From the NCBI RefSeq assembly GCF_001427865.1, contig NZ_LMHH01000003.1, positions 256 through 64,255 on the forward strand: a stretch of DNA of 64,000 nucleotides, given 5' to 3'. Below, in pieces: positions 1 to 64,000 of this stretch. The notes below the pieces were generated by a model, which was not told the DNA's origin, ran no database searches, and saw only the letters and a list, made by a program, of their open reading frames with translations. The translations under genes were made by a program, and so were the position numbers. The DNA comes from Altererythrobacter sp. Root672 (GTDB lineage: Bacteria > Pseudomonadota > Alphaproteobacteria > Sphingomonadales > Sphingomonadaceae). How positions within the stretch are numbered: the stretch's first letter is position 1; each line of letters begins with the position of its first letter.

Positions 1-3
1 GTC

Positions 4-600
4 ATGTGCAACCTCTACCGCATGACCAAGACGACGGCCGAGGTGGCGAACCTCTTCAACGCCGTCGAGTTGGGCGCGAGCAATGCGCCAGCCGAGATTT
101 ACCCGGGCTATCCTGGCCTGGTCGTCGCGAACGGCGAACTACGATCGATGGTCTGGGGCTTTCCGCTCAGGCTAAAGGGAATGAAACCCGACGCCAAGCC
201 GAAGCCAGTCAACAATGCCCGCGCCGATAAGCTCGACAGCTTCAAGTGGCGGTTCAGCTTTGCCGAGCGCCGCTGCCTGATCCCGGTGACAGAGTTTGCC
301 GAGGCCGAAGGCGAGAAGGGAAGCAAAACACGTACCTGGTTCTCCCTGCCCGGTCAGGACATGTTCGCGGTCGCCGGCATCTGGCGGGATACGGACGAAT
401 GGGGACCGGCTTACAGCATGGTCATGACAGAAGCCTGCATCCACGTCGCTGACGTGCATGACCGAATGCCTGTCATCCTGCGGCGGGAGGACTGGACAGA
501 CTGGTTGGACGGACCGCCGGATGCGGCTGAGCTTCTGTGTCGGCCCTACCCTGCGATGATGACAGTCAATCGAACTGCCGACCCCTGGGTTCGTAGGTAG
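4..600 (+). CDS. SOS response-associated peptidase (SRAP, YedK/HMCES family)
   Basis: This 198-residue protein belongs to the SRAP family, whose members bind abasic sites in single-stranded DNA and form a covalent thiazolidine link through Cys2. What is visible: Cys follows the initiator Met directly, as the family requires. An NARAD segment sits at residues 71-75, Glu100 lies in the strand after CLIP (91-94), and His152 is in a VHDRMP motif. These match the Asn, Glu and His active-site positions known from E. coli YedK. The length is slightly below the usual 220. It stands at the window edge in a region of otherwise unknown genes. Such proteins are common both on chromosomes and on mobile elements, so the role could be host DNA protection or part of an element's cargo. 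Confidence 0.9.
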   Translation: MCNLYRMTKTTAEVANLFNAVELGASNAPAEIYPGYPGLVVANGELRSMVWGFPLRLKGMKPDAKPKPVNNARADKLDSFKWRFSFAERRCLIPVTEFAEAEGEKGSKTRTWFSLPGQDMFAVAGIWRDTDEWGPAYSMVMTEACIHVADVHDRMPVILRREDWTDWLDGPPDAAELLCRPYPAMMTVNRTADPWVRR

Positions 601-617
601 ACGCTTGCCAGACCGAG

Positions 618-1346
618 TCAGACCAAGAGAACGTCGATAGCTTCGAGGATCTTTGGCGCAATTTCGGATAGCACTGAAACTCGAAAAGTGCCGTGCTGGC
701 CCTCGATCGCAAAGCAAAGCATGAACCCGAAATTCGGCGTGAACCGCTCGTCGTGGCCCAACGCTAGAATGTCGCCATCGTCCAACGGCTTATAAAGCTT
801 CCAAGAGTCTAGGGCCGGCCCGGTAATGGTCCCGGTGGCCCCGGCCAGGTCGACCGTGAACCCTGCCTGGTCTGTCTGAAAGAAATGAGCCACCAGCAGT
901 CGGTGCTTGTCTTGATTGTTGATGTCGCGGAGCAAATCTAGGGCAGCACCCCCGGCGGTGCGAGCCGCCTCTATGCGCTCAATGGATGCGCTCGATAAGC
1001 CACGTACATGCTTTCGATCGTGCGAGGTTAACGGATGCCCCGCCTTTCCGAACGGAAATTGCAATCGAGTGAGGTCTGCCTCCGCGCCCCCTCTTCGCGC
1101 CAGTCGGCACACTGCGTAGTCGAGTGCGCATCGAAGACTGTGGGCAACGTCACCGACGATAACGCCCAGCTGAATTTCTGGGACCCTCTCAGCTCTGAAG
1201 GCATAACACGGACCATCGGTGGTGACTTGTAACTCGACGCGGGGATTTGCCCGCAGAAGCAAGTCTTGCTCGGCGTCGAACAGTGACTTCAGATGGAAGG
1301 AGGCACGATCAAGTTTCGCTTGGATATCCTGGGGGCGTGAAGTCAT
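618..1346 (-). CDS. Hypothetical protein, 242 aa
   Basis: I do not recognise this protein by function. It is 242 residues, soluble, with no signal peptide or membrane segment. The N-terminal 40 residues look helical. Further on are a GDVAHSLRCALDYAV segment (about 85-99) and an INNQDKHR motif (about 157-164), a pattern seen in a group of uncharacterised bacterial proteins with helical bundles rich in conserved Asp, Lys, His and Arg. The start at 1346 is supported by a strong GAGGAGGG ribosome-binding site just upstream. It is transcribed away from the small zinc-ribbon gene at 1430, so the 83 bases between them probably carry two promoters. It is likely cargo of the accessory region. Confidence 0.7.
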   Translation of the reverse strand: MTSRPQDIQAKLDRASFHLKSLFDAEQDLLLRANPRVELQVTTDGPCYAFRAERVPEIQLGVIVGDVAHSLRCALDYAVCRLARRGGAEADLTRLQFPFGKAGHPLTSHDRKHVRGLSSASIERIEAARTAGGAALDLLRDINNQDKHRLLVAHFFQTDQAGFTVDLAGATGTITGPALDSWKLYKPLDDGDILALGHDERFTPNFGFMLCFAIEGQHGTFRVSVLSEIAPKILEAIDVLLV

Positions 1347-1429
1347 CGCCCTCCTCGTACGACAGCTCTCGCCCGCTTTACAGCGCTTCGAAGCACTTGC
1401 TCATTGTTCACCATTCGTTCCAACGGCGA

Positions 1430-1702
1430 ATGGTCCGGCACCGCCTCGATTCGCTAAGCGCCTTCGCCCGCAAAGGCTATCACCTGAGGGTCGAGTGCCA
1501 AGCGTGCAAGCACGTGGTCATTGCCGATCCTGCAGTGCTCTCGACCGTGATCCGGGGGAAGAAGGACATCAATGCGATCGAGCGTCGCATGCGCTGCGGG
1601 GAGTGCGGAGAGCGGAGGGCGCACATCACTGCCGAGCCACTGGAGAAGCCTCAGAAGCCAAAGTGGATTGTGGCCTGGGGGAAGCCCGAACAAAGTGGTT
1701 AG
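1430..1702 (+). CDS. Small zinc-ribbon protein, hypothetical
   Basis: This 90-residue protein carries two CxxC pairs, CQAC at about residues 24-27 and CGEC at about 55-58, which together should bind one zinc ion as a zinc ribbon. The rest is rich in Arg and Lys, which fits nucleic-acid or protein binding. The frame stays open upstream to 1247, but that part overlaps the start region of the divergent gene and reads as low-complexity translation. The internal ATG at 1430 gives a compact protein that begins right before the conserved-looking part. No function can be assigned. Similar short zinc-ribbon proteins are frequent in sphingomonad and rhizobial accessory DNA. Confidence 0.6.
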   Translation: MVRHRLDSLSAFARKGYHLRVECQACKHVVIADPAVLSTVIRGKKDINAIERRMRCGECGERRAHITAEPLEKPQKPKWIVAWGKPEQSG

Positions 1703-1957
1703 GCCGCCGCGTTCCGGCCCCAACAGACGCGACGCGCCCGCCCCACCCTAAGCGCGTCGCGAGCCGAAAGCCTTAACCTGCATCGGAAAAGAGCTGATTG
1801 GGTGGACGCGCCGAACTTTGGGGGCCACGACGCGTCCAGACGAGCAATCCCCTGGTCGCGCGGCCGTTCCGCGTTTCACCTGTGATAGCCCGCCGTCTAT
1901 TTGCCTCTACTTTAGAACGGCTGCCTTACCCGCGCGCGCGTACTGCTCCGCAAACTG
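1703..1957. other. Intergenic, no gene recognised
   Basis: Several short open frames cross this 255-base stretch on both strands, but none has a recognisable domain, a good ribosome-binding site or convincing composition. I see no RNA gene or repeat. It separates the zinc-ribbon gene from the 3' end of the XRE regulator. Confidence 0.4.
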
Positions 1958-2176
1958 TCACTTGGGCACTGACACCGCGACACGGTTCGCGCGGTGGGTG
2001 AACTGGGCGCCCGCGTGGGTAAGCGCGTTGGCAAGCTTCTCGCGCGTTTCTTCCGCGATATTCGCGCCGGACTCGAAGCGTGCGAGGGTCGCGTAACCGA
2101 CGCCCGCGAGCTTAGCGAGGTCACGTCCCGAAATATTGAGGCCACTACGGGCCATCCGGCATTGTGTCGCATCCAT
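1958..2176 (-). CDS. XRE-family helix-turn-helix regulator
   Basis: This 72-residue protein is essentially a single Cro/CI-type helix-turn-helix domain. The arrangement QCRMAR..LNISGRDLAKLAGVGYATLARFE is typical: the first helix, then the turn 'LAKLAGVGYATLARFE' at about residues 20-35 as the recognition region. It has no dimerisation or ligand domain. It sits divergent to the exported-protein gene at 2328. Two copies of an 8-base word TGATAGCA lie in the gap, one touching its own start codon and one as half of a perfect 17-base palindrome, so it very likely represses itself and perhaps the divergent operon. Small regulators of this kind often control transfer or cargo genes of integrated elements. 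Confidence 0.85.
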   Translation of the reverse strand: MDATQCRMARSGLNISGRDLAKLAGVGYATLARFESGANIAEETREKLANALTHAGAQFTHRANRVAVSVPK

Positions 2177-2177
2177 G

Positions 2178-2185
2178 TGATAGCA
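2178..2185. promoter_or_regulatory. Putative XRE operator half-site
   Basis: The word TGATAGCA is found two bases upstream of the XRE regulator's start codon and is identical to one arm of the palindrome at 2225-2241. Binding here would block translation start or promoter clearance of the regulator gene. The facing arm is degenerate. Inferred from sequence only. Confidence 0.5.
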
Positions 2186-2224
2186 AATACCTCACAAGCC
2201 GGGTTGACGCAACAACACAAGCAA

Positions 2225-2241
2225 TGATAGCAATGCTATCA
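2225..2241. promoter_or_regulatory. Perfect 17-bp palindrome, putative operator
   Basis: TGATAGCA-A-TGCTATCA is a perfect inverted repeat with 8-base arms around one central base. It lies between the XRE gene (minus) and the gene at 2328 (plus). With the matching half-site at 2178 it forms a plausible operator pair for a small dimeric repressor. Confidence 0.65.
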
Positions 2242-2327
2242 CCTCGGGAGCATCCTGAGGCGACCGGGCGGGAGGATTAGGCCTCTCCCGCCCAGCCTGA
2301 TCGAAACCCTCTACGGAAGGGACGACT

Positions 2328-2810
2328 ATGGAAAACAATACCACCCGCCGCGCGCTACTCAAAGCCGCGCCTATTGCTGCAGCAGCCGTTGCCATTCCCG
2401 GCGCCGCATTTGCGGCGTCAACGCCCGCCATCGAAGAGGATCGCTATTCCCTCGAAGAATATGCAGCGGGTCGCCAGAGCGCTGAGGAAATCGCTTACCT
2501 CCACATGGCACGAGCTTGGATGGATCGATGGAAGGCGCTTGGGGGAGATGTAAGTCTGACCTTCGGTTCGGACACCCACGCGCCAAGGGTTGGGCGTTCG
2601 ATGCTTGTGGCCCTCGACTATTGGCAACCCACCGACACCGGCCGGGAAGACATTCCCCCTCACACATGGCTGACCGAGGAGCGGCAGCACGAAGGCGCGG
2701 TGAAGGCTTTGGAAGGTCTTCTGGAACTCGTACCGGGACTACGTGAGGCCGTGCGCGATCTCGCGCGCCAGGAAGCCTACGGTCGCTGGTTGAGCGAGCG
2801 GGAGGCCTGA
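2328..2810 (+). CDS. Tat-signal exported protein, hypothetical
   Basis: This 160-residue protein starts with a twin-arginine-like leader: TTRRALLKAAP at residues 5-15, then an Ala-rich hydrophobic stretch and an AFA-A cleavage site near residue 29-30. The mature part, about 130 residues, is acidic and mostly helical, with no domain I can name. The start has a good GGAAGGGA ribosome-binding site. The next gene begins one base after its stop, so the two form an operon, probably under the palindromic operator upstream. Export of a folded protein from an island operon next to a small repressor is unusual, but I cannot assign a function. The Tat call rests on the RR pair; a Sec signal is also possible. 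Confidence 0.7.
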   Translation: MENNTTRRALLKAAPIAAAAVAIPGAAFAASTPAIEEDRYSLEEYAAGRQSAEEIAYLHMARAWMDRWKALGGDVSLTFGSDTHAPRVGRSMLVALDYWQPTDTGREDIPPHTWLTEERQHEGAVKALEGLLELVPGLREAVRDLARQEAYGRWLSEREA

Positions 2811-2811
2811 C

Positions 2812-3213
2812 ATGGGAGCCGCTACCAACGTCGTTCGCCTGCCCACGGCAGCCCGTCGCAAAGTCCAGCAGCGCTACAACAAGCATTTCCGGGCAATCGT
2901 GCCCGAGATGCGCGCACAATGGCCGGGCGAGTACATTGACCCCGGTGTGCGGGCGAAGATGCCCGACGCCGCCGCACTGCTCCTAGTGGAGCGCAGCCCG
3001 GAGCTGCTGTTAGCGATTGCCATGTTCGAGACGCTTACAGAGGAGCAACGAACCAGCGTCCGCAACAGGTGCGAGATGCTGAAATATACCGGCGCTTCCG
3101 CACGCGGCGCCGCAGCACTCATCCAGATCCGCACAATCGGGGACTCCGTGAATCTGGACGCCGCAATGAAGCTGCTAAAGGAGAATGTGGTCGCGCCCTA
3201 TGATTTTGATTGA
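2812..3213 (+). CDS. Hypothetical protein, 133 aa
   Basis: This 133-residue protein follows the exported protein by one base and is almost certainly cotranscribed with it. It is mostly helical and basic at the N terminus (RRKVQQRYNKHFR at about 15-27), with no signal peptide. The middle contains a stretch LLLVERSPELLLAIAMFETLTEEQR that reads as two amphipathic helices. I find no nameable domain. A strong intrinsic terminator lies 47 bases after its stop, so the operon is probably just these two genes. Confidence 0.65.
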   Translation: MGAATNVVRLPTAARRKVQQRYNKHFRAIVPEMRAQWPGEYIDPGVRAKMPDAAALLLVERSPELLLAIAMFETLTEEQRTSVRNRCEMLKYTGASARGAAALIQIRTIGDSVNLDAAMKLLKENVVAPYDFD

Positions 3214-3260
3214 TTGAGTTTCAAAGACAAGCGCACCTTATCTCGGCAGCGCAAAGCACG

Positions 3261-3288
3261 GGGCTCCGTTTCGGCGGGGCCCTTTTTT
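3261..3288 (+). terminator. Rho-independent terminator
   Basis: An 8-base stem GGGCTCCG / CGGGGCCC (3261-3268 with 3275-3282, one U-G pair) encloses a 6-base loop and is followed directly by six T residues. It ends the two-gene operon 2328-3213. Confidence 0.85.
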
Positions 3289-3378
3289 GTCGGCGGGCGC
3301 GCCCACATGCACCGTTGACCGCTGGCAGAACGTGAGCCCATGTTGCCCCTGGTTGCGACGGCTTGGAGGGGCGGTGTT

Positions 3379-3843
3379 ATGCGGCTGGTTTCGGATAATC
3401 CCAATCTCGAACGGGACAAGGAAGTCGAGTGGGTGAAAGACGGATTGCGCTGGCATCTGCGCGAGTTGGCGGCAAATTTGATGCGGATCACACGCGGGGC
3501 GGGAAAACCTCATGAGGTGGGCAGCCAGGTAGTCGAAGTCCTGCAAGTCCTTAATGACTATCGAGAGGTGGTCGGCGCGTACCCAACCGCTTGGGAAATT
3601 CAGAACGCCTTGGCCCTTGATGACTCGACCTTGCGTTGGGGGAGATGGGATTACGCCATGCACGGCATGGTGAAAGGCGGCCTCCAAATGGCTGCTTCTG
3701 AACTGCTCGGACAACGGACGCAGATTTCCCGAGGGGAGCGTGAGCTGTTGGATGGGCTGGACGTCATCGAGCGGATACGAGACGAAAACCGCAGGGGGAT
3801 CCGCCGGCCGCCAAAGTTCACCGAACGCAACCAGGACGACTAG
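3379..3843 (+). CDS. Hypothetical protein, 154 aa
   Basis: No family is recognised. The frame is open from 3340, but the ATG at 3379 has a GGAGGGG ribosome-binding site at the right distance and starts a protein of 154 residues. It is charged, predominantly helical, without signal or membrane segments, and ends in an acidic, Arg-rich tail (RRPPKFTERNQDD). It stands alone between a terminator and the next gene, in the accessory stretch bounded by the tRNA-Arg gene. Composition is like its neighbours. Confidence 0.6.
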   Translation: MRLVSDNPNLERDKEVEWVKDGLRWHLRELAANLMRITRGAGKPHEVGSQVVEVLQVLNDYREVVGAYPTAWEIQNALALDDSTLRWGRWDYAMHGMVKGGLQMAASELLGQRTQISRGERELLDGLDVIERIRDENRRGIRRPPKFTERNQDD

Positions 3844-3927
3844 ACGCTTACGTCTCTATTGTCCCTTTTGTCCTCTTCGCTGCGTTAAGATAGGAAGGTG
3901 CCGATTAGTACGGGGGCGGGCGGCGCG

Positions 3928-5223
3928 ATGCAAAGGACACCGAAGGCCGAAGAGGCTATTCTCTTGGCTAGATCGGCCGAAGAGGTTCGGGACTATCTGA
4001 GGCAGCGCGCGGCAGGCGCCAGCCTCTTTGACCCAATCGGCCAAGACGCAGAGGCCGCTCTGCTGGCGCGGAGGGAACGGCTTATAGATCTCTCGCTCGC
4101 CGAATACTGCCTACATCGCGAGACCGCACGGGAACTCTTCGAGCGTGGTTCCGACGATTGGCCACTACGCGCGCTCGTCCTCTCCAACCAGGCGCTCGCC
4201 AAGTCCCAGATCCTCGGTCGTTTTCCTCTGTGCCTGTTCGAGGATGAGGACGCCCTACTTTCCTACTTGGAAACGATATCCCCAGACGACCAGTGGGTAT
4301 TGTTCAGCAACCCTGCGCTCGACGAGAGCTTCCTTGAAGGGTTCCTATCGATGGACCAAACTTGGGAGGCAATAGACTCGGAGCAGCGCCTCTGGGTGCT
4401 CGACGCCCTTGCTGGGAATGCGAAGCTCCAGAAAATAAGATCGACGCAGGACCATGAAGACGGATGGGGCTGGTACATGGCCGGGAAGCCGTTTGAGGCT
4501 GCCTGGTTGCTCATAGAGAAGCTCGAACCGGGGACTGAGACAGCCAGGCATCTGGCGAAGCTCCTCAGAGATCTTCCTGCAGACAGCTACAAGACCGACG
4601 GAATCGCGGAGGCACTCGTTCGCTGGCGAGCCATCGGGGAGGACGCCCTTGCCGATGAAACCAACAGGAATGCGGAGGGCCGACTTTCCGACTTCCAAGA
4701 AGTGCGCCAGGCTGCGGCACGGCTTCTCGCGGGCAGGCACGACGCGAAGCCGCGCCTCTTCATCGACAGTGACGATGTGGCACTTCGCTGTGGCGCATAC
4801 GAAGCAGCGAGCAAACTGGATGAGGAGACACTTGAGGCCGCAGTGAAGCTCGATGGAGACCTGGCCCGATTGCACCTCATCCGTAACGAAGGGCTCTGGC
4901 GATCAGAAAAGTCCCGCGACTTGCTCCTGGATGTGGTGCTGCGCGGGTCCGAGGGAGACGAGCCCAGGTGGGAGTACAGGCGGCGGGAGAGGCACTATCG
5001 CAAGGAGTATCCCACTTGGTTCGAGGGGGAAGAGTACTTGGAGCCAGACGAGCGTCCAATCAGCGAGAGCTCAATTGCGGACGTTGTCGCGAGTGTCACC
5101 GGCGACCCAGCTATCAAGGGCATCCAGCGAAGACTGGATGCGGTCGAGGACCGTCAGCGGTCAGTAGTGTGGTTGGCTGCGCTCTGCTTGATCATGCTCG
5201 CAGTGCTCGTCTGGCGGACCTAA
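3928..5223 (+). CDS. Tail-anchored protein of unknown function, about 431 aa
   Basis: This large protein has no recognised family. It is mostly helical, with repeated leucine- and alanine-rich blocks (for example around residues 50-120 and 200-330) that could form an alpha-solenoid. Near the C terminus is a charged coiled region (RRLDAVEDRQR), followed by one hydrophobic segment (VVWLAALCLIMLAVLVW) and only two more residues. That layout is a C-terminal tail anchor, placing the bulk in the cytoplasm. The start is uncertain: a GTG at 3898 adds ten residues but overlaps the only Shine-Dalgarno-like sequence, so the ATG at 3928 is preferred. It is the last gene before the tRNA-Arg border and probably island cargo. 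Confidence 0.65.
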   Translation: MQRTPKAEEAILLARSAEEVRDYLRQRAAGASLFDPIGQDAEAALLARRERLIDLSLAEYCLHRETARELFERGSDDWPLRALVLSNQALAKSQILGRFPLCLFEDEDALLSYLETISPDDQWVLFSNPALDESFLEGFLSMDQTWEAIDSEQRLWVLDALAGNAKLQKIRSTQDHEDGWGWYMAGKPFEAAWLLIEKLEPGTETARHLAKLLRDLPADSYKTDGIAEALVRWRAIGEDALADETNRNAEGRLSDFQEVRQAAARLLAGRHDAKPRLFIDSDDVALRCGAYEAASKLDEETLEAAVKLDGDLARLHLIRNEGLWRSEKSRDLLLDVVLRGSEGDEPRWEYRRRERHYRKEYPTWFEGEEYLEPDERPISESSIADVVASVTGDPAIKGIQRRLDAVEDRQRSVVWLAALCLIMLAVLVWRT

Positions 5224-5235
5224 GCGAACTCGTTT

Positions 5236-5257
5236 TGTGGGAACGTGTGTGGGAACG
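5236..5257. repeat. Tandem 10-bp direct repeat beside tRNA-Arg
   Basis: The 10-base word TGTGGGAACG occurs twice with a 12-base period (5236-5245 and 5248-5257), 57 bases from the 3' end of the tRNA-Arg gene. Repeats of this kind beside a tRNA 3' end resemble arm-type integrase binding sites of integrated elements. The function is inferred. Confidence 0.5.
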
Positions 5258-5313
5258 ATCAGCTGACCGCAACAACAAAATCACGTTAAAACAATGCAAT
5301 AGCGAAAGATGAG

Positions 5314-5390
<77 letters not shown>

Positions 5391-5472
5391 GTGGGGGTGC
5401 GGTTAGCAACGGGTTTGGGTTGCGCCAAGCGATATTCGGTCGCCGGCTTGCCCTAGCCGCGCTTTCCGTCGC

Positions 5473-6678
5473 TTATTCCCACCCGCGTTCGAGGAAGCGC
5501 AGCGCGCAGCCGGCCAGAATCGCCGAGCCGCGCGGGAGGACGGCTTCGTCCACCACCATGCGCGTCGAATGGATGCCGCAGCAGCCCGCCCAGTCGGAGC
5601 TTTCGGCGGCCACGCCCAGGAAGGCCATGGCGCCGGGGACCTTCTCGAGGACGTACGAGAAGTCTTCGGCGCCCATGATCGGATTGGCGAGCCGCTCGAA
5701 GGCTCCGCCGGGCAGGTCGCTGGCGACTGCATCGAACAGCGTCACGGCACGCGCGTCGTTGATCGTCGGCGGGAAGCCTTCGGTCACCGTGACCTCTGCA
5801 GTGCACTCGTGCGCCAGGGCGATATGCTCAGCGAGGTGGCTAAGAGCTTCGCGCACTTCCTGTCGTCGCTCTGGAGAAAGCGTGCGGATCGTGCCCTTGA
5901 GCAAGGCCTGGTCCGGAATGACGTTGTGCGCGCTGCCTGCGCTTAGTTGTGAGACGGTAACGACTACCGCTTCGGTCGCATTGAAGCGCCGGGTCACGAG
6001 CGCCTGGATCGCGGTGACGATCTCACACGCGACCGGCACCGGGTCGCGAGTCTGATGCGGCATCGAAGCATGGCCGCCTCGGCCGGTGACGGTAATCTCA
6101 AGCATGTCGGCGGCAGCGAGCAGGGCGCCGGAGCGGCTCGCGAGGACACCGTGGCGGTAGTTCGGCATGATGTGGAGCGCGAAGGCTGCGTCGGGCAGCG
6201 GCGTATCTCCGCCGCCGAGGAGTCCGTCGGCGAGCATGAAGCGGGCGCCGTGGTAGCCCTCCTCTCCCGGCTGGAACATGAAACGCACTTCGCCCGCGAA
6301 CTCCCCGCGCCGCTCGGCGAGCATGCGGGCGGCGCCGGCGAGCATCGCGGTATGCGTGTCGTGTCCGCAGGCGTGCATCCGTCCGGGTATAGTCGAGGCG
6401 AACTCGAGCCCGGTCTCCTCCGGCATGGGCAAGGCATCCATGTCGCCGCGCAGGAGCACAGCGGGCCCAGGCCCCGTGCCCTGGAGGACGGCGACAGCGC
6501 CGGTGCAGGACGGGCCTTCGCGCCAGGTCAGCGGCAGATCAGACAACTCGGCCTTGACCTTGGCCAGTGTCAGCGGCGTTTCCAGGCCCAGTTCGGGTTC
6601 GGCATGGATGGCGCGGCGGAGGGCGACGATGCGCGGTGCAAGCGACTGCGCCTGTTCGAGGAGGTGTTCGGCGAGCAT
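5473..6678 (-). CDS. M20 family amidohydrolase / metallopeptidase
   Basis: This 401-residue cytoplasmic enzyme belongs to the M20 amidohydrolase group (hippurate hydrolase, IAA-amino-acid hydrolase type), which cleaves N-acyl amino acids with a two-metal centre. Visible motifs are RGDMDALP (about 77-84), CGHDTH (104-109, metal ligands), and GEEG (138-141, with the catalytic Glu). The dimerisation domain follows, with its usual GGHASMPH segment. The frame is open to an ATG at 6762, but the preceding 28 residues do not look like the family and lack a ribosome-binding site, so the ATG at 6678 is preferred. It is transcribed away from the lipid-kinase gene. The acyl group it removes cannot be told from sequence. 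Confidence 0.92.
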   Translation of the reverse strand: MLAEHLLEQAQSLAPRIVALRRAIHAEPELGLETPLTLAKVKAELSDLPLTWREGPSCTGAVAVLQGTGPGPAVLLRGDMDALPMPEETGLEFASTIPGRMHACGHDTHTAMLAGAARMLAERRGEFAGEVRFMFQPGEEGYHGARFMLADGLLGGGDTPLPDAAFALHIMPNYRHGVLASRSGALLAAADMLEITVTGRGGHASMPHQTRDPVPVACEIVTAIQALVTRRFNATEAVVVTVSQLSAGSAHNVIPDQALLKGTIRTLSPERRQEVREALSHLAEHIALAHECTAEVTVTEGFPPTINDARAVTLFDAVASDLPGGAFERLANPIMGAEDFSYVLEKVPGAMAFLGVAAESSDWAGCCGIHSTRMVVDEAVLPRGSAILAGCALRFLERGWE

Positions 6679-6883
6679 GGCCTTGTCTAACCCGCCCTTC
6701 GCAACGGGGCCAGCATTGGTTACATGAATTACCGGTTCACCCCTCGTCCACGCGCATAACAATAGAGGGTGCGCATTGCGGACTGCCCGGAAGTACCCAT
6801 CTTGTGTGGGGTCCGGGCCGAGTCAGATTGGATTTGACGAAAAACCGTAGTATTTTAACGGAGCAAAGGTTTAAGGCGGCACC

Positions 6884-7909
6884 ATGCACGGGTCAGTCCA
6901 TCTTTTCGACAGACTGCCGGAAGTCGTGAAGCCCACGGCTCCGGTCGTGCACGTCGCTGCCCCAGTCCGGCAGGTCCCCCTCGTGGGTGTGATCCGCAAT
7001 GCGCGGAGTCATCGCGAGATGGCTCCTGTCGAAAACAGCGCAAGAGCGACTCTGCTGATGGAGTCGCCGGGCGACCGGGCGGATCTGCCGGCCATCCTCA
7101 GCAAGTTTGCCGAACGCCGGGTCGACTACATCGTGCTGGCCGGTGGCGACGGCACGGTGCGCGACGTGCTCACATGTGGCGCAGGGATTTTCGGAGAGAG
7201 CTGGCCTCCGCTGATCGTACTCCCCAATGGCAAGACCAACGCGCTGGCGGTCGATCTCGGCCTGCCGCTCAACTGGTCGCTGACCGAAGCGCTGGACGCG
7301 ATCCATTCGGGCCAGATCGAGCAGCGCCGCCCGTTGGCCGTTTCCCTGAGGGATAACGCAAACGCCCGGGTGCAGGGCTTCGTGCTTGGCGCAGGCGCCT
7401 ACACTGCGGCGATCCAGCTCGGCCAGAAGGCGCACAAGAAGGGCGCGTTCAACAGCCTCGGCGTCGGCATCACCGTGGCCGGGAGCTTGCTGCAGGCCCT
7501 GTTTGGTAGCGGCGGCAATGTCTGGCGTCGCGGCACGCCCATGCGTTTGTTCGATGGCGATGGCCGTGAGGTCGAGCACAGCGGAATCGGCCGTCTGGAC
7601 GAGCGATTCTTGCTGTTCACCTCCACTCTCCGTCGATTCCCCGCCGGCTTGAGGCCGTTTCTGAACGGCAACGCGTCGACCATGCGTACCGCGATGCTCG
7701 ATAGTTCGAGCCGCAGCCTGCTTCTTCGCCTGCCAATGATGATCCGCGGCAAGATCTCCGAAGGGATGCGTCGGGCGGGATATCAGGTGGTCGAATCGGA
7801 TTCGATCCAACTGGATATCTCGGACCGCTTCATCCTCGACGGGGAAGCCTTCCCAGGAGGCCGGTACCAGCTTTCGCTTGGGCCCAAGCTGCGCTTCGTC
7901 GTCCCGTGA
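6884..7909 (+). CDS. Diacylglycerol-kinase-family lipid kinase
   Basis: This 341-residue protein is of the DAGK catalytic-domain family (YegS/LCB5/DgkB group), which phosphorylates lipids such as diacylglycerol or sphingoid bases with ATP. The nucleotide-binding GGDGT motif is at residues 87-91, after a typical GVIRNARSHRE strand-loop (about 35-45). A second conserved block, LPNGKTNALAVDLGLP, follows near 108-123. The C-terminal half is the beta-sandwich substrate domain. It has no membrane segment, as expected for soluble family members. The next gene starts inside its stop codon (GTGA), so the two are translationally coupled. That partner looks like a Tam41-type CDP-diacylglycerol synthase, which would use the phosphatidate made here if the substrate is diacylglycerol. 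Confidence 0.88.
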   Translation: MHGSVHLFDRLPEVVKPTAPVVHVAAPVRQVPLVGVIRNARSHREMAPVENSARATLLMESPGDRADLPAILSKFAERRVDYIVLAGGDGTVRDVLTCGAGIFGESWPPLIVLPNGKTNALAVDLGLPLNWSLTEALDAIHSGQIEQRRPLAVSLRDNANARVQGFVLGAGAYTAAIQLGQKAHKKGAFNSLGVGITVAGSLLQALFGSGGNVWRRGTPMRLFDGDGREVEHSGIGRLDERFLLFTSTLRRFPAGLRPFLNGNASTMRTAMLDSSSRSLLLRLPMMIRGKISEGMRRAGYQVVESDSIQLDISDRFILDGEAFPGGRYQLSLGPKLRFVVP

Positions 7910-8814
7910 GCGGGGCTCTTGCCGCGCGTCTCAGCGCGGCGCTGGAACGGCCTCTCGCCCCTGCAGTCGCTGAGTTTGCGCGCCAGATTGGCGAAGAGGC
8001 CGGCTCGCGCGCGGTGCTGTTCTACGGCTCCAACTTGCGGACCGGCTCGCTCGAAGGCGTGCTCGACTTCTACGTCCTGCTCCCCGGCGAGGTCGAAGGC
8101 GGCATCTGGCCGCGGGTCTCCTACCGCGAAAAGCTCCACGAAGGCATCACCCTCCGCGCCAAGATCGCGACCATGAACTTGGCTACCTTCGCCGCGGCTG
8201 CGGGCGGAGAGAAGCTCGACACCACGATCTGGGCGCGCTTCGTGCAGCCGGCCGGGCTGGCGTGGTCGAGCGGTCCCGAGGTGGCGAGCGAAGTGACTGT
8301 CGCCCTCGCCGCTGCCGCGCAAACCGCCGCACGTCTCGCCGTAGTCCTTGGGCCGGCCAAGGGCGTGGAGGAGGATTACTGGCGAGCCCTGTTCCGGGCG
8401 ACCTACCGCGCGGAATTGCGGGTGGAAGCGGCGGGGCGCGAAGAATCGATCATCGCCGCCAACCGTTCACACTTCGAGGGGCTGTTGCCGTTGGCACTGG
8501 CTGCCCAAGGCGTTCCCTTAATTCAGGTGGGACAGGCCATTGAGCCCAAGCTCGACGCGGAGTGGCGTCGGGAGGTCCAGCAATGGTGGGTGAAGCGGCG
8601 TCGGTTCGGCAAACTGCTCAACCTCGCCCGCCTGGCAAAGGCCTCGACCACGTTCGAAGGCGGCATGCGCTATATTGCGTGGAAAGTGGAACGGCACACC
8701 GGCGAGAAGGTCGAGGTGACGCCGCTGCGCGAGAAGTACCCGGTCCTCGCCGGTCCAGCGATCCTGCGGCGATTGCTTAGATTTCGGCGCCGCGAGAAGA
8801 ACTCCGAGCTCTAA
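7906..8814 (+). CDS. Tam41-like protein, putative phosphatidate cytidylyltransferase
   Basis: This 302-residue protein appears related to Tam41/Mmp37, the mitochondrial CDP-diacylglycerol synthase that makes CDP-DAG from phosphatidate and CTP. Evidence by eye: a nucleotidyltransferase signature YGSN (40-43) with LDFYVL (53-58), which matches the Tam41 arrangement YGSG...LDFVF. A block at 157-192 (EDYWRALFRATYRAEL, then NRSHFEGLL) parallels the Tam41 segment that ends in HFRELY. The C terminus has a Ser/Thr-Gly-rich patch (246-266) before the last helix. There is no membrane segment, unlike the CdsA family. The GTG start overlaps the lipid-kinase stop by four bases. Known: Tam41 function in mitochondria. 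Inferred: the same reaction here. A different nucleotidyltransferase role remains possible. Confidence 0.6.
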   Translation: MSGALAARLSAALERPLAPAVAEFARQIGEEAGSRAVLFYGSNLRTGSLEGVLDFYVLLPGEVEGGIWPRVSYREKLHEGITLRAKIATMNLATFAAAAGGEKLDTTIWARFVQPAGLAWSSGPEVASEVTVALAAAAQTAARLAVVLGPAKGVEEDYWRALFRATYRAELRVEAAGREESIIAANRSHFEGLLPLALAAQGVPLIQVGQAIEPKLDAEWRREVQQWWVKRRRFGKLLNLARLAKASTTFEGGMRYIAWKVERHTGEKVEVTPLREKYPVLAGPAILRRLLRFRRREKNSEL

Positions 8815-8823
8815 AGCCAGCCC

Positions 8824-9336
8824 TTACATGTAGTGCAGGTTGATGGTGATCGACTTGACCTCTTTGCCGACCGGAAAGCTGGTCTTGGTGTAGCTCGGCT
8901 TGCCGAGATTGAAGAGGGTGTAGGCCGGATTGTTCGAAGCGCCGCCGCCGTCCTGAGTCAGATCTGTCTTGTCGTTGCCGTTGACGTCGTGGCGTATGGC
9001 GACCGCATAATTGCCCGGCCCCGGAACAGGGAGACAGAAGGTCATGGTGCCGGCTTTCGCCGGTTGCTCAATGCGGTACAGCCAACGGCCGGATTCCAGC
9101 CAATCCTGCTTGGTCGCGCGGTAGATCTGCGCCCGGACTATCCCCGTGCCTGACTTGATGCCAGTGACGCGGACGCTAACCGCTGGGCCATCACCGCGGC
9201 AGCGGGACATGTCGTTGGTGATCTTCTGTTTATATTGCGCCTGCAGCGGCGCCGCCATGAGCAGCCCCGCCAGCGCCAGGCCGTTGAGAGCCCAGCCTAT
9301 CGCTTTCGCGCAATTAGTATTGCCTGGTTTCACCAT
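8824..9336 (-). CDS. DUF2141 domain exported protein
   Basis: The protein has 170 residues. A Sec signal peptide covers about residues 1-33 (hydrophobic LNGLALAGLLMAAPLQAQ, cleavage after AQA). The rest is a DUF2141 domain, a beta-sandwich of unknown function. The diagnostic features are a GIVRAQIY strand and, later, AVAIRHDVNGNDKTD, the Asp- and Asn-rich loop typical of the family. It is probably periplasmic. It is convergent with the Tam41-like gene, ten bases from its stop. No partner or regulator is evident. Confidence 0.85.
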   Translation of the reverse strand: MVKPGNTNCAKAIGWALNGLALAGLLMAAPLQAQYKQKITNDMSRCRGDGPAVSVRVTGIKSGTGIVRAQIYRATKQDWLESGRWLYRIEQPAKAGTMTFCLPVPGPGNYAVAIRHDVNGNDKTDLTQDGGGASNNPAYTLFNLGKPSYTKTSFPVGKEVKSITINLHYM

Positions 9337-9685
9337 GCCCAGTCCGTCGGCTCCATCCGTTTCGTGCTAATAATGGCGGCCGACATCGCGGCGTGCCCAT
9401 AGTGATGCGTGCATGTCCGTCGAGTAGGCCCCTATAGATTTGCGGTGAATTTGCGCTGAATTTCCAGTTTCACATTCCGTCAGGCGGCGCAGGACGCAGG
9501 AGTTAGAACAAGGAGTGGCGTGGAATGCCGCCATTTCAAGAGTTGTCAACTCGCGCACGTCGCTGGAACCCTAAGCTTCACGGGGTCGAAACGTCCCATT
9601 TCCTGCCAGGGGTGATCTACCGTGTGGAAATCCCCTTTGCGCGGGTTGTTGGCCCCAGCCCCGCTGTTAAGGCGTTAAGGGCGTC
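9337..9685. other. Intergenic region upstream of rpe and the DUF2141 gene
   Basis: No convincing gene is present in these 349 bases; the short frames lack ribosome-binding sites and domains. The region must carry the promoters of the DUF2141 gene (left, minus) and of the rpe operon (right, plus). It contains an 11-base tandem direct repeat, listed separately. Confidence 0.5.
9438..9459. promoter_or_regulatory. Tandem 11-bp direct repeat, possible regulator site
   Basis: ATTTGCGGTGA is followed without a gap by ATTTGCGCTGA and then ATTT. Two 11-base head-to-tail copies with one difference are the spacing used by OmpR/PhoB-type response regulators. It lies about 100 bases upstream of the DUF2141 start. 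Function not demonstrated. Confidence 0.3.
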
Positions 9686-10348
9686 ATGGTTCAACCGCTT
9701 ATCTCGCCTTCGATCCTTTCCGCCGACTTCGCCCGGCTTGGCGAAGAGGTGCGCGCGATCGACGAAGCGGGGGCCGACTGGATCCATGTCGACGTCATGG
9801 ACGGCCACTTCGTTCCCAATCTGACGATCGGCCCGGGCGTGGTGAAGGCCCTGCGTCCGCACAGCGCCAAGACTTTCGACGTCCACCTGATGGTCTCGCC
9901 AGTGGACCTGTGGATCGAGCCGTTCGCGGCGGCGGGCGCCGATATTATCACCATCCACCCGGAAGCCGGACCGCACGTCCATCGCTCGGTCCAGGCGATC
10001 AAGGCGCTCGGCAAGAAGGCGGGCATCTCGCTCAATCCGGGCACGCCGGCCAAGATGCTCGATTACCTGATCGACGAGATCGACCTGGTGTTGATCATGA
10101 GCGTCAATCCCGGCTTCGGCGGGCAGAGCTTCATCTCGAGCCAGCTGCGCAAGATCGAAGCGGTGCGCAAGATGATCGACAAGTCCGGCCGCGACATCCG
10201 GTTGGAGGTCGACGGCGGGGTCACCCGCGAAACCGCGCCGTTGTGCGTGGCGGCGGGGGCCGATGTGCTGGTGGCGGGTTCGGCCACCTTTACCGGCGGG
10301 CCTGATCGATACGCCGCCAATATCGCCGCTTTGAGGGGGCAGGCATGA
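9686..10348 (+). CDS. rpe: Ribulose-phosphate 3-epimerase
   Basis: This 220-residue TIM-barrel enzyme interconverts ribulose 5-phosphate and xylulose 5-phosphate in the pentose phosphate and Calvin pathways. The family signatures are all present: the [10 protein letters not shown] start, [12 protein letters not shown] (about residues 33-44, with metal-binding His and Asp), the FDVHLMV strand, the [10 protein letters not shown] phosphate loop (about 137-146), and EVDGGV (about 173-178) with the catalytic Asp. The stop overlaps the start of the heparinase gene by four bases (ATGA). The length is normal. Confidence 0.98.
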
Positions 10349-12258
10349 CGGAAATCGCGTCCCGCAATCGTTTTGTGACCGGGGCGCGCGCGGCGGATGA
10401 CGAAACTCCGCCCGCCATGGCGATCCCGCTCAAGCGGCGCGAGGAAGCGACGGCTGTGACTGCGCCGGCTCCGATTCCGGCCCCTGCTCCGGTTGCTCTG
10501 CAGCCGGTTGAGACGCCGCCCGCCGATGCCGAGGTGCTGGAGACGGGCCGGGCCCTTGCGCTGACCGATTTCACGCCACCGGATACCACGATCGGCGAGC
10601 GGCTCGTGCGGTTCGCCTATCGCCTGGGCATCTCTGGCCCGACCCTGGCCGCCCCGTTCCGCAAGCCGGCCAAACCCCGCCTGCTGGCGACGGTCCAGAG
10701 CCCGCTCAAGGGCAACGCCGTGGCCGGCACGGCGCTGCGTGCGGGCCATTTCCTCGTTTACGGGGTAAAGTCGCCGATCACGCAGGTCGATTTCTCCCCG
10801 GCCGCCCCGCATGTGCCGCCGCTCGAGCGCACGATCCACGCCTTCACCTGGCTGCGCGACCTCGAGGCTTGCGCCCCGCGTCAGCAATGCACTGCGACTG
10901 CGGAGCGCGTGCTCGGCGCCTGGCTCGACGCCAACGGCAAGCCGGGCAAGGGCGCTGCGTGGCGCGTCGGCCATGCCGGATCGCGCCTGCTCGCCTGGTT
11001 CGCCCACGCACCGCTGATCCTGGGCGGTAACGACAAGACCCTGCGTTCGCGGGTGCTCGCCTCGATGGAGGAGACCGCCCGCTGGCTCGACCGCAATGCG
11101 TCCAAGGCTGACGACAAGGCAGACGAACTGGCGGCCTGGTGCGCCATCGTCGCGGCGGGCCTGCTGCTGCCCGACGGCAAACCGCGCCGCCTGTTCGGCG
11201 AAGCCGGCCTCGCCCGCGCCATGGGGGAGATGGTGGGGGCCGATGGCGGTGTCCTGTCGCGTAGCCCACTGGCGCAGATGGAGGCTATCGCCCGTTTGAC
11301 CGAGCTCGCCGCCTGCTATCGTGCGACGCGCTGCGACCCCCCGCAGGCAGTCGAAACGATGCTGCAGATGCTGGTCCCGCCGCTGCTGTCGCTGACGCAT
11401 GGCGACGGCAGCCTCGGCTGCTGGCAGGGTTCCGGAGCGGTGAGCGCCGAAACAGTCGCCGCGTTGGTTGCTGCCAGCGGGGTTCGCACCCGTCCGCTGC
11501 GCGATTCACGCCAGTGGGGCTATCAGCGCGTGGTGGCGGGCAAGTCGGTCCTGCAGTTCGACGCCGCCCCGCCGCCACTGCCGCGCCATGCCCAGCACGG
11601 CTGCGCCTCGACGCTGGCATTCGAGCTTTCGCACGGCGCGCACCGGCTGGTCGTCAACTGCGGCGGATCGGCCTTTGCCGGTGGCCAGGTACCGGTGCGG
11701 ATCGAGCAGGGCCTGCGCGGCACCGCGGCGCATTCGACGCTCGTGCTGAACGACACCAACTCCACGGCCGTGGTCGTGGCCGGGAAGCTCGGTTCCGGGG
11801 TGGCGGAAGTCGAGGTCGACCGCCGCACGATGACGGCCGAGAAGGGCGCTTCGGCAACACGGATCGAGGCTAGCCATGACGGCTATGTCGCGCGCGTGGG
11901 CCTGGTGCACCGGCGTATCCTGATCCTGCGCGACGACGGTACCGAGCTGCGCGGTGAGGACTTGCTCGTTCCCGCCGGGCGCAAGGGCAAGCGGGGCAAG
12001 GTTCCCTATGCCCTCCGCTTCCACCTTGGCCCGATGGTCGAAGTGACCGCTGGCGAGAACGGACGCGGCGCCACGCTGGCCCTGCCCGACGGCAGCTATT
12101 GGCAGTTCGTGACCAGCGAAGGATCGCTGGAAGTCGACGAAAGCCTGTGGGTTGACGGTGACGGCCGGCCGCATCCGGTGCAGCAGCTGGTGATGCAAGG
12201 CATGGTCTCGCGCGGGGGCGGCAACTTCTCCTGGCTTCTCAAGAAGATCAGGGCCTAG
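10345..12258 (+). CDS. Heparinase II/III family protein
   Basis: This 637-residue protein has the two-part heparinase II/III architecture: an alpha-helical toroid (about residues 130-370) and a C-terminal beta-sandwich (about 400-625). The central segment with [23 protein letters not shown] and the later [12 protein letters not shown] is typical of the family's active-site part. The N terminus (about 1-60) is Pro/Ala-rich and probably disordered, with no clear signal peptide. In sphingomonads this gene commonly sits between rpe and purH, and here it is translationally coupled to rpe. Family members are polysaccharide lyases; the substrate here is unknown, and a role in exopolysaccharide or uronic-acid polymer turnover is inference. 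Confidence 0.88.
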
Positions 12259-12318
12259 CTGCCGCCGGGGTCATCACGACCCTTCCAAGCCGGCGACCTA
12301 AGCCCTAGGTAGCCCTCC

Positions 12319-13908
<1,590 letters not shown>

Positions 13909-14041
13909 GGCCCAAGCGAGCCGATTGCGAGTGCCGCAACCGTTCCTATATGAACGGCCGACAACAACCATGTTCAGAGTCTCTCAAGCACTTGCGAGGT
14001 AGAGCCGATGAAATCCTTCGAAAGCAATTCGAGTAACGACA

Positions 14042-14140
14042 ATGGGTCTCTTCACCCCGGACGTGTTCCGCTCTTTCTTCGCCGGCTTCGGCATCGCCGC
14101 GATCGCGCTGGCGGTGTACATGCTGCCGCAACTGGTTTGA
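14042..14140 (+). CDS. Small membrane protein, 32 aa
   Basis: A 33-codon frame begins with ATG at 14042 and ends five bases before the msrA start. The product begins MGLFTPDVFRSFFAGFG and continues with one hydrophobic segment (IAAIALAVYMLP), so it should be a single-span membrane miniprotein with a short cytoplasmic or periplasmic head. Evidence for reality is the clean hydrophobic helix, aromatic N-terminal face and tight spacing to msrA. The Shine-Dalgarno sequence is weak. It could be coexpressed with the exported MsrA. No function is known to me. Confidence 0.55.
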   Translation: MGLFTPDVFRSFFAGFGIAAIALAVYMLPQLV

Positions 14141-14145
14141 CCGGC

Positions 14146-14808
14146 ATGCGCGCCTTGCTCGCAGCAGGCGCGCTCGCCTTGGCAGGTTGCGGTTCAGCCG
14201 TGGCCGCCGAAAGCACATTTAACGCTCCCTCAGCCAAGCGCGAGGCGAACGAGACCGGTCTCAAGACCGCGATCTTCGCTGGCGGTTGCTTCTGGGGTGT
14301 CGAAGCGGTCTTCAGCCATACCAAGGGCGTGACCAGCGCGGTTTCGGGCTATCACGGCGGTAGTGCGGCCACCGCGCATTACGAAATGGTTTCCGCCGGC
14401 GGCACCGGACACGCGGAATCGGTCAAGGTGACGTACGACCCCAAGGTCATACGTTACGACCAGCTTCTCCAGATCCTGTTCTCGGTAGTGGCCGATCCCA
14501 CGCTCAAGAATCGCCAGGGCCCCGACAGCGGTACGCAATATCGCGCCGCGATCGTTCCGCTTTCGGCAGAGCAACGCCAAGTCGCCACCGCCTATCTCGC
14601 ACAGATGCGTTCGAGCGGGGTGTGGGACAAGCCGATCGTGGTCCAGGTCGAGAGCGCAAAGACGTTCTACCCGGCTGAGGACTATCATCAGGACTTCGCC
14701 AAGCGGAACCCGAACCAGGGCTACATCCTGCGCTATGACGCGCCCAAGGTGGCGGCGTTCAAGGCGATGTATCCGTCGCTCTATCGCGCGGTGTATCAGA
14801 CAGGCTGA
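14146..14808 (+). CDS. msrA: Peptide-methionine (S)-S-oxide reductase, lipoprotein form
   Basis: MsrA reduces the S form of methionine sulfoxide in proteins. The catalytic motif GCFWG is present near residues 49-53, followed by the family segments GYHGG, HAESVKVTYDP and DSGTQYRAAI, and the late YHQDFAKRNP. The start at 14146 gives a lipoprotein leader: MRALLAAGALALAGC with the lipobox Cys at residue 15, so the enzyme should be anchored in the periplasm. The frame is open upstream to 14008, but that part overlaps the 32-residue membrane protein and is not protein-like. The other exported methionine sulfoxide reductase of this window, msrB, is at 56374. Confidence 0.93.
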   Translation: MRALLAAGALALAGCGSAVAAESTFNAPSAKREANETGLKTAIFAGGCFWGVEAVFSHTKGVTSAVSGYHGGSAATAHYEMVSAGGTGHAESVKVTYDPKVIRYDQLLQILFSVVADPTLKNRQGPDSGTQYRAAIVPLSAEQRQVATAYLAQMRSSGVWDKPIVVQVESAKTFYPAEDYHQDFAKRNPNQGYILRYDAPKVAAFKAMYPSLYRAVYQTG

Positions 14809-14843
14809 TTGCCGCCCGGCAACACCAGCCCTATATTCCAGTC

Positions 14844-15305
14844 ATGGGCCTACATAAGCACCACGAACATTCGGGCGAGCGCCTGGTCGTAGAGGCCGAG
14901 AGCGTGCTCACGAACGCCGGCGAACAATGGACCGCGATGCGCTCCGACGTCTTCGAAGCGCTGGCGGCGCAGGACCGCCCTGCTTCGGCCTACGACATCG
15001 CCGAAGCAGTCGGAAAGATTCGCGGCAAGCGCGTCGCCGCCAACAGCGTCTATCGCATCCTCGACCTGTTCGTGCGCACCAACCTCGCCAACCGCGTCGA
15101 AAGCGCCAACGCCTATCTCGCCAACAGCCACCCCGGTTGCCGGCACGACTGCATCTTCCTCATTTGCGACGATTGCGGACAGGCGACCCATCTCGACGAC
15201 GACCGCCTGACGGGCGCGTTGCGCGAAGCTGGGCGTGAGGCGGGCTTCGCCGACGTACGCCCCGTGGTCGAGTTGCGCGGGATCTGCGAAGAATGCGCGG
15301 GATAG
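14844..15305 (+). CDS. zur: Fur-family transcriptional regulator, Zur-like
   Basis: This 153-residue protein has the Fur fold: an N-terminal winged helix (about 30-90, with AYDIAEAVG and SVYRILDLF) and a C-terminal dimerisation domain. Metal ligands are visible as CDDC (about 109-112) and CEEC (about 149-152), the structural zinc site, plus HPGCRHDC and several His residues. The early His-rich stretch (HKHHEH, 4-9) may also bind metal. The lack of typical Fur iron residues and the similarity to short alphaproteobacterial Zur proteins favour zinc-responsive control of uptake genes. Target genes are not in view. Fur or Irr-like roles are less likely. Confidence 0.78.
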   Translation: MGLHKHHEHSGERLVVEAESVLTNAGEQWTAMRSDVFEALAAQDRPASAYDIAEAVGKIRGKRVAANSVYRILDLFVRTNLANRVESANAYLANSHPGCRHDCIFLICDDCGQATHLDDDRLTGALREAGREAGFADVRPVVELRGICEECAG

Positions 15306-15428
15306 CCGTGAGCTACTGAATCTGGCGCGATTTGCGGGGAACCGAGCGATTTTCACGAAATCCTCATAACAACCTCACCCGCCTTTCATCGACACGCGAA
15401 GGTCACAGGTGTAAGTGCCCCCCGAACG

Positions 15429-17351
15429 ATGACTTCATTACTTCAAACCCCCCTGCTCGACAGCGTCGCTACGCCCGAAGACCTGCGTCAGCTGGATCGC
15501 AAGAACTTGCGCCAGTTGGCCGACGAATTGCGCTCGGAAATGATCGACGCCGTGGGCAGCACCGGCGGCCACCTGGGCTCGGGCTTGGGCGTGGTCGAGC
15601 TGACGGTTGCCGTCCATTACGTCTTCAACACGCCGACCGACCGGCTGATCTGGGACGTTGGCCACCAGGCCTATCCGCACAAGATCCTGACCGGCCGGCG
15701 CGATCGCATTCGCACCTTGCGCCAGGCTGGCGGTCTCAGCGGCTTCACCAGGCGTAGCGAGAGCGAATACGATCCGTTCGGCGCGGCGCACTCTTCGACT
15801 TCGATATCCGCGGGCCTCGGCTTTGCCATTGCGAACAAGCTGGCCGGCGAACCGGGCAAGGCGATCGCCGTGATCGGCGACGGCGCGATGAGCGCCGGCA
15901 TGGCCTACGAGGCGATGAACAACGCCGAAGCGGCGGGCAATCGCCTGGTCGTCATCCTCAACGACAACGACATGTCGATCGCCCCACCGGTGGGCGGCCT
16001 GTCGGGCTACCTCGCGCGGCTGGTGTCCTCGGCCGAGTTCCTCGGCCTGCGCGAACTGGCGCGGCGTTTCGCCCGCAAGCTGCCCGAACCGTTGCACCGC
16101 GCGGCCAAGAAAACCGACGAATATGCCCGCGGCATGGCCATGGGCGGCACTTTGTTTGAAGAGCTGGGCTTCTACTACGTCGGCCCAATCGACGGGCATG
16201 ACCTCGACCAGCTCGTCCCAGTGCTCGAAAACGTGCGCGATGCGGCCGAAGGGCCGTGCCTGATCCACGTCGTGACCCAGAAGGGCAAGGGCTATGCCCC
16301 GGCGGAAAACAGCGCCGACAAGTACCACGGTGTGCAGAAGTTCGACGTCGTCACCGGCGAACAGACCAAGAGTGCGGGCGGCCCGCCCAGCTACACTTCG
16401 GTTTTCGCCAAGGCCCTGATCGAAGAAGCGGCGCGCGACAGTCGCGTCTGCGCAATCACCGCGGCGATGCCGAGCGGTACCGGGCTCGACAAGTTCGAGA
16501 GCCTCTATCCCGAACGCAGCTTCGATGTGGGCATCGCCGAACAGCACGCGGTCACTTTCGCGGCCGGATTGGCGGCGCAAGGCATGCGCCCGTTCTGCGC
16601 GATCTATTCGACATTCCTGCAGCGCGCTTACGATCAGGTCGTACACGACGTGGCGATTCAGAATCTGCCGGTCCGTTTTGCCATCGACCGCGCCGGCCTC
16701 GTCGGCGCCGATGGCGCTACGCACGCTGGCAGCTTCGATGTGACTTACCTCGCGACCCTGCCCAACTTCGTGGTCATGGCCGCGGCGGACGAGGCTGAAC
16801 TGGTCCACATGGTCCATACCGCCGCGCTCTACGACAAGGGGCCGATCGCCTTCCGTTATCCGCGCGGAAACGGCGTCGGCGTGCCGCTGCCCGAAATTCC
16901 AGAGGCGCTGCCGATCGGCAAGGGCCGTGTGGTCCGTCACGGCAGCAAGGTTGCGCTGCTATCGCTCGGTACACGCCTGGCAGAGGCCTTGAAGGCTGCG
17001 GATCAGCTCGACGCCAAGGGGCTTTCGACGACCGTGGCCGACTTGCGCTTCGCCAAGCCGCTCGACAGCGAGCTGATCCGCAAGTTGATGGCAACTCACG
17101 AAGTGGTCGTGACGATCGAGGAAGGCGCCATTGGCGGGCTCGGGGCGCACGTGCTGACGCTGGCCAGCGACGAAGGGCTGACCGATGCAGGCCTCAAGAT
17201 CCGCACCATGCGTCTGCCTGACGTGTTCCAAGAGCACGAGGCGCCCGACAAGCAGTACGACGAGGCGCGGCTCAACGCCCCGCATATCGTCGAGACGGTG
17301 CTTTCGGCCCTGCGCCACAACAGCAGCGGCGTCGAAGAAGCCCGGGCCTAG
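15429..17351 (+). CDS. dxs: 1-deoxy-D-xylulose-5-phosphate synthase
   Basis: This 640-residue thiamine-diphosphate enzyme condenses pyruvate and glyceraldehyde 3-phosphate to start the MEP isoprenoid pathway. Visible: the [19 protein letters not shown] start region, [12 protein letters not shown], the ThDP motif beginning [13 protein letters not shown] (about 151-163) and ending NDNDMSI, and the transketolase central domain with [12 protein letters not shown] (about 372-383). The C-terminal domain follows. The length matches the family. It may supply carotenoid and quinone precursors. A terminator-like stem-loop follows the stop. Confidence 0.98.
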
Positions 17352-17387
17352 AGGGCCTGCCCGCCGGGCAGCCCCTCCAAGGCCTTT
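17351..17387 (+). terminator. Possible terminator after dxs
   Basis: Two 13-base arms (17351-17363 and 17365-17377) pair with one mismatch, and four T residues follow at 17384-17387. The loop is very tight and the T-run short and delayed, so termination would be only moderate. It lies between two convergent genes. Confidence 0.45.
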
Positions 17388-17400
17388 TCAATCCGTCAGG

Positions 17401-19179
17401 TTATTGGCCGGTGGCCGGGTGCACGCCGGCCTCTTGCGCCTCGATCCCCGCCTGCTGCTCGCCGGACAGGGCGCCATCGTCGCTCAGGGTGCCAAGGTGC
17501 ATCAGCTTGCGGATAAACGGCGCGATAACGAGGATCGCCACACCGACGCCGACCGCGATCCAGCCGATCGTGCTGTAGACGTCGAGCACGGTCTGCTTGC
17601 CAGCAGCTTCGCCGCTCGCGCTTTCCGATCCGGTGGCAGCGGCAATCAGGCCGGCGGTGAAGTTGCCCGTCGCCGAGGCGAAGAACCAGGTGCCCATGAT
17701 CAGCGAGGCCATGTGCGCCGGGGCGAGTCTGTTCATGGCGCTGAGTCCGACCGGGCTCAGGCACAGCTCACCCGTCGTGTGAAGGAAGTAGATCAGGAAG
17801 ATGAAGATCAGCGGGATCAGCGCTTCGTTGCCACTGGCGGCTCCGGCGACGAGCACCAGGAAACCGGCGCCGAGCTGGATCACCGCGAGACCGAACTTCG
17901 CCGGTGTCGACGGTTCGAGGCCGCGCCGGCCAAGTGCGACCCACAGCCACGCGAACAGCGGCGCCAGCAGCACGATGTAGATGGCGTTGAGCGACTGGAA
18001 CATCGAGGCCGGGATGTTCCATCCCAGCACCTCGCGATTGACGTGGCGGTCGGTCAGCAGGTTCAACGATGAGCCGGCCTGTTCGAACAGCGCCCAGAAC
18101 AGGATCGACCCGACGATAAGGAACATCGCAGCGAAGATCCGATCGCGGTCATGGTTGGTTCGGCCGATCGACTGCCACACGACAACGACCAGCGCCAAAG
18201 CGAAGCCGGCGAGCGCCAGGTTCTGTGCGGCCGATGCGCTTATGACTTCGAGGAACATCGCGATGAACGCGACCACCGAAAGCGCTCCACCCAACGTGAA
18301 GAGCGACACGGGTACGCGCGGAGCCGCAGCGTAGGAGCCGTAGACGAAGCCGAACGTGGCTACGCCCAGCACGTAGAGGATGAGGATAGTGCCGCCGATG
18401 CCAAGCAGGGTGCCGACCACCGCCTGGTTCTGCACCAGCCACCAGCACACGACCACGGCGATCAGCCCAGTCAGATAGAGCAGCCATTCGAGCTTGATGC
18501 CGCCTACGGTGCTGGCGAGTCGCGCCGGATCGGGCGCCTCGCCGCGGCCCAGCAGCAGCGGCTTGCCCCAGACGAACACGACCAGGCCCAGCAGCATGCC
18601 CACGCCCGCAGCCCCGAAGCCGTAGCTCCAGCCGAAAGTCTCGCCGAGATAGCCGCACATGAGCGAACCGAGCGCGGCACCCAGATTGATGCCCATGTAG
18701 AAGATCGTATAGGCGCCATCGCGCCGCACGTCGGTTCGCGGATAGAGCTGCCCCACGATCACCGAGATATTGGCTTTCAGGAAGCCCGAGCCGACGATGA
18801 TGAAGGCCAAGGCCAACCAGAAGATATTAAGCGAGGCGGCATCCTGCCCGCCAGTGCCTTCGAAGCCCATCATGAAGTGCCCGAAAGTCAGCAGGACGGC
18901 GCCGTAAAGCACGGCTTTTCGCTGCCCGAGGTAGCGATCGGCCAGGTAGCCGCCGATGACCGGCGTAATATAGACCAGCGCGGTGTAGGCGCCGTAGACG
19001 ACGCTCGATCTCTCGTCGGAAAACAGCCAGTGCTTCGTCAGGTAGAACACCAGCAAGGCACGCATGCCGTAGTAGGAGAAGCGTTCCCACATTTCGGCGA
19101 AGAACAGGACAAAGAGACCCTTGGGGTGTCCAAGGAAGGTGCCACGCGCGTCGCCGCTTTCGGCATATTGGCTGGCCAT
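17401..19179 (-). CDS. Proton-coupled oligopeptide transporter (POT/PTR family)
   Basis: This 592-residue inner-membrane protein takes up di- and tripeptides with protons. The family signature ExxER is present near the N terminus (EMWERFSYYG, about 29-38), as is the conserved GxxLADRYLGQRKA loop after helix 2. The second PTR signature lies in the segment FYMGINLGAALGSLMCGY. About 14 hydrophobic segments are readable, consistent with bacterial POTs that have two extra helices. It stands as a single gene convergent with dxs. A short GntR regulator is divergent from it and could control it, but this is inference. Confidence 0.93.
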   Translation of the reverse strand: MASQYAESGDARGTFLGHPKGLFVLFFAEMWERFSYYGMRALLVFYLTKHWLFSDERSSVVYGAYTALVYITPVIGGYLADRYLGQRKAVLYGAVLLTFGHFMMGFEGTGGQDAASLNIFWLALAFIIVGSGFLKANISVIVGQLYPRTDVRRDGAYTIFYMGINLGAALGSLMCGYLGETFGWSYGFGAAGVGMLLGLVVFVWGKPLLLGRGEAPDPARLASTVGGIKLEWLLYLTGLIAVVVCWWLVQNQAVVGTLLGIGGTILILYVLGVATFGFVYGSYAAAPRVPVSLFTLGGALSVVAFIAMFLEVISASAAQNLALAGFALALVVVVWQSIGRTNHDRDRIFAAMFLIVGSILFWALFEQAGSSLNLLTDRHVNREVLGWNIPASMFQSLNAIYIVLLAPLFAWLWVALGRRGLEPSTPAKFGLAVIQLGAGFLVLVAGAASGNEALIPLIFIFLIYFLHTTGELCLSPVGLSAMNRLAPAHMASLIMGTWFFASATGNFTAGLIAAATGSESASGEAAGKQTVLDVYSTIGWIAVGVGVAILVIAPFIRKLMHLGTLSDDGALSGEQQAGIEAQEAGVHPATGQ

Positions 19180-19316
19180 GTGTTACTGCGTCCCCTCGCC
19201 CATCAAAAAAGAGCCGGCAACCTAGCGCATGTTTCAGGCATGTGAAGGCGTTTTTGTTACAGTCGAAACCGGGGCCGCCCTTGCGCGACCCGCTGTATTA
19301 TGGCACTGCATCACTG

Positions 19317-19655
19317 ATGGCTGACAGTCGACCCGTTTATCTCCGCCTCCGCGACCAGATCGCCGCGGCGATCATCGACGGGCGCTACGCCGAAGGGGAC
19401 ATGCTGCCGTCGGTCCGCGCACTTGCTGCAGAGCAGGGCGCCAATCCGCTGACCGTGGCCAAGGCCTACCAACAATTCCAGACCGACGGCCTCGTCCGCG
19501 TCCAACGCGGCGTCGGCATGTTCGTGCGCGAGGGGGCGGCAGAACACCTTCGCGCGGCGGAACGCGCCCTGTTCCTCGACGAGGAGTGGCCGCAGATTCG
19601 CGAACGCATGGCGCGGCTGGGTATCGAGCCGGCAGACGTGCTGGACGAAGCCTGA
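19317..19655 (+). CDS. GntR-family regulator, YtrA subfamily
   Basis: The 112-residue protein has an N-terminal GntR winged helix (YLRLRDQIAAAIIDGRYAEGDMLPS, split over about 8-32, then PLTVAKAYQQFQTDGLV as recognition helix). A short helical tail follows instead of a ligand-binding domain, the layout of the YtrA subfamily that usually controls ABC transporters. The frame opens earlier at 19242, but the ATG at 19317 begins at the conserved domain. It is divergent from the peptide transporter, with 137 bases between the starts. No ABC transporter is next to it, so its target is not clear. Confidence 0.85.
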   Translation: MADSRPVYLRLRDQIAAAIIDGRYAEGDMLPSVRALAAEQGANPLTVAKAYQQFQTDGLVRVQRGVGMFVREGAAEHLRAAERALFLDEEWPQIRERMARLGIEPADVLDEA

Positions 19656-19832
19656 AAAATCGGCTTTCGGCGACAAATCGTTGATGTCGTGATTTTTTGA
19701 TGCCCCCGGATTGCTTCCGGGCGGGCGTTCTGTCAAATTATTGGCACGGGTCGCATAGGCCGTACACCATGATCAAGGGTACGGACGTGGAACCGGTACG
19801 CCGTAAAGGCGGCCGGGTGAAAGGGGTAGTCC

Positions 19833-20114
19833 ATGATTAGATCGGAGCTTTTGGAAGCGCTGACGGCCGATAACCCCGACTTGCGACCCGACGAGGTCGA
19901 GCAAGTGGCGGACATTTTCTTCGAAGAGATCGGTGCCCGATTGGCCGAAGGAGGCCGTGTCGAGCTGCGTGGATTCGGAACTTTCTCCACCAGGCTGCGC
20001 AACGCCCGCACCGGGCGTAACCCGCGCACCGGGGATCCGGTCGACGTACCTTCGAAGCGCGTGCCCTACTTCAAGCCTGGCAAGGAGATGCGCGAGCGGC
20101 TCAATACCGATTGA
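19833..20114 (+). CDS. ihfB: Integration host factor subunit beta
   Basis: This 93-residue DNA-bending protein of the HU/IHF family begins MIRSELLEAL, a start typical of IhfB rather than HU. The beta-arm region VELRGFGTFSTRLRNARTGRNP (about 43-64, the signature) is intact, with Pro at the tip for intercalation. It acts as a heterodimer with IhfA (not in the window) in nucleoid organisation, recombination and promoter activation. A strong terminator follows. Confidence 0.95.
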   Translation: MIRSELLEALTADNPDLRPDEVEQVADIFFEEIGARLAEGGRVELRGFGTFSTRLRNARTGRNPRTGDPVDVPSKRVPYFKPGKEMRERLNTD

Positions 20115-20139
20115 GCCTATTCGCTGATCGACCAACAGA

Positions 20140-20168
20140 ACGGCCCGCATTTGCGGGCCGTTTTTGTT
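20140..20168 (+). terminator. Rho-independent terminator of ihfB
   Basis: A perfect stem ACGGCCCGCA / TGCGGGCCGT (20140-20149 with 20152-20161) is followed by TTTTTGTTT. The loop written here is only two bases, so the top pair probably opens in RNA. A strong intrinsic terminator. Confidence 0.9.
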
Positions 20169-20185
20169 TGTGCGTCATCGTGGGC

Positions 20186-20221
20186 CAAAGAGAAAGGGCG
20201 CGGATCCGAAGATCCGCGCCC
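20186..20221 (-). terminator. Terminator of the TonB-receptor gene
   Basis: Perfect 11-base arms GGGCGCGGATC and GATCCGCGCCC (20196-20206, 20211-20221) enclose a CGAA loop. On the minus strand the stem is followed by TTTCTCTTTGG, a U-rich tail. It lies 30 bases after the receptor's stop. Confidence 0.8.
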
Positions 20222-20250
20222 CTCTCCCCTTCCCGCCGAAGCGGATCCGG

Positions 20251-22845
20251 TCAGAAGTTGCGTTTTACCGACACAGCCCAAGTGCGCGGCAGTCCGGGGA
20301 CGCCGGTCACCGAACCAAGTGACTTGGTGATGTCGCTTACGCTGAGGAAGTAGTACTTGTTGAACAGGTTCTGCACTTCGAGGCCGACTTCCCAGTCATC
20401 ATCCTCGGTCGTGTACCAGATTCGCGCATTGCCCAGGAACCGGCCCGGCATGCGGCTCCACGAAGTGTTCGTGGTCTCGGTGAATACCTCCGAGCGATAC
20501 GCTCCATCGAACCGGAAGTGAGTCGTGCCCGGCCCTACGTCCGCGTCGTATTGGATGCCGAAGCTATAAGTCCAGTCGGGCGTGTACGGGAACGTCTCGT
20601 CGCCGGTCAGGCCTGCTGCAGCAACGGAAGCTTCGTCATAATTGACGTTGATATAGCTCACCGATCCATCGATCGAGAGGTTGTCGATCGGATAGATCGT
20701 CGTCTCCAGTTCGAACCCCTTCACAGTGGCCTCGCCGACGTTGGTCGGGCGAAGGCACGGCGACGACGGACAGGCCGAGAGGATGAGAATGATGTCCTGG
20801 TAGTCGTTGTAGAACACCGCACCATTCAGCCGAACGCGCCGGTCGAAGAAGTCGCTCTTGAAGCCCAACTCGTAAGTGATGAGGGTTTCCGGGTTGAACG
20901 GCTTGATCTGGTTGCATGGATTCGGAGCTACGTAGCCCGGGGCGTCGCATTCGCCCGAGGACGGGCCGAAGAACGGACGCGGGTTTACGCCGCCGCCCTT
21001 GTAGCCGGTGGCGATGGAGGCATAGGCCAGGAACTCATCCGAGAAGCGGTAGTCGGTGGCAATGCGCCAGTCCCACCGCGAGCCCTTAAATTCTCCCGCC
21101 AGGTCGAAAATGCCGGTGAGCAGGCAGTTCGGGCTATTGCCAATCCCAGTCGGACCGGCGGTGCCGGGAGGCGCGGCGCCGGTGAAGAACTCGCACGGCC
21201 CCGGAACGGTGCCGTCCGGATTGCGCCGGAAGTAGGTGTAGGTCTTCTCGTCCCACGAACGGCGCACGCCGCCTGTGATCGACCAGTTCTCGAGCGGATG
21301 CACGATGGCGTTGGCAAACAGCGCCTTCGAGGTCGAAGGCGTGGTGTCGGGGCCATGCAGGAAGTCGATGCCGGCATAGTTCAGATCGACGCGGGCGGTA
21401 TAGCTGCCTTCCTGATCCATGTAGAACCCGCCGACGGTGTATTCGACCAGCCCGTCGCCGAATTCGCCGTTGAGACGAAGCTCCTGGCTCCACGCGCGGT
21501 GGTCCAGGCGGTTGTCGAGCTGCGCAATCGGCACCGGCGACGCGTCCTGGTCCTGGCCGAACTTGGTGGTGTATTCGCGCCACGAGCCGACCCAGTAGAG
21601 CTCGAGTTCGTCGGTGATATCCCACGAAAGGTTGCCCATGAGGCCCCAGCCGTTGAAGTCCTGGTTCTGGAGGGCGGCGTAGGGTTTGAAGGGCGCCTGC
21701 GAGGTAGGCGCCGTTCCATCGAGGAAGTTGGCGTACGAAATGTAACGCCGGTTACCGCTGTAAACGCTCGAGCTGAGGTTATCGCAGCTGTACTGTCCTG
21801 CTGGCACGAAGCGGCAATCATATGGGATCGCAGTCCCATCCTTGCCGGGCAACCAGGCTGGCTGGCCCGGGCCGACACCTTGCGCGAGACCGGCGTTGGC
21901 ATCGCCGGGTGCAAGTGACGGGTGGAACACCGGATTGCTCGCGTTCTGCGGTTTGCCAGCCGCTATCAGTACGGTTGGCTGCGGTTCCGACCGCTCACGG
22001 GTATAATCGGCCGACAGGTTGACTTCGACGGTGCTGCTGGGCTCCCAACGAAGCATGATGCGTCCGGCGCCAATTGCCTGGCCACCTTGCGTGCCGACCA
22101 CGGGGTAGGCACCGCGGGCGTTGTTTGCCGGCACGTTCTCGTTGGGATGAGCCACGCCATAGTCGAGCAGGTCGACATACCCGTCACGGCCCTTGAAGAT
22201 GCCCGAAGCGCGAACGGCGACCTGATCGTTGACCTTGAAATCCGCCATGCCGCGAACGTCGATACGGTTGAACGAGCCGTAGGTGACCTGAAGTGAACCG
22301 GAGCCATCACCGCTCGGCTTTTCGCTGAACAGCTTGATCGCGCCGCCGATGGAGTTCTTGCCGGCCAGCGTGCCCTGCGGACCGCGCAAGATTTCGATAC
22401 GCTCGACGTCCATGAGTTCGAGCAGCGAGCTCGACAGGGTCGGGATGTAGACGTCATCGACATAGAGGCCGACGCCCGGATCGAGTGCGTAGTTGAAGTC
22501 GGTCTGGCCGACGCCACGGATAAACGCGATCAGACCGGTGCCGCCGTTTTGGGGCTGCGGTGTGAGGGAGACGTTCGGGGCCTGCGCCGCAACTTGGGCG
22601 ATGTTCGTCTGCCCACGCGCGTCTAGCATCTCGGAGTTGACCGCGGTGATCGCGATCGGCGTGTCCTGCAGGTTCTGCTCACGGAACTGCGCAGTCACGG
22701 TGATGACGTTGGTGCGCCCGTCTTCGCTCTCTGGAGCAGCAGGTTGAGCAGCAGGCTGAGCCGCATTGTCTTGGGCGAAAACGGGCGTGGCCAAGCCGGC
22801 AACAATTGCCAGCGACGACACGACGCCAAGCGTTTTGAATCTCAT
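20251..22845 (-). CDS. TonB-dependent receptor
   Basis: This 864-residue outer-membrane protein should import a bulky substrate with energy from TonB. It has a Sec signal (1-25, cleavage after VFA), a short Ala/Pro-rich linker, and then ITVTAQFREQNLQDTPIAI, the usual start of the plug domain in the sphingomonad group of receptors. In the plug, VERIEILRGPQGTLAGKNSIGGAI (about 145-170) is diagnostic. The beta-barrel fills the rest and ends in the aromatic RNF. It is the last large gene before the catabolic block that begins at 23225, and transcribed divergently from it. In sphingomonads such receptors often import aromatic or polyphenolic compounds, so it may serve that block; this is inference. 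Confidence 0.95.
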   Translation of the reverse strand: MRFKTLGVVSSLAIVAGLATPVFAQDNAAQPAAQPAAPESEDGRTNVITVTAQFREQNLQDTPIAITAVNSEMLDARGQTNIAQVAAQAPNVSLTPQPQNGGTGLIAFIRGVGQTDFNYALDPGVGLYVDDVYIPTLSSSLLELMDVERIEILRGPQGTLAGKNSIGGAIKLFSEKPSGDGSGSLQVTYGSFNRIDVRGMADFKVNDQVAVRASGIFKGRDGYVDLLDYGVAHPNENVPANNARGAYPVVGTQGGQAIGAGRIMLRWEPSSTVEVNLSADYTRERSEPQPTVLIAAGKPQNASNPVFHPSLAPGDANAGLAQGVGPGQPAWLPGKDGTAIPYDCRFVPAGQYSCDNLSSSVYSGNRRYISYANFLDGTAPTSQAPFKPYAALQNQDFNGWGLMGNLSWDITDELELYWVGSWREYTTKFGQDQDASPVPIAQLDNRLDHRAWSQELRLNGEFGDGLVEYTVGGFYMDQEGSYTARVDLNYAGIDFLHGPDTTPSTSKALFANAIVHPLENWSITGGVRRSWDEKTYTYFRRNPDGTVPGPCEFFTGAAPPGTAGPTGIGNSPNCLLTGIFDLAGEFKGSRWDWRIATDYRFSDEFLAYASIATGYKGGGVNPRPFFGPSSGECDAPGYVAPNPCNQIKPFNPETLITYELGFKSDFFDRRVRLNGAVFYNDYQDIILILSACPSSPCLRPTNVGEATVKGFELETTIYPIDNLSIDGSVSYINVNYDEASVAAAGLTGDETFPYTPDWTYSFGIQYDADVGPGTTHFRFDGAYRSEVFTETTNTSWSRMPGRFLGNARIWYTTEDDDWEVGLEVQNLFNKYYFLSVSDITKSLGSVTGVPGLPRTWAVSVKRNF

Positions 22846-23224
22846 CAGGCATCCTCCCTTAGCGGGAACGTTCGTGCGTTCCTCGCTTTATCCCGAATCC
22901 CGCAATCGCCCCTTTGGGGAGCGCCGCGAAAACGAAGTGGTCAGGAAGTGACCGCGTGCCTTTTTTTGAAGGACCGGTGCGACCCACTCCCTCTCCCGCG
23001 TCGAGTAATAGCTGAACTGATTCCCGCAAAATAGTGCGCTATGCACAATGGTTGTTCCGAATGCTGGCCGGTGTCGCAATCAAGCAACACAGTTCGACTG
23101 CTAAGTAGTCTGAATCTTGCTCAATCGCGGCGAGCAAAGCTTCTTGCACGGGACAGGCTCTAGACGGGCCTCGATCCCCAACTTACGCTGCCAGCAATAA
23201 AGAAAACCGGTTTGGGGGAATGAG
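22846..23224. other. Divergent intergenic region, TonB receptor / MFS
   Basis: These 379 bases hold no convincing gene. They must carry promoters for the receptor (minus) and for the MFS-monooxygenase operon (plus). A dyad at 23117-23137 is the clearest signal. The stretch 23010-23130 is less GC-rich than the neighbouring genes, as expected for promoter DNA. Confidence 0.5.
23117..23137. promoter_or_regulatory. Inverted repeat, putative operator for the catabolic operon
   Basis: TTGCTC and GAGCAA form perfect 6-base arms separated by nine bases, about 90 bases before the MFS start. Size and spacing would suit a dimeric regulator such as TetR, MarR or LysR type. No matching regulator gene is adjacent. 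Confidence 0.35.
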
Positions 23225-24475
23225 ATGGCAACGGTCGCGGCGCCGCAATCAGGGCTTCGAGGATACGAGCTGCGCGTGCTGCTGCTGCTCGGGCTGGCCT
23301 ACGGGTTTGCCTATTTCGATAGAATGGCGCTGACTTTCCTCGGGCCGGAAGTGAAGGCGGAACTCGGGCTCAGCAACGAACAAGTGGGCTGGCTAGGCTC
23401 GGGATTATCGGCGACCTGGGCACTTGGGGCCTATTTCGTCGGCCGCTGGTCGGACTCGATCGGGCGCCGCAAGCCGTTCCTCATTGGCGCGCTGGTGCTG
23501 TTCTCCTTCTGCTCGGTTCTCTCGGGCCTGGCGTGGAGCTTCGGAACTTTGCTCGCGACGCGGATCGTCATGGGATTGGCCGAAGGACCGTTCCTGCCGA
23601 TCTGCCTGGCGATCATGGTCGCCGCTTCGGCCGAGAGCCGGCGCGGGCTCAATGCGGGTATCGTGCAGAACGTCTTCGGCTCGATCATCGGCACGGCGCT
23701 CGCGCCCTTCATACTCATCCGCATCGCCGAGGCGAGCGACTGGCGCATGGCCTTCTTCATCTCCGGAATTCCGGGCCTGATCCTCGCGCTGTTGATCTGG
23801 CGCTTCATCCAGGAGCCAGAACAACCGCCGGCCGATGCTTCCGCGCCCAAACTCTCACTCGCACCCTGGGCGATGCTGGCGGAGCGGAACATGTGGCTGT
23901 GCGGGCTGATCAGCTGCTTTGCGGTGGGTTCGGTGGTGATCGGTTCGATCTTCATGCCGCTCTATCTCGATGGCCCGCGCGGCTACGATCCGCTCACCCG
24001 CGCGAATATCATGACCATGGTCGGCTTCTGCCCGGCCATCGGCGGGGTGCTGGTGACCGCGCTGTCCGACCGCATCGGGCGCAAGCTGCCGCTCATCGTG
24101 TTTGCCTTCCTGATGGCCCTCGCGCCAGCGGCACTCCTGTGGTTCCAGGGGCCGGTGCCGGCTCTCACGGCGTTGATCTTCGTCAGCTGGATGGGCCTCG
24201 GCACCTTCCCGCTGTTCATGGGCGTGATCCCGGCCGAAACACTCGGGCGCGCGCGAGCGGCCACGGCCATGGGCCTGGTGGTGATGATCGGAGAGCTGAC
24301 GGGCGGCGTCTTCGGTCCGCCGATCGCCGGGCGTCTGGCCGACAGCTTCGGGCTCGACGTGGCGCTATACATTCAGGGCGGGCTCGCCCTGGCCGCGGGC
24401 GTGGCTGCGCTCTTTGTGGTGGAGACCAATCCCCGCGTCCTTGCCCGGCGCGCGCAGGCAGGAGCCCCCGCATGA
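23225..24475 (+). CDS. MFS transporter, probable organic-acid uptake
   Basis: This 416-residue major facilitator protein has 12 readable hydrophobic segments. The loop-2 motif GRWSDSIGRRKP (about 76-87) matches the MFS signature GxxxDxxGRR. An Asp-Arg pair in helix 1 (FAYFDRMALTF, about 28-38) is typical of the anion/aromatic-acid carriers of the ACS group. It opens the catabolic block and is translationally coupled to a flavin monooxygenase (ATGA overlap), so it most likely brings in the substrate of that enzyme. The substrate is not known. Confidence 0.9.
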   Translation: MATVAAPQSGLRGYELRVLLLLGLAYGFAYFDRMALTFLGPEVKAELGLSNEQVGWLGSGLSATWALGAYFVGRWSDSIGRRKPFLIGALVLFSFCSVLSGLAWSFGTLLATRIVMGLAEGPFLPICLAIMVAASAESRRGLNAGIVQNVFGSIIGTALAPFILIRIAEASDWRMAFFISGIPGLILALLIWRFIQEPEQPPADASAPKLSLAPWAMLAERNMWLCGLISCFAVGSVVIGSIFMPLYLDGPRGYDPLTRANIMTMVGFCPAIGGVLVTALSDRIGRKLPLIVFAFLMALAPAALLWFQGPVPALTALIFVSWMGLGTFPLFMGVIPAETLGRARAATAMGLVVMIGELTGGVFGPPIAGRLADSFGLDVALYIQGGLALAAGVAALFVVETNPRVLARRAQAGAPA

Positions 24476-25680
24476 GTGTCGTGAGCCGTCAGGTTGTCAT
24501 CGTCGGCGCAGGGCCAGTCGGATTGCTGACCGCGCTCGGCCTGGCCCGGCAGGGCGTCGAAGTCACGGTGCTCGACAGCGAGCCCGAGGTGGTTCGCTCC
24601 CCGCGTGCGGCCGTCTACTTTCACACGACGATTTCGATCCTCAAGAAGCTCGGCCTGTCGGAGGAGGCCCACCAGATCGGGCTCTCTTCGACCGAGTTCA
24701 AAATGCACTGGCTGGAGACCGGCGAAGTCATGTCCTCCGACATGCGCGACGCGCTCGAGCCGGGGCAGGAGTTCGACCATAACCTGCACTTCGGCCAGCA
24801 CATCCTGGCTGAGCTAGTCATGCAACACCTCGCCCGCCTGCCGAATACCGAGGTGCTGTGGAACCACACGGTCAAGGCGCTTGGCCAAGATGGCCGCAAG
24901 GCTCGCGTCCTCGTAGATACAGAGGAGGGCGAGGTTACCTTCGAGGCCGATTGGATCATCGGCACCGACGGCGCGCGATCGACTTTGCGAAAGCTGGCTG
25001 GCCTGCCGTTCGAAGGCTTCACCTGGCCCGACCGGTTCGTGGCGACCAACATCGAATACCCGTTCCTCGACTTCGGATTCTGCAACGCCAACATGGTGGT
25101 CGATCCGGTCAACTGGGCGGTGATCGGCCGGCTCGGACGCGAGAACCTGTGGCGGCTGACTTATGGCGAGGATGCGGAGCTGAGCGAGGCTTCGATCCTA
25201 GAGCGGTTGCCCGAACGGTTCGCGGCGATCTTGCCCGACCCTTCGGTGCCCTATCGGATCGACAACTTCTCGCCTTACCGCGTGCACCAGCGCTGTGCCC
25301 CGAGTTTCCGGGTCGACCGGGTCCTGCTGGCGGGGGACGCTGCGCATGCGTGCAATCCCTGCGGTGGGCTTGGCCTGACTGGCGGCGTGATCGACGCAGA
25401 CGCTTTGTCGGACACGCTCGGCGCGGTGATCGCCGGGCGGGCGAGTGAGAGCGTGCTCGATTTCTACTCGCAGGAACGGCGGCGGGTGTTCATCGAGGTG
25501 ACTTCGCCGATGTCGACCAACTTCAAGCGGCTGTTGTCGGAGGGTGATCCGGCGCGACGGGCGCAGGATAAGGCGGACATGTTTGCCCAGGCCGACAAGG
25601 GCGGGGCAGAAGTGCGCGCCTCTTCGCTGGCTGAACTGATCAAGGGCGCGGCGATGCCGATCGGGCCGCTATTGGCTTGA
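24472..25680 (+). CDS. FAD-dependent aromatic monooxygenase (copy 1)
   Basis: This 402-residue flavoprotein belongs to the class A monooxygenases (PHBH/MhpA/TfdB group), which use NAD(P)H and oxygen to hydroxylate phenolic or related rings. Visible: the FAD motif GAGPVG (12-17), the DG motif in GTDGARST (164-171), and the GDAAH FAD-ribityl motif (288-292) followed by NPCGGLGLTGG. It is paralogous to the enzyme at 29225, sharing GFTWPDRFVATN and the HQRCAPSF region. The frame is open far upstream, but there it runs through the MFS gene in another frame; the ATG at 24472 overlaps the MFS stop. Cytoplasmic. The substrate is unknown. Confidence 0.92.
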   Translation: MSVVSRQVVIVGAGPVGLLTALGLARQGVEVTVLDSEPEVVRSPRAAVYFHTTISILKKLGLSEEAHQIGLSSTEFKMHWLETGEVMSSDMRDALEPGQEFDHNLHFGQHILAELVMQHLARLPNTEVLWNHTVKALGQDGRKARVLVDTEEGEVTFEADWIIGTDGARSTLRKLAGLPFEGFTWPDRFVATNIEYPFLDFGFCNANMVVDPVNWAVIGRLGRENLWRLTYGEDAELSEASILERLPERFAAILPDPSVPYRIDNFSPYRVHQRCAPSFRVDRVLLAGDAAHACNPCGGLGLTGGVIDADALSDTLGAVIAGRASESVLDFYSQERRRVFIEVTSPMSTNFKRLLSEGDPARRAQDKADMFAQADKGGAEVRASSLAELIKGAAMPIGPLLA

Positions 25681-25744
25681 GCGGGCCCTTGCGCATTGTC
25701 TCGCGCATGGTAGCGCCGCGGCACAATCGAGTACCGGAGATCGC

Positions 25745-26533
25745 ATGAGCAAGTGGGCCTACAGCACCGAAGGGTTCGACCGCATCGTCCACCGCATCGA
25801 CGGGGTCGAGACGGTCACTTACGCAATCGGTGAGGGCGAACCGCTGGTCTACTTCCACGGCGGCGGCACCTTCCACGGCTTCGAATGGGTCCGCCCGCTG
25901 GCGAGCGAGTTCCGCGTGTTCTGCCCCTATCACCCCAACTTCGGTGAGAGCGGCGATGCCGAACTCAGCGGGATGGGCGACTATGTCTCGCACTACGAGA
26001 TGCTGTTTGCCGCGCTCGGGCTCGAGACCTTCCACCTGTGCGGCGCGTCGATGGGCGGGCATATGGCGGCGCGTTACGCTGCGGCCAATCCGCTCGATGT
26101 CGACAAGCTGGCATTGGTCTCGCCGGCCGGGCTCAAGTCCGACCGCGCCTCGATCCCCGATTTCTCCAAAGTCGCGCCGCAGGATATCTCGGCGATGTTC
26201 GTGGCCGATCCGGCGTGGGTTGCGCCATTCTGGCCGGCTGACCCTTCGCCGGAATGGGCTGTACTACGCGCCCGTGAGTCCGCCGCCGCTTTCGCTTCGC
26301 GCGAGGATCTTTCGGTGACCGACCGGGCCTTGCGCGACGGTCTCAAGAGCTTCGATCGTCCGAGCCTGCTGCTGTGGGGCGAGAACGACCAGATCGTCCC
26401 GCTCGGCTACGTGCCGGAATGGCAGGCTGTCCTGCCGCATGCCGAGCTGGAGATCATCCCCGGCGGCTCGCACTTGCTGCTCGACGAGTTCCCCGCGGCG
26501 GTCGAGGCGCTGCGCAGCTTTCTGAAGGGTTAG
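25745..26533 (+). CDS. Alpha/beta hydrolase
   Basis: This 262-residue protein has the alpha/beta-hydrolase fold with a complete triad: nucleophile Ser102 in GASMGG (100-105), acid Asp215 in GENDQ, and His243 in GGSHLLLD. The oxyanion-hole segment YFHGGGTFHG (36-45) is present. It resembles meta-cleavage-product hydrolases and small esterases. It follows monooxygenase copy 1 by 64 bases in the same direction and probably acts on a product of the pathway by hydrolysing a carbon-carbon or ester bond. Which of these applies cannot be read from the sequence. Confidence 0.88.
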   Translation: MSKWAYSTEGFDRIVHRIDGVETVTYAIGEGEPLVYFHGGGTFHGFEWVRPLASEFRVFCPYHPNFGESGDAELSGMGDYVSHYEMLFAALGLETFHLCGASMGGHMAARYAAANPLDVDKLALVSPAGLKSDRASIPDFSKVAPQDISAMFVADPAWVAPFWPADPSPEWAVLRARESAAAFASREDLSVTDRALRDGLKSFDRPSLLLWGENDQIVPLGYVPEWQAVLPHAELEIIPGGSHLLLDEFPAAVEALRSFLKG

Positions 26534-26554
26534 GCAACGGCTCGTTCCCCAGAG

Positions 26555-27031
26555 CTGGGGCCGGGACGGCGCAAGGCTGGCGTTGCCCTGGCCGTGCTGC
26601 TGATCGCGCCGGCTGCCCCCGCCCAGGCTCAGGCGATCGAGGAAAGCTTCGGCACGCCTTCGGGGAATATCCAGTGCCTCTACTACCAGGCCGAAGGCGA
26701 GAGTCCGTCGCTTCGCTGCGAGATCGGGGAAGTGAGCAACGCGCTCCCGCCACGACCGGACGATTGCGAACTCGATTGGGGCAATGCGTTTGAGATCTCG
26801 GTGCAGTCCAGCCGGGGCGAGCGGATTTGCCACGGCGATACTATCGCCACGCCAACCCCGCGCGTGATCGCCTATGGCGAGACATGGGCGCGAGGCGGCT
26901 TCACCTGCCGCTCCACCCGTCAGGGCCTGCGGTGCCAGAACGCACGGGGTGCCGGCTTCGCCTTGTCACGCGCGCGGCAGGAGCTGTTCTTGGGCGTCAG
27001 CGCCCCGGCTCTATCCGCCGCGCCTGGCTGA
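26555..27031 (+). CDS. DUF6636-like exported protein with unusual start
   Basis: The frame encodes a small Cys-containing secreted protein. After a hydrophobic leader ending APAQAQA, the mature part begins EESFGTPSGNIQCLYY, with further Cys residues and a late GGFTCRSTRQGLRC, the pattern of DUF6636-type proteins. A standard start is missing. GTG at 26594 would give only part of a signal peptide without its basic residues, while the basic stretch GRRKAG just before it belongs to the same open frame, reachable from a CTG at 26555. A non-canonical CTG start or a lost start codon are the options; the stop of the upstream hydrolase is in the same frame. The 3' end overlaps the convergent MFS gene by 35 bases. 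Confidence 0.5.
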   Translation: MGPGRRKAGVALAVLLIAPAAPAQAQAIEESFGTPSGNIQCLYYQAEGESPSLRCEIGEVSNALPPRPDDCELDWGNAFEISVQSSRGERICHGDTIATPTPRVIAYGETWARGGFTCRSTRQGLRCQNARGAGFALSRARQELFLGVSAPALSAAPG

Positions 27032-28307
27032 AGGTGATCGCCGAGAGGATCGCCGGTACCGCCATCACCGCGCAGACCGCCGCCACTGCCATTCCGTTGT
27101 TGAGCAGCGCCCCGCCAACGATCGGGCCGAAGACCGAGCCAATCCGGCCCGCTGTCGTGCCGAGGCCGAGCCCGGTCGCCCTAAGCTGGGGCGGGAAGGC
27201 ATAGGCGATGGTCAGCCAGTTTGCGGTGGCCGAACCGAACAGCGCCGCGCCCATCAGCGGGGCCAGGATCATCAGCGCGGTCGGATTGCCGACGAACTGT
27301 CCGAATAGCGCGATCAACACGGCGAGGCTCACCATGGTGAACCACATCATCCGCTTCACCCCGATCGTGCCGCACAGGTAACCGGCGGTCAGCCCGCCGA
27401 CGATCCCGCCGTAGCTGACCCACGAGGAATAGAATGCCCCGAGCTGGTCCGACGCGCCCGCATCCGCCACTAGCGGCGGCCCCCAGTTGATGATGAAGTA
27501 CCAGGAGAACATGTTGAGCGCGTGGGCGAGGAATAGCTTGAGCAGCTCGCGCACATGGAATGGCTGGCGGATCTCGCTCACCACCGAGGGCCCGGTACCC
27601 TCGGGCTTGGGCGGCAGTTCGGAAATCTCGGGCACCGAGACGCGCCGCAGGATGCGGTTGGTGATTTCGAGCGCGCGCTTGGGCTGGCGGATCAGCAGGA
27701 AGTCGAGCGATTCCGGCAACCACAGGAAGGCGATCGGCAGCAATGTCGCTGACAAGCCCGCGCCGACCCAAAAGATCCCGCGCCAGCCATAGGAATCGAG
27801 CACCGCGACCGCGACATAGGCGCCGATGATCGTCCCGACCGGATAGGCCGCGGCGACGGCGCTGGCGGCGAACTCGCGCCGCTTCTGGCTAGCGTATTCG
27901 AGGGCGAGCATGCCGGCCGTGGCGGTCATGCCGCCGATGCCGATCCCGGTGACGATCCGCGCCGCCACCATGCCGTAAAAGTCGTTCGATACCGCGGCGA
28001 GCGCCATGCCGACGCTCATGAATACCAGGCAGGTGAGGATCGCCGGCCGCCGCCCGAACTGGTCCGCCACCGGCGACACGCCGAGTGCGCCGATGGCCAT
28101 GCCGACGAGGTTCATCGACAGCAGCGTGCCCAGCTGCGCGTCGTTGAGGCCCCATTCGCGCTTCAATGCCGAGCCGGCCTGCGCCAGGGCCAGGATGTCG
28201 TAGCCGTCGATCATGTTGATCAGGACGCACAGCCCGATGACGCCGTACTGCTGCAGGTTCATCGCACGCTCGCGCATAACCGTGCGCGGATCGGTCGCTG
28301 CGACCAT
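26997..28307 (-). CDS. MFS transporter, aromatic acid:H+ symporter type
   Basis: This 436-residue MFS protein resembles the AAHS family (PcaK, BenK), which imports aromatic acids with protons. Seen: helix 1 with the NMIDGYDILAL segment (the Asp-Gly-Tyr-Asp motif of the family), loop-2 ADQFGRRPAI, and the central charged loop after helix 6. The ATG at 28307 has a GGAGGA ribosome-binding site; the frame is open upstream to 28367 without one. It is the only gene of its unit and is divergent from the CmcJ-like oxygenase. It is the second MFS carrier of the block. Confidence 0.9.
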   Translation of the reverse strand: MVAATDPRTVMRERAMNLQQYGVIGLCVLINMIDGYDILALAQAGSALKREWGLNDAQLGTLLSMNLVGMAIGALGVSPVADQFGRRPAILTCLVFMSVGMALAAVSNDFYGMVAARIVTGIGIGGMTATAGMLALEYASQKRREFAASAVAAAYPVGTIIGAYVAVAVLDSYGWRGIFWVGAGLSATLLPIAFLWLPESLDFLLIRQPKRALEITNRILRRVSVPEISELPPKPEGTGPSVVSEIRQPFHVRELLKLFLAHALNMFSWYFIINWGPPLVADAGASDQLGAFYSSWVSYGGIVGGLTAGYLCGTIGVKRMMWFTMVSLAVLIALFGQFVGNPTALMILAPLMGAALFGSATANWLTIAYAFPPQLRATGLGLGTTAGRIGSVFGPIVGGALLNNGMAVAAVCAVMAVPAILSAITFSQARRIEPGR

Positions 28308-28400
28308 TCGATAATCCTCCCATGCCGCTCGACGGCGGCTTGGGAGGCAGGCTATGTCGGCCAGCAAGCCCCGTCAAAGGGTAAGCGAGGAGAGCACCGC

Positions 28401-29210
28401 GTGAACGAGGCAGAAGAGATCGTCTGCGACGTCCGCACGTCCATGAAATACGTCGTGCGCGGCGAGAAGGCGACGTTCCACGCCGGCGACCGCTCGAAGA
28501 GCTACTGGCCGGTGGACGAGCACGATGTGACAATTCACGACGTCCGCCCGATCCGCGACCGGCTCTCGTTCGACCGCAACGGCTTCGTGCTGGCGGATGA
28601 GCCGACCGACGTGACCGACTTCACCGACCAGGACGAACTCGCGCGCTACTGCCGCCAGACCGAGGCGCTGGTCCAGCGGCTGACCGGCGCGGACAAGGTC
28701 GTCAGCTTCGGCCCGATGATCCGTACCAATGCCGGCGGCGCGCATGGCCATAACCAGCCTGCACATGGCGCTCATGTGGACTACGGCGCGCGCACCGTTG
28801 CCGACTTCACACGTGACCTGCTTCCGGCCGACGAAGCCGATCTGCGGCTCGAACGACGCCACATGTTGATCAACATCTGGCGTCCGATCGTGATGGTCGA
28901 AAGCGCCCCGCTGGCGGTGTGCGACGCGAGCACGGTCAGCCGCGAGGACTTGTTCGATAGCGAGGTCGTCGGCGGCCTAGGCGACTTCGGGCGGCGTTCG
29001 CTGTGGGGCTTCAACCTCGCGTTCAATCCCGCGCACCGCTGGTACTGGGTGCCGCACATGCAGCCGTGGGAAGCGCTGGTGTTCAAGCTGTTCGACAGCG
29101 ATCCGGACGCGACCCAGTTCACCGCCCACAGCGCTTTCGAGGACCCTAACACCCCGCCCGACGCCGCGCCGAGGCAAAGCGTCGAGCTGCGGACGATTGC
29201 CTACCTTTAG
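28401..29210 (+). CDS. CmcJ/NvfI-family iron oxygenase-like protein
   Basis: This 269-residue protein matches the CmcJ/NvfI family, known from cephamycin biosynthesis (CmcJ), from fungal meroterpenoid formation (NvfI, a non-heme iron isomerase/oxygenase) and from gibberellin desaturase relatives. Key residues visible: HVD at 125-127 and His243 (FTAHSAF) as the likely 2-His-1-carboxylate iron site, Arg264 (VELR) as the likely 2-oxoglutarate anchor. The conserved middle LINIWRP and HRWYWVPHM segments are also present. The GTG start has an AGGAGAG site ahead. It stands between two divergent/convergent neighbours of the catabolic block. The reaction is unknown; hydroxylation, desaturation or ring rearrangement are all possible. 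Confidence 0.82.
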   Translation: MNEAEEIVCDVRTSMKYVVRGEKATFHAGDRSKSYWPVDEHDVTIHDVRPIRDRLSFDRNGFVLADEPTDVTDFTDQDELARYCRQTEALVQRLTGADKVVSFGPMIRTNAGGAHGHNQPAHGAHVDYGARTVADFTRDLLPADEADLRLERRHMLINIWRPIVMVESAPLAVCDASTVSREDLFDSEVVGGLGDFGRRSLWGFNLAFNPAHRWYWVPHMQPWEALVFKLFDSDPDATQFTAHSAFEDPNTPPDAAPRQSVELRTIAYL

Positions 29211-29224
29211 GCCAACCTGCTGAG

Positions 29225-30409
29225 TTAGCTCGTTTCCAACTCCACCGGGCTCGCCGTCTCCAGCCCCTTGGTGAACATCAGCCGCTGCAGCCGCACATCG
29301 GGATCGCGCGCCATCGCCCGCATCCCCTCGAGCGCCGCCTCCAGTTCGGCCCCGCCACCGTTCGCATGGAACACGAAGCGCTTGTAGGCCGTCGCCTGGG
29401 GCGAGGTGCGTTCGAGATAGATCCGCCGCCGGTCCTCCGCCCAGCGGTCGAGCAGCGCCGGATCCGCGGCCTCCAGCACCACAGCCGCCAGCGTCGGCCA
29501 CAGCGAGAAGGCATCGAACAGCCCGGTCGTGAGCCCGAACCCGCCGGTCGGATTGGTCACATGCGCGGCATCGCCCGCCAGCACCACGCGGCCCCTACGG
29601 AAGGTCTCCGCGCAGCGCTGGTGCATCTTGTACGGCGCGGCGCGGTCAAGCCGGTAGCCCCCTTTGCCGACCAGCAAGTGCTCGTAGGCGGCGGGTACGC
29701 GGTCGAGGAAGCTGTCCTCGGGCAGCGACGCGTCTTCCATGTAAGTGCAGCGCCACAGGCCGTCCCTGGCGATCTTGACGATAACCGCGCCCCATTTGTC
29801 GTCGATCACCATAGTCGAGAGGCCGTAATCGGCGCTCTCGAAGTCGTGATAGACGTTGGTGGCCACGAAGCGTTCGGGCCAGGTGAAGCCTTCGAAGGCG
29901 AGTCCGAGTTCGTGCCTCACCGTGCTGCCCGCGCCGTCTGCGCCGACGATCCAGCGGGCGCGCAGCTCCTCGCCCGCGTCGGTCGTGAGGGTCACCCCGT
30001 CAGCGTCCTGCACCAGCCGCTCAAGCCGCGTGCCGAAGCGCACTTCGGCGTTGGGCAGCGTCTCCAGTCTGTCGCGCGCGATCTTGGCCAACCGGTCCTG
30101 GCCGAGGTGAATGTTGTAAGGAAACCGCGTCGTGCCCTGGAGCACCGAAAGATCGTAGCCGATCCGCTCGCCGGTCTTCCTGACCAGCCACAAGTAGTCC
30201 TGCTTGGGAAAGCCGATCCGTTCGGCTTCCTCGCGGATGCCGAGCCGTTCCAGCCCGTCGAGCGTCGACCAGTGATAGACTGCTGCGCGCGGGCTATCGA
30301 TCACCGCGTCGCCGGCCTCGATCAGCAGCACGTCCGCCCCGGCCTGCGCCAGGCCGAGCGCGGTGATGAAGCCGGTCGGTCCACCGCCGACGACGATCAC
30401 GTCCTTCAT
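29225..30409 (-). CDS. FAD-dependent aromatic monooxygenase (copy 2)
   Basis: This 394-residue class A flavin monooxygenase is a paralogue of the enzyme at 24472. The FAD motif is GGGPTG (8-13), the DG motif is in GADGAGST (156-163), and GDAAH is at 279-283, followed by NPTGGFGLTTG. Shared with copy 1 are GFTWPERFVATN and the HQRCAETF region. The ATG at 30409 has a GGAGAG ribosome-binding site. The frame stays open to 30472 without one. It is divergent from the serine-hydrolase operon, with 111 bases between the starts that likely hold both promoters. It may act on a second ring or a later intermediate. Confidence 0.92.
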   Translation of the reverse strand: MKDVIVVGGGPTGFITALGLAQAGADVLLIEAGDAVIDSPRAAVYHWSTLDGLERLGIREEAERIGFPKQDYLWLVRKTGERIGYDLSVLQGTTRFPYNIHLGQDRLAKIARDRLETLPNAEVRFGTRLERLVQDADGVTLTTDAGEELRARWIVGADGAGSTVRHELGLAFEGFTWPERFVATNVYHDFESADYGLSTMVIDDKWGAVIVKIARDGLWRCTYMEDASLPEDSFLDRVPAAYEHLLVGKGGYRLDRAAPYKMHQRCAETFRRGRVVLAGDAAHVTNPTGGFGLTTGLFDAFSLWPTLAAVVLEAADPALLDRWAEDRRRIYLERTSPQATAYKRFVFHANGGGAELEAALEGMRAMARDPDVRLQRLMFTKGLETASPVELETS

Positions 30410-30520
30410 CGGTTTCTCTCCACTTCCGGCACGATGCGCGTTGCAATCGGTGCTGCCAAGCCCCTTCCGCAACCGCGCAAGCTGGCTTAGGACTAAGTCA
30501 ATAAGAACGCCGGAGAGGAC

Positions 30521-31753
30521 ATGGCGCTGTCAGACCTGAACGAAGTTGTCGAAGCGCGCGGCGCGGAATTCCGGCTGCGTGGCCGCTATGACGAACGCTT
30601 TCGCCCGGTGGTCGATGCCTTCATCGAGAACTTCGAGGTCGAGGAAGAACTCGGCGCCGGCACCTCGGTGGTGCTCGATGGCGAGACGGTGGTCGACCTG
30701 TGGGGCGGCTGGGCCCGCGCCGACCAGTCGGAGGAATGGGACGAGCATTCCACCGTCTGCATGATGAGCGTCGCCAAGGGCGTGACCGGCGTATGCTTCA
30801 ACATGTTGATCGACCGCGGGTTGGTCGATCCGGATCAGCCGATCGCGCATTACTGGCCGGAGTTCGGCCAGGCCGGGAAAGAGCACATCACCGTGCGCAT
30901 GGTGCTCGATCACACCGCGGCGATCCCGGTGCTGACCAACGACACGATGTATCCGGGCGGGTTCTTCGACTACCCGGCCTACATCCGCGCGCTCGAGGTG
31001 CAGGAGCCGCTGTGGCAGCCGGGCACTCGCGCAGCATACCACGTGCACAACCAGGGCTTCCTGCTGGGCGAGATCATGCGCCGGGTTACGGGCACGACGG
31101 TCGGGCCGTTCCTGCGGGAGAATGTCACCCGGCCGCTCCATGCCGAATACTACATCGGCGGGATGGATGAGCAGCAGCAGGCGCACGTTGCTGAAGTGCT
31201 GCCCAACACCGGCGCTCGGCTATTCGCGGCCAAGGACCAGAGCGTTCCGGCCAAGCCCTCTACGCCGGAAGGCTGGCAGGATGGCGTCGTGCTGCGCAGC
31301 TTCGCCTTCCTGCAGAACCCGCATGAGCCGTGGCACACGACGATGAACTCGCCGATCTGGCGCACCTGCGAGATCGCCAGCGGATCGGGCCACGGCAACG
31401 CCCGCGGTGTGGCGCGCATCTACGGCGCGGTCGTGGGCGAAGTGAACGGCGTCTCGCTGCTCTCCAGGGAGCAGCTCGAACGCATGATCACCGAGCAGCA
31501 CAACCAGATCGAACTGCTGCAGGAACGGCCCTACCACCAGGCGATGGGCGTTCTGCTGAACACCCCGGAAGCGGTCTACATGGGCCCGAACCCGCGCAAC
31601 TTCGGCCACCACGGCCTCGGCGGTTCAATCGGGTTCGGTGATCCGGATGCGAAGCTCGGCTTCTCCTACTGCTGCAACCAGATGCATGCAGTCGGCACCA
31701 ACGGCCCGCGCGCGCGTCGACTGATCGATGCTGTTTACGGGGTGGTGGGGTGA
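30521..31753 (+). CDS. Beta-lactamase-family serine hydrolase, family VIII esterase type (copy 1)
   Basis: This 410-residue protein has the serine beta-lactamase / penicillin-binding fold used by family VIII carboxylesterases. The SxxK motif is SVAK at 83-86. The second catalytic Tyr is Tyr173 in YHVHN, and HHGLGG near the C terminus replaces the KTG triad. There is no signal peptide, so it is cytoplasmic, which favours an esterase or lactonase role over cell-wall work. It opens a same-strand run of genes up to 37802. Ester or lactone cleavage of a pathway intermediate is inference. Confidence 0.88.
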   Translation: MALSDLNEVVEARGAEFRLRGRYDERFRPVVDAFIENFEVEEELGAGTSVVLDGETVVDLWGGWARADQSEEWDEHSTVCMMSVAKGVTGVCFNMLIDRGLVDPDQPIAHYWPEFGQAGKEHITVRMVLDHTAAIPVLTNDTMYPGGFFDYPAYIRALEVQEPLWQPGTRAAYHVHNQGFLLGEIMRRVTGTTVGPFLRENVTRPLHAEYYIGGMDEQQQAHVAEVLPNTGARLFAAKDQSVPAKPSTPEGWQDGVVLRSFAFLQNPHEPWHTTMNSPIWRTCEIASGSGHGNARGVARIYGAVVGEVNGVSLLSREQLERMITEQHNQIELLQERPYHQAMGVLLNTPEAVYMGPNPRNFGHHGLGGSIGFGDPDAKLGFSYCCNQMHAVGTNGPRARRLIDAVYGVVG

Positions 31754-31774
31754 CCATCCGCTACGCCCCCTTAT

Positions 31775-31868
31775 TCGTCATCCCGGACTTGATCCGGGAC
31801 CCATTTCTCGTCCCGGCGATGTCCGTGCGATCCGAGGGATGGGCCCTGAAACAAGTTCAGGGTGACGG
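31775..31868. repeat. Intergenic inverted repeat (REP-like, alphaproteobacterial family A)
   Basis: Arms of about 29 bases face each other: one starts CGTCATCCCGGACTTGATCC and the other, read on the minus strand, starts CGTCACCCTGAACTTGTTTC, with a few mismatches. It is the same family as 49281-49364, common between alphaproteobacterial genes. It can fold into a long hairpin in RNA and may attenuate the operon here. Confidence 0.8.
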
Positions 31869-31923
31869 TTGAGGTTAAGCGCGGCGATAAGATCGGCCCC
31901 GACCCTTTTGGAGAAGATGTGAA

Positions 31924-32322
31924 ATGGACAAGGAACTCTACGACAAGGGCATGAAGATCCGCCGCGAGGTGCTCGGCGATGCCTATGTCGATCGCGCGCT
32001 GGCGAAGTCGGGGCCGTTCAACGATCCGCTGCAGGAACTGGTCACGACTTACTGCTGGGGCTGGTGCTGGGGCCGCGAGGGGCTGGAGAAGCGCGACCGC
32101 AGCCTGATCAATCTCGCCATGATCGCGGTGCTCAACCGGCATAACGAATTGAAGGCGCATATCCGCGGGGCGCTCAACAATGGGCTCAGTCGCGAGGAGA
32201 TCCGCGAAGTGCTGCTGCAAGTCGGCATCTACGGCGGCATCCCGGCGACGGTCGACAGCTTCCGCCTCGCCAACGAGGCCTTCGCCGAGATCGACAACGA
32301 AGCCCAAGAAAAGCTCGACTGA
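31924..32322 (+). CDS. Carboxymuconolactone decarboxylase family protein
   Basis: This 132-residue all-helical protein belongs to the CMD/AhpD-like family. The central segment CWGWCWG (Cys44, Cys48) is followed by REGLEKRDRSLINLAMI and His79, as in PcaC-type gamma-carboxymuconolactone decarboxylases. PcaC decarboxylates the lactone formed after ortho-cleavage of protocatechuate. The two Cys are unusual for PcaC but do not form the CxxC peroxidase motif. The genes after it overlap by one to four bases, so it belongs to a tightly coupled operon. Decarboxylation of a lactone intermediate is the best guess. Confidence 0.85.
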   Translation: MDKELYDKGMKIRREVLGDAYVDRALAKSGPFNDPLQELVTTYCWGWCWGREGLEKRDRSLINLAMIAVLNRHNELKAHIRGALNNGLSREEIREVLLQVGIYGGIPATVDSFRLANEAFAEIDNEAQEKLD

Positions 32323-32798
32323 TGGACGAGATCGCCCAGCTCCTGATCGAGCGCGAATGCGGTCGCTTGCCGCTGCTGTTCGCCAAGTATGCCGATAACG
32401 GCGACCATGCGGCGCTGGCGGCGCTGTTCACGCAGGACTGCGAGTTCGCCCGGCCGTTTCAGCCCGACCATCCGTTCTTCGGCCGTGACCGCGTCCAGGC
32501 GATCTTCCGCGACCGGCCGCCGATCCTGGTGCGGCATATCGTCACCAACGTGCTGGTCGAAGTGGTGAGCGAGACCGAAGCGCGCGGGACCAACTACCTC
32601 GCGATGCTCTCGAGCCACGCCTCGACCGTGCCGCCGCAGCCCTCTGGCGCGCTCTATGTCGGCGGGTTCGAGGATCATTACGTCAAGACCAGCGATGGCT
32701 GGCAGTTCAAGAGCCGGTACGGGCGGGTGGTGCTGCACCAGGGCGGTCCCATGCCCAACATCCCGGCCCCGACCGACGAAGCGAGAGGAGTGATATGA
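32322..32798 (+). CDS. NTF2-like (SnoaL-fold) protein, copy 1
   Basis: This 158-residue protein has the cone-like NTF2/SnoaL fold seen in ketosteroid isomerases, polyketide cyclases, scytalone dehydratase and ring-hydroxylating-dioxygenase beta subunits. The pattern is an N-terminal helix pair, then YADNGDHAALAALFTQDCEF, a run of strands, and GWQFKSR near the end. It overlaps its upstream neighbour by one base and the next NTF2 gene by four. Because both neighbours are enzymes, dehydration, isomerisation or cyclisation of an intermediate is likely. The catalytic residues cannot be assigned safely. Confidence 0.82.
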   Translation: MDEIAQLLIERECGRLPLLFAKYADNGDHAALAALFTQDCEFARPFQPDHPFFGRDRVQAIFRDRPPILVRHIVTNVLVEVVSETEARGTNYLAMLSSHASTVPPQPSGALYVGGFEDHYVKTSDGWQFKSRYGRVVLHQGGPMPNIPAPTDEARGVI

Positions 32799-33208
32799 GC
32801 GTCCAAGCCAGCAACGCCAACGAGCAGCTCGTGCTCGATTTCTTCGAGGTGCTGTCCTCGGGCGATCTCGAGGAACTGCGCAAGTTCTATCACGAGCACT
32901 CGGTGTGGGAGCCCAAGGTCAAGGACATCGCCGGGGCCGGCAAGCACATCGGCATGGACATCATCGACAAGTTCCTCGCCCCGGTGCGCGGGATGTTCGA
33001 GCCGGGCGATCCCAAGGTCCACGTGCAGAACATGTTCTCGGCCGGGCCGTGGGTCTGCGTGGAGAGCTTTTCGACCGGCAAGACGCTCGACGGGCTGATC
33101 TACGAGAACGACTATTGCTGGGTGTTCGAGGTCTCGAACGGCAAGATCGACGCCATGCGCGAGTACATGGATAGCCACTACACGGCCAAACTGTTCGGAA
33201 TGAGCTGA
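32795..33208 (+). CDS. NTF2-like (SnoaL-fold) protein, copy 2
   Basis: This 137-residue protein has the same fold type as its upstream neighbour but low sequence similarity to it. It shows the ketosteroid-isomerase-like opening NEQLVLDFFEVLSSGDLEELRKFYHEHSVWEP and an IGMDIIDKF helix. It overlaps copy 1 by four bases (ATGA), and the SDR follows after three bases. Two adjacent NTF2-fold proteins may form a heteromer or catalyse two successive steps. It resembles limonene-1,2-epoxide hydrolase and SnoaL groups; no assignment is secure. Confidence 0.82.
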   Translation: MSVQASNANEQLVLDFFEVLSSGDLEELRKFYHEHSVWEPKVKDIAGAGKHIGMDIIDKFLAPVRGMFEPGDPKVHVQNMFSAGPWVCVESFSTGKTLDGLIYENDYCWVFEVSNGKIDAMREYMDSHYTAKLFGMS

Positions 33209-33211
33209 GCC

Positions 33212-33967
33212 GTGGCGCGGTTCGATGGCCAACCCATCCTGATCTCCGGCGCCGGGCGCGGGCTGGGTGAGGGGATTGCGAGGCATCTCGCGGCCGAAGG
33301 GGCGATCGTCGGCGTGGCCGACATCAACCAGGACAGCGCGCATCAGGTGGTCGAGGCCATTCGCGCGGCGGGCGGCAAGGCGCATGCCTATGGCGGGGAC
33401 CTTGGCGATCGGAGCCAGTTCTTCAGTGTCGCCGAGGCCTTCCGGTACGATGCGGCTGCGCCACTGAGGGCAGTGGTGAACAATGCCAGCGTGCTGGTCT
33501 ACGAACCGATCGAGCAAGTGACCGAGGAAACGCTCGACCGGATGCTTGCTGCGGGGCTCAAGAGCGTGTTCTGGGGGGTGCAGGCATTCCTTGCCTATCG
33601 GGACGAGGACCAGCCGGGGAACATCCTCAACTACTCCTCCCCGGTCGCCTATCGCGGACGGCCGAATACTGGGGCCTATACCACGATCAAGGCGGGCATC
33701 GCCGGGCTGACCAAGGTGCTGGCTGGGGAGCTTGGCCCGCGCGGTATTCGCGTGAACGCCATCGCGCCGGGCAGCGTGCCGACGCCGGCGACCGAGGGCT
33801 TCGTGACGGCCGAGCAATACGAACAGCGGGCCAAGAACATTCCACTGCGTCGCAACGGCACGCCTGAAGACGTGGCCAAGGCCGCGGCGTTCCTGCTCAG
33901 TGACGAGGCGGCGTTCATCAATGGGGCCATGCTCGCCATCGACGGCGGCATCATCGCGGCGGGATAG
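33212..33967 (+). CDS. SDR family oxidoreductase, copy 1
   Basis: This 251-residue classical short-chain dehydrogenase carries the cofactor motif GAGRGLG (13-19), NNAS (90-93), catalytic Ser at 142-143, and YTTIK (Tyr156, Lys160). An Asp after strand 2 (VADIN) indicates preference for NAD(H). The GTG start lies three bases after the previous stop. It is in the middle of the operon and should oxidise an alcohol or reduce a ketone of the pathway. The loop YRGRPNTGAY before Tyr is longer than usual in hydrophilic residues, which may reflect a polar substrate. Confidence 0.9.
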   Translation: MARFDGQPILISGAGRGLGEGIARHLAAEGAIVGVADINQDSAHQVVEAIRAAGGKAHAYGGDLGDRSQFFSVAEAFRYDAAAPLRAVVNNASVLVYEPIEQVTEETLDRMLAAGLKSVFWGVQAFLAYRDEDQPGNILNYSSPVAYRGRPNTGAYTTIKAGIAGLTKVLAGELGPRGIRVNAIAPGSVPTPATEGFVTAEQYEQRAKNIPLRRNGTPEDVAKAAAFLLSDEAAFINGAMLAIDGGIIAAG

Positions 33968-33971
33968 GGCA

Positions 33972-35117
33972 ATGGCGGAGATCTGGAAGAACCGGCTCGA
34001 CAAGCTGCGCGAGGTCGTTCTCGCCGACATCGCGCGCGGAGATTACTTTGGTGCGGTGCTCACCGTCGGGCGCGGGGGTGAGGTGGTGTTTGCCGAGGCG
34101 ATCGGCGCGGAGGATGGCGCGGGCGAAAAACCGCTGCACTACGACAACGTGTTCTCGATCTTCTCGGTCACCAAGGCCTTCACCAATGTCCTGATCCTCA
34201 AGGCGATCGAGGAAGGTCGATTTGCCCTCACCACCAAGGTGAAGGACGTGCTGCCCGAGTTTACCGGCGCCCCGCGCGAGGATGCGACGTTCTACCACCT
34301 GCTGACCCACACTGCCGGCATGCCCGGCGTATGGTCGCCCAAGCCGGGCATGTACCTCGACCGGCTGCAGGAGCTGTTCGAGGCCTCGATCGCGCACGTC
34401 GCGGGAGAAGTCCCGCCGGGCTCGCGCTGCGATTACTCGCCGCTGGTGAACCACGTGCTGATGGGCACCGCCTTGGTCCGCACCGATCCCAAGGGGCGGA
34501 ACTACCAGACCCTGCTGCATGAGGATCTGTTCGCCCCGATGCGGATGGACAGCACCTCGATGGGTCTGCGTCCCGACCTCAAGGACCGCCACGTCCGCCC
34601 GGATATGCGCGGGACGGTGCCGATCCAGCACCTCAGCCGCAACCTGCCCGGCGATCACGCGCTGTTCGAGGATCCCGAAGTCGAGGCCCCGCACGTCGGC
34701 TGCGCCTCGACCTCATACGATCTCTACCGCTTCGCCGAGATGCTCCGCCGCAAGGGTGAGCTCGATGGAGTGCGCCTCCTCTCGCCCGCCACGCTCCAAC
34801 TGGCGCGGCAGGTCCACACCGGCACCATGCCCAATGAGCTTTACAAGCGGGTGGCCGAAAACGCCGGATGGGAGGTCCCTCCTGCCAACCAGGGCATCGG
34901 CTTCCAGGTGCGCGGTACCGGCGTGTTCCACCACCTGTTCGGCACGCTCGCGAGCCCGGAGACCCACGGCAACTATGGCGCCGGCAGCACCATGTTCTGG
35001 GTCGACCCGGCGCGCGATGTCTCCTTCGCGCTATGCAGTGCCGGGGTGATGACCCAGGCCGCCAATATCGAACGCTGCCAGAAACTGTCCGACCTGGCCT
35101 TGAGCGCGATGATCTAA
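33972..35117 (+). CDS. Beta-lactamase-family serine hydrolase, family VIII esterase type (copy 2)
   Basis: This 381-residue protein is a second class-C-beta-lactamase-fold hydrolase. The SxxK motif is SVTK at 65-68, and Tyr155 in CDYSPLVN is the likely general base. The segment THTAGMPG (about 112-119) is typical of family VIII esterases and EstB. There is no signal peptide. It differs clearly from copy 1 in the second motif, so it is not a recent duplicate. The frame is open upstream to 33900 within the SDR gene, but ATG 33972 begins four bases after the SDR stop. Ester or lactone hydrolysis is inferred. Confidence 0.88.
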   Translation: MAEIWKNRLDKLREVVLADIARGDYFGAVLTVGRGGEVVFAEAIGAEDGAGEKPLHYDNVFSIFSVTKAFTNVLILKAIEEGRFALTTKVKDVLPEFTGAPREDATFYHLLTHTAGMPGVWSPKPGMYLDRLQELFEASIAHVAGEVPPGSRCDYSPLVNHVLMGTALVRTDPKGRNYQTLLHEDLFAPMRMDSTSMGLRPDLKDRHVRPDMRGTVPIQHLSRNLPGDHALFEDPEVEAPHVGCASTSYDLYRFAEMLRRKGELDGVRLLSPATLQLARQVHTGTMPNELYKRVAENAGWEVPPANQGIGFQVRGTGVFHHLFGTLASPETHGNYGAGSTMFWVDPARDVSFALCSAGVMTQAANIERCQKLSDLALSAMI

Positions 35118-35126
35118 TGACCAATC

Positions 35127-35215
35127 CAACCCCTTTCCCGTTCGTCCTGAGCCTGTCGAAGGACGCTAGCGCGGCGCTGGCATGGTTCGACAAGCTCACC
35201 ACCAACGGGGTTGGG
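35127..35215. repeat. Intergenic inverted repeat (family B)
   Basis: CCAACCCC at 35127 and GGGGTTGG ending at 35215 form the outer ends. Inside, TTCGTCCTGAGCCTGTCGAA (35142-35161) and TTCGACAAGCTCACCACCAA (35187-35206) are the two well-known arms of a sphingomonad intergenic repeat. Its translation is a frequent source of false small proteins. It lies between two genes of the same operon. Confidence 0.75.
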
Positions 35216-35242
35216 TTTAGTAGATAAGAACTGGGAGTTTGA

Positions 35243-36805
35243 ATGGCTGACGCGGACATCATTGCCATCGGTTCGGGCCACAACGGCCTAGTCGCCGCGG
35301 CCTATCTCGCGGTGGCGGGCAAGAAAGTGCTCGTGCTCGAACGCAATGAATGGTTCGGCGGCGGGGTCGTCACCCGCGAGCTGACCCAGCCGGGCTTCCG
35401 GCATGACCAGCATTCGATGAGCCACATCTTCATCCAGGGCAATCCGCTGCTGCTGAACGACGAGCTCGGCCTCAAGCGCAAGTACGGGCTCCAGTACGTG
35501 TTCCCCGAAGTGCCGATGATGAGCGTATGGGAAGACGGCTCGACCCTGCCGCTCTACCGCGACCCGGCCAAGTCAGCCGAGGCGATCCGCAAGTTCAGCG
35601 CCAAGGACGCCGAGACATTCCTCGCCATGAGCCGCCAGGCGGCCGAGTGGCTGCCGATGATCCAGGCCGGGCTCTATTCCCCGCCGATGCCGGTCGGCGC
35701 CCAGACCGCGATGATGGACCAGAGCGCCGAAGGGCGTGAGATCATGCGCACCATGGGCATGAGCACGTTCGACCTCATGGGTGAACTGTTCGAACACGAC
35801 AAGGTTAAGGCCCACTTCGGCCGCGTTGCGGGTGAGAACCTGGTCAGCCCGGACGAGAAGGCCACCGGGATCGGCGCTTACGTGTTCCTCGGTTTCCTCG
35901 AGAAGTTCGGTTTCGGCGTGCCGGTCGGCGGCTCGGGCAGCCTGACCAATGCGCTGATCCGCTGCATCGAGGACCACGGCGGCGCGGTGCGCAATAACGC
36001 CCAGGTGCGCGAAGTCGTGACCGACGGTACCCGCGCCACCGGCGTGGTGCTCGACAACGGGGAACGGCTCGCGGCGAGCGAGGGCATCATCGGCGCGATC
36101 CACCCACATCACTTGCCGGACATGGTCCCGGCGCTGCCCACAACGGTCGCCAAGAACGCCCTGCGCACGCACATTACCGAGGCCGCCTGCTTCACCGTCC
36201 ACGCCGCGCTCGATGGGCCGCTCAAGTTCAAGGCCGGCGATCTCTCGGCGGTCATGTACGAACTGATGCCGGCCAATTACGAGGACATGCGCCGCGCTTT
36301 CGACGAGCTGCGCTACGGCAACTTCTCGCCCACCCCGTTGGTCGGCGTCGGGCAGCTGACCCAGCACGACCCGAGCCGCGCGCCCGAGGGCAAGGCGATC
36401 TTCCACGCCTGGGACTACGTGCCCTACCACCGCAAGGACGGCCGCAGCTGGGACGAGTCCAAGCGCGAGTTCGCCGACAAGGTCATCGCGCGCATGGGCG
36501 ACTTTATCGAGAACGTGCCCGATGTCGTGCTCGACTATCACTGCGACAGCCCGGTCGACATGGAGCGCACCAGCCCAAGCTTCTTCCGCGGCGACCTCCA
36601 CGGCATCGCCACCACCACTTACCAGTCTGGGAGCCACCGCCCAACGCCCGAACTCGGTCAGTACCGCGTGCCGGGGGTTGAGCGGCTCTACCTCGTCGGC
36701 CCGTTCCAGCATCCCGGCGGCGGCGTGTTCGGTGCCGGGCGCGCCACGGCGATGGTCATGGCCGAGGATATCGGCGTCGAGTTCGACAGGATCGCCGTCG
36801 CATGA
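35243..36805 (+). CDS. Phytoene-desaturase-like FAD oxidoreductase
   Basis: This 520-residue flavoprotein has the phytoene-dehydrogenase / amine-oxidase layout: FAD motif GSGHNGLVAAAYLAVAGK (10-27), then ERNEWFGGG, and the C-terminal FAD signature VERLYLVGPFQHPGGGVFGAGR (about 475-496), which fits CrtI-like and PYROXD2-like proteins. There are no other carotenoid genes here, so carotenoid desaturation is unlikely. In this setting it should oxidise or isomerise a hydrophobic catabolic intermediate. It is translationally coupled to a 71-residue protein (ATGA), which is in turn coupled to an SDR. Confidence 0.85.
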   Translation: MADADIIAIGSGHNGLVAAAYLAVAGKKVLVLERNEWFGGGVVTRELTQPGFRHDQHSMSHIFIQGNPLLLNDELGLKRKYGLQYVFPEVPMMSVWEDGSTLPLYRDPAKSAEAIRKFSAKDAETFLAMSRQAAEWLPMIQAGLYSPPMPVGAQTAMMDQSAEGREIMRTMGMSTFDLMGELFEHDKVKAHFGRVAGENLVSPDEKATGIGAYVFLGFLEKFGFGVPVGGSGSLTNALIRCIEDHGGAVRNNAQVREVVTDGTRATGVVLDNGERLAASEGIIGAIHPHHLPDMVPALPTTVAKNALRTHITEAACFTVHAALDGPLKFKAGDLSAVMYELMPANYEDMRRAFDELRYGNFSPTPLVGVGQLTQHDPSRAPEGKAIFHAWDYVPYHRKDGRSWDESKREFADKVIARMGDFIENVPDVVLDYHCDSPVDMERTSPSFFRGDLHGIATTTYQSGSHRPTPELGQYRVPGVERLYLVGPFQHPGGGVFGAGRATAMVMAEDIGVEFDRIAVA

Positions 36806-37017
36806 AGATCTACTCCGCCGATAAGAGCGAGCTAATGCAGGTCTCCGTGATCGAGCGGAAGGGCGATGACCTGGTGCTAAAGGGCAAGGTCTTCGGCACG
36901 ATGCCGATGAGCGCGACGCTCACGCCAGAACAAGCGCGCGCAGCGCTTAAGCTGCTTACGCCCAAGCTGATGCTGTTCATCCTCACGCTACCGTTTCGCA
37001 AGGGAGCCGACAAATGA
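36802..37017 (+). CDS. Small hypothetical protein, 71 aa
   Basis: No family is recognised with confidence. The 71-residue protein has a beta-rich start (MKIYSADKSELMQVSVIERKG), a middle that reads KGKVFGTMPMSATL, and a C-terminal hydrophobic helix (LKLLTPKLMLFILTLPF) that could bind a membrane or a partner. It overlaps the flavoenzyme before it and the SDR after it by four bases each, so it is made in fixed ratio with both. It may be an accessory subunit or membrane tether for the flavoenzyme; this is inference. Confidence 0.72.
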   Translation: MKIYSADKSELMQVSVIERKGDDLVLKGKVFGTMPMSATLTPEQARAALKLLTPKLMLFILTLPFRKGADK

Positions 37018-37802
37018 AGCGCCACGAAGGTAAGACCATGGTCGTGACCGGCGCCGCCGGGTCGATCGGCTTCGCCACCAGCGAGATCCTAGCCCGCGAA
37101 GGCGCGCGGGTCATGCTAGTCGACATTGCCGCCGACCGGCTCGAGCTGTGCACCGACAAGCTCCGCACCGCGGGCTACGATGCCATCGGCTACGTTGCCG
37201 ACTGCGCCGATGAGAAAGCGGTCGAAGGCTATGCCAAGGCCGCCATGGAGGCGTTCGGCCGGATCGATGGCTTCTTCAACAACGCTGGCATCGAAGGCGA
37301 TCTCGCCCCGACGCACGAATACGACATCGCGATGTTCGACAAGATCATCCGGGTGAACTTGCGCTCGATGTTCCTGGGCCTGCGGTTCGTGATCCCGCAC
37401 ATGGTTGCCGCTGGGAAGGGCGCAGTGGTCAACACGGCCTCGATAGGCTCAGAACGTGGCCTGGCGGGGGCCTGCGCCTACAACGCCGCCAAGCACGGGG
37501 CGGTCGGTCTGACACGCACGGCGGCGAGCGAAGTCGCGCAAAAGGGCGTGCGGGTGAACTGCGTCATGCCCGGCGTGATCGAAACTCCGCTGCTCGTCGG
37601 CATGCTCGAACAGATGTTCGACGGCGACGTCCAGGCGGGGATGGACAAGCTTGGCCAGGTGGCCACGCTCAACCGTGTCGGCCAGCCGCGCGAAGTGGGC
37701 GATGTGGTGAGTTTCCTGCTCTCGGACGAGGCCAGTTACGTCAACGGAGCCAAGTGGGAAATCGATGGCGGAGCGCTGGCGACAATCCGTAATGACATCT
37801 GA
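37014..37802 (+). CDS. SDR family oxidoreductase, copy 2
   Basis: This 262-residue classical short-chain dehydrogenase carries GAAGSIG (13-19), NNAG (89-92), Ser143, and YNAAK (Tyr156, Lys160). Asp37 in LVDIAA after strand 2 suggests NAD(H). The PGVIETPL segment after the active site is normal. It is the last gene of the same-strand run from 30521 and overlaps the 71-residue protein by four bases. It is distinct from copy 1 at 33212, so two different alcohol/ketone steps are likely. Confidence 0.92.
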   Translation: MKRHEGKTMVVTGAAGSIGFATSEILAREGARVMLVDIAADRLELCTDKLRTAGYDAIGYVADCADEKAVEGYAKAAMEAFGRIDGFFNNAGIEGDLAPTHEYDIAMFDKIIRVNLRSMFLGLRFVIPHMVAAGKGAVVNTASIGSERGLAGACAYNAAKHGAVGLTRTAASEVAQKGVRVNCVMPGVIETPLLVGMLEQMFDGDVQAGMDKLGQVATLNRVGQPREVGDVVSFLLSDEASYVNGAKWEIDGGALATIRNDI

Positions 37803-37943
37803 GTCAATGGCGCCTGAGAAATGAGTCGAACCATCGCGCGTGACTCTCGCTCCTCGTAATAATACATAGTCGGTATGCCCGTTGGCGCAGATTGTGCTAA
37901 GTCTGCTCTTGCTGGCCAGTCCAAATGGGGATCGAAAACGCAC

Positions 37944-39497
37944 ATGTCGGGTAAGGCAGTCGCGACTGAAGAGGCGCCGCTCACGTTCGGCGAGTTCTAC
38001 GAGGTCGTCACCGGCAGCCCCGACATGGCAGCTTACGTCATCCGCGTTGGAGAGGACGGCACCTTCCGGTTCGAGGATGCCAACGACTTTCTGGAGAAGA
38101 TCGCGGGCAAGCCACTGTCGGAGATTCGAGGGGCGGAGGTGCAGGATTGCCTGCCTCCGGATATTGCCGAATGCCTGGCCAACAACCTGCGCCGCTGCGT
38201 AGAGACGGGTCTGCCGGTCAACTATCACCGTACGGTCGACGCGCCCGACGGAAGTCGGCTGTCGTTCAAGACCAGCCTTTCACCTGTGGTCCGCCATTCC
38301 GGGCCGGCGAAATTCGTCATCGGTTTCACGCGCGACGTAACGCACGAAACGCTCCTGATCGAGAACGCGCAGCACAATGCGGCGATGTTGCGTACGCTCG
38401 GCATGGCGCTCCCCTCGTCGATCTACCTGCTCGACCTCGAAACCAATTCGATCAGCTTCATTGGCGGCAGCGTCGATGAGCTGCGGCATAATTGGCGCAA
38501 GAAGGCCGAAGAGGCCGGCGGCGATGCGGTGGAACGCTACTTCCATCCCGACGATCAAATGCGCGCGAAGAAGCATTGGTCCGAGCTTGCCCAGCTCGAT
38601 GACGGTGAAGTGTCGATGATTAGCTACCGCATCTTGGCCTCGGAAGGGGAATATCGGCGGTTTGAAAATCGAGAGACCGTGTTCAGCCGCAACCTGGATG
38701 GCAAAGTGAAACTCGTGCTCGGCATTTCCGAGGACGTGACCGAGCATGACCGGATCGAACAGGAAGTCCGCGACCTCTCTACGCGGATGCTGACGCTGCA
38801 GATCGAAGAGCGGCGGCGCATTGCCGAAGAACTGCACGATTCGACGGGGCAGCACCTGACTGCCGCGGTGCTGGCGCTACACAACGCCAAGTGCTTGCCC
38901 GCCACGGCGATCCAATGCTCGAAGACTTATACGGGCCTGATGGCGATCATCGAGGACGCCTCGCACTCGCTGGGCGAGGCGCAGCGCGAGATCCGCGTGC
39001 TGTCATACCTGCTCCACCCGCCGTTGCTGCGTAGCCATGGTCTGGCCGAGGCGCTGGAGAACTTCGCCAACGGCTTCGGCAAACGCGCCGGCCTCAAGGT
39101 CGACGTATCGATCTCGCCCGACGCCAGCATGATCGATGACGATACCGCGGTGCACTTGTTCCGCGTGTGCCAGGAAGCGCTGACCAACGTCTATCGCCAC
39201 GCCCAGGCGCGCAAGGTCCGCGTGGCGCTGGAAGTGCGCGATGGGACGATCCTTTTGACGGTGAAGGACGACGGGATCGGCTTTGACGATTCCGCTTCCG
39301 ACCGAATCCTCGGCGTGGGACTGCCGGGCATGCGCGAGCGAATGGCCAGGCTCGGGGGCAGCGTGGTGATCAATGGCGACCCGGGCGGCACGACGCTGGT
39401 GGCACGCATTCCTACGGGCCGGCCGGAGGTGCATATCCACGAGACGCTGCCTGTAGGGCGCACTTCCGCAATGTTGCGGGCAACGTCCACGCACTAG
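37944..39497 (+). CDS. PAS-domain sensor histidine kinase, HisKA_3 (NarX/DegS-like)
   Basis: This 517-residue kinase has no membrane segment, so it senses a cytoplasmic signal. Two PAS-like regions cover about residues 20-135 and 150-265, each ending in a FVIGFTRDVT or LVLGISEDVTEHD motif. The HisKA_3 dimerisation box is EERRRIAEELHDSTGQHL with phosphoacceptor His298. The HATPase domain has ALTNVYRHAQA (N box) and DGIGFD (G1 box), then GVGLPGMRERM. Kinases of this class pair with LuxR/NarL-type response regulators, but none lies nearby, so it is an orphan. The ATG at 37944 is preferred; the frame opens at 37875. It is the only regulator inside the catabolic block. Confidence 0.85.
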   Translation: MSGKAVATEEAPLTFGEFYEVVTGSPDMAAYVIRVGEDGTFRFEDANDFLEKIAGKPLSEIRGAEVQDCLPPDIAECLANNLRRCVETGLPVNYHRTVDAPDGSRLSFKTSLSPVVRHSGPAKFVIGFTRDVTHETLLIENAQHNAAMLRTLGMALPSSIYLLDLETNSISFIGGSVDELRHNWRKKAEEAGGDAVERYFHPDDQMRAKKHWSELAQLDDGEVSMISYRILASEGEYRRFENRETVFSRNLDGKVKLVLGISEDVTEHDRIEQEVRDLSTRMLTLQIEERRRIAEELHDSTGQHLTAAVLALHNAKCLPATAIQCSKTYTGLMAIIEDASHSLGEAQREIRVLSYLLHPPLLRSHGLAEALENFANGFGKRAGLKVDVSISPDASMIDDDTAVHLFRVCQEALTNVYRHAQARKVRVALEVRDGTILLTVKDDGIGFDDSASDRILGVGLPGMRERMARLGGSVVINGDPGGTTLVARIPTGRPEVHIHETLPVGRTSAMLRATSTH

Positions 39498-39506
39498 GTT
39501 TGCGGG

Positions 39507-39740
39507 CTAGGCCAGAGGCACTCCTCCGGCCGCATCCTCTTCAACATCGCCAATCTCGCGGCGCGTCTGGATCACCTCGAGGGCTTCGGCCATCTTCGGG
39601 TCATAGACGGTCATGAAAGCCATCCCGACCATCAGGCTCACGCCGGCCGCGTTGCCCTTGCGCACCGACTGGCGCGAGAAAGCGATCGAGAGCGGGAAGC
39701 TGGCCAACACCAGAACCACGCACAACGGTATCCCCACCAC
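39507..39740 (-). CDS. Small membrane protein, hypothetical
   Basis: The 77-residue product has one or two hydrophobic segments (IPLCVVLVLASFPLSIAF and a weaker LMVGMAFMTVY) and an acidic tail, so it is a small inner-membrane protein. The open frame runs to 39815, but the extra codons read through repeat-like sequence. GTG at 39740 has a GGGGGAGAG site ten bases upstream and is preferred. It is the last gene of the minus-strand operon that begins at 45634. No function is known. The reality of the gene is moderately supported. Confidence 0.5.
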   Translation of the reverse strand: MVGIPLCVVLVLASFPLSIAFSRQSVRKGNAAGVSLMVGMAFMTVYDPKMAEALEVIQTRREIGDVEEDAAGGVPLA

Positions 39741-39816
39741 TTCATGTCCGCTCTCCCCCGAGCCTGTTGAGGGCAATTGGGTGTCGAAGATCAGGATAAC
39801 AGGAGGATCCAGCAAA

Positions 39817-40182
39817 TCAGGCGCCGGGGTGTGTTTTCCCGGTTACGCCGACGACATTGCCCTCCGGGTCGGCGAAGTCCCACCCGCCCCACGGCCGGTC
39901 GAGGATCGTTGCACCCGCCGAGGACAGTCGTTCGCGAGCGGCGGCGAGATCGTCGACGGCGAGGATAAGCTTGCAGCCGCCTGTCTCGCGCGGTGTGGGA
40001 GAGGGCTTCACGCCGACCTCCCTGGGGATCGCGTGCAGCGCGAAATGGGTCTCGCCGGTGTCGAACTCGACCCAGTTATCAAGACGGGTCTCCTCGATCG
40101 GCGCGAAGCCTACCACGTCGCGGTAAAAGGCCGTCATCGCCGGCAGGTCCACCACGAACAGCATGGCACCGGCGAGTTGCAT
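39817..40182 (-). CDS. VOC (glyoxalase/dioxygenase-fold) protein, copy 1
   Basis: This 121-residue protein has a single vicinal-oxygen-chelate module set: two beta-alpha-beta-beta-beta units. It begins AMLFVVDLPAMTAFYRDVVGF, and its second half ends FADPEGNVVGVTG, where Glu is the usual metal ligand. It is too short for an extradiol dioxygenase and matches the glyoxalase/bleomycin-resistance group. It starts at the stop of the dehydrogenase gene upstream, so they are coexpressed. It could isomerise or bind a pathway intermediate. Confidence 0.85.
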   Translation of the reverse strand: MQLAGAMLFVVDLPAMTAFYRDVVGFAPIEETRLDNWVEFDTGETHFALHAIPREVGVKPSPTPRETGGCKLILAVDDLAAARERLSSAGATILDRPWGGWDFADPEGNVVGVTGKTHPGA

Positions 40183-41066
40183 CAGGCGGGCCGTTCCGGA
40201 TCGAGGCCGGCGTCGGCCTCGACCACTTTCGCCATGGCGGTGAAGTCGGCATCGTCGCCATAAGTGGCGAGCACCCGGTCTAGCAGGGTAGCAAGCCGCT
40301 CGCCCGTCGGCAGCGGCACGCCCATGGCCTCGGCTTCCTCAAGCGCCAGACGGGTATCCTTGAGGCTGAGTTGGGCTGAGAATCCGAAATCGAAGGTCCG
40401 CGGCAGTACGGCGCGCGGCCACTTGTCGCGGGTCGCCGAATTGGCGCCGGTGCCGGCGTTGAGAACCTCGATCATCCGCGACGGATCAAGTCCCGCCTTG
40501 ATCGCCAGCGTCATCGCCTCGGCCGTGGTGGCGATAGCGGCGAGGCTGAGCAGGTTGTTGGCGAGCTTGGCCACCTGCCCTGCGCCGGGAGTCTCGCCCA
40601 TGAAGAACGGACGCCCGATGCGCTGGAGCAGCGGCTCGACCTGTGGCCACAGCGCCTCGGGGCCGCCGACCATGATCGCCAGCGTGGCTTGCTCAGCGCC
40701 CCGGATGCCGCCGGATACGGGCGCATCGAAACTGGCGATGCCGCGCGCGGCCAGGGTGTCGTGCAGGTCCTGAGCCAGCATGGGGCCGGAGGTCGAAAGG
40801 TCGCAGACGATGCGCGGCGATCCGCCGGAGATCACCTGCGCCACCGCCTCGCGCACGATGCTGGGCGTGGGCAAGCTGGTGAACACGATCTCGCAACGCT
40901 CCCCCAGCGCTGCAGCTGAACCCGCCGCTTCGGCGCCTTTGGCCACTAGCGCCTCGACAGCAGTGGGCGAGAGGTCGTGCACCAGCACGGTCTCGCCCTG
41001 CCCGAGAAGGTTTGCCGCCATCGGCGCACCCATGCGCCCAAGCCCGAGGAATCCGATCGTCGTCAT
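40182..41066 (-). CDS. 3-hydroxyisobutyrate-dehydrogenase-family NAD(P) oxidoreductase
   Basis: This 294-residue beta-hydroxyacid dehydrogenase carries the Rossmann motif GLGRMGAPMAANLL (7-20), the substrate-binding DAPVSGGIRGAEQATL (about 116-131), and the catalytic Lys segment in GQVAKLANNLL (about 163-173). Family members oxidise 3-hydroxyisobutyrate, tartronate semialdehyde, or larger hydroxyacids. It overlaps the metallo-hydrolase gene start region by four bases, so it is coupled to that gene. In this operon it likely oxidises a hydroxyacid freed by lactone opening. Confidence 0.92.
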   Translation of the reverse strand: MTTIGFLGLGRMGAPMAANLLGQGETVLVHDLSPTAVEALVAKGAEAAGSAAALGERCEIVFTSLPTPSIVREAVAQVISGGSPRIVCDLSTSGPMLAQDLHDTLAARGIASFDAPVSGGIRGAEQATLAIMVGGPEALWPQVEPLLQRIGRPFFMGETPGAGQVAKLANNLLSLAAIATTAEAMTLAIKAGLDPSRMIEVLNAGTGANSATRDKWPRAVLPRTFDFGFSAQLSLKDTRLALEEAEAMGVPLPTGERLATLLDRVLATYGDDADFTAMAKVVEADAGLDPERPA

Positions 41067-41872
41067 AGCACCTCCGCTATCGGCACGATCGGGGCGAGGT
41101 CAACGCGGGCGATGTCGTTTTCGGTCGGGAAGCACTTGAGCACCAGCGGATCGTGGCCAGGGATCAAGTGGTCGAGCGACCCGCCCGCCAGCTCCAACAC
41201 CCGGTGCTGCGATTGCAGGTAGGCGGCCTCGTCGACGAAGATCGGGAAGGGATTGTGGCGAGTGATGTTGGAATAGAGATGGGCGGCATCGCTGGCCAGA
41301 ATGACCGTGCCGCGTTCAGTCTCGCACCCGACCAATTGCAGCCCGGCCGTATGCCCGCTGCAGAGGTGGAGCGTGATGCCCGGCGCGAACACTTCATCGC
41401 CATCATGAAACACCACGTGGTCGTTGTAGAGCTTGCGGACCAACTGAGCGACCGGCTCGCCATCGAACGGTGCTCGCACCTCGCGGTCGCAGACGTGGCG
41501 GCTGGTGGCAAAGGCCAGCTCCGCATCCTGCACATGGAACCGGGCATTGGGAAAGGTGCCGAGCGAGCCGGCGTGGTCGTAGTGCAAGTGGGTCAGGATC
41601 ACGTCCTCGACCGAGAGGTGGTCGATCCCCGCGTCGCGCAGGCCCTCGATCACGGGCCGGGTGATGATACGCCCCCGCGCGACGGCCGCGGACTCGCCGA
41701 AGCCGGTATCGACGATCACTGGTGGATGCCCGTCACGGTGGATCGCCCACACGAAATAGTCGAGCGGCATCGGTACGTCGTGATCGTCCACGGGCCGAAC
41801 AAAATTGTTAACGGCCGTCCGCTCGTGCCTGGCGTAGCGGATCGCATCGATACGGATGACGGGGGCTACCAT
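41063..41872 (-). CDS. MBL-fold hydrolase, N-acyl-homoserine-lactonase-like
   Basis: This 269-residue metallo-beta-lactamase-fold enzyme has the two-zinc motif THLHYDHAG (His95, His97, Asp99, His100). Further ligands are in SGHTAG and ILASDAAH, and the late HLIPGHDP. The overall pattern matches the AHL-lactonase (AiiA-type) group. In this operon of oxidases and dehydrogenases it is more likely to open a lactone of the degraded compound than to quench quorum sensing, but quorum quenching cannot be excluded. It is cytoplasmic, with no signal peptide. Confidence 0.88.
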   Translation of the reverse strand: MVAPVIRIDAIRYARHERTAVNNFVRPVDDHDVPMPLDYFVWAIHRDGHPPVIVDTGFGESAAVARGRIITRPVIEGLRDAGIDHLSVEDVILTHLHYDHAGSLGTFPNARFHVQDAELAFATSRHVCDREVRAPFDGEPVAQLVRKLYNDHVVFHDGDEVFAPGITLHLCSGHTAGLQLVGCETERGTVILASDAAHLYSNITRHNPFPIFVDEAAYLQSQHRVLELAGGSLDHLIPGHDPLVLKCFPTENDIARVDLAPIVPIAEVL

Positions 41873-41879
41873 AGTTAAC

Positions 41880-43061
41880 TCAAGTGAACTTGAGTTTCAC
41901 CAGTTGGCGGATCGGTCCGTGGCCGACGGTGGTCATCCATGGTTCGTAGTCCCCGGCGATCTCGATGCTCTCCACTTGCGCGACGATTTCGCCGAGCAGC
42001 GCGGTAGCCTCCATCTGCGCCAACGTCCGCCCGACGCAGCCATGGACGCCATAGCCCCAGCCGAGCGAGTGCTTGTTGTCGCGATCGAAGCGATAAGCGT
42101 GCGGATTGTCCCAGAAGCGCGGGTCGCGATTGGCCGCGGCGAACATCAGGCCGCAGCGGGTGCCGGCGGGGATGACGTAGTCGTCGATCTCGACATCGCG
42201 CATGGTGATGCGCCCGGCCATGCGGCTCGGGCTGTCCCAGCGGAGGGACTCATCGAAGGCGGAGCGGACCTTCTTGGGGTCACTACGTAGTTTTACGTAT
42301 TCTTCCGGGAAAAGCGCCCAAGCGCGGAGGGCGTTGGCCATGGTGATAAAGGTCGTGTCGGCCCCGGCGCTTAGCACGGTCTGGAGTAGCAGTTTGGCTT
42401 CGGTCTGCGTGACCTGTCCAGAATCGGCGGCAGCGTAGATCGTCTCGCCAATGCCCTCAGGATCGAGCGCCGAGCGTTCGCATTGCGTCTCGAGCCATTG
42501 GATCACGGCCGAATAGTCGTGCTGCATCGCCTGATCGAACAGCGCGCCGGGCGGGCCCATCGTCGCCCAGACCATTTCGGAGAAACCGTGCATGTGCTCG
42601 CGGCCTTCCTCGGGCAGGCCGAGGATATCGGGCAGGACTTGGAACACGTAGGCCTGGGTCACTTCGCCCACCGCATCGACCGGCTCGCCTTCGCGGTCGC
42701 GCAGGCGGCTGAGCAGTTCCTTGGCGCGGGCTTCGAAGATGCCCTTCACGCGCTCCAGAGCTCGTGGGCTCAGGGCGTCGGCGATGACCTTGCGCACTTG
42801 CGTATGACGCGGCGGATCGTCGGTCAGGAGGATTTCAGGGCGCGGACTCGTCGGGTCATGCCACGGGCGACTGGCGCTGGAGAACGCCTTCCAGTCGAGC
42901 AGCCCGGCGGCGACATGTTCGTGCCGGCCGAGCATATGCGTGCCGTCGGCCAACCGCACGACAGGCGCGAACTCGCGCAGCGCATCGTCCACCGTGCGCG
43001 CATCGATCACCGCCTCGGGGGTGAAGATGTCGAGCTCGTATTCGGGGATTGGCTTGCTCAC
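41880..43061 (-). CDS. Cytochrome P450
   Basis: This 393-residue soluble bacterial P450 has the I-helix oxygen-activation motif AGADTT (232-237), the K-helix ExxR (271-274, ESLR), and heme-ligand Cys342 in GWGYGVHGCVG. The usual Phe seven residues before Cys is Trp here (W335), a variant seen in CYP199-type and related aromatic-acid P450s known for O-demethylation. It overlaps the second MBL gene by four bases. No ferredoxin gene is in the window; a suitable flavin reductase is at 60249. A demethylation or hydroxylation step is inferred. Confidence 0.93.
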   Translation of the reverse strand: MSKPIPEYELDIFTPEAVIDARTVDDALREFAPVVRLADGTHMLGRHEHVAAGLLDWKAFSSASRPWHDPTSPRPEILLTDDPPRHTQVRKVIADALSPRALERVKGIFEARAKELLSRLRDREGEPVDAVGEVTQAYVFQVLPDILGLPEEGREHMHGFSEMVWATMGPPGALFDQAMQHDYSAVIQWLETQCERSALDPEGIGETIYAAADSGQVTQTEAKLLLQTVLSAGADTTFITMANALRAWALFPEEYVKLRSDPKKVRSAFDESLRWDSPSRMAGRITMRDVEIDDYVIPAGTRCGLMFAAANRDPRFWDNPHAYRFDRDNKHSLGWGYGVHGCVGRTLAQMEATALLGEIVAQVESIEIAGDYEPWMTTVGHGPIRQLVKLKFT

Positions 43062-43951
43062 AGGCCAAGCCCGTCGAAGCGCACGTCACCTTCGCCGTGC
43101 GTGTTGATGTGCCCAGCAGTCGGTCCGGCGAAGTGGGCGCCGATCACCAACACGCCGCTGTCGGCGTACTTCTGGACGAAGCCGGTCCGCGTTGCGCGGC
43201 CTGCATCCTTGTCCATGTCGAAGGTCGCCGTCCGGTGCGGCATCGCGCATTGCATCGGATGGTGCATCAAGTCGCCGGTAATTACCGCGTCCTCTCCGTT
43301 GGAGCTGATGCGCACGTGGACGTGGCCGGGCGTGTGGCCGTGGCTCGGTTCGCAGCGAATACCCGGAGCAATCTCGTGGTCGGCCTCGATGAAGTCCGCC
43401 AGGCCCAGCTCCACGATCGGGTCGACGCATTCGACGAGGTGGGTGTCGGTGTGGTGGCCGTCGTTGCGGATGGTGGTCTGCCACGCCTCGTACTCGGTCT
43501 TGCCGAACAGGTAGCGAGCGTTGGGGAAGGTCGGCTTGAACTCGCCGGTCTCAGGATCCTTGTAGGTGTTCCAGCCGACGTGATCGAAGTGCAGGTGGGT
43601 ACACATAACGGTATCGACATCGTGGCGGCTCAGCCCCAGGCTCTCGATGTCCTCCAGGAAACCCTCGGGCAGATCGCAAAACACGTCGAAGTCGCGTTGC
43701 CGCCCAGCGCCGATGCAGGAATCGACCACGATCACCCGCCCCGGTGCCTGAACCACGAACCCCTGGAAGTTCATCCGCTGGCGTCCGTCCGGCGTCGCGT
43801 AATGCGGGTGCAGCCATTCCATCGCGATGACTTCCTCTGCCGTGGCGTCCGGCATCGTCATGTTGATGTTGTCCTGGAAGTCCCACAGCTCGACGATGCG
43901 CGTCACGGTGACGTCGCCGACGCGCCAGGACTTCATGTGCTCCTTGGCCAT
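43058..43951 (-). CDS. MBL-fold metallo-hydrolase, copy 2
   Basis: This 297-residue metallo-beta-lactamase-fold protein has the zinc motif THLHFDHVG (His119, His121, Asp123, His124), SHGHTPGH and ITGDLMHHP, and a late GAHFAGPT. It is related to AHL-lactonase-like and organophosphate-hydrolase-like MBL enzymes. It lies between the GMC oxidoreductase and P450 genes with a ten-base gap and a four-base overlap, so all are one operon. A lactone or ester bond is the likely target. Copy 1 at 41063 is only distantly similar. Confidence 0.88.
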   Translation of the reverse strand: MAKEHMKSWRVGDVTVTRIVELWDFQDNINMTMPDATAEEVIAMEWLHPHYATPDGRQRMNFQGFVVQAPGRVIVVDSCIGAGRQRDFDVFCDLPEGFLEDIESLGLSRHDVDTVMCTHLHFDHVGWNTYKDPETGEFKPTFPNARYLFGKTEYEAWQTTIRNDGHHTDTHLVECVDPIVELGLADFIEADHEIAPGIRCEPSHGHTPGHVHVRISSNGEDAVITGDLMHHPMQCAMPHRTATFDMDKDAGRATRTGFVQKYADSGVLVIGAHFAGPTAGHINTHGEGDVRFDGLGL

Positions 43952-43960
43952 TCTCTCTCC

Positions 43961-45634
43961 TCAGGCCGCCTTCTGGCGGCTCTTCCTTGCAGGCTTATAG
44001 CGCGCCACGCTCTCGGGTGGCAGTTCGGCGGCGGGCAGCGGCTTTTTGCCGAGCACGAAGTCCGCCGCGCGTTCGCCGATCATCACGCAGGGCGCGTTCG
44101 TATTGCCACCGATCACGCTCGGCATGACCGAGGCGTCGGCTACGCGCAGGCCCTTGATGCCGTTGAGCCGAAGCTGCGGGTCGACCACCGCGCCGGCGTC
44201 GCTGCCCATGCGGCAAGTGCCGACCGGGTGGTGGACGGTGTAGCCGGTTTCGCGGATGTACTTGTCGAATTGCTCGTCGGTCGTGACTCCGGGACCGGGT
44301 GCGAACTCGGTGCCTTCGTATTCGGCGAAGGGCTCGCTGGCGAAGGCGGCGCGGGCGATCTTGAGCGCGCGGATCAGCGGCTTGATGTCATCCGGGTGCT
44401 CGAGCAAGTGCGGGTCGATCACCGGCGCGGCGCCCGGATCGGCGCTGGCGAGGCGCACCGTGCCGCGGCTCTTGGGGTAGAGCGCCACCGGGCTGATCGC
44501 GTAGCCGTGGCCGAGCGGGAACGGGATCTTCGGATTGGTCAGCCGTTTGGCCGGCTGGAACACGAACTGTACGTCGGGCCTGTCGAGGGTCGGGTCGGTA
44601 CGCAGGAAGGCAACGCTCTCGAACACATTGCCCGCGAGCGGCCCGGTGCGGGTCAGCAGGTACTGGGCCAGGTGCCAGGCGTCCCGCGGCAGGACCCGCC
44701 ATGACAGGCCGTAGCTGGTGGTGTCGGCGGTCTCCATGTGCATCGGACTCGCCGGATGGTCATGGTAGTTTTCGCCCACGCCCGGCAGGTCGAGCACCAC
44801 CTCGATGCCCATGTCCTTGAGATGCGCCGCCGGACCGATGCCGCTGAGCATCAGGATCTGCGGCGTCTGCACCGTGCCGGCGGAGAGGATCACCTCATGC
44901 CGCGCTTTGATCACCCGCCCGTCGGTCAGCTCGACGCCGACAGCGCGCTTGTTCTCGACCAACACCCGCCTGACCTGCGCATCGGTCTGCACGTGGATAT
45001 TGCCGCGAGCCAGCGCCGGGCGGAGCATGTTCTTGGCGGTGCTCTCCCGCTGCCCGTTGCGCAGTAGGCCCTGGCGGCGGCCGTAGCCTTCGGGGTTCGG
45101 CCCGTTGAAGTCCGGGCAGGCCGGGAATTGCAGCGAGGCGAGCGCGTCCATGAACGCGAAGTTGAGCGCGTTGGGCCCATCGACATGCTTGACGTTGATC
45201 GGCCCGCCATGGCCGTGGAACACGCTCTCGGGGTAGTTCTCGTTGTTCTCGGTGCGGGTGAAGTAGGGCAGCACTTCGGCGTAGGACCAGCCGGTCGCCC
45301 CGGCATCGGACCAGTCGTCGTAGTCGGTCGGATGGCCGCGGAAATAGACCATTCCGTTGATCGAGCCCGACCCGCCCAGAACCTTGCCCCGAGGCACCGG
45401 AATCTCACGCCCGGCCATGCCCGGCTGCGGTACGGTCTTGAACCGCCAGTTGGTCGCCTCGCGACCGATCGCGGCGGCGACGAAGCTCGGGATGTGGATG
45501 AAGGGGTGCGTGTCCTGCCCACCGGCCTCGATCACGCAAGTGGTGCGGTCAGCGGCTTCGCCCAGCCGTGCCGCCAACGCCGCGCCGGACGACCCCGCGC
45601 CGACGACGATGTAATCGAATTCCGCTGCAGCCAT
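43961..45634 (-). CDS. GMC-family oxidoreductase (choline-dehydrogenase-like)
   Basis: This 557-residue flavoprotein oxidises alcohols. The FAD motif GAGSSGAALAARL (12-24) is at the N terminus. The two GMC signatures are GKVLGGSGSINGMVYFRGHP (about 83-102) and GTVQTPQILMLSGIGP (about 253-268). The active-site His is in YTVHHPVGTCRMG near 470, and the FAD C-terminal motif reads VADASVMP. It is the first gene of the minus-strand operon that ends at 39507. The C terminus is Lys/Arg-rich. The substrate is unknown; large alcohols such as PEG, vanillyl or sugar-type alcohols are known for the family. Confidence 0.93.
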   Translation of the reverse strand: MAAAEFDYIVVGAGSSGAALAARLGEAADRTTCVIEAGGQDTHPFIHIPSFVAAAIGREATNWRFKTVPQPGMAGREIPVPRGKVLGGSGSINGMVYFRGHPTDYDDWSDAGATGWSYAEVLPYFTRTENNENYPESVFHGHGGPINVKHVDGPNALNFAFMDALASLQFPACPDFNGPNPEGYGRRQGLLRNGQRESTAKNMLRPALARGNIHVQTDAQVRRVLVENKRAVGVELTDGRVIKARHEVILSAGTVQTPQILMLSGIGPAAHLKDMGIEVVLDLPGVGENYHDHPASPMHMETADTTSYGLSWRVLPRDAWHLAQYLLTRTGPLAGNVFESVAFLRTDPTLDRPDVQFVFQPAKRLTNPKIPFPLGHGYAISPVALYPKSRGTVRLASADPGAAPVIDPHLLEHPDDIKPLIRALKIARAAFASEPFAEYEGTEFAPGPGVTTDEQFDKYIRETGYTVHHPVGTCRMGSDAGAVVDPQLRLNGIKGLRVADASVMPSVIGGNTNAPCVMIGERAADFVLGKKPLPAAELPPESVARYKPARKSRQKAA

Positions 45635-45697
45635 TCGTCTCTCCCTTCGGCAGTGTGCGAGGGGAGGAAGTGATTGGCAAGCTATGGGTTGCCGAGT

Positions 45698-46336
45698 TTA
45701 GCCCCCGAATGGTTTTCTGCGGGGACGATAGCCCCCTCTCGTTCGCGCCGCAGGCCCTAGGTTTCTACTAAAGCCAGACCGCTTGCCAATGACCAAACCT
45801 TGAGGAACTGCATTCACCGCGAGATGCGCGGCCCAGACGGGATCGATACCCTTGAGTACATACCTCTTTGCACCGACTAAGTTGTCGACGTTCTGGATGT
45901 GTAGGACGGACGCATCGAGATGAACTTTTCCGAGTAGCCCCGAGAGCCATTCGAGGAGATGCTTCCGAAACTCCTGCATCATCGGCGTTGGCATGTGGAG
46001 CAGCACGTGAGCTGCGATTTGTCCGCCAGCTGCCTCCATGCACCAGACATATGTTGGTGGGATGTCGATCTTGGCGCGTGCGGTTCGTCGCAACCATGGT
46101 GCGAATCGTTGGGCGATTAATTTCTGCAACAGTTTGGTGGCTTGCTCTGGCGCACACCCTGCGAGGGTAAAGTTGATTGTAATGAGGCGGTTTAGAGGAA
46201 GCCCGATTTTCTCAGAGTAACGTGCAGCGTGATGAAGGTTGACCGCCGGCCTGCGATTGATGAAGTGGCTCTTCCGCCGCTCCCCCGTGTTTTGTAGATT
46301 TGCCCGCTGCATGCGGACTGTTCTTATCTCGGCCAT
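45698..46336 (-). CDS. HUH-like Rep/relaxase-related protein of unknown function
   Basis: This 212-residue protein has a pattern seen in a widespread alphaproteobacterial family that looks related to HUH endonucleases of rolling-circle Rep proteins. After NRLITINFTLAG comes a helical stretch, then TYVWCMEAAGGQIAAHVLLHMP, with the H-x-x-x-H core in place of a canonical HUH. YVLKG follows, and the C-terminal QGLVIGKRSGFSRNLGPAAR is basic. Its base composition is visibly poorer in GC than the flanking catabolic genes. It breaks the catabolic block between the GMC operon and the CoA genes. The relation to HUH proteins is my reading from motifs; the nuclease site may not be intact. Confidence 0.5.
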   Translation of the reverse strand: MAEIRTVRMQRANLQNTGERRKSHFINRRPAVNLHHAARYSEKIGLPLNRLITINFTLAGCAPEQATKLLQKLIAQRFAPWLRRTARAKIDIPPTYVWCMEAAGGQIAAHVLLHMPTPMMQEFRKHLLEWLSGLLGKVHLDASVLHIQNVDNLVGAKRYVLKGIDPVWAAHLAVNAVPQGLVIGKRSGFSRNLGPAARTRGGYRPRRKPFGG

Positions 46337-46443
46337 ATATACTTAAGTAGTACCCCGTATGGGTTATGCCCGGGTACGCGATAGTCGCCAAGCGTCGGCG
46401 CCAGTCGAAGTTGCGGAGTTGTTTGCGAGTTACCGGCTCGTAC
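46337..46443 (-). pseudogene. Possible remnant of antitoxin C terminus
   Basis: Directly after the TAA stop of the RHH gene the same frame continues as VRAGNSQTTPQLRLAP and stays open to 46337. That resembles the tail of RelB/DUF-type RHH antitoxins, which often reads IRAGRSRTIPLEEV. The stop may therefore be a nonsense mutation. No toxin gene follows. Confidence 0.3.
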
Positions 46444-46632
46444 TTAGAGGTCCGGATAGCGCAACGCTTCCTCTAGCAATGCGATTTCTTCGAACTCCTC
46501 GATTTTTTCGCGCAGCGCTTCGCGCGCGTAGAAGCTCTTCGAACGACCGGTGCGGCGCACTACGGCATCGAGGCGGGCCTTGAGATCAGGATCGAGACGG
46601 AAGACAAGCACTGGATAGCTCCATTTTGCCAT
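46444..46632 (-). CDS. Ribbon-helix-helix antitoxin-like protein, orphan
   Basis: This 62-residue protein is a ribbon-helix-helix DNA binder of the kind found in RelBE/ParDE modules: a short strand (YPVLVFRL), then helix 1 (DPDLKARLDAVVRRTG), the RSKSFYAREAL turn, and a Glu-rich helix. TTG at 46641 is a possible longer start; ATG at 46632 is used here. The protein stops at a point where relatives continue for about 20 residues, and the usual overlapping RelE/ParE toxin gene is absent. It is therefore likely a decayed or solitary antitoxin in the foreign islet. Confidence 0.65.
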   Translation of the reverse strand: MAKWSYPVLVFRLDPDLKARLDAVVRRTGRSKSFYAREALREKIEEFEEIALLEEALRYPDL

Positions 46633-46661
46633 ATATAACAAATGGAAACGGCGATCGCTAT

Positions 46662-47444
46662 CTATTCGCCATCATACTGGATCGCCGCTGCCGCTGCCCC
46701 CGACATGATGAACCCAATCGACCGCTCGGCCTCCTCGGTCAGGTGCCCGATCAAGCTCGCCGTGCGGCACAGCAAGCCAATCCCCTTGAGGGCCGTCACC
46801 GGCCAGCCGAGGTCGAGCAGGATCGCCGGAATCGGTCCATTGACGTTGATCGGCAGGCTCCGCCCAATCGCGCCCGGCAGCGCGTCGCGGATGGCGTAGA
46901 GCATTGCCACGTGCGGCCCGCCGATGCCGCGCTCGCGGGCGAGCTTGAGTAGCAGGTTGGCGCGCGGGTCGCCGTTGGCGTGCTGGGGGTGGCCGAAGCC
47001 GGGGATCGGCTTCTTGTCGGCGCGCAGGCGGGCGATGCCGCGCTTGGCGGCGTCCTCGGCGGTGCCGCCGTTCTCGCGCATGTCAGCGACGCATTCGTCG
47101 TAGAATTGGCCGGCGACTTCAGCGCTGCCCAGGACCACGCTCCCGCAGCCCAGCAGCCCGGCGGCGACCGCGCCTTGCAGCGCCTCGGGAGCGGCGGCGT
47201 AAGTCATGCGGGCGGCAACCACACTCGGCACCAGGCCGTGTTCTGCCAGCGCGCAGAGGATGGCGTTGGCGAAGAACACCTGGTCCTCGTTCGGCTCCTG
47301 CCCGGTGACCAGCAGCCAGAAGTAGCTGGTGAAATCCATCTTGCCGATGATCTGCGTCGTAAGATCGCGGCCACGCACGGTGATGCTGTCCTCGTCAGAG
47401 GTGCAGATGGCGGTGTAGGGCGCGTCCTGCTTGCCGATGCGCAT
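46662..47444 (-). CDS. Citryl-CoA lyase / citrate-synthase-like protein
   Basis: This 260-residue protein is a short citrate-synthase-fold enzyme. Citrate-synthase-type motifs include the PIPGFGHPQH segment (about 152-161, catalytic His), the following DPRANLL, and PAILLDLGWP (about 210-219, catalytic Asp region). It lacks the N-terminal domain of full citrate synthases (about 430 residues), which fits the group annotated as citryl-CoA lyases. It may catalyse retro-Claisen or aldol cleavage of an acyl-CoA made by the divergent CoA transferase at 47512. The true substrate is unknown. Confidence 0.8.
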   Translation of the reverse strand: MRIGKQDAPYTAICTSDEDSITVRGRDLTTQIIGKMDFTSYFWLLVTGQEPNEDQVFFANAILCALAEHGLVPSVVAARMTYAAAPEALQGAVAAGLLGCGSVVLGSAEVAGQFYDECVADMRENGGTAEDAAKRGIARLRADKKPIPGFGHPQHANGDPRANLLLKLARERGIGGPHVAMLYAIRDALPGAIGRSLPINVNGPIPAILLDLGWPVTALKGIGLLCRTASLIGHLTEEAERSIGFIMSGAAAAAIQYDGE

Positions 47445-47511
47445 GGCTCTCTCCTTGCCGATAGCGTTCGCGCCGACCTATAGCCTTGGCGCGGCTTAAA
47501 GGGAGAGAGGA

Positions 47512-48636
47512 ATGGCGAGACCGCTCGCAGGCGTCAGGGTGCTCGATATGGGCACGTTCATCACCGGCCCCGCGGCAGGCATGCTGCTGGCGGACCTTGG
47601 CGCGGAGGTGATCAAGGTCGAGATGCCGGGCACCGGCGATCCGTTTCGCGCCTTCAAGGGCGATCTGTATTCGCCGCACTACCAGACCTACAATCGCAAC
47701 AAGAAGTCGATCGAGCTCAACACCAAGGACGCGGCCGACCTCGCCGCGCTCGACGAGCTGGTGAAGACGGCAGACGTGTTCATCCAGAACTTTCGCCCCG
47801 GCGTGGCCGAGCGGCTGGGCGTCGGGCCTGAGCGGCTGCAGGGCATCAACCCGCGGCTGATCTACTGCGGCATCTCCGGCTTCGGCAACGACGGCCCGTG
47901 GAAGGACCGTCCGGCGTTCGACACGGTATCCCAAGCCAGCACCGGCTTTCTGCGGCTGCTGGTCAATCCGGCCAATCCGCGCGTGGTAGGGCCGGCGATC
48001 GGCGATGCGGTGACGGGGTTCTACGCAGCCTACGGCGTTCTGGCGGCGCTTTACGAGCGGGAGAAGACGGGCAAAGGACGGCTGGTCGAAACCTCGATGT
48101 TCGAGGCGATGAGCCACTTCAACCTCGACGACTTCACGCATTACCTCTCGGTCGACGAGGTCATGGGCCCGTGGTCGCGCCCGCACGTTTCGCAAAGCTA
48201 CGTGTTCCAGTGCGCGGATGGCGGCTGGATCGCGCTGCACATGTCGAGCCCTCCCAAGTTCTGGGAGAACCTCGCCGAAGCAGTCGGCCAGCCCGACATG
48301 CTCCAGCGGCCCGAGTTCGAGAGCCGCCCGGCACGGATCGCCAACTACGAGAACGTCGTCGCCTTCCTTGCCCCGATTTTCGCGCAGCAGCCGCGGGCTT
48401 GGTGGGAGGAGCGGCTGGTGGCGCTCGAGGTGCCGCATTCGGCGGTCTATTCCTCGAAGGAAGTGGTCGAAGGCGAGCTGGCGCAGCACCACAAGCTGGT
48501 GGTCGAAGGCGAAGGCGCGCGCGGCAAGTTTCGCACCATCCGCTTCCCGATCCGTTTCGACGGCGAGATCGAGGACAGCGTCACGGCCCCGCCAGAGCTC
48601 GGCGCGGACAATGATGACATCCTCAAACGCAAATAA
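47512..48636 (+). CDS. CaiB/BaiF family CoA transferase
   Basis: This 374-residue protein is a type III CoA transferase, which moves CoA between carboxylic acids. Seen: the opening RPLAGVRVLDMGTFITGPAAGMLLADLGAEVIKVE, typical of the family, GDPFRAF, and YNRNKKSIELN. The catalytic Asp is probably in GPAIGDAVTGFYAAYG, and RLVETSMFEAM follows. It forms an interlaced dimer in characterised members. It starts 67 bases from the divergent citryl-CoA-lyase-like gene and leads an operon with VOC copy 2 and the MetE-like pair. It likely activates an acid of the pathway. Confidence 0.93.
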   Translation: MARPLAGVRVLDMGTFITGPAAGMLLADLGAEVIKVEMPGTGDPFRAFKGDLYSPHYQTYNRNKKSIELNTKDAADLAALDELVKTADVFIQNFRPGVAERLGVGPERLQGINPRLIYCGISGFGNDGPWKDRPAFDTVSQASTGFLRLLVNPANPRVVGPAIGDAVTGFYAAYGVLAALYEREKTGKGRLVETSMFEAMSHFNLDDFTHYLSVDEVMGPWSRPHVSQSYVFQCADGGWIALHMSSPPKFWENLAEAVGQPDMLQRPEFESRPARIANYENVVAFLAPIFAQQPRAWWEERLVALEVPHSAVYSSKEVVEGELAQHHKLVVEGEGARGKFRTIRFPIRFDGEIEDSVTAPPELGADNDDILKRK

Positions 48637-48710
48637 TTGCGCCAGCGCGCGGGTTTGTTAGATTGCGAACAAAGCAGGCGGGAAAAGACTCGCCGCAGGG
48701 GAGAACAGCG

Positions 48711-49253
48711 ATGACCAAGTTGCCGAGCCGGCTGCATCACACGGCCTATGTGACCAAGGACCTCGAAGCGACGCGCGCCTTTTATGAGGACGTGATCGGC
48801 CTGCCGCTCACCGCGACCTGGTGCGAGAAGGACTTCCTGTTCGGCAAGGACCGCACCTATTGCCACTGCTTCTTCGGCATCGGCGATGGCGGGGCGCTGG
48901 CATTCTTCCAGTTCGCCGACCCCGAAGACCAGGCGCTGTTCGGGCCGGACATTCCCGAGACGCCGTTCATCCACCTCGCGCTCAACGTCGACAAGGAAAC
49001 CCAGCAAGAGCTTGAGGCGCGGATCGTGAAGGCCGGAATCCAGCCGCCAAACACCTATATCCTCGAACATGGCTATTGCCGCTCGGTCTATGTGGTCGAT
49101 CCCAACGGCATGACGGTGGAGTTCACTTGCGATGATGCCCGAGCCGAGGGTGGCGACGAATACCGCCGCTCAATCGCACACGCGGAATTGAAGCGCTGGC
49201 TGGCGGGCGACCACACCACCAACAACGATTTCCGCCACGAAGAAGCGGCCTGA
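48711..49253 (+). CDS. VOC (glyoxalase/dioxygenase-fold) protein, copy 2
   Basis: This 180-residue protein has the VOC fold: RLHHTAYVTKDLEATRAFYEDVIGLPL at the start, a central FIHLALNVDKE, and VYVVDPNGMTVEFTCDD at the end, with His, His and Glu positions suitable for a metal. It is longer than the 121-residue copy 1 and closer to lyase/isomerase groups acting on acyl-CoA or aromatic intermediates. ATG at 48711 has an AGGGGAG site ahead; the frame is open to 48663. It lies downstream of the CoA transferase in the same direction. Confidence 0.85.
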   Translation: MTKLPSRLHHTAYVTKDLEATRAFYEDVIGLPLTATWCEKDFLFGKDRTYCHCFFGIGDGGALAFFQFADPEDQALFGPDIPETPFIHLALNVDKETQQELEARIVKAGIQPPNTYILEHGYCRSVYVVDPNGMTVEFTCDDARAEGGDEYRRSIAHAELKRWLAGDHTTNNDFRHEEAA

Positions 49254-49280
49254 TCGCCGACGCCGCCGCATAACAATTAA

Positions 49281-49364
49281 CTTCGTCATTCCCGCGAACG
49301 CGGGAACCCAGGGCGACACACGCCAAGAGCTGACTGGGTCCCCGCTTTCGCGGGGATGACGAAG
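49281..49364. repeat. Intergenic inverted repeat (REP-like, family A)
   Basis: Arms of 31 bases run from CTTCGTCATTCCCGCGAACG at 49281 to GCGGGGATGACGAAG ending at 49364, nearly perfect inverts. Each arm is itself a small hairpin (CCCGCGAACGCGGG, CCCCGCTTTCGCGGGG). Same family as 31775-31868. It lies between VOC copy 2 and the MetE-like pair. Confidence 0.85.
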
Positions 49365-49387
49365 GTAGGTTCGACAACGGAGCCCGC

Positions 49388-50425
49388 ATGACTCTTCCCC
49401 TGTTCCCGACCTCGCTGGTTGGTTCCTACGCCCAACCCGAGTGGCTGATCGACCGTGAAAAGCTGGCGGGCCGATTCCCGCCGCGTACCCGCCAGAAGGA
49501 GCTGTGGCGGATACCCGAGCAATGGCTCGACCAGGCGTGGGACGACGCCACGATCATGGCCATTGCCGAGCAGGAGCGCGCCGGGCTCGATATCATCACC
49601 GATGGTGAGATGCGGCGCGAGAGTTACTCAAACCGCTTCGCCACGGCGCTCGACGGGGTCGACATGGACAATCACGGCACCGCGCTCGACCGCAGTGGTG
49701 AGCCCGTGCCCGTGCCGCGCGTAATCGGCGACATCAAGCGCCGCCACGCGGTGCAGGTGCGCGACGTGCAGTTCCTGCGCGAGCACGCCAGCCCGGACAA
49801 GAAAATCAAGATCACCGTGCCCGGCCCCTTCACGATGAGCCAGCAGGCGCAGGACGATTACTACGGCGATCCCGAAGCTCTGGCTGTGGCCTATGCCGGC
49901 GCGGTCAACGAAGAGATCAAGGACCTGTTCGCCGCCGGCGCCGACGTGGTCCAGCTCGACGAACCATACATGCAGGCTCGGCCGGAGAAGGCTCGCCAAT
50001 TCGGCCTCAAGGCCTTGGCGCGAGCGCTTGAGGGTGTCGAAGGCACCACGGCGCTGCATATCTGCTTTGGCTATGCGCACCTGATCCACGAACGTCCGGA
50101 AGGGTACAGCTTCCTGCCCGAGCTCGGCGCGAGCGGGGTGAAGCAGATCTCGATCGAGACCGCGCAGTCGAACCTCGACACCGCCGTGCTCGAGACCCTG
50201 CCCGGCAAGACGATCATCCTTGGCGTGCTCGACCTCTCGTCGCACGAAGTCGAAACGCCGGAAACGGTCGCTGCGCGTATCCGCCGGGCTCTGCCGCATG
50301 TGCCGACGGAGAAGATCATCATCGCCCCCGACTGCGGGCTCAAGTACCTCCCGCGCGAAGTTGCGTTCGGCAAGATGAAGGCCATGGCTGACGGCGCTCG
50401 CATCGTGAGCGCAGAGCTGGCGTGA
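49388..50425 (+). CDS. MetE C-terminal-like (cobalamin-independent methionine synthase II) protein, copy 1
   Basis: This 345-residue TIM-barrel protein matches the C-terminal catalytic domain of MetE and the stand-alone family that includes archaeal MetE and epoxyalkane:CoM transferases, which use zinc to activate a thiol. Likely zinc ligands are His and Cys in LHICFGYAH (about 226-234) and Cys in APDCGLKYL (about 317-325). A Glu in IDIITDGEMRRE is conserved. There is no folate-binding N-terminal domain. It is coupled to copy 2 by a GTGA overlap. In this catabolic setting alkyl transfer to a thiol cofactor is more likely than methionine synthesis. Confidence 0.85.
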   Translation: MTLPLFPTSLVGSYAQPEWLIDREKLAGRFPPRTRQKELWRIPEQWLDQAWDDATIMAIAEQERAGLDIITDGEMRRESYSNRFATALDGVDMDNHGTALDRSGEPVPVPRVIGDIKRRHAVQVRDVQFLREHASPDKKIKITVPGPFTMSQQAQDDYYGDPEALAVAYAGAVNEEIKDLFAAGADVVQLDEPYMQARPEKARQFGLKALARALEGVEGTTALHICFGYAHLIHERPEGYSFLPELGASGVKQISIETAQSNLDTAVLETLPGKTIILGVLDLSSHEVETPETVAARIRRALPHVPTEKIIIAPDCGLKYLPREVAFGKMKAMADGARIVSAELA

Positions 50426-51543
50426 GCGGTTTCAAGACCACTCACACCGGCAGCCTGCCGCGGCCGGAGTACCTGCTCGACCTGATGTTCGCCCGCGAAG
50501 GCGGCGAGGCGGTGGACCACGCCACGCTCGACGAAGCGGTCGATCGGGCGACGGCCTATGTCCTCGACCGGCAGAGGCAGGCCGGCATTAGCGTGATCGG
50601 CGACGGCGAGATGTCGAAGCCGAGCTACGCTACTTACATCAAGCACCGCCTGTCGGGCTTCGGCGGCGAGGCGGGCAGTTACGAGTTCGAAGACCTGGAG
50701 CAATTTCCTGGGGCCAAGGCCAAGGTGTTCGGCGACACCGGCCGCGCCCGCCGGAGTGCCCCGGCCTGTACCTCTGCCATCGAAGTCATCGATATGGACG
50801 CCCCTCGAGAGGATGCCGAGCGACTCACTCGGCTAGCCGGCGGGCACGAGACCTTCATGTCGGCCGCGTCCCCGGGCGTGACGGCATTGTTCTTTCCGAA
50901 TCAGTACTATGCCAGCGACGAGGAGTACGTCTTCGCCCTCGCCGAGGGGTTGCGTCACGAATACGAAACGATCGCCGCGGCGGGAATCACGCTGCAGGTC
51001 GATTGCCCCGACCTTGCCATGGGCCGCCACGTGCAGTTCACCCACCTCTCGACCGAGGATTTCCGCAAACGCATCGGCATGAACGTCGCCGCGCTCAACC
51101 ATGCGCTGCGCAATATCCCTGCCGAGCAGCTTCGCATGCATTTGTGCTGGGGCAACTATCCCGGCCCGCATACTTGCGACGTCGACCTCGCCGATATCGC
51201 TGACATCGTGTGGAGCGCGAAGCCGCAGGCGGTGCTGCTCGAAGGCGCCAACCCGCGCCACGCGCATGAGTTCGCCTATTTCGAGGCGCACAAGTTGCCC
51301 GAAGGCAAAGTGCTGTGCCCAGGCATGATCGAGCCGCAGTCTCCCTATGTCGAACACCCCGAACTGATCGCCCAGCGCATCGGCCGTTACGCCGACGTCC
51401 TTGGCCGCGAGCGGGTCATGGCCGGGGTCGATTGCGGCTTTTCGGTCCATGCCGGCAGCGGCAATCTCGACCCCGAAGTCGTGTGGGCCAAGCTGGCAGC
51501 GCTGGCAGAAGGCGCGGCGATAGCGAGCAAGCGCTACTGGTAA
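50422..51543 (+). CDS. MetE C-terminal-like protein, copy 2
   Basis: This 373-residue paralogue of copy 1 starts TTHTGSLPRPEYLLDLM, the usual start of the stand-alone MetE-like family. It has VIGDGEMSKPSY, and zinc-site candidates in MHLCWGNYPGPH (about 249-260) and AGVDCGFSVHAG. It overlaps copy 1 by four bases, and the two are so different in sequence that they probably form a heteromer or use different substrates. It ends the catabolic block, 34 bases before tRNA-Leu. Methyl or alkyl transfer from a methoxylated intermediate, or thiol addition to an epoxide, are the options; neither is proven. Confidence 0.85.
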   Translation: MSGFKTTHTGSLPRPEYLLDLMFAREGGEAVDHATLDEAVDRATAYVLDRQRQAGISVIGDGEMSKPSYATYIKHRLSGFGGEAGSYEFEDLEQFPGAKAKVFGDTGRARRSAPACTSAIEVIDMDAPREDAERLTRLAGGHETFMSAASPGVTALFFPNQYYASDEEYVFALAEGLRHEYETIAAAGITLQVDCPDLAMGRHVQFTHLSTEDFRKRIGMNVAALNHALRNIPAEQLRMHLCWGNYPGPHTCDVDLADIADIVWSAKPQAVLLEGANPRHAHEFAYFEAHKLPEGKVLCPGMIEPQSPYVEHPELIAQRIGRYADVLGRERVMAGVDCGFSVHAGSGNLDPEVVWAKLAALAEGAAIASKRYW

Positions 51544-51577
51544 GAACCGCCCGCGCCCGCTAGTCGGGCAATTGGTT

Positions 51578-51662
51578 GCGGGTGTGGCGGAATGGTAGAC
51601 GCCGGGGACTTAAAATCCCCTGAGCTTTGCTCGTGCCGGTTCGAGTCCGGCCACCCGCACCA
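51578..51662 (+). tRNA. tRNA-Leu (anticodon TAA)
   Basis: An 85-base class II tRNA. Acceptor stem GCGGGTG pairs with CACCCGC, the anticodon stem GGGGA/TCCCC holds the loop CTTAAAA with anticodon TAA, a long variable arm follows, and the T-arm contains TTCGAGT. CCA is encoded at 51660-51662. Confidence 0.97.
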
Positions 51663-51781
51663 CCGTCTTCGTTTCCAGCCCCCTCCGCACTTGTCCGTAG
51701 TGGCGGCCCAACAAAGGCTTTGCTTCCAGTAGGGTATGGTCAAACCAGACCCCAGAACGCGTTAGCCATTCGGAAACATCC

Positions 51782-52489
51782 ATGCCGTTAAAGTCCGCCA
51801 AATCAGAGTCATGGATCGAGGCAGAGGCGTCTGATCCAGGTGTCGTGGGGGCGCACATGCACGAGGCCGTTCGAAAGGAAGCGATCGCTTCCGTTACCGA
51901 AGATGGGGATGCCGAATATTCCGAGCAACGCGGCGCTCCTCGCTTGCGGCTGCTCATTCGCGCAGCGAAGCTCGTCAGCTCCCAAGGCGAATATCTGTGC
52001 GTCGTGCGCGACGCGTCCGAGGGCGGCGTCAGCGTCCGCCTGTTCCATCCGCTCCCGGCTGACGACGCACTGACACTCGAGCTGCAGAACGGAGATCGCT
52101 ATCCGCTCGTGCGAGTGTGGGAGGAGGACGGCAAGGCCGGCTTCCAGTTCGAAAACCCAGCCGATCTCGAACGGATCGTCGAATCGCCAAGCCGCTTCGC
52201 CAAGCGGGCGGTGCGCGTGAATGTCAGCCTGCCCTGCGTGGTCAGGTTCGGCGATCGGGAAGTATACGCGATGTTGTGCAACCTGTCCCAGCAAGGCGGC
52301 CGGATCACCACTTCGGAGCGACTCTCGCTCGTCCAACGTATCCGCATCGAGGCGGACGGCTTTCCGGAAGTGGCCGCCAAGGTCCGTTGGCGCCGCGGCG
52401 AGACTTACGGTCTCAGCTTTGAGAACAACCTGCAGTTCGAGGAACTGGCGCGCATCGCGTTCGATTTGCAGCAGAACCAGAAGTCCTGA
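51782..52489 (+). CDS. Protein with two PilZ-like domains
   Basis: This 235-residue protein has two PilZ-type beta-barrel modules. The first begins RGAPRLRLLIRAAKLV (about 50-65) and has VVRDASEGGVSV. The second begins FAKRAVRVNVSLPCVV (about 139-154) with LCNLSQQGGRITT. PilZ domains bind cyclic di-GMP through RxxxR and (D/N)xSxxG; DASEGG and NLSQQGG fit the second half of that motif, with Arg pairs before them. It may act as a cytoplasmic c-di-GMP effector in surface or motility control. ATG at 51857 is a possible shorter start. It stands alone after tRNA-Leu. Confidence 0.85.
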   Translation: MPLKSAKSESWIEAEASDPGVVGAHMHEAVRKEAIASVTEDGDAEYSEQRGAPRLRLLIRAAKLVSSQGEYLCVVRDASEGGVSVRLFHPLPADDALTLELQNGDRYPLVRVWEEDGKAGFQFENPADLERIVESPSRFAKRAVRVNVSLPCVVRFGDREVYAMLCNLSQQGGRITTSERLSLVQRIRIEADGFPEVAAKVRWRRGETYGLSFENNLQFEELARIAFDLQQNQKS

Positions 52490-52570
52490 CTCAACGCTGC
52501 CGGGGCATCCGTTAACCGTCTCATAACCAATTTCCTTCACTCCCGGTGAGACGAAAGACCGGGGGAATTG

Positions 52571-54163
52571 ATGAGCGATTCAGGCGTACCCGCGGGTAGT
52601 GAAATTGGGGTCGATGTGGTTATCGTGGGGGCCGGTCCAGCTGGCCTCACCGCGGGCTATCTGCTGTCGAAAGCGGGCAAGTCGGTCGCGATCATCGAAA
52701 AGGATGCGACTTACGTCGGCGGCATCAGCCGCACCGTCGAGCACGAAGGATACCGCTTCGATATCGGCGGCCACCGCTTCTTCTCGAAGAGCCAGGCCGT
52801 AGTCGACCTGTGGAACGAGATCCTGCCGGACGATTTCATCCAGCGCCCGCGGATGAGCCGCATCTACTACGAGGGTAAATTCTACTCCTACCCGCTGCGC
52901 GCGTTCGAAGCGTTGCGCAACCTCGGCATCCTGCGCTCTACCGCGTGCATGCTCAGCTATGGCTGGGCCAAGCTGTTTCCGATCAAGGACGTCAGGAGCT
53001 TCGAGGACTGGACCAGCAACCAGTTCGGCAAGAAGCTCTATTCGATCTTCTTCAAGACCTACACCGAGAAGGTGTGGGGCATGCCGTGCGACCAGATGAG
53101 CGCCGACTGGGCCGCCCAGCGCATCAAGGGCCTGAGCTTGTGGGGCGCCGTGATCGACGGGCTCAAGCGCTCGCTCGGCCTCAACAAGCGCCCGAACGAC
53201 GGCCAGTCGGTCAAGACCCTGCTGGAGACCTTCCGCTATCCCCGCCTTGGCCCGGGCATGATGTGGGACGCCGCCCGCGATCGTATCGTCGAGCGCGGCG
53301 GACGCGTCTTCATGGCCCATTCGCTCAAGCAGCTTCACAGCGATGGCCAGGGCGGCTGGCGCCTGACCGCAAGCGGGCCTGACGGTGAACTCGTGATCCG
53401 TGCCGCGCATGCCATCAGCTCCGCGCCGATGCGCGAACTGGCCGCGCGCCTCCATCCGCTTCCGGAAAGCACGATCAAGGCGAGCAATCTCAAGTACCGC
53501 GATTTCCTCACCGTGGCCCTGATGATCCGCTCGGACGACTTGTTCCCCGACAACTGGATCTACATCCACGACAGCAAAGTGCAGGTCGGGCGGGTACAGA
53601 ATTTCCGCTCCTGGTCGCCCGAAATGGTGCCCGATGAGAGCGTGGCTTGCGTGGGGCTCGAATACTTCTGTTTCGAAGGCGACGGCCTGTGGTCGATGAG
53701 CGATGCCAAGCTGATCGAGCTGGCCAAGCGCGAGATGGCGATACTTGGCCTGGTCGCGCCTGAAAAGGTGATTGGCGGAGCGGTCGTGCGCCAGGAAAAG
53801 GCTTATCCAGTCTACGACGAGACTTACGCCGCAAATGTCGAGGCGATGCGGACGGAGCTTGAGGAAAAGCACCCGACCCTGCACCTGGTCGGTCGCAACG
53901 GCATGCATCGGTACAACAACCAGGACCACGCGATGATGACCGCCATGCTCACGGTCGAGAACATTCTCGCCGGGCAGCGGATCTACGATACCTGGTGCGT
54001 CAACGAAGACGCCGAGTACCACGAGGCCGGAGACGAAGGCGCGGAAAAGGTTCTGCCGGAAACCGCCTCGCGCAGGCCCGCCAGTGAAGACCAGGCTGCT
54101 GCCCTCGGATCCGTCCGTGACGTGCCGCAGCGTCTGGCCGACAAGAGCCGCAGGGCGGCTTGA
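52571..54163 (+). CDS. FAD-dependent oxidoreductase, UDP-galactopyranose-mutase / PPOX-like
   Basis: This 530-residue flavoprotein begins with the FAD motif VVIVGAGPAGLTAGYLLSKAG and has YVGGISRTVEHEGYRFDIGGHRFF (about 50-73), the second motif of UDP-galactopyranose-mutase-like enzymes. NRNGMHRYNNQDHAMMTAM near the C terminus fits the same superfamily. The ATG at 52571 follows a GGGGGAA site; a TTG three bases earlier is less likely. The next gene overlaps its stop. Together with GtrA and a GT-C-like protein it suggests a glycan or glycolipid modification operon. A precise sugar substrate cannot be given. Confidence 0.85.
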   Translation: MSDSGVPAGSEIGVDVVIVGAGPAGLTAGYLLSKAGKSVAIIEKDATYVGGISRTVEHEGYRFDIGGHRFFSKSQAVVDLWNEILPDDFIQRPRMSRIYYEGKFYSYPLRAFEALRNLGILRSTACMLSYGWAKLFPIKDVRSFEDWTSNQFGKKLYSIFFKTYTEKVWGMPCDQMSADWAAQRIKGLSLWGAVIDGLKRSLGLNKRPNDGQSVKTLLETFRYPRLGPGMMWDAARDRIVERGGRVFMAHSLKQLHSDGQGGWRLTASGPDGELVIRAAHAISSAPMRELAARLHPLPESTIKASNLKYRDFLTVALMIRSDDLFPDNWIYIHDSKVQVGRVQNFRSWSPEMVPDESVACVGLEYFCFEGDGLWSMSDAKLIELAKREMAILGLVAPEKVIGGAVVRQEKAYPVYDETYAANVEAMRTELEEKHPTLHLVGRNGMHRYNNQDHAMMTAMLTVENILAGQRIYDTWCVNEDAEYHEAGDEGAEKVLPETASRRPASEDQAAALGSVRDVPQRLADKSRRAA

Positions 54164-54171
54164 GCCGAAGC

Positions 54172-54588
54172 ATGGCCGCAATCCTCTCCCGCGTCGCCGA
54201 TGTCAGGCTGATCCGCTACCTGCTCGCCAGTGTCGGCGCGCTGGCTGTCGACATGGGCGCGTTCCTGGCGTTGCTGGCGCTGGGCACGTGGCCGGCCGCC
54301 GCTTCGGCCGCAAGCTATTGCGCCGGCATCGCCGCGCACTGGCTGATGTCGAGCCGGGCGGTCTTTGCCGATAGCGTAGCCGAATCCGGTGGCGCGCGGA
54401 CTCGGCAAAAGGTCCTGTTCGTCGGTTCGGCGCTACTCGGGCTGGGTATCACGACGGGGATCGTCTTCGCCGGGCACAACGCGGGCATGGATCCGCGCCT
54501 GGCCAAAGTTGGAGCGATCGTCATCAGCTTCGTGGCAACCTGGCTGTTGCGCAGCAAAGTGGTCTTCCGCAGCGAGCTGACGGAGTAG
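54172..54588 (+). CDS. GtrA family membrane protein
   Basis: This 138-residue protein has four hydrophobic segments and the GtrA pattern: RLIRYLLASVGALAVDMGAFLALL at the start and FVATWLLRSKVVF at the end. GtrA proteins are thought to flip undecaprenyl-linked sugars or support their transfer across the inner membrane. A TTG at 54160, inside the upstream stop codon, gives four more residues and would couple translation. It sits between the flavoenzyme and the large GT-C-like protein. Confidence 0.9.
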   Translation: MAAILSRVADVRLIRYLLASVGALAVDMGAFLALLALGTWPAAASAASYCAGIAAHWLMSSRAVFADSVAESGGARTRQKVLFVGSALLGLGITTGIVFAGHNAGMDPRLAKVGAIVISFVATWLLRSKVVFRSELTE

Positions 54589-54591
54589 CCG

Positions 54592-56343
54592 ATGCCATGG
54601 TTGCGTGCTCCGATGACCCGGGTCTTCCTGGTCTGGCTAGCCGTAGCCGCGATCCTGGTCGCGCGGAGATGGAGCGGCATTGCCGAACGGCATTTCCCCG
54701 ACCCTGACGACGTTTTGCGACTGGTCCAGGTCCGCGACTTGTTGGCAGGGCAGGGCTGGTTCGACCTTCACCAGTATCGGATCAATCCCCCAGCCGGCAC
54801 GCTGATGCACTGGTCGCGGCTCGTCGACTTGCCGCTGGTGCTGATCATCGGCGGCCTCACCCCCGTGATCGGAAGCGCTCTTGCCGAACAGGTCGCGTTG
54901 GTCGCCGTGCCCTTGTTCACGCTGGGCGCGATATTGCTCGCCATAGCCAAGACCGCCTCGCGCTTCCTCGATACGCGGGACGTCACTCTCGCTTGCCTTT
55001 GCGCCGGGACCTCGATGTTCCTGCTGACGCAGATTCAACCGATGCGGATCGACCACCACGGGTGGCAGATCTTCACCGTCATGCTCGCGCTTACCGGGCT
55101 TGTGCCCGGTCGAAGCTTGCGCGGCCCGGCGCTTGCGGGCGTCGCTCTTGCCGCTGGGCTGTCGATCTCGCTGGAGGTCTTGCCGGTCACTGTCGCCTTC
55201 GGTGCGGTGTTCGGGCTGCGCTGGCTGAGCGACCCGCGTGAGCGCGGGGCGCTGACCGTTTTCCTCGGCGTCCTCGCCAGCGCGAATGCGATCCTGTTCG
55301 TGGCCACTCGCGGGCTTGGCGACCTTGCTCTGCATTGCGACGCCGTCACGCCGCCGCTTCTCGGTTTGTTTGCGCTCGCGGCAGTGGGCGCGGGCTTCGC
55401 GGTCCGGCTCAATCCGCAGTCGCGGCCGTTGCTGGTCGTCATGCTTGGGATACCGGTGCTGGCAGGCGCGGGCCTTTATCTCGGGACCGCGCCCCAATGC
55501 CTCGCGGGCCCGTTCGCCAATCTCGATCCGTTGGTGCGCGAATACTGGTACGTCTACGTTCGCGAAGGCCAGCCCGCTTGGCAGACCGAGGCGATCGTCT
55601 GGATTCCGCCCGTGGCCCAAGGCCTGATCGCGCTCGCGACACTCGCCTGGCTCGGCCTCAATCGCCGAGGAATGGAGCGGCGGTGGTGCTTCGAATATCT
55701 GCTTATCGCCAGCGTCGGCCTCCTCTCCGGGTTGCTGGTACTGCGTTCGCTGGCCTTCGTCGGCGCCTTGTCGGCAGTACCGCTCGGCTGGCTGACCGGG
55801 CGCCTGCTCGACACGTTGGGCAAGATCGAAGGTCCGCTGCGTAAGGGCGGCGTGGCTGTGGCGATCACCTGCCTGCTGGTTCCGGTCGTGCCCTTCGCGG
55901 CGGCGCAGACATGGATGCCAAAGGCAGCCGGGACACCGGGTGACGAGCCGGAAAATGGCGTGTGCGACCTGAACGAGCCGCTTCCGTCGCTGGGCAACCT
56001 GCCTCCGGCCACCGTGCTCGCACCGTTAGACCTCGGTCCGGCCTTGCTCGAACAGACTCACCACAGCGTCGTCGCCACCTCGCATCACCGGGCGGCCGAG
56101 GCGATGCACGATGTGATCGCGGCCTTCATGGCCGAGCCGGCGGAAGCGCGCGAAATCGTTCGGGCGCATGACGTGAAGTACGTGCTCTTGTGCACCGACA
56201 TGAAGGAGATTGATCTCCGCGTCAGGACCGCGCCTAACGGCCTGGCGGCCAGGCTCGTCAAGGGACAGGCGCCCGACTGGCTCGAGCGTGTACCGCTAGA
56301 GAAATCGCCTGAATGGCAACTCTGGAAAGTCAGGGGGCGCTAA
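54592..56343 (+). CDS. GT-C-fold membrane protein, putative glycosyltransferase
   Basis: This 583-residue protein has about 11 hydrophobic segments and then a soluble C-terminal domain (about 440-583). The first loop reads HFPDPDDVLRLVQVRDLLAGQGWFDLHQYRINPP (about 34-67), with the acidic pair expected in the catalytic first loop of GT-C enzymes such as oligosaccharyltransferases and Arn/PMT proteins. WSRLVDLPL follows. It starts three bases after gtrA. A role in transferring sugar from a polyprenyl carrier fits the operon. In databases the group is often misnamed as AcrB-like; the topology does not support that. Confidence 0.75.
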   Translation: MPWLRAPMTRVFLVWLAVAAILVARRWSGIAERHFPDPDDVLRLVQVRDLLAGQGWFDLHQYRINPPAGTLMHWSRLVDLPLVLIIGGLTPVIGSALAEQVALVAVPLFTLGAILLAIAKTASRFLDTRDVTLACLCAGTSMFLLTQIQPMRIDHHGWQIFTVMLALTGLVPGRSLRGPALAGVALAAGLSISLEVLPVTVAFGAVFGLRWLSDPRERGALTVFLGVLASANAILFVATRGLGDLALHCDAVTPPLLGLFALAAVGAGFAVRLNPQSRPLLVVMLGIPVLAGAGLYLGTAPQCLAGPFANLDPLVREYWYVYVREGQPAWQTEAIVWIPPVAQGLIALATLAWLGLNRRGMERRWCFEYLLIASVGLLSGLLVLRSLAFVGALSAVPLGWLTGRLLDTLGKIEGPLRKGGVAVAITCLLVPVVPFAAAQTWMPKAAGTPGDEPENGVCDLNEPLPSLGNLPPATVLAPLDLGPALLEQTHHSVVATSHHRAAEAMHDVIAAFMAEPAEAREIVRAHDVKYVLLCTDMKEIDLRVRTAPNGLAARLVKGQAPDWLERVPLEKSPEWQLWKVRGR

Positions 56344-56373
56344 GCCCCCTAAACGTCACGCTTCCGGCAGGTC

Positions 56374-56862
56374 TCAGGCCGGGCGGAACTTCATCGCCAG
56401 CCCGTTCATGCAATAGCGCAGGCCGGTCGGCGGCGGGCCGTCCTTGAACACGTGGCCCAGATGGCCGCCGCAATCGGCGCAATGCACCTCGGTGCGCGGA
56501 TAACCGAGCTTGTAGTCGGTCGAGGTGCCGACGGCACCGGCGAGTGGCTGGTAGAAGCTCGGCCAGCCGGTGCCGCTGTTGAACTTGGTGCTGCTCGAAT
56601 AGAGCTCGTTGGCGCAACCCGCGCAGAGGAAGGTGCCCTTGCGCTTTTCGTGGTCTAGCGGAGAGCTGCCCGCGCGTTCGGTGTCCTCGTGCCGCAGCAC
56701 TTGGTAGCTGGCCGGGCTGAGACGGCGTTTCCATTCGGCGTCGGTCAGGTTGACCTTGAAGGTCTTGGCCTCGGCGGCGCTGCCGCAGGACGCCAGGACC
56801 GGCAGGGCAATACCGGCAGCCAGCCAGGCAATGGCGCTGCGGCGGCTGGTCGGATGTGTCAT
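56374..56862 (-). CDS. msrB: Peptide-methionine (R)-S-oxide reductase, exported lipoprotein form
   Basis: MsrB reduces the R form of methionine sulfoxide in proteins. Two CxxC zinc pairs (CAGC about 81-84 and CADC about 130-133), the SGTGWPSF loop and the catalytic Cys in RYCMNG are present. The leader has twin Arg (SRRSAIAWL) and a lipobox LASC (about 23-26), so it is probably a periplasmic lipoprotein, perhaps Tat-exported in folded form. It complements the lipoprotein MsrA at 14146, which treats the other stereoisomer. Confidence 0.95.
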   Translation of the reverse strand: MTHPTSRRSAIAWLAAGIALPVLASCGSAAEAKTFKVNLTDAEWKRRLSPASYQVLRHEDTERAGSSPLDHEKRKGTFLCAGCANELYSSSTKFNSGTGWPSFYQPLAGAVGTSTDYKLGYPRTEVHCADCGGHLGHVFKDGPPPTGLRYCMNGLAMKFRPA

Positions 56863-56886
56863 GCGTCGCTCCTGTGCGGTCTTGGT

Positions 56887-58179
56887 CTACTGGGCATTCT
56901 TCGAACCCTTGCTGAACGCCGAAGCAACGAGCGCGCGAAGGTTGCGGTTCCGTTTAGTCGCCTGGCCGCCCGATTTCATCACGCGTTTGCGGAACAGGGT
57001 CGCGCCGAGCCGGATGGTGATCGCCACCCAGGCCATCTGCCAGCCCAGGGCCAGGATATGCGGCCACAGCGCTTCGTACTGGGCTGCGCGGGCGAACATC
57101 GCGAAGGGTGAACTGAACGGGAAGGCAATGGCGGCCCATTCGATCGGCTCTCCGGAAGACCCCACCGACAGGCTGGCAAACAGGAACAGCAGGACCTGCA
57201 GCATGGTGACCGGCATCGATAGGGTCTGCACCTCGCGCACGGTGTTCGCGAGCGAACCGATGGCGAGGAACACCGAGCCGAGCAGCAGGTAACCCATGGC
57301 GAAGTAAGCGATGCCGAGCACGAAGAACAACGGCCAGCCGACTCCCGGTTCAGGCAGGCTGCTAAGGTCGATCGCGTTGCCCATCAGGCCCTCGAAGCCT
57401 GATAGTCCCACTACAGCGCCAATGACCGTCGCCCACACGGCAATGCCGACCAGCGAGACGGCCAGCATCGCGAACAGCTTGCCCAGGAACACGGCATCCA
57501 TCGGGATCGCGGCGGCAAGGATTTCGATCACCTTGTTCGCCTTCTCCTCGACCAGGTTGGAGAGGACCATGCCGGCCAGCAGGATGATCAGCAGGAACAG
57601 CACCAGCTGCCCTGCCTGGGCGGTTCGCAGGCGGCCGCGTTGTTCGCTGGCTCCGGTGACCGCGACAATCTGGGTGCGGACTTCGGGAAAGACGGTGGGC
57701 GTGTCCTGCACCGCGGCCGCGGCGATCAGCGCCACCGGGCCAGTCCACCATTGCAGGCGTTCGGGCGTGGCGGTGAGCTGCGGATCGGCCGGAGTGCCGG
57801 ACAAGACGGCGGCGAGATTGCCCTCGCGCCGGGCGAGCAGGGCCTGGGCGTCGAAAGTCTCGCCTTGTTGCAGCTGCTTGGAGACCACGATGTCGGGCAG
57901 CGTTGGGCCCAGTTCCTCGGCCAGCGACTGGCGCGCGGCGAGGATGGCCTCGGTGTCGCCCGCGGTCATGGCCAGGCCGATGACCGGGCGCTGGGCCTCG
58001 CTCTCGACTCTTTGGCCGATACCGCCCGCCAGGCTGCCGACGACCAGCGGGAACAGCGGGCCGAGCAGGAAGAAAATGAAGCTCCGGCTGAACAGGATGG
58101 TCATGAAGTCCCGCCGCGCCACGACCCACGCCGCTTGAAGGCGCGAAAGCCGGCCAGCCGTGTTCGAATCCGCGATCAT
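56887..58179 (-). CDS. ABC transporter permease, NatB-like
   Basis: This 430-residue ABC-2-type permease has one N-terminal membrane segment (FIFFLLGPLFPLVVGSLAGGI), a periplasmic domain of about 150 residues, and five or so C-terminal segments beginning LVLFLLIILLAGMVLSNLVEEKANKVIEILAAA, a hallmark of the NatB / YhaP group. The EEK-NKVIEIL motif is typical. It overlaps the ATPase gene by four bases. NatAB exports sodium in Bacillus; other members export lipids or drugs. The substrate here is not known. Confidence 0.88.
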   Translation of the reverse strand: MIADSNTAGRLSRLQAAWVVARRDFMTILFSRSFIFFLLGPLFPLVVGSLAGGIGQRVESEAQRPVIGLAMTAGDTEAILAARQSLAEELGPTLPDIVVSKQLQQGETFDAQALLARREGNLAAVLSGTPADPQLTATPERLQWWTGPVALIAAAAVQDTPTVFPEVRTQIVAVTGASEQRGRLRTAQAGQLVLFLLIILLAGMVLSNLVEEKANKVIEILAAAIPMDAVFLGKLFAMLAVSLVGIAVWATVIGAVVGLSGFEGLMGNAIDLSSLPEPGVGWPLFFVLGIAYFAMGYLLLGSVFLAIGSLANTVREVQTLSMPVTMLQVLLFLFASLSVGSSGEPIEWAAIAFPFSSPFAMFARAAQYEALWPHILALGWQMAWVAITIRLGATLFRKRVMKSGGQATKRNRNLRALVASAFSKGSKNAQ

Positions 58180-59138
58180 TGGACGGCCTCCGGTTCGGCA
58201 TCGAGGGCCCTGGCGGCGGCCTCGCCCGCGATGGCGACGAAAGCGTCGTGCAAGCCGGCCCGCTCGATCGACAGCGAGAGGATCCCCGCGTCGCCCTCGA
58301 TCAGCGCGCGAAGCAGCGGTTCCACGCCGCTATCGGGGAGCGGGAAGTACCAGAAGGTGCCCTCGCGCCGCGCTTCCGCTGGGAGCGCCGAACGCCATGG
58401 GCCGTCGGAATTGCGAGTTTCCAGCCGCACTTGCGCGCGGATGCGGTCGCGCGCGTGGTCGACCGAGCCAGCGTAAGGCACTTTGCCGCCGGCGATGATG
58501 GCGACCCCTTCGCACAGGCGCTCGGCATGGGCGATGACATGGGTCGAGAAGATCACGGTGGCGCCGTTGGCGGCGAGGTCACGGATCAGCAGTTCAAGCT
58601 TGCCCTGGTTGATCGCGTCGAGGCCGGAGAACGGTTCGTCGAGCACCACCAGCCGCGGCGAGTGGACCAGGGTGCCGAGTAGCTGGACCTGCTGGGCCAT
58701 GCCCTTCGAAAGCTGGCGGATCTGCCGTTCGACCGCGTGGCCGAGACCGTTCTGCTCCATCAGCTCACGCCCGCGTCTGCGTCCTTCGGCCAGGGGCAGC
58801 CCGCGCAGCGCGCCCATGAAGGCGATCGCTTCGTAGGCCTTCATCGTCGGGTAGAGGCCGCGTTCTTCGGGCAGGTAACCAATCTGGCGGGCGACGTCTT
58901 GCGGGTTGGCGTGGCCGAGGACACGCCGCTCTCCCGCGTCGGGGTCGATGATCCCTAGCAGCATGCGCAAGGTCGTGGTCTTGCCCGCGCCGTTAGGGCC
59001 CAGGATGCCGTAGATCGCGCCTTCGGGCACGGCGAGGTCGACACCGTCGACCGCCAGCGTCCCGTCGAACCGCTTCACCAAGCCGCGCGCCTCGATGGCT
59101 AGTCCGCGCCCGGGTCCGGTACCAGTGTTCACTTGCAT
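58176..59138 (-). CDS. ABC transporter ATP-binding protein, NatA-like
   Basis: This 320-residue ATPase has Walker A GPNGAGKT (about 49-56), the ABC signature LSKGMAQ (about 143-149), Walker [13 protein letters not shown], and the H-loop [11 protein letters not shown]. The C-terminal 80 residues form the extra domain (DUF4162-like) typical of NatA-type proteins. It overlaps the permease start by four bases and would form a two-plus-two export complex with it. It is divergent from queG. Confidence 0.92.
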
Positions 59139-59191
59139 CCCCCTCCTGCGCTGGAGATAGGCGGGTCAGGTTAACAGGAGCAACCGGAATC

Positions 59192-60265
59192 GTGGTTGAG
59201 ACGAGTGCCCTCGACGATCTGAAAACGCGGCTGGTCGAACAGGCGCGATCGCTCGGCTTTGCGAGCGTCGGCTTCGCGCCGGCTGCCGACGATCCGGTGC
59301 GCAGCGATCGGCTGCGCGAATGGCTCGACGCGGGCATGCATGGCGAGATGGAGTGGATGGAAGCGCGGGCCGACGTGCGCCGTGGCCCTCAGGCGATGTG
59401 GCCCGAGGCGCGTAGCGTGATCGCGCTCGGCATGAGCTATGCCCCGGCGCACGATCCCCTGGCGCTGGAGGGCGATCCGGAGCGGGCGCGGATCTCGGTC
59501 TATGCTCAGGGGCGTGACTACCATGACGTCATGAAGAGCGCGCTTAAGGCGCTCGCACGGTGGATGTCGGCGGAGACCGAGAAGCTCGGGATCGAGGCTG
59601 CGCTCAAGGTGTTCGTCGATACGGCGCCGGTGATGGAGAAGCCGCTGGGCGAGGCGGCGGGGATCGGCTGGCAGGGCAAACACACCAATCTCGTCAGCCG
59701 CGAGCATGGCAGCTGGCTGTTCCTCGGCGCGATCTACTCGACCCTGCCGTTTGCGCCCGACACCCCGCATGACGGGAACTGCGGCTCGTGCCGCGCCTGC
59801 CTCGACACTTGCCCGACTGACGCTTTCCCTGCGCCCCATCGCCTCGATGCGCGGCGGTGCATTTCGTACCTGACGATCGAACACCGCGGGCCGATCCCGG
59901 AGGAATTCCGGGCCGCGATGGGCAACCGCATCTACGGCTGCGACGATTGCCTGGCGGTGTGCCCGTGGAACAAGTTTGCCGCCACCGCGGCCCGGCACCA
60001 GGCTTTCCTGCCGCGCGCCGAACTGGTGGCGCCGCGCCTCGACGAGTTGCTGACGCTCGACGATGCGGGGTTCCGCAAGTTGTTCTCAGGCTCCCCGATC
60101 AAGCGCATCGGGCGCGACCGGTTCGTGCGCAATTGCCTGATCGCAGCGGGCAACAGCGGCAATCGCGAGTTGCTGGATCCGATCTATCCGCTGCTGGGCG
60201 ACCCGGACCCGGTGGTCGCCGAAGCAGCGGCCTGGGCCCTGGAGCAGCTTACAGAAGCTCCTTGA
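59192..60265 (+). CDS. queG: Epoxyqueuosine reductase
   Basis: This 357-residue iron-sulfur and cobalamin enzyme reduces epoxyqueuosine to queuosine in tRNA, the last step of the pathway. The two 4Fe-4S clusters are [16 protein letters not shown] (about 193-208) and [14 protein letters not shown] (about 250-263). The N-terminal part has the cobalamin-binding region and the C-terminal end a short helical repeat. It begins [10 protein letters not shown]. It is convergent with the flavoprotein gene and overlaps it by 17 bases at the 3' ends. Confidence 0.95.
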
Positions 60266-61472
60266 GCTGGACCTCCGTATTGAGGAGCACCTCAGGCGCG
60301 ATCACTGCGCGCGCTTCCACCAGCTTGCGGCCCTGGGCGTAGTCCTTGGTACGGTTGATGCAGTCGAGCGCGACCACTCGCCCGCCCTTGAGATAGACCA
60401 CCGAGAAGCTGCGTTCAGCCGGATCGCCGCGCAGCACGGTGGCGTCATGGCCGATGTTGACGCCAATCGTCTGCAGTCTGAGATCGTACTGGTTCGACCA
60501 GAACCAAGGCACCGCCTCGTAAGGCTGTTTGTCGCCGCAGATCGCGCGGGCTGCGGTGTTGGCCATGTCGTTGGCGTTCTGCACGCTTTCGAGCCGGATG
60601 ATCGCGCCGTCGGCATAGCCGTTCACATGCGCGGCGCAGTCGCCGATGGCGTAGATGTCCGGCAGGCTCGTGCGGCAATAGGGATCGACGTCGACCCCGT
60701 TGGCGCCCGCGGCCCCGGCGGCAATCAGCGGCCCGACCGAGGGGACGATGCCGATGCCGACGATGACCAAATCGCACGGCAGGGTCTCTCCATCGGCCAG
60801 GCGGACGCCGGTGACTTTCTCCTCACCCTCGATCGCCTCCACATCGGCGCCGATGCGGAAGTCGACGCCCTGCGCCCGGTGCTCGGCTTCGTAGAAACGC
60901 GAGAGATCTTCCCCCGCGACGCGCGCGAGCAGGCGGTTTTCCTTCTCGACCACGGTGACCGAGCAGCCGAGCTTGGTCAGCGCCGCTGCAGCCTCGAGCC
61001 CGATGTACCCGCCGCCGATTACCACCGCGCGCTTGGCCCCGGCCGAAAGTTCGGCGCGGATGCGGTCGGTGTCGAGCTTGTCGCGGATCACGTGCACGCC
61101 GGGAAGCTGCGCGCCGGGGCACGACAGCCGCCGCGGATCGCCGCCGCCGGCCCAGATCAGCGTGCCATACCTGATCGTCCCGCCGCCCGTGATCGTGAGC
61201 GTCTTTGCCACTGGATCGATCCGCGACACGCTGGTCTCCATCAGCAGGCCGACCTGCCGTTCATCCCAGAATTGCGGAGGACGGATCATGATCCGCTCGA
61301 ACGGTTTCTCTCCGTAGAGATAGTCCTTCGACAGCGGCGGGCGCTCATAAGGCGGTTCGCTGTCGCGCCCGACCATCAGGATGGAGCCGGCAAAGCCATG
61401 CTGGCGCAAGGCAAGGGCCACCTGGGCGCCGCCGTGGCCGGTGCCGACGATTACAATGTCTGATTCGCTCAT
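60249..61472 (-). CDS. NAD(P)/FAD ferredoxin/rubredoxin reductase-like protein
   Basis: This 407-residue protein resembles putidaredoxin reductase and other class A reductases that pass electrons to 2Fe-2S ferredoxins of P450s and dioxygenases. FAD motif [17 protein letters not shown] (10-26), [14 protein letters not shown] motif [16 protein letters not shown] (about 148-163), and the second FAD motif [11 protein letters not shown] (about 267-277). No ferredoxin gene is adjacent. The P450 at 41880 needs such a partner, so it may serve it in trans; this is inference. It lies four bases after the glutamate dehydrogenase stop and is probably cotranscribed with it. Confidence 0.88.
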
Positions 61473-61475
61473 AGA

Positions 61476-64000
61476 CTAGCGGTTCAACAGGTTTCTCGCC
61501 TGGCTGGCAATCTGCGCCAGCATCGCCGGCGCTAAAGGGGTCGCACTGCGGGCCCGCGCGATCATCGAGCGGAACTGCTTGATCGCCGGCTCGCGTTCGG
61601 CGGCCCACGCGGCAATCTGCCCCTTGGGATCGGTTTTACCGCGCTTGGTCGTGGCTAGCTGCCGGAGGAACTCGAAGCGCATCTGCTGGAAGTCGCGCGC
61701 TAGGCCCGCGACCAGCAGCCGCTCCCACGGATCGGAGGGATTCATCACCGAGGCTTTCGACTGCGCCCAGTCGAGACCGAGCGTTTCGCCCAGCGCAATG
61801 AAGGCCTGGGTCAGTGGGACCGGCGGAATGCGCGTGTCGCGCGAGAGTTGCGCGAGGCCGATCGTGCCGTCGACCGCGAACAAGTTGGCGACCTTGAGCG
61901 CGAGTGCAGGGGGCGCCCCTGCATCCTCCAGCTCGGTCGCGATGGCTTCGGCATGCTCGCGCGCTTCGCGGGCGAGGAGATCGTCCACGTGATCGACCAG
62001 CACTCCCACTTCGCCGGAGACCGCGTCGATCAAGTCCGACGGCGCGCGCATGGCTCCGCCAGCGCGCAGCAAGTCTGCCATATGTCCGCGCAAGGCCGAA
62101 GCGGCCCGTTCGAACAGCAGCAGCCGGGCGCCTTCGGGCATCTTGCCCTCGTCGGTCGCCGCCCAGATCGCGTCCATGCCCAGCAGCTCGCAAGCCGAAA
62201 CGAACGCAGCGGCAATCTGGTCGAGCCCGGCGCCTTCTTCCTCGGCCAGCTCGAACGGATGGATCAAGCCCATGCGGTTGACGACGGCGTTGGCGATGAC
62301 CGTAGCCACGATCTCGTTCCGCAGCCGGTGAGCCAGGATGAACTTGCGGAACGGCGCGCGCATCGTTTCCGGGAAATCGTCGAACAGCAGCGGCTCGGCG
62401 GCCCTGTCGGCGGCGATGTCGCTCGCTTCGATGGCGGACTGCAGCAGCAGCTTGGCGTTGGACAGCAGAATCGCCAGTTCGGGCCGGGTCAGGCCCTGAC
62501 CGTCCACCGCCCGCCGGACCAGCGCCTGGCTGTCGGCCAGGCCTTCGGTTTTGCGGTCGAGTTCGCCCGCGTCTTCCAGGAACTCGACCAGCCGGGTCTG
62601 CGAAGCGACGGCCTTGGCGCCGCCGGCCTGGGCAATCGACAGGGCGAGCGCCTGCATCCGGTTGTCTTCGAGCACCAGCGCGGCGACTTCGTCGGTCATG
62701 GCTTCGAGCACTTCGACGCGTCGCGTCTCCGACAGTTTCCCGCCGCGCTTGGCCGCTTCGAGGGCGATCTTGATGTTGACCTCATTGTCCGAGCAATCGA
62801 CCCCGGCGGAGTTATCGATGAAGTCGGTGTTGATGCGGCCGCCGTGAAGCGCGAACTCGATCCGCCCGGCTTGCGTGACGCCGAGGTTGGCGCCTTCGCC
62901 GACGACTTTGGCGCGCACCTCGTCGCCATTCACCCGCAGGCCGTCGTTGGCCGGATCGCCGACTTGCGCGTGGCTCTCCTGACTGGCCTTGAGATAAGTC
63001 CCGATTCCGCCGAACCACAGTAGGTCGACCGGAGCCTTGAGGATCGCGCTGATCAGGCTTTCGGGGTCGAGCTCTTCCGCCTCTACCCCGAGCACCGCGC
63101 GTGCCTCTGGAGAAAGCGGAATGCGTTTGAGCGTGCGCGGGAACACCCCGCCGCCCTTGCTGATGAGCTTTTCGGAATAATCCGCCCAGCTTGAGCGCGG
63201 CAGTTCGAACATCCGTTTGCGCTCGGCCCAGCTGGCTGCCGGATCGGGGTTGGGGTCGATTAACACGTGGCGGTGGTCGAACGCGGCGACGAGCTTGATC
63301 GCCTTGGACAGCAGCATGCCGTTGCCGAACACGTCGCCCGACATGTCGCCGCAACCGACCACGCGGACCGGCTCGCTCTGCACGTCGACGCCCATTTCGA
63401 GGAAGTGCCGCTGGACCGAGATCCACGCGCCGCGGGCGGTGATGCCCATGGCTTTGTGATCGTAGCCCTTCGATCCGCCGCTAGCGAAAGCGTCGCCGAG
63501 CCAGAAGTCGAACTCGGCGGCGATAGCGTTGGCGGTGTCGGAGAAAGTCGCGGTGCCCTTGTCGGCGGCGACCACGAAATAGGGGTCCTCGCCGTCGTGG
63601 ATCACCACGTGCGGCGGGTGCACGACCTTGGTGCCGGCGATGTTGTCGGTGATCGACAACAGCGTGCGGATGAACAGCTTGTAGCTTTCGCGCCCTTCAG
63701 TGGCCCAGGCGTCGCGGTCGACCGCGGGATCGGGCAAGCGCTTGGGATAGAAGCCGCCCTTGGCTCCGGTCGGGACGATCACCGCGTTCTTGACCCGCTG
63801 GGCCTTCATCAGCCCAAGCACTTCGGTGCGGAAGTCGTCGCGCCGGTCGGACCAGCGCAGGCCTCCGCGCGCGACAGGGCCGGCGCGCAAGTGAATGCCT
63901 TCGACGCGGCGCGAATAGACGAAGATCTCGCGCCACGGCACCGGCTTGGGCAGGTTGGGCACGAGCGAGGAATCGAGCTTGAACGCCAACGCGTCGGTGC
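61476..64000 (-). CDS. NAD-specific glutamate dehydrogenase, C-terminal part (cut by window edge)
   Basis: This is the C-terminal 841 codons or so of the large NAD-dependent glutamate dehydrogenase (GDH2 family, about 1,550-1,600 residues), which deaminates glutamate to 2-oxoglutarate. The catalytic core appears as GGLRWSDRRDDFRTEVLGLMKAQ, then KNAVIVPTGAKGGFYPK with the active-site Lys, KGTATFSDTAN, and GCGDMSGDVFGNGMLLS (NAD-binding). The apparent TTG near 63989 is only an internal Leu codon; the frame is open to the edge, so the start lies outside. Downstream, after four bases, is the flavoprotein gene. The protein is normal in the visible part. Confidence 0.95.
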   Translation of the reverse strand, partial: TDALAFKLDSSLVPNLPKPVPWREIFVYSRRVEGIHLRAGPVARGGLRWSDRRDDFRTEVLGLMKAQRVKNAVIVPTGAKGGFYPKRLPDPAVDRDAWATEGRESYKLFIRTLLSITDNIAGTKVVHPPHVVIHDGEDPYFVVAADKGTATFSDTANAIAAEFDFWLGDAFASGGSKGYDHKAMGITARGAWISVQRHFLEMGVDVQSEPVRVVGCGDMSGDVFGNGMLLSKAIKLVAAFDHRHVLIDPNPDPAASWAERKRMFELPRSSWADYSEKLISKGGGVFPRTLKRIPLSPEARAVLGVEAEELDPESLISAILKAPVDLLWFGGIGTYLKASQESHAQVGDPANDGLRVNGDEVRAKVVGEGANLGVTQAGRIEFALHGGRINTDFIDNSAGVDCSDNEVNIKIALEAAKRGGKLSETRRVEVLEAMTDEVAALVLEDNRMQALALSIAQAGGAKAVASQTRLVEFLEDAGELDRKTEGLADSQALVRRAVDGQGLTRPELAILLSNAKLLLQSAIEASDIAADRAAEPLLFDDFPETMRAPFRKFILAHRLRNEIVATVIANAVVNRMGLIHPFELAEEEGAGLDQIAAAFVSACELLGMDAIWAATDEGKMPEGARLLLFERAASALRGHMADLLRAGGAMRAPSDLIDAVSGEVGVLVDHVDDLLAREAREHAEAIATELEDAGAPPALALKVANLFAVDGTIGLAQLSRDTRIPPVPLTQAFIALGETLGLDWAQSKASVMNPSDPWERLLVAGLARDFQQMRFEFLRQLATTKRGKTDPKGQIAAWAAEREPAIKQFRSMIARARSATPLAPAMLAQIASQARNLLNR

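Follow-up and report, generated by a model that had tools for sequence, protein, structure and literature searches.

A Tam41-related nucleotidyltransferase beside a lipid kinase in Altererythrobacter sp. Root672: a candidate CTP:ceramide-1-phosphate cytidylyltransferase of phosphosphingolipid synthesis

The window (the whole stretch of 64,000 nucleotides of Altererythrobacter sp. Root672 that was analyzed) contains two overlapping genes that are likely to be an Erythrobacteraceae-type cpgB-cpgC pair of phosphosphingolipid synthesis, by which ceramide would be converted to ceramide-1-phosphate and then to CDP-ceramide. This assignment is based on gene order, co-occurrence with serine palmitoyltransferase, and published Caulobacter genetics. 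Orthology of the two genes to the cpgB-cpgC pair is very probable; formation of CDP-ceramide by CpgC, predicted from sequence, is also probable but less firmly so. The gene pair belongs to a pathway already described in Caulobacter and is ordinary in that sense, and its interest lies in the specific reaction proposed for CpgC. The Caulobacter pathway, the product of which helps cells to live without lipopolysaccharide, has a gap between ceramide-1-phosphate and ceramide phosphoglycerate.

The gene pair and its neighbors

Both open reading frames singled out in an earlier note on this DNA are present, and the features of the region are as follows.

6884-7909, forward strand: cpgB-like ceramide kinase, DAGK_cat/LCB5 fold, GGDGT motif, at most 341 aa
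7906-8814, forward strand: cpgC-like Tam41-related nucleotidyltransferase, GTG start, 302 aa; proposed CTP:ceramide-1-phosphate cytidylyltransferase
7906-7909, forward strand: GTGA start/stop overlap of the kinase and CpgC-like genes, read from the sequence
8824-9336, reverse strand: DUF2141 protein, convergent (PF09912, E 7.2e-22)

The upstream gene encodes a DAGK-family lipid kinase, as the earlier note proposed (PF00781, E 4.9e-14 in a Pfam search), and its product is 32% identical over 306 aa to the kinase of a Roseomonas sphingolipid cluster (E 5e-26). The Roseomonas-cluster kinase lacks the N-terminal ∼26 aa of the window kinase, and the start of the latter may, on this alignment, lie downstream of position 6884. 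The start codon of the second gene overlaps the kinase stop codon, GTG (7906-7908) and TGA (7907-7909) sharing bases as GTGA, and the two genes are likely to be translationally coupled through this overlap.

The pair is followed by the convergent DUF2141 gene and by rpe, a heparinase-like gene, and purH, and it is preceded, on the opposite strand, by an open reading frame putatively labeled, from sequence, as amidohydrolase-type or peptidase-like. Relatives in Porphyrobacter (84% identity), Croceibacterium (85%), and Altererythrobacter (66%) keep the downstream arrangement, and close homologues retain the key residues. Judged from these best matches, the window would belong to the Erythrobacteraceae side of Sphingomonadales.

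DUF2141 genes recur in this setting. They lie near cpgC in the window and in loci L001-L003, L037, and L042, as well as within the sphingolipid clusters of Roseomonas (L038 and L041); additional loci with a DUF2141 gene beside cpgC or within a sphingolipid cluster (L046, L048, L049, L051, and L069) come from several families. The text of PMC11324152 that was consulted does not mention DUF2141 when naming the genes of the Caulobacter cluster. The DUF2141 protein is possibly an accessory of the sphingolipid pathway.

Sphingolipid gene clusters of homologues

In most lineages the CpgC-like gene sits within a sphingolipid cluster. The clusters on Roseomonas plasmids run LptG, LptF, HIT, DUF2141, metallophosphoesterase, CDP-alcohol phosphatidyltransferase, kinase, and CpgC-like gene and then, after GT39 in one of the records, serine palmitoyltransferase, acyl carrier protein, and flippase, and the aminotransferase matches the curated serine palmitoyltransferase at 626 bits (cutoff, 500). 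Similar gene sets occur in many other alphaproteobacterial loci. Of 42 loci, 36 have a kinase immediately upstream of the CpgC-like gene, and 25 encode serine palmitoyltransferase in the stretch that was retrieved.

These clusters match the published order CC_1155-CC_1166 of Caulobacter, with the CpgC-like gene at the place of CC_1161, beside cpgB. According to PMC11324152, the Caulobacter region comprises LptF2/LptG2 (CC_1156/CC_1155), a phosphoesterase (CC_1158), CpgA (CC_1159, CDP-alcohol type), the ceramide kinase CpgB (CC_1160), CpgC (CC_1161), and Spt (CC_1162), with ceramide genes continuing to CC_1165 and a flippase at CC_1166. As in the window, the kinase of Caulobacter crescentus (CpgB; CC_1160/CCNA_01218) adjoins a CDP-DAG-synthase-like protein (CpgC; CC_1161/CCNA_01219), and homologues of the window pair are ordered alike beside genes for serine palmitoyltransferase, CDP-alcohol transferase, metallophosphoesterase, and LptF2/LptG2. 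Unlike the Caulobacter genes, the window pair itself stands apart from the sphingolipid genes, between DUF2141/rpe/purH and the peptidase-like gene. Orthology of CpgC to CC_1161 is argued from cluster order and a published domain note.

Distribution and the host genome

The CpgC-like gene was found in 34 of 289 alphaproteobacterial genomes, every one of which (34/34) also encodes serine palmitoyltransferase, compared with 6 of the 255 genomes without the CpgC-like gene (Fisher test, 1.8e-38, with relatedness of the genomes ignored). Serine palmitoyltransferase was called at E < 1e-90, and the nearest paralogue in the host genome scored 9.7e-43. Six genomes (G012 and G145 [same family], G066, G079, G246, and G280) encode serine palmitoyltransferase without a detected CpgC, and their sphingolipids may all lack this phosphate head group. 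Of 120 genomes from the taxonomic family of the window, 92 carry the CpgC-like gene.

In the host genome the sphingolipid genes are scattered, as they are in Sphingomonas wittichii and Zymomonas mobilis (PMC11324152). The host serine palmitoyltransferase is encoded on contig C2 (327619-328806; NF047603 equivalog, 807 bits; cutoff, 670), where an acyl carrier protein gene adjoins it, and contig C1 carries, at ∼41 to 46 kb, homologues of LptF/LptG and of the protein that occupies the CC_1154 position. A search of the host genome with a Roseomonas CpgA query, run without a positive control, found no homologue. Z. mobilis, which lacks CC_1159, could according to the authors make CPG but not CPG2 (PMC11324152), and in having no detected CpgA the host looks, from its sequence, like Z. 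mobilis. The stretch around the host serine palmitoyltransferase (L079) also encodes a Pycsar effector-type membrane protein (PycTM; 8039-8800, reverse strand) and a phage terminase large subunit (14357-15697, forward strand).

Relationship to Tam41

The Tam41-like blocks recognized in the earlier note (YGSN, LDFYVL, and SHFEGLL) are present and collinear in a profile-profile alignment. A CpgC-like family profile of 31 homologues from alphaproteobacteria was compared by hhalign with three Tam41 sequences, namely, that of yeast (301 bits to PF09139) and two fragments, from S. pombe and Firmicutes, taken from a PDB search. The match covered 175 columns (P 2.1e-5, score 44.5), compared with a best P of 0.011 and a top score of 24.6 among 99 column shuffles and with a P of 0.84 and a score of 11.1 for the reversed alignment. 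In order, the paired blocks (CpgC-like and Tam41, respectively) were YGS and YGS, LDFYVL and IDLILI/IDFIFQ, RAKIAT and KYGII, WARFVQP and GRFQKP, ATYRAELRVE and SYSGDTRMKV, and SHFEGLL and YDKFNEMY. The likeness includes the R-A-K/K-Y-G strand, the GRF..P/ARF.QP block, the [ST]Y..[DE].R helix and, by eye, the final KAxxTFxGGxxY helix block.

The profile search suggested in the earlier note gave a divided answer. The window protein alone had no Pfam match at E ≤ 1 and no NCBIfam match, while L032, at 28.8 bits, was the only one of 31 family members to pass the PF09139 gathering cutoff of 24 bits; L028 fell below it at 23.1 bits. Tam41 was the sole Pfam family to which more than one member matched. 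Against the PDB, the window protein alone had no Tam41 match, and the only match of the 31-row profile was to a minimal nucleotidyltransferase (E 0.016). Across 289 alphaproteobacterial and 299 phylum genomes, PF09139 gave only two matches, both subthreshold and both to CpgC-like family genes in cpg-like clusters; no control genome matched either. No relatives of the CpgC-like protein were found in the viral contigs searched, nor was Tam41 proper found on plasmids or phages. Given the collinear match above the shuffles and the score of L032 over the PF09139 cutoff, the likeness of the CpgC-like family to Tam41, judged on sequence, is greater than chance.

Structure model and conserved residues

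A structure model of the window protein, built from 4 closely related sequences, had a mean pLDDT of 49.9 and was confident only in its N-terminal core, the first ∼140 residues forming a nucleotidyltransferase core. This model (mean pLDDT 49.9) aligned with Tam41 structures 7ECD (Z 8.0, rmsd 3.7, 150 residues) and 6IG4 (Z 7.4, rmsd 4.7, 154 residues). The Tam41 Z scores were tied with those of aminoglycoside nucleotidyltransferases, and the alignments to Tam41 covered more residues than those to the other listed nucleotidyltransferases. In Foldseek the best E values were to aminoglycoside nucleotidyltransferases; Tam41 was not among the best 50 matches listed there and was seen in the second structural comparison. 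In the structural comparison suggested in the earlier note, the model shows a nucleotidyltransferase core, but it is weak and its Z scores do not separate Tam41 from other nucleotidyltransferases. The joint absence of a profile match and of a core fold, which the earlier note held to count against it, did not occur in the family taken overall.

Twenty positions of the window protein, including the start Met, are invariant in 31 sequences, among them Y40, G41, D54, K86, R111, Q114, P115, E170, R172, K260, and H264, and the YGS loop is conserved. Loss of the metal-binding Asp, also named beforehand as contrary evidence, was not seen in the homologues: D54 is invariant (31/31), and position 56 is Y, F, or C, never Asp. 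The family thus has one Asp and no DxD, as in Tam41 (IDLIL/IDFIF), which retains a single acidic residue of the usual core motif (PMC11646218). Two differences stand out. First, where the three Tam41 sequences carry the Lys of GRxxKP, the CpgC-like family has an invariant Gln (Q114), and the chemistry or nucleotide of CpgC may therefore differ. Second, the CpgC-like family has Glu for the Asp of the SYxGDxR block. The context also differs, being cardiolipin for Tam41 (mitochondrial and Firmicutes; PF09139; PDB 6IG2, 6IG4, and 7ECD) and sphingolipid for CpgC.

Proposed function and alternatives

CpgB would phosphorylate ceramide with ATP to give ceramide-1-phosphate, as shown in Caulobacter and predicted here from orthology and gene order. 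CpgC would then, given its Tam41 homology and context, convert CTP and ceramide-1-phosphate to CDP-ceramide and pyrophosphate, and a CDP-alcohol-type phosphotransferase would exchange CMP for the head group (glycerate or phosphoglycerate in Caulobacter). We favor, with some reserve, the view that CpgC is a CTP:ceramide-1-phosphate cytidylyltransferase, a branch of the Tam41 fold specialized on sphingolipid that supplies CDP-ceramide for alphaproteobacterial head-group attachment. The tie of CpgC to Tam41 across ∼20 alphaproteobacterial families, with the invariant residues and the strict co-occurrence, narrows the question of CpgC function to one specific reaction. If correct, this would be an example of a lipid-phosphate-activating enzyme with a changed lipid substrate.

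The published genetics are consistent with this role. In Caulobacter, CC_1160 encodes a ceramide kinase, and strains that have lost CC_1161 make neither CPG nor CPG2 (PMC10331486; PMC11324152). CC_1161 has a CDP-DAG-synthase InterPro domain, and an NDP-activated ceramide was suggested by Olea-Ozuna et al. in 2024 (PMC11324152), although the term CDP-ceramide was not met in the literature searched. The CTP-using nucleotidyltransferase of the CPG2 cluster of the same pathway, the phosphoglycerate cytidylyltransferase CpgD (CCNA_01210), is unlike CpgC, being kin of inositol-1-phosphate cytidylyltransferase and making CDP-glycerate (PMC12275187). Three points stand against the CDP-ceramide reading: Q114 at the site of the Tam41 Lys, the lack of a detected CpgA homologue in the host, and the ability of CpgB to phosphorylate not only ceramide but also DAG in vitro (PMC10331486). 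In addition, CPG forms without CpgA in Caulobacter (PMC11324152), which leaves the first head-group step of CPG without an assigned CDP-alcohol transferase and also counts against CDP-ceramide.

The last observation, together with the invariant Q114, is also what would be expected if CpgC used a nucleotide other than CTP on ceramide-1-phosphate or catalyzed another transfer, e.g., joining of glycerate via an adenylated intermediate. Papers of 2024-2026 leave the CpgC mechanism open, those of 2025-2026 terming it unidentified. Such chemistry is a minority possibility, since Tam41, the one Pfam family with repeated matches and a collinear one, uses CTP.

Much less probable is the proposal of the earlier note, in which a DAG kinase and a CDP-DAG synthase form a soluble, CdsA-independent route of glycerophospholipid salvage. 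The pairing of a lipid kinase with a Tam41-related nucleotidyltransferase stands; the identification of the lipid as DAG or phosphatidate is not supported, in view of gene order, the 34/34 co-occurrence, and Caulobacter genetics. Tam41 homology and the in vitro activity of CpgB on DAG would suit such a route. However, a CdsA-family protein is present in the host genome and there is no sign of the CpgC-like gene replacing it, the homologues lie within sphingolipid clusters, deletion of cpgB leaves phosphatidate levels unchanged in Caulobacter (PMC10331486), and CC_1161 mutants lack phosphosphingolipids (PMC11324152). That the protein is a nonlipid minimal nucleotidyltransferase (antitoxin-type or aminoglycoside-modifying) with a chance resemblance to Tam41 is scarcely credible, despite the Foldseek ranking and the lack of a Pfam match for the window protein alone, as the profile match extends to helices beyond the nucleotidyltransferase core, the lipid-cluster place of homologues is conserved, and there is a single Asp rather than DxD.

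The earlier note also saw in this gene a bearing on the origin of Tam41. Descent of mitochondrial Tam41 from a CpgC-like gene was rejected: yeast Tam41 reaches Firmicutes Tam41 by single-sequence search (E 2.3e-29), whereas the CpgC-like family is reached by profiles only. With yeast Tam41 so much closer to the Firmicutes enzyme, the CpgC-like gene gives no support to an alphaproteobacterial origin.

Plasmid-borne clusters in other proteobacteria

Sphingolipid-type genes are also found on mobile elements. The conjugative IncP plasmid pDCB2 of the betaproteobacterium Diaphorobacter (L039, 1-16783) carries, adjoining arsenic and mercury resistance genes, a cluster of the phosphosphingolipid type that includes desaturase, ABC transporter, and acyltransferase genes. 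On the Pseudomonas plasmid pPNP1 (L040), a CpgC-like gene occurs with LptF/LptG, a kinase, an aspartyl/asparaginyl hydroxylase, a glycosyltransferase, and a phosphocholine cytidylyltransferase-like gene, similar to cytidylyltransferase genes in L052 and L070; this cluster variant may yield another head group.
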